Origin: an uncultured Saprospiraceae bacterium
GTDB taxonomy: Bacteria; Bacteroidota; Bacteroidia; Chitinophagales; Saprospiraceae
Direction of reading: 5' to 3'
NCBI GenBank assembly: GCA_937942465.1
Contig: CALDEO010000278.1
Span: 1-12,755 of the forward strand
Length of the DNA: 12,755 nucleotides
Numbering within the stretch: position 1 is the first letter of the stretch; each line of letters starts with the position of its first letter. Below are positions 1-12,755 of the stretch, in pieces. Under the pieces are notes generated by a model that saw nothing but the letters and a program-made list of their open reading frames with translations, was not told where the DNA came from and did not search any database. The translations under genes were made by a program, and so were the position numbers.

Positions 1-47
1 CCGACTTAAGAGGTATTCTATCTTCTGTATTTGCTAATGTTGCCTAA
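1..47 (+). CDS. C-terminal tail of an unidentified upstream gene (partial)
   Basis: Reading from position 3, the frame gives [14 protein letters not shown] and then a TAA at 45-47, 11 bases before the leuC start. The tight spacing suggests that an upstream gene of the same operon ends here. The tail is too short to identify. An isopropylmalate synthase (leuA) would be the expected neighbour, but I do not recognise a LeuA C-terminus in these residues. The frame could also be chance, since 14 open codons are weak evidence. Confidence 0.35.
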
Positions 48-58
48 TCCTATATCAA

Positions 59-1453
59 GTGAGTACAACTTTATTCGAAAAAATATGGAATGCCCATGTG
101 GTTAAAGACATCGATGAGACGCGTCAAGTGATCTATATCGACCGTCATTTTATACATGAGGTGACAAGTCCACAAGCATTCTCAGGATTGAGAGATCGTA
201 ATATTCCGATACATCGGACAAGTCAGACAACGGCTACCGCTGATCATAATGTCCCGACCCTTAATCAACACCTCCCTATCAAGGAGCCACTATCAAGATC
301 TCAAGTCGAGGCCTTGACCTCTAACTGTGCTGAGTTTGGTGTGGAGCTATATCAACTAGGACACGAGTTACAAGGCATCGTACACGTCATCGGACCAGAG
401 CTAGGGATCACCAAGCCGGGCATGACGATCGTATGTGGCGACAGTCATACCTCTACGCATGGCGCATTTGGCAACATTGCATTTGGCATCGGTACATCTC
501 AGGTGGAGCAGGTATTTGCTACGCAATGCTTGATCCTAGACAAACCAAAAACTATGCGAATCAACGTCAATGGTCAGCTCCAAAAAGGAGTCACAGCCAA
601 AGACGTAATACTATATATCATCGCTCAGTTAACTGCCGCTGGTGGTACTGGGCACTTTGTAGAATATGCAGGTAGCACATTCGAAGCCATGTCTATGGAA
701 GAGCGAATGACCGTCTGTAATATGAGCATCGAGATGGGTGCAAGAGGCGGTATGATTGCTCCAGACCAGACAACAATTGACTACATCAAGGGTCGTAAAT
801 TTGCTCCTACTGGAGCCAAACTAAAAGAGGCTATCGCATACTGGTCAACATTAAAAACTGATGACGACGCAGTATTTGATCAAGAATATAGCTACGACGC
901 AGCAGACATCAGTCCGATGCTCACCTATGGTACCAACCCAGGCATGGGAATAAAAATAGATCAATCTATACCATTATCAGATAGCTATGAAGATCCTAAG
1001 CAATTGGTGAAATCATTAGATTATATGGGTTTTGCTCAAGGCGAATCTCTAATCAATAAGCGTATCGGTCACGTATTCATAGGATCTTGTACCAATGCCC
1101 GGATTGAGGATTTACGCCAAGTGGCAGACTTCGTCACTGGTAAGCAGAAAGCAGATCACGTGCAAGTGTGGATCGTACCCGGATCTAAGTTGGTATCAAA
1201 ACAAGCAATAGAAGAAGGATTAGATAAAATATTTGCGCAAGCTGGATTTCAACTAAGAGAGCCAGGCTGCTCAGCATGTCTAGGTATGAACGAAGATAAA
1301 GTGCCTGCTGGCGAATATTGTGTATCGACCTCCAACCGTAACTTTGAAGGAAGACAAGGACCTGGAGCACGTACTATACTAGCCAGTCCATTGACAGCCG
1401 CAGCAGCAGCCATCGAAGGCAAAATTGTAGACGTAAGAAAATACTTAAACTAA
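59..1453 (+). CDS. leuC: 3-isopropylmalate dehydratase large subunit
   Basis: This is the large subunit of isopropylmalate isomerase, an aconitase-family enzyme that converts 2-isopropylmalate to 3-isopropylmalate in cytosolic leucine synthesis, working with LeuD. At 464 residues it is full length. The three [4Fe-4S] ligands are visible: C344 in [11 protein letters not shown], and C404 and C407 in GCSACLGMN. Other family signatures are [12 protein letters not shown] near 127-138 and [10 protein letters not shown] near 425-434. The start is a GTG: it gives the expected opening [10 protein letters not shown], an in-frame TAA lies at 35-37, and no other usable start falls between. No Shine-Dalgarno sequence is visible, as is usual in Bacteroidota. 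leuD follows after a single base, so the two subunits are probably translationally linked. Confidence 0.98.
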
Positions 1454-1454
1454 T

Positions 1455-2048
1455 ATGGAAGCATTCAATACATTGATATCGTCAGCTGTACCGATGCCCA
1501 TAGAAAATGTGGATACGGATCAGATCATCCCTGCAAGATTTTTGAAGGCCATTACCAAAATTGGATTTGGTGACAACCTTTTCAGAGACTGGAGATATGA
1601 TCGTAGCGATAAAGAGATCACAGACTTTGTACTTAACAACCCTACATATACAGGTGACATCTTAGTCGCTGGTAAGAATTTTGGTTGTGGATCAAGTAGA
1701 GAGCATGCCGCTTGGGCATTGACAGGATATGGATTTAAAGTAGTGGTATCGAGTTTTTTCGCAGATATATTTAGAGGTAATGCATTGAATAATGGACTAC
1801 TACCGATACAAGTATCAGAGACTGATCTCGACATCATATTCAGAACAATAGAAAGCAATCATGCTGCTCAGTTTGAGGTAAATCTCAAGGAACAGTATTT
1901 AAAAATAATAGATCAAGATATCACGATCGCATTTGAGATAGACAACTACAAGAAAGAATGTCTAATGATGGGATACGACGATATCGACTATTTACTCAAT
2001 CTAAAGCCCGAGATCGAAGTATTCGAGGCGGAGCATACATTATACTAG
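1455..2048 (+). CDS. leuD: 3-isopropylmalate dehydratase small subunit
   Basis: This is the swivel-domain partner of LeuC, completing the isopropylmalate isomerase that moves the hydroxyl group of 2-isopropylmalate. Its 197 residues match the family. Visible signatures are the N-terminal [14 protein letters not shown] and the substrate-loop segment [17 protein letters not shown] near residues 73-89, which belongs at the active site shared with LeuC. The ATG lies one base after the leuC stop, and leuB starts seven bases after this gene ends, so all three should share one transcript. Nothing is truncated or missing. Confidence 0.98.
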
Positions 2049-2055
2049 TATACAG

Positions 2056-3168
2056 ATGGCAACATTAAATAAAATAGCAGTACTCAGAGGCGATGGTATC
2101 GGACCTGAAGTCGTAGCACAGAGCTTAAAAGTCATAGATGCGATCAACCAAAAATATGGTCATGACATTACGATCGAAGAAGGGCTCATCGGAGCAATTG
2201 CTATCGACAAGACTGGCAATCCCCTCCCCCAAGAGACTATAGATATTTGCAAACAAGCAGATGCTATAATCCTAGGTGCAATAGGAGATCCTAAATATGA
2301 CAACGACCCTACTGCAACGGTAAGACCTGAGCAAGGACTGCTCGCAATCCGTAAGGAACTGGGACTATGGTGCAACATCAGACCGATAGCGCTACATGAT
2401 CAATTAGTTGATTTATCGCCGATCAAAGCAGAATATCTTAAAGGAGTAGATTATATCATCTACAGAGAGTTAACCGGCGGTATATACTTTGGTAAGAAAG
2501 AAAAAAGAGACGATTACTCATCGGACCTTTGCGAGTATCATGCATACGAAATCGAACGAATTGCCAAGTTAGCATTCGAAGCGGCTCGTAAGCGTCGACG
2601 TAAACTAACCTTGATAGATAAAGCCAATGTATTGGAAAGCTCAAGACTCTGGCGTAAGGTCGTCATGGAGATGGGTAAGTCATATCCTGATGTAACATTG
2701 GATTACTTATTCATAGATAATGCTACGATGCAAGTGATCTTGAATCCAAGACAATTTGATGTAGTCCTCTGCTCTAATATGTTCGGAGATATCATATCAG
2801 ATGAATCTAGCGTACTTGCCGGATCACTAGGGCTACTACCATCAGGATCTATCGGAGATACGAGCAAGCTATACGAACCCGTACATGGATCATACCCGCA
2901 AGCAGCAGGTCTTGACATTGCTAATCCTATAGCTAGTATCCTGTCTACAGCGATGATGTACCGAGACTTCAATATGGATCGTGAAGCGGACTGTATCGAG
3001 CAAGCAGTAAAAACTTGCATTGCCAAAGGTGCAATGACACAAGATCTCAATCCAGATACAGAATGCCCATGTTCTCACTTCGGTGATATCATGCAATCTA
3101 TAATACTAGACGGAGCTGACTACGTAAAACCTAGAGCTCAGAACGAAACATATAGCAACATTATATAA
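2056..3168 (+). CDS. leuB: 3-isopropylmalate dehydrogenase
   Basis: This enzyme oxidatively decarboxylates 3-isopropylmalate to 2-oxoisocaproate using NAD+ and a divalent metal. It catalyses the third leucine-branch step and acts as a cytosolic homodimer. The 370-residue protein has the beta-decarboxylating dehydrogenase signatures: GDGIGPEV near 12-19, substrate arginines in the R99/R109 region, R137 with Y144, the catalytic K189 in DKANVLESSRLWR, metal-binding D221, D245 and D249, and the nucleotide loop YEPVHGSYPQAAG near 273-285. It ends the leuCDB cluster. A 69-base spacer separates its stop from the ilv leader peptide, and I see no intrinsic terminator directly after it. Read-through into the ilv attenuator is therefore possible. 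Confidence 0.98.
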   Translation: MATLNKIAVLRGDGIGPEVVAQSLKVIDAINQKYGHDITIEEGLIGAIAIDKTGNPLPQETIDICKQADAIILGAIGDPKYDNDPTATVRPEQGLLAIRKELGLWCNIRPIALHDQLVDLSPIKAEYLKGVDYIIYRELTGGIYFGKKEKRDDYSSDLCEYHAYEIERIAKLAFEAARKRRRKLTLIDKANVLESSRLWRKVVMEMGKSYPDVTLDYLFIDNATMQVILNPRQFDVVLCSNMFGDIISDESSVLAGSLGLLPSGSIGDTSKLYEPVHGSYPQAAGLDIANPIASILSTAMMYRDFNMDREADCIEQAVKTCIAKGAMTQDLNPDTECPCSHFGDIMQSIILDGADYVKPRAQNETYSNII

Positions 3169-3202
3169 AGTTTATTTTAAATAAGTTATCCAATATGTTG
3201 GC

Positions 3203-3210
3203 TAGATTTA
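3203..3210 (+). promoter_or_regulatory. Possible -7 promoter element for the ilv transcript
   Basis: TAGATTTA resembles the Bacteroidota housekeeping -7 element (TAnnTTTG) except at the last base. It would place a transcription start about 20 bases before the leader-peptide ATG at 3238. I see no convincing -33 TTTG at the expected distance. The ilv genes may instead be reached by read-through from leuB. The call is weak and rests on one degenerate motif. Confidence 0.25.
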
Positions 3211-3237
3211 TGAATCCGTGTACCTTAACGATTACAA

Positions 3238-3297
3238 ATGAGAAATATCATTCAAAATATCGTCATTATTAACATTATCATTCCACCGAATGGCTAA
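3238..3297 (+). CDS. Isoleucine-rich attenuator leader peptide of the ilv operon
   Basis: This 19-codon frame reads MRNIIQNIVIINIIIPPNG and then TAA. Eight of the 19 residues are isoleucine and one is valine. The isoleucine codons run in clusters at 3247-3252, 3259-3261, 3265-3270 and 3274-3282. It lies just ahead of alternative RNA hairpins and an intrinsic terminator that ends at the ilvD start. This is the layout of a classical leader peptide, whose translation senses charged isoleucyl-tRNA. A ribosome stalled on the last isoleucine codons would cover pairing arm 1 (3278-3283) and free arm 2 (3288-3295). A ribosome that reaches the stop codon would cover arm 2. The peptide itself probably has no other function. 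Confidence 0.9.
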   Translation: MRNIIQNIVIINIIIPPNG

Positions 3298-3338
3298 CGG
3301 ACGATATTAAATAACACAATATAAATCTGAAGCCGTTC
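3278..3338 (+). promoter_or_regulatory. Protector and antiterminator arms of the ilv attenuator
   Basis: Two mutually exclusive pairings can be read directly. In the protector, arm 1 TCATTC (3278-3283) pairs with GAATGG (3288-3293): six pairs including one U-G, with loop CACC. In the antiterminator, arm 2 GAATGGCT (3288-3295) pairs with AGCCGTTC (3331-3338): eight pairs including one U-G. The second pairing consumes nearly all of the left arm of the terminator at 3330-3354. Arm 2 also contains the last two sense codons and the first base of the leader stop codon, so a terminating ribosome hides it. The result is the standard 1:2, 2:3, 3:4 attenuation scheme. Confidence 0.8.
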
Positions 3339-3365
3339 ACCACATGAACGGCTTTTTTTATTTTT
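3330..3365 (+). terminator. Intrinsic terminator (attenuator) abutting the ilvD start codon
   Basis: AAGCCGTTCA (3330-3339) and TGAACGGCTT (3345-3354) form a perfect 10-bp stem with the five-base loop CCACA. The stem is followed by TTTTTATTTTT at 3355-3365, and the ilvD ATG begins at 3366. This is a textbook rho-independent terminator with no room between its U-tract and the gene it controls. Together with the isoleucine-rich leader peptide it should stop ilv transcription when isoleucyl-tRNA is plentiful. The same stem could also hinder ribosome access to ilvD, so a translational effect is possible in addition. Confidence 0.93.
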
Positions 3366-5042
3366 ATGAAGAACTTAAATAAGTACAGCAAGACAGTTAC
3401 CCAAGATCCTACGCAACCAGCTGCGCAAGCAATGTTGCATGCCATCGGCATGACTACTGAAGACTTTGAAAAAGCACAAGTAGGTATCGTAAGTACAGGA
3501 TGGGAAGGTAACCCATGCAATATGCACCTCAACGATCTTGCTAAGCAGATAAAGACTGATATACAAACGCAAGACCTAATCGGATTGATATTCCATACGA
3601 TCGGAGTCAGTGACGGTATATCTATGGGTACCGCGGGGATGAACTATTCCCTACCCTCTAGAGATATCATCGCAGATAGTATAGAGACAGTAACCTCAGC
3701 ACAATGGTATGATGCCGTAGTAGCGGTCGTCGGTTGCGATAAGAACATGCCCGGAGCCATGATGGCACTCGGTAGACTTAATCGCCCAGGTATCGTCGTA
3801 TACGGAGGTACGATAGCTCCAGGTTGTCACAATGATAAGAAGCTCGATATTGTATCTGCTTTTGAAGCATTGGGACAGAAAATATCAGGAGAGATCGATG
3901 ATACCGAATACAAAAACATCATCAAGAAAGCTTGCCCTGGTGCAGGTGCTTGTGGTGGGATGTATACGGCTAACACCATGTCCTCAGCTATAGAAGCGAT
4001 GGGTATGAGCTTACCTTTCAACTCGTCTATACCTGCGGTCAATGATCAGAAAGCTGCAGAATCAGCAAGAGTAGCTACCGCAATGAGAATCTTACTTGAA
4101 AAGGATATCAAACCAAGAGACATTGTCACAAGAGCATCTATCATCAATGCACTAAGGGTAATCACCGTACTCGGAGGATCAACCAATGCGGTGTTGCATA
4201 TGATCGCTATTGCTAAGTCATTTGACATTAAGCTTGACTTAAAAGATATACAAGCAGTGAGTGATACAACACCATTCCTAGCAGATCTGAAGCCTAGTGG
4301 CAAATATGTGATGCAAGATTTATTTGAAGTAGGTGGAGTGCCTGCAGTAATGAAAATGATGCTTGCAGAAGGTATGATCGATGGATCGTGCATGACGGTA
4401 ACAGGCAAGACTATCGCTGAGAATCTAGCTGAAGTACCAGCACTGAAAGAAGGTCAAGATGTAGTGCATCCTAGTACGGATCCGATCAAAGAAAGTGGTC
4501 ACTTACAGATGCTATTCGGTAATCTTGCAACAGAGGGTTCTGTAGCTAAGATTACAGGTAAAGAAGGATTACGATTTGAAGGCAAGGCTAAAGTATTTGA
4601 CTCAGAAATCGAGGCAAATACCGCAATCGGAGCTGGAAAAATTGAAATAGGCGATGTGATTGTAATCAGATATTGTGGTCCTAAAGGTGGTCCTGGAATG
4701 CCAGAAATGCTAAAACCAACCTCCGCAATAATGGGTGCTGGACTAGGTAACGCTGTTGCATTGATCACTGATGGTCGATTTTCTGGAGGTACACATGGGT
4801 TTGTCGTAGGTCATATTACTCCTGAAGCATATGACGGTGGACTCATCGGTCTTCTAGAGGATGGAGATCATATCATCATCGATGCTAATGATAACTCGAT
4901 CAATGCCAATGTATCGGACCAAGAAATAGAACAACGTAGAAAGAATTGGAAGCCAAAGTCGAGAGACTTAATCGGAAGCCTAAAGAAATATAGAAAATTA
5001 GTCTCTTCAGCAAGTGAAGGATGTGTCACTGATGAGGATTAA
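3366..5042 (+). CDS. ilvD: Dihydroxy-acid dehydratase
   Basis: This enzyme dehydrates 2,3-dihydroxy-isovalerate and 2,3-dihydroxy-3-methylvalerate to the 2-oxo acids that precede valine and isoleucine (and leucine). It acts in the cytosol with an iron-sulfur cluster and Mg2+. The 558-residue length is normal. Cluster ligand candidates are C51 (GNPCNMHL), C124 in [11 protein letters not shown] with the adjacent K126, which is carbamylated in relatives, and C196 in [15 protein letters not shown]. The C-terminal half contains the substrate-site region [19 protein letters not shown]. The ATG directly follows the attenuator U-tract and has no Shine-Dalgarno sequence. It is the first gene of the ilv run, with ilvB starting 11 bases after its stop. 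Confidence 0.98.
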
Positions 5043-5053
5043 AAAGAGGATAT

Positions 5054-6787
5054 ATGAGTGTTAAAACTTTAGATAAGAAACCCGCAGCAGCTGCTACCAG
5101 AACATTAACTGGAGCACAAGCAATATTAGAATGTTTGATTGCAGAGGGTTGTAAGACGGTATTCGGTTATCCTGGCGGTGCAATCATGCCTGTGTATGAT
5201 GCATTGTATGATTACAAGGATAAGCTCCAACATATCTTGACTCGTCATGAGCAGGGAGCAATACATGCAGCTCAAGGCTATGCTCGTATATTGAGACAAC
5301 CTGGTGTCTGTTTTGCAACATCAGGACCTGGCGCTGCGAATCTATTCACAGGTATCGGAGATGCCTTGATGGACTCGCTACCGCTTGTATGTGTCACTGG
5401 ACAAGTGTATGGCCATCTACTTGGGAGTGATGCATTCCAAGAGATGGATGTCATCGGATGTACAACTCCACTGACTAAGTGGAACTACCAGATCACAAAA
5501 GCCTCTGAGATACCTGAAGTAATGGCTAAGGCATTTTACGTGGCTAACTCAGGAAGACCTGGGCCAGTACTGATTGATATCACTAAAGATGCACAGTTTG
5601 AGTTATTTGAGTTTGCGTATTCGCAAAAGCCATTCATACGTAGTTACTTACCGACTCCAGTAGTCAACAATGATGCTATCGATGCAGCAGCAGCATTAAT
5701 CAATAGTGCTAAAAAACCAATGATCCTAGCAGGTCAAGGGATACATATTGCGAAAGCTCAAGAAGTTTTTAAATCATTCGTTGAGAAAGCTGGAATCCCT
5801 GTGGGTAGTACGATCCACGGTCTATCGGCTCTTGCCAATGAACATCCATTACATGTGGGTATGCTCGGCATGCACGGTAACTATGGACCGAATATGAAAA
5901 CCAACGCTTGTGATGTACTAATCGCAGTAGGAATGCGATTTGATGATCGGGTGACCGGTAATCTATCAAAATATGCCAAACAAGCTAAAGTCATACATAT
6001 AGAGATAGATCCATCTGAGATAGATAAGAATGTCAAGACAGATGTTGCAGTTTTAGCTGACGCAAAAGAAGCATTAGAAGCACTTTTGACGAAAGTCGAT
6101 AAAAAAGAATATCCTGAGTGGCTAGCAGAATTTCACGCTTGCGACAAAATGGAATACGATAAAGTAATCAAACGAGATCTCGACGATACCAACATGGATC
6201 ATATGACCATGGGACGCGTCATCAAAGAGGTATCAAAACAGACTGGTGGTAAAGCAATCGTAGCAACCGATGTCGGGCAGCACCAAATGGCTGCAGCAAG
6301 ATATTATGACTACAATGGCAAGGACCAATGGGTATCATCAGGTGGTGCCGGTACGATGGGCTACGGACTACCCGCAGCGATCGGAGCACAGTTTGCCGAT
6401 CCAGATAGAACCGTAATCTGTATCTGTGGAGATGGAGGATTCCAGATGACCCTACAAGAACTCGGCGTATGTACTCAATGGAATGTACCCGTCAAAATAC
6501 TCCTCCTAGATAACGAACACCTAGGGATGGTAAGACAATGGCAAGAGCTATTCTTTGAAAGAAGATACTCTGCCGTAGAATTACAAAACCCTGACTTTGT
6601 AAAGATCGCAGATGGTTTTGGAGTTAAAGGAAAGAAAGTCACTGATGCGAAAGATATCAATGCCGCTATCGCGGAAATGCTGGCCTATGACGGTGCTTAC
6701 CTTCTCCATGTAATGGTACAGAAAGAGGAGAATGTGTATCCGATGATATCGACAGGGAAGGCAGTTGATGAGATTGTTTTGGAGTAA
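5054..6787 (+). CDS. ilvB: Acetolactate synthase large (catalytic) subunit
   Basis: This thiamine-diphosphate enzyme condenses two pyruvates to acetolactate (valine, leucine) or pyruvate with 2-oxobutyrate to acetohydroxybutyrate (isoleucine). The 577 residues match biosynthetic AHAS catalytic subunits. The N-terminal TPP domain has [17 protein letters not shown] and the catalytic glutamate E66 in [15 protein letters not shown]. The central FAD-binding domain includes [12 protein letters not shown]. The C-terminal TPP-binding motif runs from GDGG (459-462) to N487, followed by [16 protein letters not shown] lies only three bases before the ATG, too close to be an ideal ribosome-binding site. 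Its regulatory subunit gene, normally adjacent, is displaced by 870 bases by the hairpin and four-helix-bundle insertion. Confidence 0.98.
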
Positions 6788-6798
6788 GAACTCCAAAA
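6777..6798 (+). repeat. 9-bp hairpin spanning the ilvB stop codon
   Basis: TTTTGGAGT (6777-6785) and ACTCCAAAA (6790-6798) pair perfectly around the loop AAGA. The left arm is the end of the ilvB reading frame and includes the first T of the TAA stop; the right arm is non-coding. It is followed at once by the first GGTTAATT linker of the hairpin array, so it occupies the position of a zeroth unit. There is no U-tract after it, so I do not call it a terminator. Confidence 0.7.
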
Positions 6799-6872
6799 GG
6801 GTTAATTGTGCCGATACTCGGCACGGTTAGTTTCGCTGGCGCAAGGTTAGTTGCTTCTTCGATGCGGTTATT
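6799..6872 (+). repeat. Left hairpin array (GGTTA orientation) before the four-helix-bundle gene
   Basis: Three hairpin units are separated by 8-base linkers. Linker GGTTAATT (6800-6807) is followed by GTGCCGA-TAC-TCGGCAC (6808-6824), a perfect 7-bp stem. Linker GGTTAGTT (6825-6832) is followed by an imperfect TTCGC/GCGCAA stem (about 6832-6844). Linker GGTTAGTT (6845-6852) is followed by GCTTC-TTC-GATGC (6853-6865), with one T-T mismatch. A shortened GGTTATT (6866-6872) follows, and the pattern then decays before the next gene. The linker sequence is kept while the stem sequence changes, so base-pairing rather than sequence seems to be conserved. Confidence 0.85.
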
Positions 6873-6930
6873 CCTAGTGACGACCTACTTCGTGCTCTAA
6901 TTAGTTGGGATGAATATAAATCAATAAAAA

Positions 6931-7311
6931 ATGGGTGAGTTGAAAAGATTTAGTTTTGAGAATTTAGATGTTTGGAAAGCAGCAATGTCACTTGCAAAAT
7001 CTATTTATACAACAACTAAAACATGGCCTAAAGAGGAAATGTATGGATTAACATCACAAGTAAGAAGAGCCTGCACTTCCATCTCACTCAATATAGCAGA
7101 AGGAAGTGGTAAGTACTCATTACTGGAGCAAGCCAAGTTTACGAATATTGCTTACTGTAGTTGCCTAGAAACAATAAACGTATTGATCCTAGCCAAAGAC
7201 CTCGAAATGATAAATGAAGAAACTTACATTAGACTAAGAAAGGATTGTGAAATAATTGCACCCAAATTAGTCAACTTAAGAAATAGTCAATTGAAAAGAC
7301 ATAAGAAGTAG
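6931..7311 (+). CDS. Four-helix-bundle protein of the 23S rRNA intervening-sequence family
   Basis: The 126-residue protein carries the family pattern: FENLDVWKAAMSLAKSIY near 9-26, then W-P-K-E-E-MYGLTSQVRRA near 32-47, then SISLNIAEGSGK near 50-61, then a helix with an E-x4-A-K segment and a basic tail. Relatives are encoded in 23S rRNA intervening sequences and scattered through Bacteroidota genomes. The Avd accessory protein of diversity-generating retroelements has the same fold, and solved members form pentamers. The cellular role is unknown. No reverse transcriptase or template/variable repeat is present here, so an Avd role is unlikely. An upstream in-frame ATG at 6910 is closed by a stop at 6925-6927, which fixes the start at 6931. 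The TAG stop leads directly into the next hairpin unit. The gene is an intruder in the ilv run. Confidence 0.93.
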   Translation: MGELKRFSFENLDVWKAAMSLAKSIYTTTKTWPKEEMYGLTSQVRRACTSISLNIAEGSGKYSLLEQAKFTNIAYCSCLETINVLILAKDLEMINEETYIRLRKDCEIIAPKLVNLRNSQLKRHKK

Positions 7312-7313
7312 TT

Positions 7314-7406
7314 TCGCTCTGCGAGGTTAAGTTTGCTTTGCAAGGTTAATTTCGCTTCGCGAGGTTAGTTGCCTTTGACGCTTTGGGTCGCTACGCGAGG
7401 TTAATT
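7314..7406 (+). repeat. Hairpin array after the four-helix-bundle gene, GGTTA orientation
   Basis: Successive units are TCGC-TCT-GCGA (7314-7324), linker GGTTAAGT (7325-7332), TTGC-TTT-GCAA (7333-7343), linker GGTTAATT (7344-7351), TCGC-TTC-GCGA (7352-7362), linker GGTTAGTT (7363-7370), a degenerate stretch (7371-7387), TCGC-TAC-GCGA (7388-7398) and linker GGTTAATT (7399-7406). The four clear stems are perfect 4-bp stems with pyrimidine-rich 3-base loops. The linker family is the same as before the gene, and the orientation is the same as the gene. Confidence 0.88.
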
Positions 7407-7418
7407 TTTGCATAGCAC

Positions 7419-7649
7419 AATTAACAACCTAGGGCAACAACCGTTTCAAAGAAACAACTAACCGTACTGAGTATCGGTACAAATAACCACACCGACAGGT
7501 GTAACTAACCGCATCAAAGATGCACATAACCGTGCCGATAGGAACAAATAACCGCACGCAAGTGCAAATAACCTCGCGAAAGCGAAATTAACCACACCGA
7601 CAGGTGTAATTAACCGCGACTTTGTCGCAAATAACCGCACCTCCGGTGC
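7419..7649 (-). repeat. Inverted hairpin array (TAACC orientation) leading to ilvN
   Basis: Ten clear units lie in the opposite orientation to the earlier arrays, with nine exact 8-base linkers of form AnnTAACC. Stems begin at 7443 (GTTTC/GAAAC), 7464 (7 bp, one wobble), 7489 (ACACC/GGTGT), 7511 (GCATC/GATGC), 7532 (GTGCC/GGAAC, one mismatch), 7554 (GCAC/GTGC, loop GCAA), 7574 (TCGC/GCGA, loop GAAA), 7594 (identical to 7489), 7616 (GCGAC/GTCGC) and 7637 (GCACC/GGTGC). The orientation switch is near 7407-7420, where GGTTAATT faces AATTAA around a small TGC-ATA-GCA stem. The last stem ends eight bases before the ilvN ATG, so the array forms the whole upstream region of that gene. Confidence 0.92.
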
Positions 7650-7657
7650 TATGACAA

Positions 7658-8191
7658 ATGGAATATACTATAACCGTATTCTCGGAAAATAAAACTGGCC
7701 TATTGAGCCGAATCGTAGGAGTCATAACTCGACGTCATATCAATATTGAATCCATAAATGCCTCTAAATCTACGATAGAAGGGATACATCGGTTTACTAT
7801 CGTTGTTAATCTCGATGAAGAATCAGTACGTAAACTGACACTACAAATAGACAAACAAGTAGATGTATTGAAAGCATATTATGATAGCAATGAGGATATC
7901 GTATATCAGGAGATTGCGTTGTATAAAGTAGCTCCTGAAGCATTCTTTGGTGGTGTAGCACTTGAAAAACTTATACGAGTACATAATGCTAGAGTCATTG
8001 CTATAGAGAAAGAATATATCGTCATCGAAAAGACGGGCTATCAAAGTGAAACAGAAGAACTACTCAATGTATTGAGACCATTCGGAGTATACGAGTTTGT
8101 CCGATCAGGAAGAGTAGCTATTATAAAAGAAATGGAACGACTAAACACATATTTACAAACGATTAAACTAGAACAACCAAGTTCTAACTAA
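7658..8191 (+). CDS. ilvN: Acetolactate synthase small (regulatory) subunit
   Basis: This subunit binds and activates the IlvB catalytic subunit and confers feedback inhibition, normally by valine. The N-terminal ACT domain begins MEYTITVFSENKTGLLSRIVGV and continues RRHINIESINAS. The C-terminal ALS small-subunit domain contains LEKLIRVHNARVIAIEKEYIVIEKTG and FGVYEFVRSGRVAI. At 177 residues it is the longer, IlvH-sized form with both domains. An earlier ATG at 7651 is out of frame, so 7658 is the start. ilvC follows 19 bases after the stop. The hairpin array ends eight bases upstream and could limit translation, which makes the ratio to IlvB an open question. Confidence 0.97.
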   Translation: MEYTITVFSENKTGLLSRIVGVITRRHINIESINASKSTIEGIHRFTIVVNLDEESVRKLTLQIDKQVDVLKAYYDSNEDIVYQEIALYKVAPEAFFGGVALEKLIRVHNARVIAIEKEYIVIEKTGYQSETEELLNVLRPFGVYEFVRSGRVAIIKEMERLNTYLQTIKLEQPSSN

Positions 8192-8210
8192 TTATAAATT
8201 ATCATATATC

Positions 8211-9254
8211 ATGGCAAAACTAAATTTTGGTGGCGTAGAAGAAAATGTAGTCACAAGAGAAGAATTCCCATTAGCGAAAGCTCAAGAAGTACTTAAAGAT
8301 GAGACCATAGCAATCATCGGGTATGGCGTACAAGGACCAGGTCAAGCATTAAATCTTAGAGATAATGGCATAAAAGTGATCATCGGCCAACGTAGCCCAT
8401 CTGCATCTTATGACAAAGCTATTGCTGATGGATTTGTACCTGGAGAGACATTATTCTCAATCGAAGAGGCTGCAGAAAAAGCAACGATCATCCAATATTT
8501 GCTGTCAGATGCTGCGCAGATCGCAGTATGGCCTAGATTAAAACCACACTTAACAGCTGGTAAAGCATTGTATTTTTCTCATGGATTTGGGATTACATAC
8601 AAGGAGCAGACAGGTATCATCCCACCAGCAGACATCGATGTGATCTTAGCAGCACCTAAGGGTTCTGGTACTTCATTGAGACGATTATTTTTAGCTGGTA
8701 AAGGGCTGAACTCTAGTTATGCAATCTTCCAAGACGCAACTGGAAAAGCTAAAGACAGAGTCGTAGCTATGGGTATCGGTATCGGATCAGGTTACTTGTT
8801 TGAGACAGATTTCAAAAAAGAAGTATACTCTGACCTTACTGGAGAAAGAGGTACATTGATGGGAGCAATCCAAGGATTATTCGCAGCACAATATGATCTT
8901 TTGCGTAAGCGTGGTCATAGCCCATCTGAGGCATTTAATGAGACTGTAGAGGAAGCTACCGAGTCACTATACCCACTCATCGCTGAGAACGGTATGGACT
9001 GGATGTATGCTAACTGCTCTACGACTGCACAAAGAGGAGCACTCGACTGGTGGAAGAAATTTAGAGATGCAACAGCTCCAGTATTTGAAGAATTATACGA
9101 TAGTGTAGCCTCTGGTAAAGAAGCTCAATTGTCTATCGATAGTAATAGTAAAGCCGATTATAGAGTGAAGCTTGAAGCTGAACTTGATGAGTTGAGAAAT
9201 TCGGAAATGTGGACTACTGGTAGAACGGTAAGAAGCTTAAGACCAAAGAACTAG
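8211..9254 (+). CDS. ilvC: Ketol-acid reductoisomerase, Bacteroidota-type
   Basis: This enzyme isomerises and reduces acetolactate and acetohydroxybutyrate to the dihydroxy acids used by IlvD, with NAD(P)H and Mg2+. The 347 residues contain the Rossmann loop GYGVQGPGQ (38-46), H124 in SHGFG, and the metal ligands D208 and E212 (SDLTGERGTL) and E244 and E248 (ETVEEATE). The substrate-site segment CSTTAQRGALDW starts near 269. The first glycine loop has GPGQ rather than the GHAHA of the common short form, and CSTTAQRGA replaces the usual YSISDTAEYG. From memory, this matches Bacteroides KARI closely. It is the main basis for placing the organism in Bacteroidota. ilvA follows after 15 bases. Confidence 0.98.
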   Translation: MAKLNFGGVEENVVTREEFPLAKAQEVLKDETIAIIGYGVQGPGQALNLRDNGIKVIIGQRSPSASYDKAIADGFVPGETLFSIEEAAEKATIIQYLLSDAAQIAVWPRLKPHLTAGKALYFSHGFGITYKEQTGIIPPADIDVILAAPKGSGTSLRRLFLAGKGLNSSYAIFQDATGKAKDRVVAMGIGIGSGYLFETDFKKEVYSDLTGERGTLMGAIQGLFAAQYDLLRKRGHSPSEAFNETVEEATESLYPLIAENGMDWMYANCSTTAQRGALDWWKKFRDATAPVFEELYDSVASGKEAQLSIDSNSKADYRVKLEAELDELRNSEMWTTGRTVRSLRPKN

Positions 9255-9269
9255 TACAAATATAATCCC

Positions 9270-10526
9270 ATGATGACTAAGTCACATATGATATCTCTAG
9301 AGCAGATCATGAAGGCACAACAGAACCTCAAAGGTACTGTGGCGCCGACACCCTACATGAATAATTACAACCTTTCGAAAAAGTATGACTGTAATATCAT
9401 GTTGAAACGTGAGGACATGCAAGTAGTGAGATCCTTTAAAATTAGAGGCGCTTACAACAAGATGTGTAGCCTTACGGCGAATGATCTCTCTAGAGGTATT
9501 GTATGTGCTAGTGCTGGTAATCATGCCCAGGGAGTTGCATTTGCATGCAAAAAACTAGGGACTCATGGTACCATCTATATGCCGAGTACAACCCCTAATC
9601 AGAAGATCAAAAAGGTAAAACAGTTTGGCCAAGACATGGTCAAAGTCATCTTGATCGGAGATACGTATGATGATGCTAGTGAGGCAGCATATATAGATGC
9701 TACTAAGAATCGAAAGGTGATGATACACCCGTTTGATGATCCTGAAGTAATTGCTGGTCAAGCGACTATCGCCGTAGAGATGCTAGAACAAAGTGCTGAT
9801 CCGCTTGATTATCTATTTGTAGCCGTCGGTGGAGGTGGTCTTATCTCTGGTGTCGGATCTTATATGAAAACTTTGAGTCCTCAAACCAAAATCATTGCTG
9901 TAGAAGCCGCAGGAGCTGCTGCATTAAAAGCATCTGTTGATGCTAATGAACGGGTGACTTTAGATTCTATAGACTCGTTTGCAGATGGTATCGCAGTACG
10001 ACAGATCGGTAGACTTACTTACGAAATCTGTAAAGAGGTAGTCGATGACTATGTGACGATACCAGAAGGGCATATCTGCTCAACCCTCCTACAACTTTAC
10101 AATGATGAAGCGATCGTAGTAGAGCCTGCTGGAGCAATATCTGTATCGGCACTTGACCAATACAAAGATCAAATCAAAGGTAAAAATGTAGGTATTATTA
10201 TCTGTGGTGGCAATAACGATATCACTCGTACTGAAGAGATCAAAGAACGAGCTTTGTTATACGAAGGAAAGAAACATTACTTTATTGTTAGATTCCCTCA
10301 AAGAGCCGGAGCATTACGAGATTTCCTAAGTGTATTAGGTCCTAATGATGATATCGCCCACTTTCAATATACCAAGAAGAATAGTCGCCAAAGTGGCCCT
10401 GCCCTAGTCGGTATTGAACTTAAAAACGTAGTCGATTACGAACCACTCATTCACAGAATGGATAAAGAAGGGATTGATTATCAACCGATTAATAATAATC
10501 GGATGTTGTTTGAGATGTTGGTGTAG
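9270..10526 (+). CDS. ilvA: Threonine ammonia-lyase (threonine deaminase), short biosynthetic form
   Basis: This PLP enzyme converts threonine to 2-oxobutyrate and ammonia, the committed step to isoleucine. Visible sites are KREDMQVVRSFKIRGAYNK with the Schiff-base lysine at K57, SAGNHAQGVA near 81-90 and the phosphate-binding GGGG at 185-188. The C-terminal domain from about residue 325 (HYFIVRFPQRAGALRDFL) is a single ACT-like regulatory domain. The 418-residue length fits the one-ACT form rather than the roughly 510-residue enteric form. Feedback inhibition by isoleucine is typical of the family but cannot be read here. Methionines at 1, 2 and 7 are all possible starts; 9270 leaves a 15-base gap to ilvC. 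It is the last gene of the ilv run, and no clear intrinsic terminator follows directly. Confidence 0.96.
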   Translation: MMTKSHMISLEQIMKAQQNLKGTVAPTPYMNNYNLSKKYDCNIMLKREDMQVVRSFKIRGAYNKMCSLTANDLSRGIVCASAGNHAQGVAFACKKLGTHGTIYMPSTTPNQKIKKVKQFGQDMVKVILIGDTYDDASEAAYIDATKNRKVMIHPFDDPEVIAGQATIAVEMLEQSADPLDYLFVAVGGGGLISGVGSYMKTLSPQTKIIAVEAAGAAALKASVDANERVTLDSIDSFADGIAVRQIGRLTYEICKEVVDDYVTIPEGHICSTLLQLYNDEAIVVEPAGAISVSALDQYKDQIKGKNVGIIICGGNNDITRTEEIKERALLYEGKKHYFIVRFPQRAGALRDFLSVLGPNDDIAHFQYTKKNSRQSGPALVGIELKNVVDYEPLIHRMDKEGIDYQPINNNRMLFEMLV

Positions 10527-10534
10527 AGTGCTGA

Positions 10535-10625
10535 ATTTTCTTGATTTCTCTATGCTTGATCTGGATGTGAATTGCTATTTGATCTTATCATCCTTGAATC
10601 CTATACTTCCTAATTCTGACAATAT
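10535..10625. repeat. Diverged intergenic repeat, copy A
   Basis: This stretch aligns with 10939-11026 over nearly 90 bases at roughly 80 percent identity by eye. Shared blocks include TCTATnCTTGAT, GGATGT, CATCC and CTTCCTAATTC followed by GACA. It starts nine bases after the ilvA stop. It shows no reading frame of note. The ATCC-rich composition resembles dispersed intergenic repeats I recall from Bacteroidota genomes, but I cannot confirm that from this window. Confidence 0.65.
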
Positions 10626-10661
10626 GTGGCTATAAGCTACTCTTATTCTTAGATGATATTT

Positions 10662-10709
10662 TTTCTTTTTGCATTGCCCATGCCTTTGGCTTGACAGGCA
10701 AAAAAGAAA
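10662..10709. repeat. AT-rich inverted repeat in the ilvA-phosphatase gap
   Basis: TTTCTTTTTGC (10662-10672) is complementary to GCAAAAAAGAAA (10698-10709) except for one bulged A. Inside the loop GCC-TTT-GGC (10682-10690) can pair, or alternatively TGCC (10681-10684) with GGCA (10697-10700). It could act as a transcript end for ilvA or for the convergent phosphatase gene, but no U-tract directly follows a GC-rich stem on either strand. It is therefore annotated as structure only. Confidence 0.5.
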
Positions 10710-10736
10710 CAAAAAGTCTAGTCCATTCTAATACAA

Positions 10737-10843
10737 TTCGCTATCGCGAACATTCACTCTCAGTCGATCTGTCCGTTCCTCGGTCACTTCGTTCGGTCGG
10801 AACACAGCATCTCCTTTCGTTCATTATTGTTCAAGAATGAACG
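10737..10843. repeat. Cluster of hairpins in the gene-free region
   Basis: Three stems are visible. TTCGC-TATC-GCGAA (10737-10750) is a perfect 5-bp stem like the units between ilvB and ilvN, but without the GGTTA linker. GTTCC (10775-10779) pairs with GGAAC (10799-10803) around CGGTCACTTCGTTCGGTC-type sequence. CGTTCATT (10818-10825) and AATGAACG (10836-10843) form a perfect 8-bp stem with a 10-base loop. None is followed by a run of T, so they are not good intrinsic terminators. Their function is unknown. Confidence 0.55.
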
Positions 10844-10868
10844 GGTTTATACTTTCAATTGATCTTGT

Positions 10869-10898
10869 ACCCTACTCATCTTGATTCAGATAGTTCCA
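10869..10898. repeat. Diverged intergenic repeat, partial copy C
   Basis: The segment around CCTACTC and GATTCAGATAG aligns with the last 30 or so bases of copy B (11003-11031), with about 22 of 28 matches by eye. It lies between copies A and B and shows that the repeat unit has been duplicated more than once here. No coding content is seen. Confidence 0.5.
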
Positions 10899-10938
10899 TC
10901 ATCTTCTTTGTCTGTATTTTGATTTTCTTGATTAGAGG

Positions 10939-11026
10939 ATTTTCTTAATTTTTCTATACTTGATGCGGATGTACGCTTATTTATGATCCTAACATCCATG
11001 GATCCTACTCTTCCTAATTCAGACAG
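10939..11026. repeat. Diverged intergenic repeat, copy B
   Basis: This is the partner of copy A, about 404 bases away in direct orientation. It ends eight bases before the stop codon of the convergent phosphatase gene, so copies A and B sit just inside the two gene ends that bound the region. The rest of 10527-11033 contains only the hairpins listed separately and no convincing gene. Confidence 0.65.
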
Positions 11027-11033
11027 CTCCCAC

Positions 11034-12212
11034 CTAATTTAACTTCTCTCTATACACTACTTCGCAGTCTTCTGACTTACCTGTTGTAGCGTAGAAGGTA
11101 ATCCATATCGATCCATTATTGTAGTAATCCAATAAAGCAAAACCATACTCGCCTGTGGCAAACTTGGTAATATCAAGGGATCCTACAACCCCGTTTTTAG
11201 AACCTGAGCCACTGACTATATAATTGATGTTATTTTGTTCGTGAAGTTGAAGTGTATGCTCATGTCCTGCAGCGACTATGGTGTTGCCATGTGCTTCTAC
11301 TGGTGGGATTATCGTGGAATAATAGTCTTTATATGGAGCACTCTTTGTATCCTGCTCTGACATTCTTGGTCTTACCCAGTTGACTATTGCCCCAGTCCCT
11401 AATAGAGGGATTTTTAGTTTTTTATTTAATGCAGTAAAAGGCATTAAATATGACTCCGCTGAATAAAAACCGCCGTGACTCCCCACCGTAAACATTGGAT
11501 GATGCATGGTCAACAATACTTGCTCAGAACTCAATGCTGCCATAGTATCTCTAAAGGCGGATACAAATTGAGCACGAGTCTTAATATCGCAATCATCATA
11601 GTTATAATCTTTTGGCTTGTCAGTCAAAAACCAATGGGAATCTATTGATATCAGTGAAATATGATCTGCTATCGTCATAACATCAATATTGCCACATCCA
11701 TTACTTGGTCTAAAGTAATCCGTAAACTCTTCGTTGTATTGGCTGAGGTAACTCTCAATATATTGTTCTTGCCTTGCTAGCCCTTCTCGTCCGTATGTAT
11801 ACCAGTCGTGATTACCTGGAACAAATGTAACATTACCTTCAAATGCTCTTACAGACTCCAATTGCACATCGAGCTTATGCTCTGCAAGTGGTCTATCTTT
11901 ATGGCCAATTGGCGGCATTCCTACAGGATAGATGTTATCTCCTAAGAACACTACATCTGTGTTATCATCTACCCTTTCATCTGTAGCTAAATACTCTTTA
12001 AGTTGCAACAAAGGTATGGTTGACTCCCCCTCCTTAGCCCCTCCTACATCACCAATAAGATATACAGAGTGCTTTATCCCACTAAGACTCGGTGACACTT
12101 GCTCTTGCCAGTTTTTGTGATCATTAGAAAGATATGTTTTAGAGCTTGCGCAAGAGCACATTCCTAGTACAAGAGTGAAAAATAAGTACTTTGTAAATTG
12201 TAACATATACAT
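11034..12212 (-). CDS. Purple-acid-phosphatase-like metallophosphoesterase, predicted lipoprotein
   Basis: This 392-residue protein has a short hydrophobic N-terminus (LFFTLVLGM) followed by C19-S-C21-A-S-S. This looks like a Bacteroidota lipoprotein signal peptide with C21 as the likely lipidated residue, which predicts an exported, membrane-anchored protein. The metallophosphoesterase motifs appear in order: GDVGG (D55), GDNIY (D92, Y95), GNHDW (N134, H135, D136), MHHP (H237, H238) and GHEH (H317, H319). The first motif is D-x-G rather than D-x-H, and the second includes a tyrosine. Both are marks of the purple/tartrate-resistant acid phosphatase group, which binds two metals and hydrolyses phosphomonoesters. 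The substrate cannot be told. The start may be M1 or M3. It is convergent with ilvA and divergent from purU, so it is probably monocistronic and unrelated to the ilv genes. Confidence 0.9.
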   Translation of the reverse strand: MYMLQFTKYLFFTLVLGMCSCASSKTYLSNDHKNWQEQVSPSLSGIKHSVYLIGDVGGAKEGESTIPLLQLKEYLATDERVDDNTDVVFLGDNIYPVGMPPIGHKDRPLAEHKLDVQLESVRAFEGNVTFVPGNHDWYTYGREGLARQEQYIESYLSQYNEEFTDYFRPSNGCGNIDVMTIADHISLISIDSHWFLTDKPKDYNYDDCDIKTRAQFVSAFRDTMAALSSEQVLLTMHHPMFTVGSHGGFYSAESYLMPFTALNKKLKIPLLGTGAIVNWVRPRMSEQDTKSAPYKDYYSTIIPPVEAHGNTIVAAGHEHTLQLHEQNNINYIVSGSGSKNGVVGSLDITKFATGEYGFALLDYYNNGSIWITFYATTGKSEDCEVVYREKLN

Positions 12213-12356
12213 GATTAAGTATCAAGCTTGGAATAAATATAAGGTTTAAAGATCTAAAACCGAACACAACGATCTATTTCATTAATCGGATTAACATCAC
12301 ATGTGATCATGTTTTCAAAGCAACATTTTTTGTAACTTTAAACCAAATACTTAGTT
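12213..12356. promoter_or_regulatory. Divergent promoter region between the phosphatase gene and purU
   Basis: This 144-base AT-rich gap separates two divergent genes and must hold both promoters unless transcripts start outside it. On the plus strand TAACTTTA (12333-12340) resembles the Bacteroidota -7 element TAnnTTTG and would place the purU start of transcription only about 10 bases before its GTG. On the minus strand the complement of 12234-12241 reads TATATTTA, a similar match for the phosphatase gene. Neither has a clear -33 partner. The region call is safer than the individual motifs. Confidence 0.4.
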
Positions 12357-12755
12357 GTGAAAAAAGATACTGCCATACTCATGATACACTGCCCTGATCA
12401 AAAGGGCATCGTTGCTACAGTCACTGATTTTTTACTTACCAATGATGGTAATATTATTGACCTTGATCAACATGTAGATCACAATGAGAAGTACTTCTAT
12501 ATGCGGGTAGAATGGGAGTTAGAAGGATTTGGAATACCACAAGAAAAGATTGCAGACTTTTTCGAGACCCTTGTAGCTAAGAAATATAATATGCAATGGA
12601 ATATTGAATTCTGCCAATGCATACCTCGGGTTGCTATATTTGTTTCAAAGTATGGACATTGCTTATATGATATTCTAGCAAGATGGGAATCAAAAGAGTG
12701 GAAAATAGAAATCCCACTTATCATCAGTAATCATGATAAGTTCAGAGTAGTCGCA
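12357..12755 (+). CDS. purU: Formyltetrahydrofolate deformylase, N-terminal part (runs off the window)
   Basis: This enzyme hydrolyses 10-formyltetrahydrofolate to formate and tetrahydrofolate, balancing one-carbon pools and supplying formate for purine synthesis. The 133 visible residues hold the N-terminal ACT domain, with IHCPDQKGIVATVTDFL near 10-26 and IIDLDQHVDHNEKYFYMRVEW following. The beginning of the formyltransferase-like domain is also present (PRVAIFVSKYGHCLYDILARW, then EIPLIISNH). The catalytic residues lie beyond the end of the window. I take GTG at 12357 as the start: an in-frame TAA sits at 12339-12341, and the resulting MKKDTAILMIHCPDQ opening fits the family. ATG at 12384 is the alternative but would cut into the first ACT strand. 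Confidence 0.95.
   Translation, partial: MKKDTAILMIHCPDQKGIVATVTDFLLTNDGNIIDLDQHVDHNEKYFYMRVEWELEGFGIPQEKIADFFETLVAKKYNMQWNIEFCQCIPRVAIFVSKYGHCLYDILARWESKEWKIEIPLIISNHDKFRVVA

Follow-up and report, generated by a model that had tools for sequence, protein, structure and literature searches.

An IVP gene, that is, a gene of the 23S_rRNA_IVP (S23, four-helix-bundle) family, lies between an ilvB-type and an ilvN-type gene of an uncultured Saprospiraceae bacterium, and we consider it probable that this gene and the repeats around it form a resident element, whose ends are mirror arrays that fold and have become overgrown. The element probably entered the ilvB-ilvN site before the three sampled species of its genus (g1) split. 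IVP genes (PF05635) are often flanked by degenerate 7–8 bp repeats in mirror orientation, and the window, by which we mean the whole 12,755-nucleotide stretch of DNA that was analyzed, contains one such case. It is contig C278 of a genome assembly (G000) of 316 contigs and 1.85 Mb that is 65% complete.

Anatomy and history of the ilvB-ilvN site

The features of the site, read 5′ to 3′, are the following.

5054..6787 (+): upstream host gene of ilvB type from the list of open reading frames, recognized from its translation and presumably encoding the acetolactate synthase large subunit; the small-subunit gene follows
6800..6887 (+): 5′ array of four GGTTA units (starting at 6800, 6825, 6845, and 6866), from sequence reading and unit parsing
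6931..7311 (+): IVP gene, 126 amino acids, PF05635 match with E 2.9e-34
7314..7420 (+): continuation of the array in GGTTA orientation on the 3′ side, beginning just past the IVP stop codon, from sequence and unit parsing
7399..7430 (no strand; turn near 7410-7425): orientation turning point, GGTTAATT-hairpin-ATTAACaACC, from sequence and units
about 7420..7649 (−): inverted array, about ten AANTAACC units, where the hairpins are strongest, from sequence and unit parsing
7658..8191 (+): downstream host gene of ilvN type (acetolactate synthase small subunit), with PF10369 and ACT domains

An earlier note on this DNA had described about 18 hairpins joined by a near-invariant linker. Parsing from GGTTA and GGTTG seeds indeed returns 18 linker-plus-hairpin units, four of which precede the IVP gene and 14 of which carry the exact linker GGTTANTT; in the GGTTA orientation most loops comprise 3–4 nt and start with T, as the note had it. 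The first 5′ unit is a strong hairpin (GTGCCGA-TAC-TCGGCAC) and the other three are degenerate. The hairpins of the 3′ part in GGTTA orientation lie at 7314-7324, 7333-7343, 7352-7362, and 7388-7398, and the hairpin ACACCGACAGGTGT occurs twice within the inverted array (7489-7502 and 7594-7607). Compared with 200 dinucleotide shuffles, the region 7312-7660 is rich in perfect hairpins with stems of at least 4 and loops of 3–6 (12, against a shuffle mean of 4.7 and a maximum of 10) and in hairpins with stems of at least 5 (six, against a mean of 1.2 and a maximum of 5). The three hairpins in 6796-6930 compare with a shuffle mean of 1.5 and a maximum of 4, and the 5′ part is therefore unremarkable for hairpin number.

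The stems, mostly 4–5 bp long, had been said to vary and yet to pair. In the 17 units with a spacer of 11–18 nt, the longest paired run averages 3.94 between a unit's own arms and 2.07 between arms of different units, and none of 5000 permutations reaches this level of cis pairing. This part of the claim stands, but the statement that almost all stems are fully complementary was too strong: runs of at least 4 bp occur in 11 of the 17 units in cis, against 7.4% in trans. The related units GTGCCGATACTCGGCAC and GTACCGATACTCAGTAC differ by a two-sided change (pair 3/15 is G-C in the one, A-T in the other) and also by a one-sided change that leaves pair 5/13 broken.

Complementary termini around an open reading frame, one mark of a 23S rRNA intervening sequence, are present in the window: the 5′ array and the inverted array form a duplex with a z-score of −6.1, reached by none of 100 shuffles, and the segment 6795-7660 folds as RNA with −266.8 kcal/mol (z −8.9 against 20 shuffles), but with 120-nt flanks the 5′:3′ complementarity has a z of 0.0, because the first 3′ units share the 5′ orientation and the signal needs the inverted part. 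Between halves of the array with the same orientation there is no such pairing (z −0.3). A second mark, location inside a 23S rRNA gene, is absent, the element lying between ilvB and ilvN. A search of the window against Rfam, rRNA families included, gave no match at the gathering threshold, in agreement with the earlier note, which had recognized no named repeat family.

The gene itself had rightly been assigned to an intervening-sequence-type protein. Its PF05635 match scores 117.9 bits against a cut-off of 33.8, its PDB relatives are 2gsc by single sequence and both 2gsc and 2rld by profile, and by its Pfam match the protein is not a Y1 transposase. PF05635 was present in 53 of the 60 genomes searched, G000 included. 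The function of the family is not known according to one report (PMC4990558). For the IVP gene at the site, pN is 0.29–0.31 and pS 0.64–0.76, so the protein appears to be under purifying selection, an estimate that is rough because pS is near saturation. The other two IVP genes of G000, on contigs C143 and C78 (loci L002 and L003), lie in segments of about 1.3 kb that are 84% identical and include neighboring sequence, as in a segmental duplication, with AT-rich degenerate repeats in the flanks. Elsewhere in the window, outside the array, 11034-12212 (−) encodes a protein that has a metallophosphoesterase domain (PF00149) and begins like a lipoprotein.

All three sampled genomes of genus g1 have an IVP gene at ilvB-ilvN. 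No IVP gene was found in the gap in 13 other genomes in which it is readable, all of other genera; the stretch between the two genes there measures 33–243 bp, some 24 bp of coding ends included. Judged by eye, the repeats at the site differ among the three g1 genomes, being degenerate GTTTAAG and TAAACC in G002, TAACCCG on the 3′ side in G001, and GGTTANTT with hairpins in G000, the only one of the three with hairpin units. The repeats seem, again by eye, to share a related core in which units were replaced. Given an IVP gene in three of three congeners and repeats that differ, the window copy looks inherited, not recently inserted, with mainly its ends changed. The ilvB-ilvN gap of G017 (L158) contains mirror octamer arrays without the gene.

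Mirror repeats around IVP genes

Two sets of loci were compared with control genes. The relatives' set comprised 29 loci from a PF05635 search, 80 further stretches, the window, and the two other IVP loci of G000; a 14-sequence profile served to locate the IVP genes, and 106 of 116 matches were kept after removal of duplicates and short flanks. The named GTDB set consisted of the best 80 of 589 confirmed IVP relatives, mostly Bacteroidota, of which five were dropped for short flanks to leave 75. Tandem repeats, defined by a TRF score of at least 40 and a distance of at most 250 bp from the gene, flank 79 of the 106 IVP genes in the relatives' set and 50 of 237 other genes at the same loci; they occur on both sides of 38 IVP genes and four control genes, and their commonest period around IVP is 7. 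The named set gives a similar picture (53/75 IVP genes against 25/116 controls, and both sides in 19 against 3). The excess persists when gaps of 80–400 bp are compared with gaps in both sets pooled (repeats in 97/156 against 51/198, Fisher p 5e-12).

The flanks of IVP genes also tend to be complementary. When the RNA-duplex energy of the 120-nt 5′ and 3′ flanks was compared with that of dinucleotide shuffles, z fell below −3 for 24 of 102 IVP loci of the relatives' set, for four of 118 controls (every second control gene), and for four of 102 mismatched loci. The corresponding counts in the named set are 25/74, 2/116, and 2/74 mismatched pairs, with median z-scores of −2.42, −0.23, and −0.02. 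Single loci mostly fall short of this threshold (78/102 relatives and 49/74 of the named set). By a weaker test, 7-mers are shared more in inverted than in direct orientation at 62/106 IVP loci and 112/237 controls.

The arrays follow a rule of orientation. The GC skew of the 5′ side minus that of the 3′ side is positive for 95/106 and 72/75 IVP genes in the two sets, compared with 132/237 and 63/116 controls. The 82 arrays on the 5′ side are poor in C (A.30, C.10, G.29, T.31) and the 107 on the 3′ side are poor in G (A.33, C.29, G.09, T.29). Because the ends mirror one another, the rule is the same on either strand, and C-poor strands face each other. A C-poor or G-poor array would hardly fold on itself, yet it would pair with the opposite array. 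The linkers GGTTANTT and AANTAACC obey the rule, and the window shows what characterizes the class: around the IVP gene, short repeats mirror each other, those on the 5′ side poor in C and those on the 3′ side poor in G. The units of the window measure 19–25 nt (one of 36) instead of 7–8 because of the hairpins. Both neighbors are on the same strand at 63/100 IVP loci and 109/199 controls, a weak operon bias, and at 125/171 loci in the two sets together, a figure that has no matching control.

The sense duplex is the more stable one in just 85 of 176 loci, and sense RNA is therefore not singled out; selection on sense RNA via G-U pairs was rejected, there being no strand bias. An enrichment of the heptamers for sense stop codons was likewise rejected (5′, 32/55 against 32.3 expected; 3′, 30/74 against 25.9); antisense stop codons are in mild excess in the 5′ heptamers (24 against 16.2).

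The earlier note had linked the gene to folding arrays. This link is real and wider than claimed, but the usual partner is a pair of mirror 7–8 bp arrays and not a hairpin array. As a general partner of IVP in relatives, where the note had proposed to look for them, hairpin arrays were rejected, with a hairpin excess of z>3 at 4/102 IVP loci and 2/120 control genes; the window scores 2.0 in this test, and it lies outside the top 14 in a scan of 222 loci for dense hairpins with stems of at least 5. The pattern GGTTANTT-N8-20-GGTTANTT occurs in 30 of 60 genomes and was rejected as a shared pattern, its reversed control being as common or commoner in many of them. Outside G000, the linker-pair matches among those listed seem to be chance matches or plain short-repeat arrays, and a search of 298 genomes with one window unit (up to three mismatches) found G000 and two apparent chance matches, in what looks by eye like coding sequence with no array. 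Linker hairpins between units, which the note had proposed to search for in related genomes, were found only in G000. A possible second case of linker and hairpin is the IVP locus L062 (G028), where TRF reports hairpin-rich-looking 31-bp and 132-bp repeats at 924-1061 and 1962-2210 (hairpin z 2.4).

The note would have taken the same arrays, found equally often without such a gene, as a refutation of the link, and this is the case in part. No IVP gene was found near a second GGTTA array of G000, on contig C175, which has the same linker; next to this array, at 1612-1690 and 1850-1910 of L004, lies another segment that is repeated and contains a palindrome (around tcgaggtatttacctcga). Nor was IVP found in any of 20 heptamer-array stretches of the genome G020, two array matches known to adjoin IVP having been left out; three of the 20 are mirror pairs around an IVP-less middle. 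These stretches (L282-L301) present one heptamer motif family at many sites, and in two of the mirror pairs, L289 and L290, the middle looks similar by eye, like that of gene-less derivatives. Four IVP-bearing genomes contain 11 arrays in 380 kb, four of them with period 6–9, with none in the 100 kb of G002; three IVP-less genomes contain none in 194 kb, and four further ones contain seven in 400 kb, none with period 6–9. These counts are suggestive of arrays confined to IVP-bearing genomes, in a sample too small for this.

IVP genes with their arrays as insertions

In other lineages, an IVP gene with its mirror arrays can, to judge from sequence comparison, be a discrete insertion of about 0.4–0.6 kb. 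G020 has three IVP genes whose proteins are 88–98% identical; at the DNA level, the copies share 86–96% identity across some 0.55 kb, between the outer edges of the arrays, and no relationship beyond them. Their left flanks have counterparts at six places in two congeners of G020, and no IVP gene was found at any of these, the right flanks being unmatched there; two of the six carry, by eye, mirror heptamer arrays of other units and no gene.

A tblastn search of a plasmid collection with IVP gave 27 records, and 19 of the 20 matches listed are cyanobacterial. In a repeat test on 14 of these 20 records, run without control genes, tandem repeats lie on at least one side of 13 IVP genes, and the flank duplex has z<−3 at seven loci. 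Mirror repeats are exemplified by AGTAGGG...CCCTACT in Nostoc edaphicum and AGGGTGT...ACACCCT in Calothrix brevissima; L322 breaks the mirror rule with AAAAGCT and AAAAGCC arrays in the same orientation. The architecture thus recurs in Bacteroidota and Cyanobacteriota. Three of the 14 units lie within CRISPR-cas operons (cas10|IVP|cmr3 and cas6|IVP|cas4), namely L326 of Picosynechococcus PCC 7003, L322 of Pseudanabaena galeata, and L328 of Anabaena sp. 90, and a 'four helix bundle protein' encoded in an operon of this type may be a mere passenger and no Cas accessory.

In Calothrix brevissima, two plasmids carry an IVP unit between an integrase gene and its neighbor; with 97% identity along the entire 3 kb stretch, they represent one event. 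The site has 32 matching records; among the 12 listed, nine match the outer flanks alone, in two pieces, and in the seven of these nine that were examined a spacing of 3 bp separates the two genes. Filled and empty sites could be paired by both flanks as follows; at each site, either state may be the older one.

L331/L354: flanks 99.3 and 98.8% identical, insert 421 bp
L332/L355: same site as L331/L354, insert 407 bp
L330/L361: flanks 90.2/91.4%, insert 419 bp
L327/L360: flanks 90.8/95.6%, insert 420 bp
L326/L357: flanks 82.8/94.4%, insert 430 bp, at the cas10|IVP|cmr3 locus; among Picosynechococcus laboratory strains, PCC 7003 is filled and PCC 7002 empty there

Inspection by eye shows a single GTAAT in the empty L331 site and one GTAAT at either edge of the insert in the filled one; TTCTA may be a direct repeat of the same kind at the L330 insert, and none was seen at the L327 and L326 inserts. 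The units of L331, L330, and L327 are 78–83% alike at different sites, and in a further record, L356, the gene at the L331 site is truncated. If the unit inserts as a whole in other lineages, as these comparisons suggest, the arrays would be the ends of the element. Mobility of the unit is supported by the copies in relatives, as distinct from the window copy. The earlier suggestion that the protein may spread the hairpins gains support in a modified form, as a spread of the gene plus arrays in other genomes (the G020 copies and the cyanobacterial filled and empty sites).

Possible origin and role of the folded ends

For the window element, we propose that the octamer GGTTANTT was kept as linker and that hairpins multiplied between linkers. 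The ends are complementary, and folding in silico can bring the element and its gene together in a single closed domain. Slippage and template switching in folded single strands would then copy arm onto arm, in hairpins and large arrays alike, and owing to this copying the arms would stay complementary as the sequence changes. The folded ends may set the insert apart in the ilv transcript, as the terminal stem does for an rRNA intervening sequence, which would be why an insertion between the two genes is tolerated; that duplex energy has no strand bias counts against selection on sense RNA in this step. Least surely, the IVP protein may bind the folded ends and be needed for the spread or upkeep of the element. 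The earlier note had argued from the paired stems to selection or some generating process on folded single strands, RNA or DNA. The variable yet paired stems agree with this, but selection on sense RNA is not favored over copying at the DNA level (85/176 loci).

The hairpins and the protein might both be functionless, the array arising from quasipalindrome correction and slippage alone. Quasipalindrome correction is the mechanism on which such an account would draw, and the account overlaps with the arm copying proposed above. It accommodates variable but paired stems and the concerted replacement of arms, and duplication of units is visible in the window array; we nevertheless doubt it, as the protein appears to be under purifying selection and the architecture recurs in two phyla. 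The arrays might also be no more than 7–8 bp repeats that turn over by slippage in many spacers, which IVP, with an unrelated protein, tolerates or prefers. IVP-less arrays are indeed common, and a word search of the accessible text of two papers on heptamer arrays of Xanthomonas, Nostoc, and Beggiatoaceae found no such gene (PMC4692102, PMC4679880). Such a relationship predicts neither the mirror orientation (95/106 and 72/75) nor arrays and gene traveling as one sharp-ended unit, and we judge it quite unlikely, a little more so than a functionless origin.

A different possibility, compatible with the element reading, is that the ilv transcript depends on a folded domain for processing, decoupling of ilvB and ilvN, or stability, and that the repeats are maintained for this reason, with the protein as a co-factor or irrelevant. 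The stable fold of 6795-7660 (z −8.9) and the pairing of hairpins in cis speak for it, as does the intervening sequence in Coxiella rRNA, which has an S23 ORF and a 28-bp stem and is excised by RNase III (PMC4990558). The sense and antisense duplexes are, however, equally stable across 176 loci, and two congeners are, by eye, without hairpin units at ilvB-ilvN, so that we rate this possibility, too, as rather unlikely. A system of REP/RAYT or CRISPR type, to which arrayed short hairpins with constant and variable parts might point, is very improbable: Rfam gave no match, the constant part is an 8-nt linker and not a palindromic repeat, and no Y1 transposase was noticed among the window ORFs on reading. 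REP/BIME systems consist of a RAYT protein gene flanked by its own repeats, plus dispersed repeats without the gene. The logic of gene plus repeats is possibly alike in the window, but IVP is not a Y1 transposase and the repeat anatomy differs.

Among known systems, the 23S rRNA intervening sequence of Coxiella burnetii comes closest as a worked case of an S23 ORF within a stem, here of 28 bp, that RNase III cuts out (PMC4990558). It resembles the window element in the protein family by name, in an ORF within stem-forming ends, and in being an insert in a host transcript, but it lies in rRNA and has one 28-bp inverted repeat, whereas the window element lies between protein genes, has repeated degenerate units with hairpins, and is known from sequence. 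The heptamer repeats of Xanthomonas and Nostoc are described, in the accessible text, as 7-bp units that are mainly intergenic (PMC4692102), as are TAACTGA repeats (PMC4679880); two Xanthomonas genomes contain 70 and 75 convergent pairs, and the Nostoc motif is reportedly seldom paired and absent from plasmids (PMC4692102). These arrays are like those around IVP in their 7-bp units and mostly intergenic location, and differ in that the accessible text does not describe them as ends of an element or yield an S23 or four-helix gene (PMC4692102, PMC4679880). For a heptamer stem that has side hairpins and exchanges its motifs, the closest worked case is P6b of the Nostoc tRNA-Leu group I intron, a stem of complementary 7-nt repeats in which one motif class replaces another in place and insertions give side stem-loops (PMC4476775). 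Unlike the window element, it belongs to a self-splicing intron and has no protein gene (PMC4476775). Among the open full-text literature matches listed (titles and abstract openings, with subscription journals and preprints outside the scope), none tied IVP/S23 genes to heptamer or mirror arrays; given this limited scope, the absence of a prior link is no proof of novelty.

Beyond the resident element itself, we can offer a broader reading only tentatively, and with less confidence. IVP genes might encode the protein of an unnamed class of minimal mobile elements, about 0.4–0.6 kb long with mirror 7–8 bp array ends. Heptamer arrays dispersed in cyanobacteria and Bacteroidota would be partly its gene-less relatives, 23S rRNA intervening sequences would be members that landed in rRNA, and the window array would be an end that evolved into a self-copying hairpin chain.

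Bacterial heptamer arrays have been described earlier, without an agreed cause. Their tie to IVP, together with filled and empty plasmid sites in culturable cyanobacteria, would allow direct tests of whether and by what mechanism IVP elements move and of the role of the protein, and the window offers a natural case of arms that still pair while their sequence changes.
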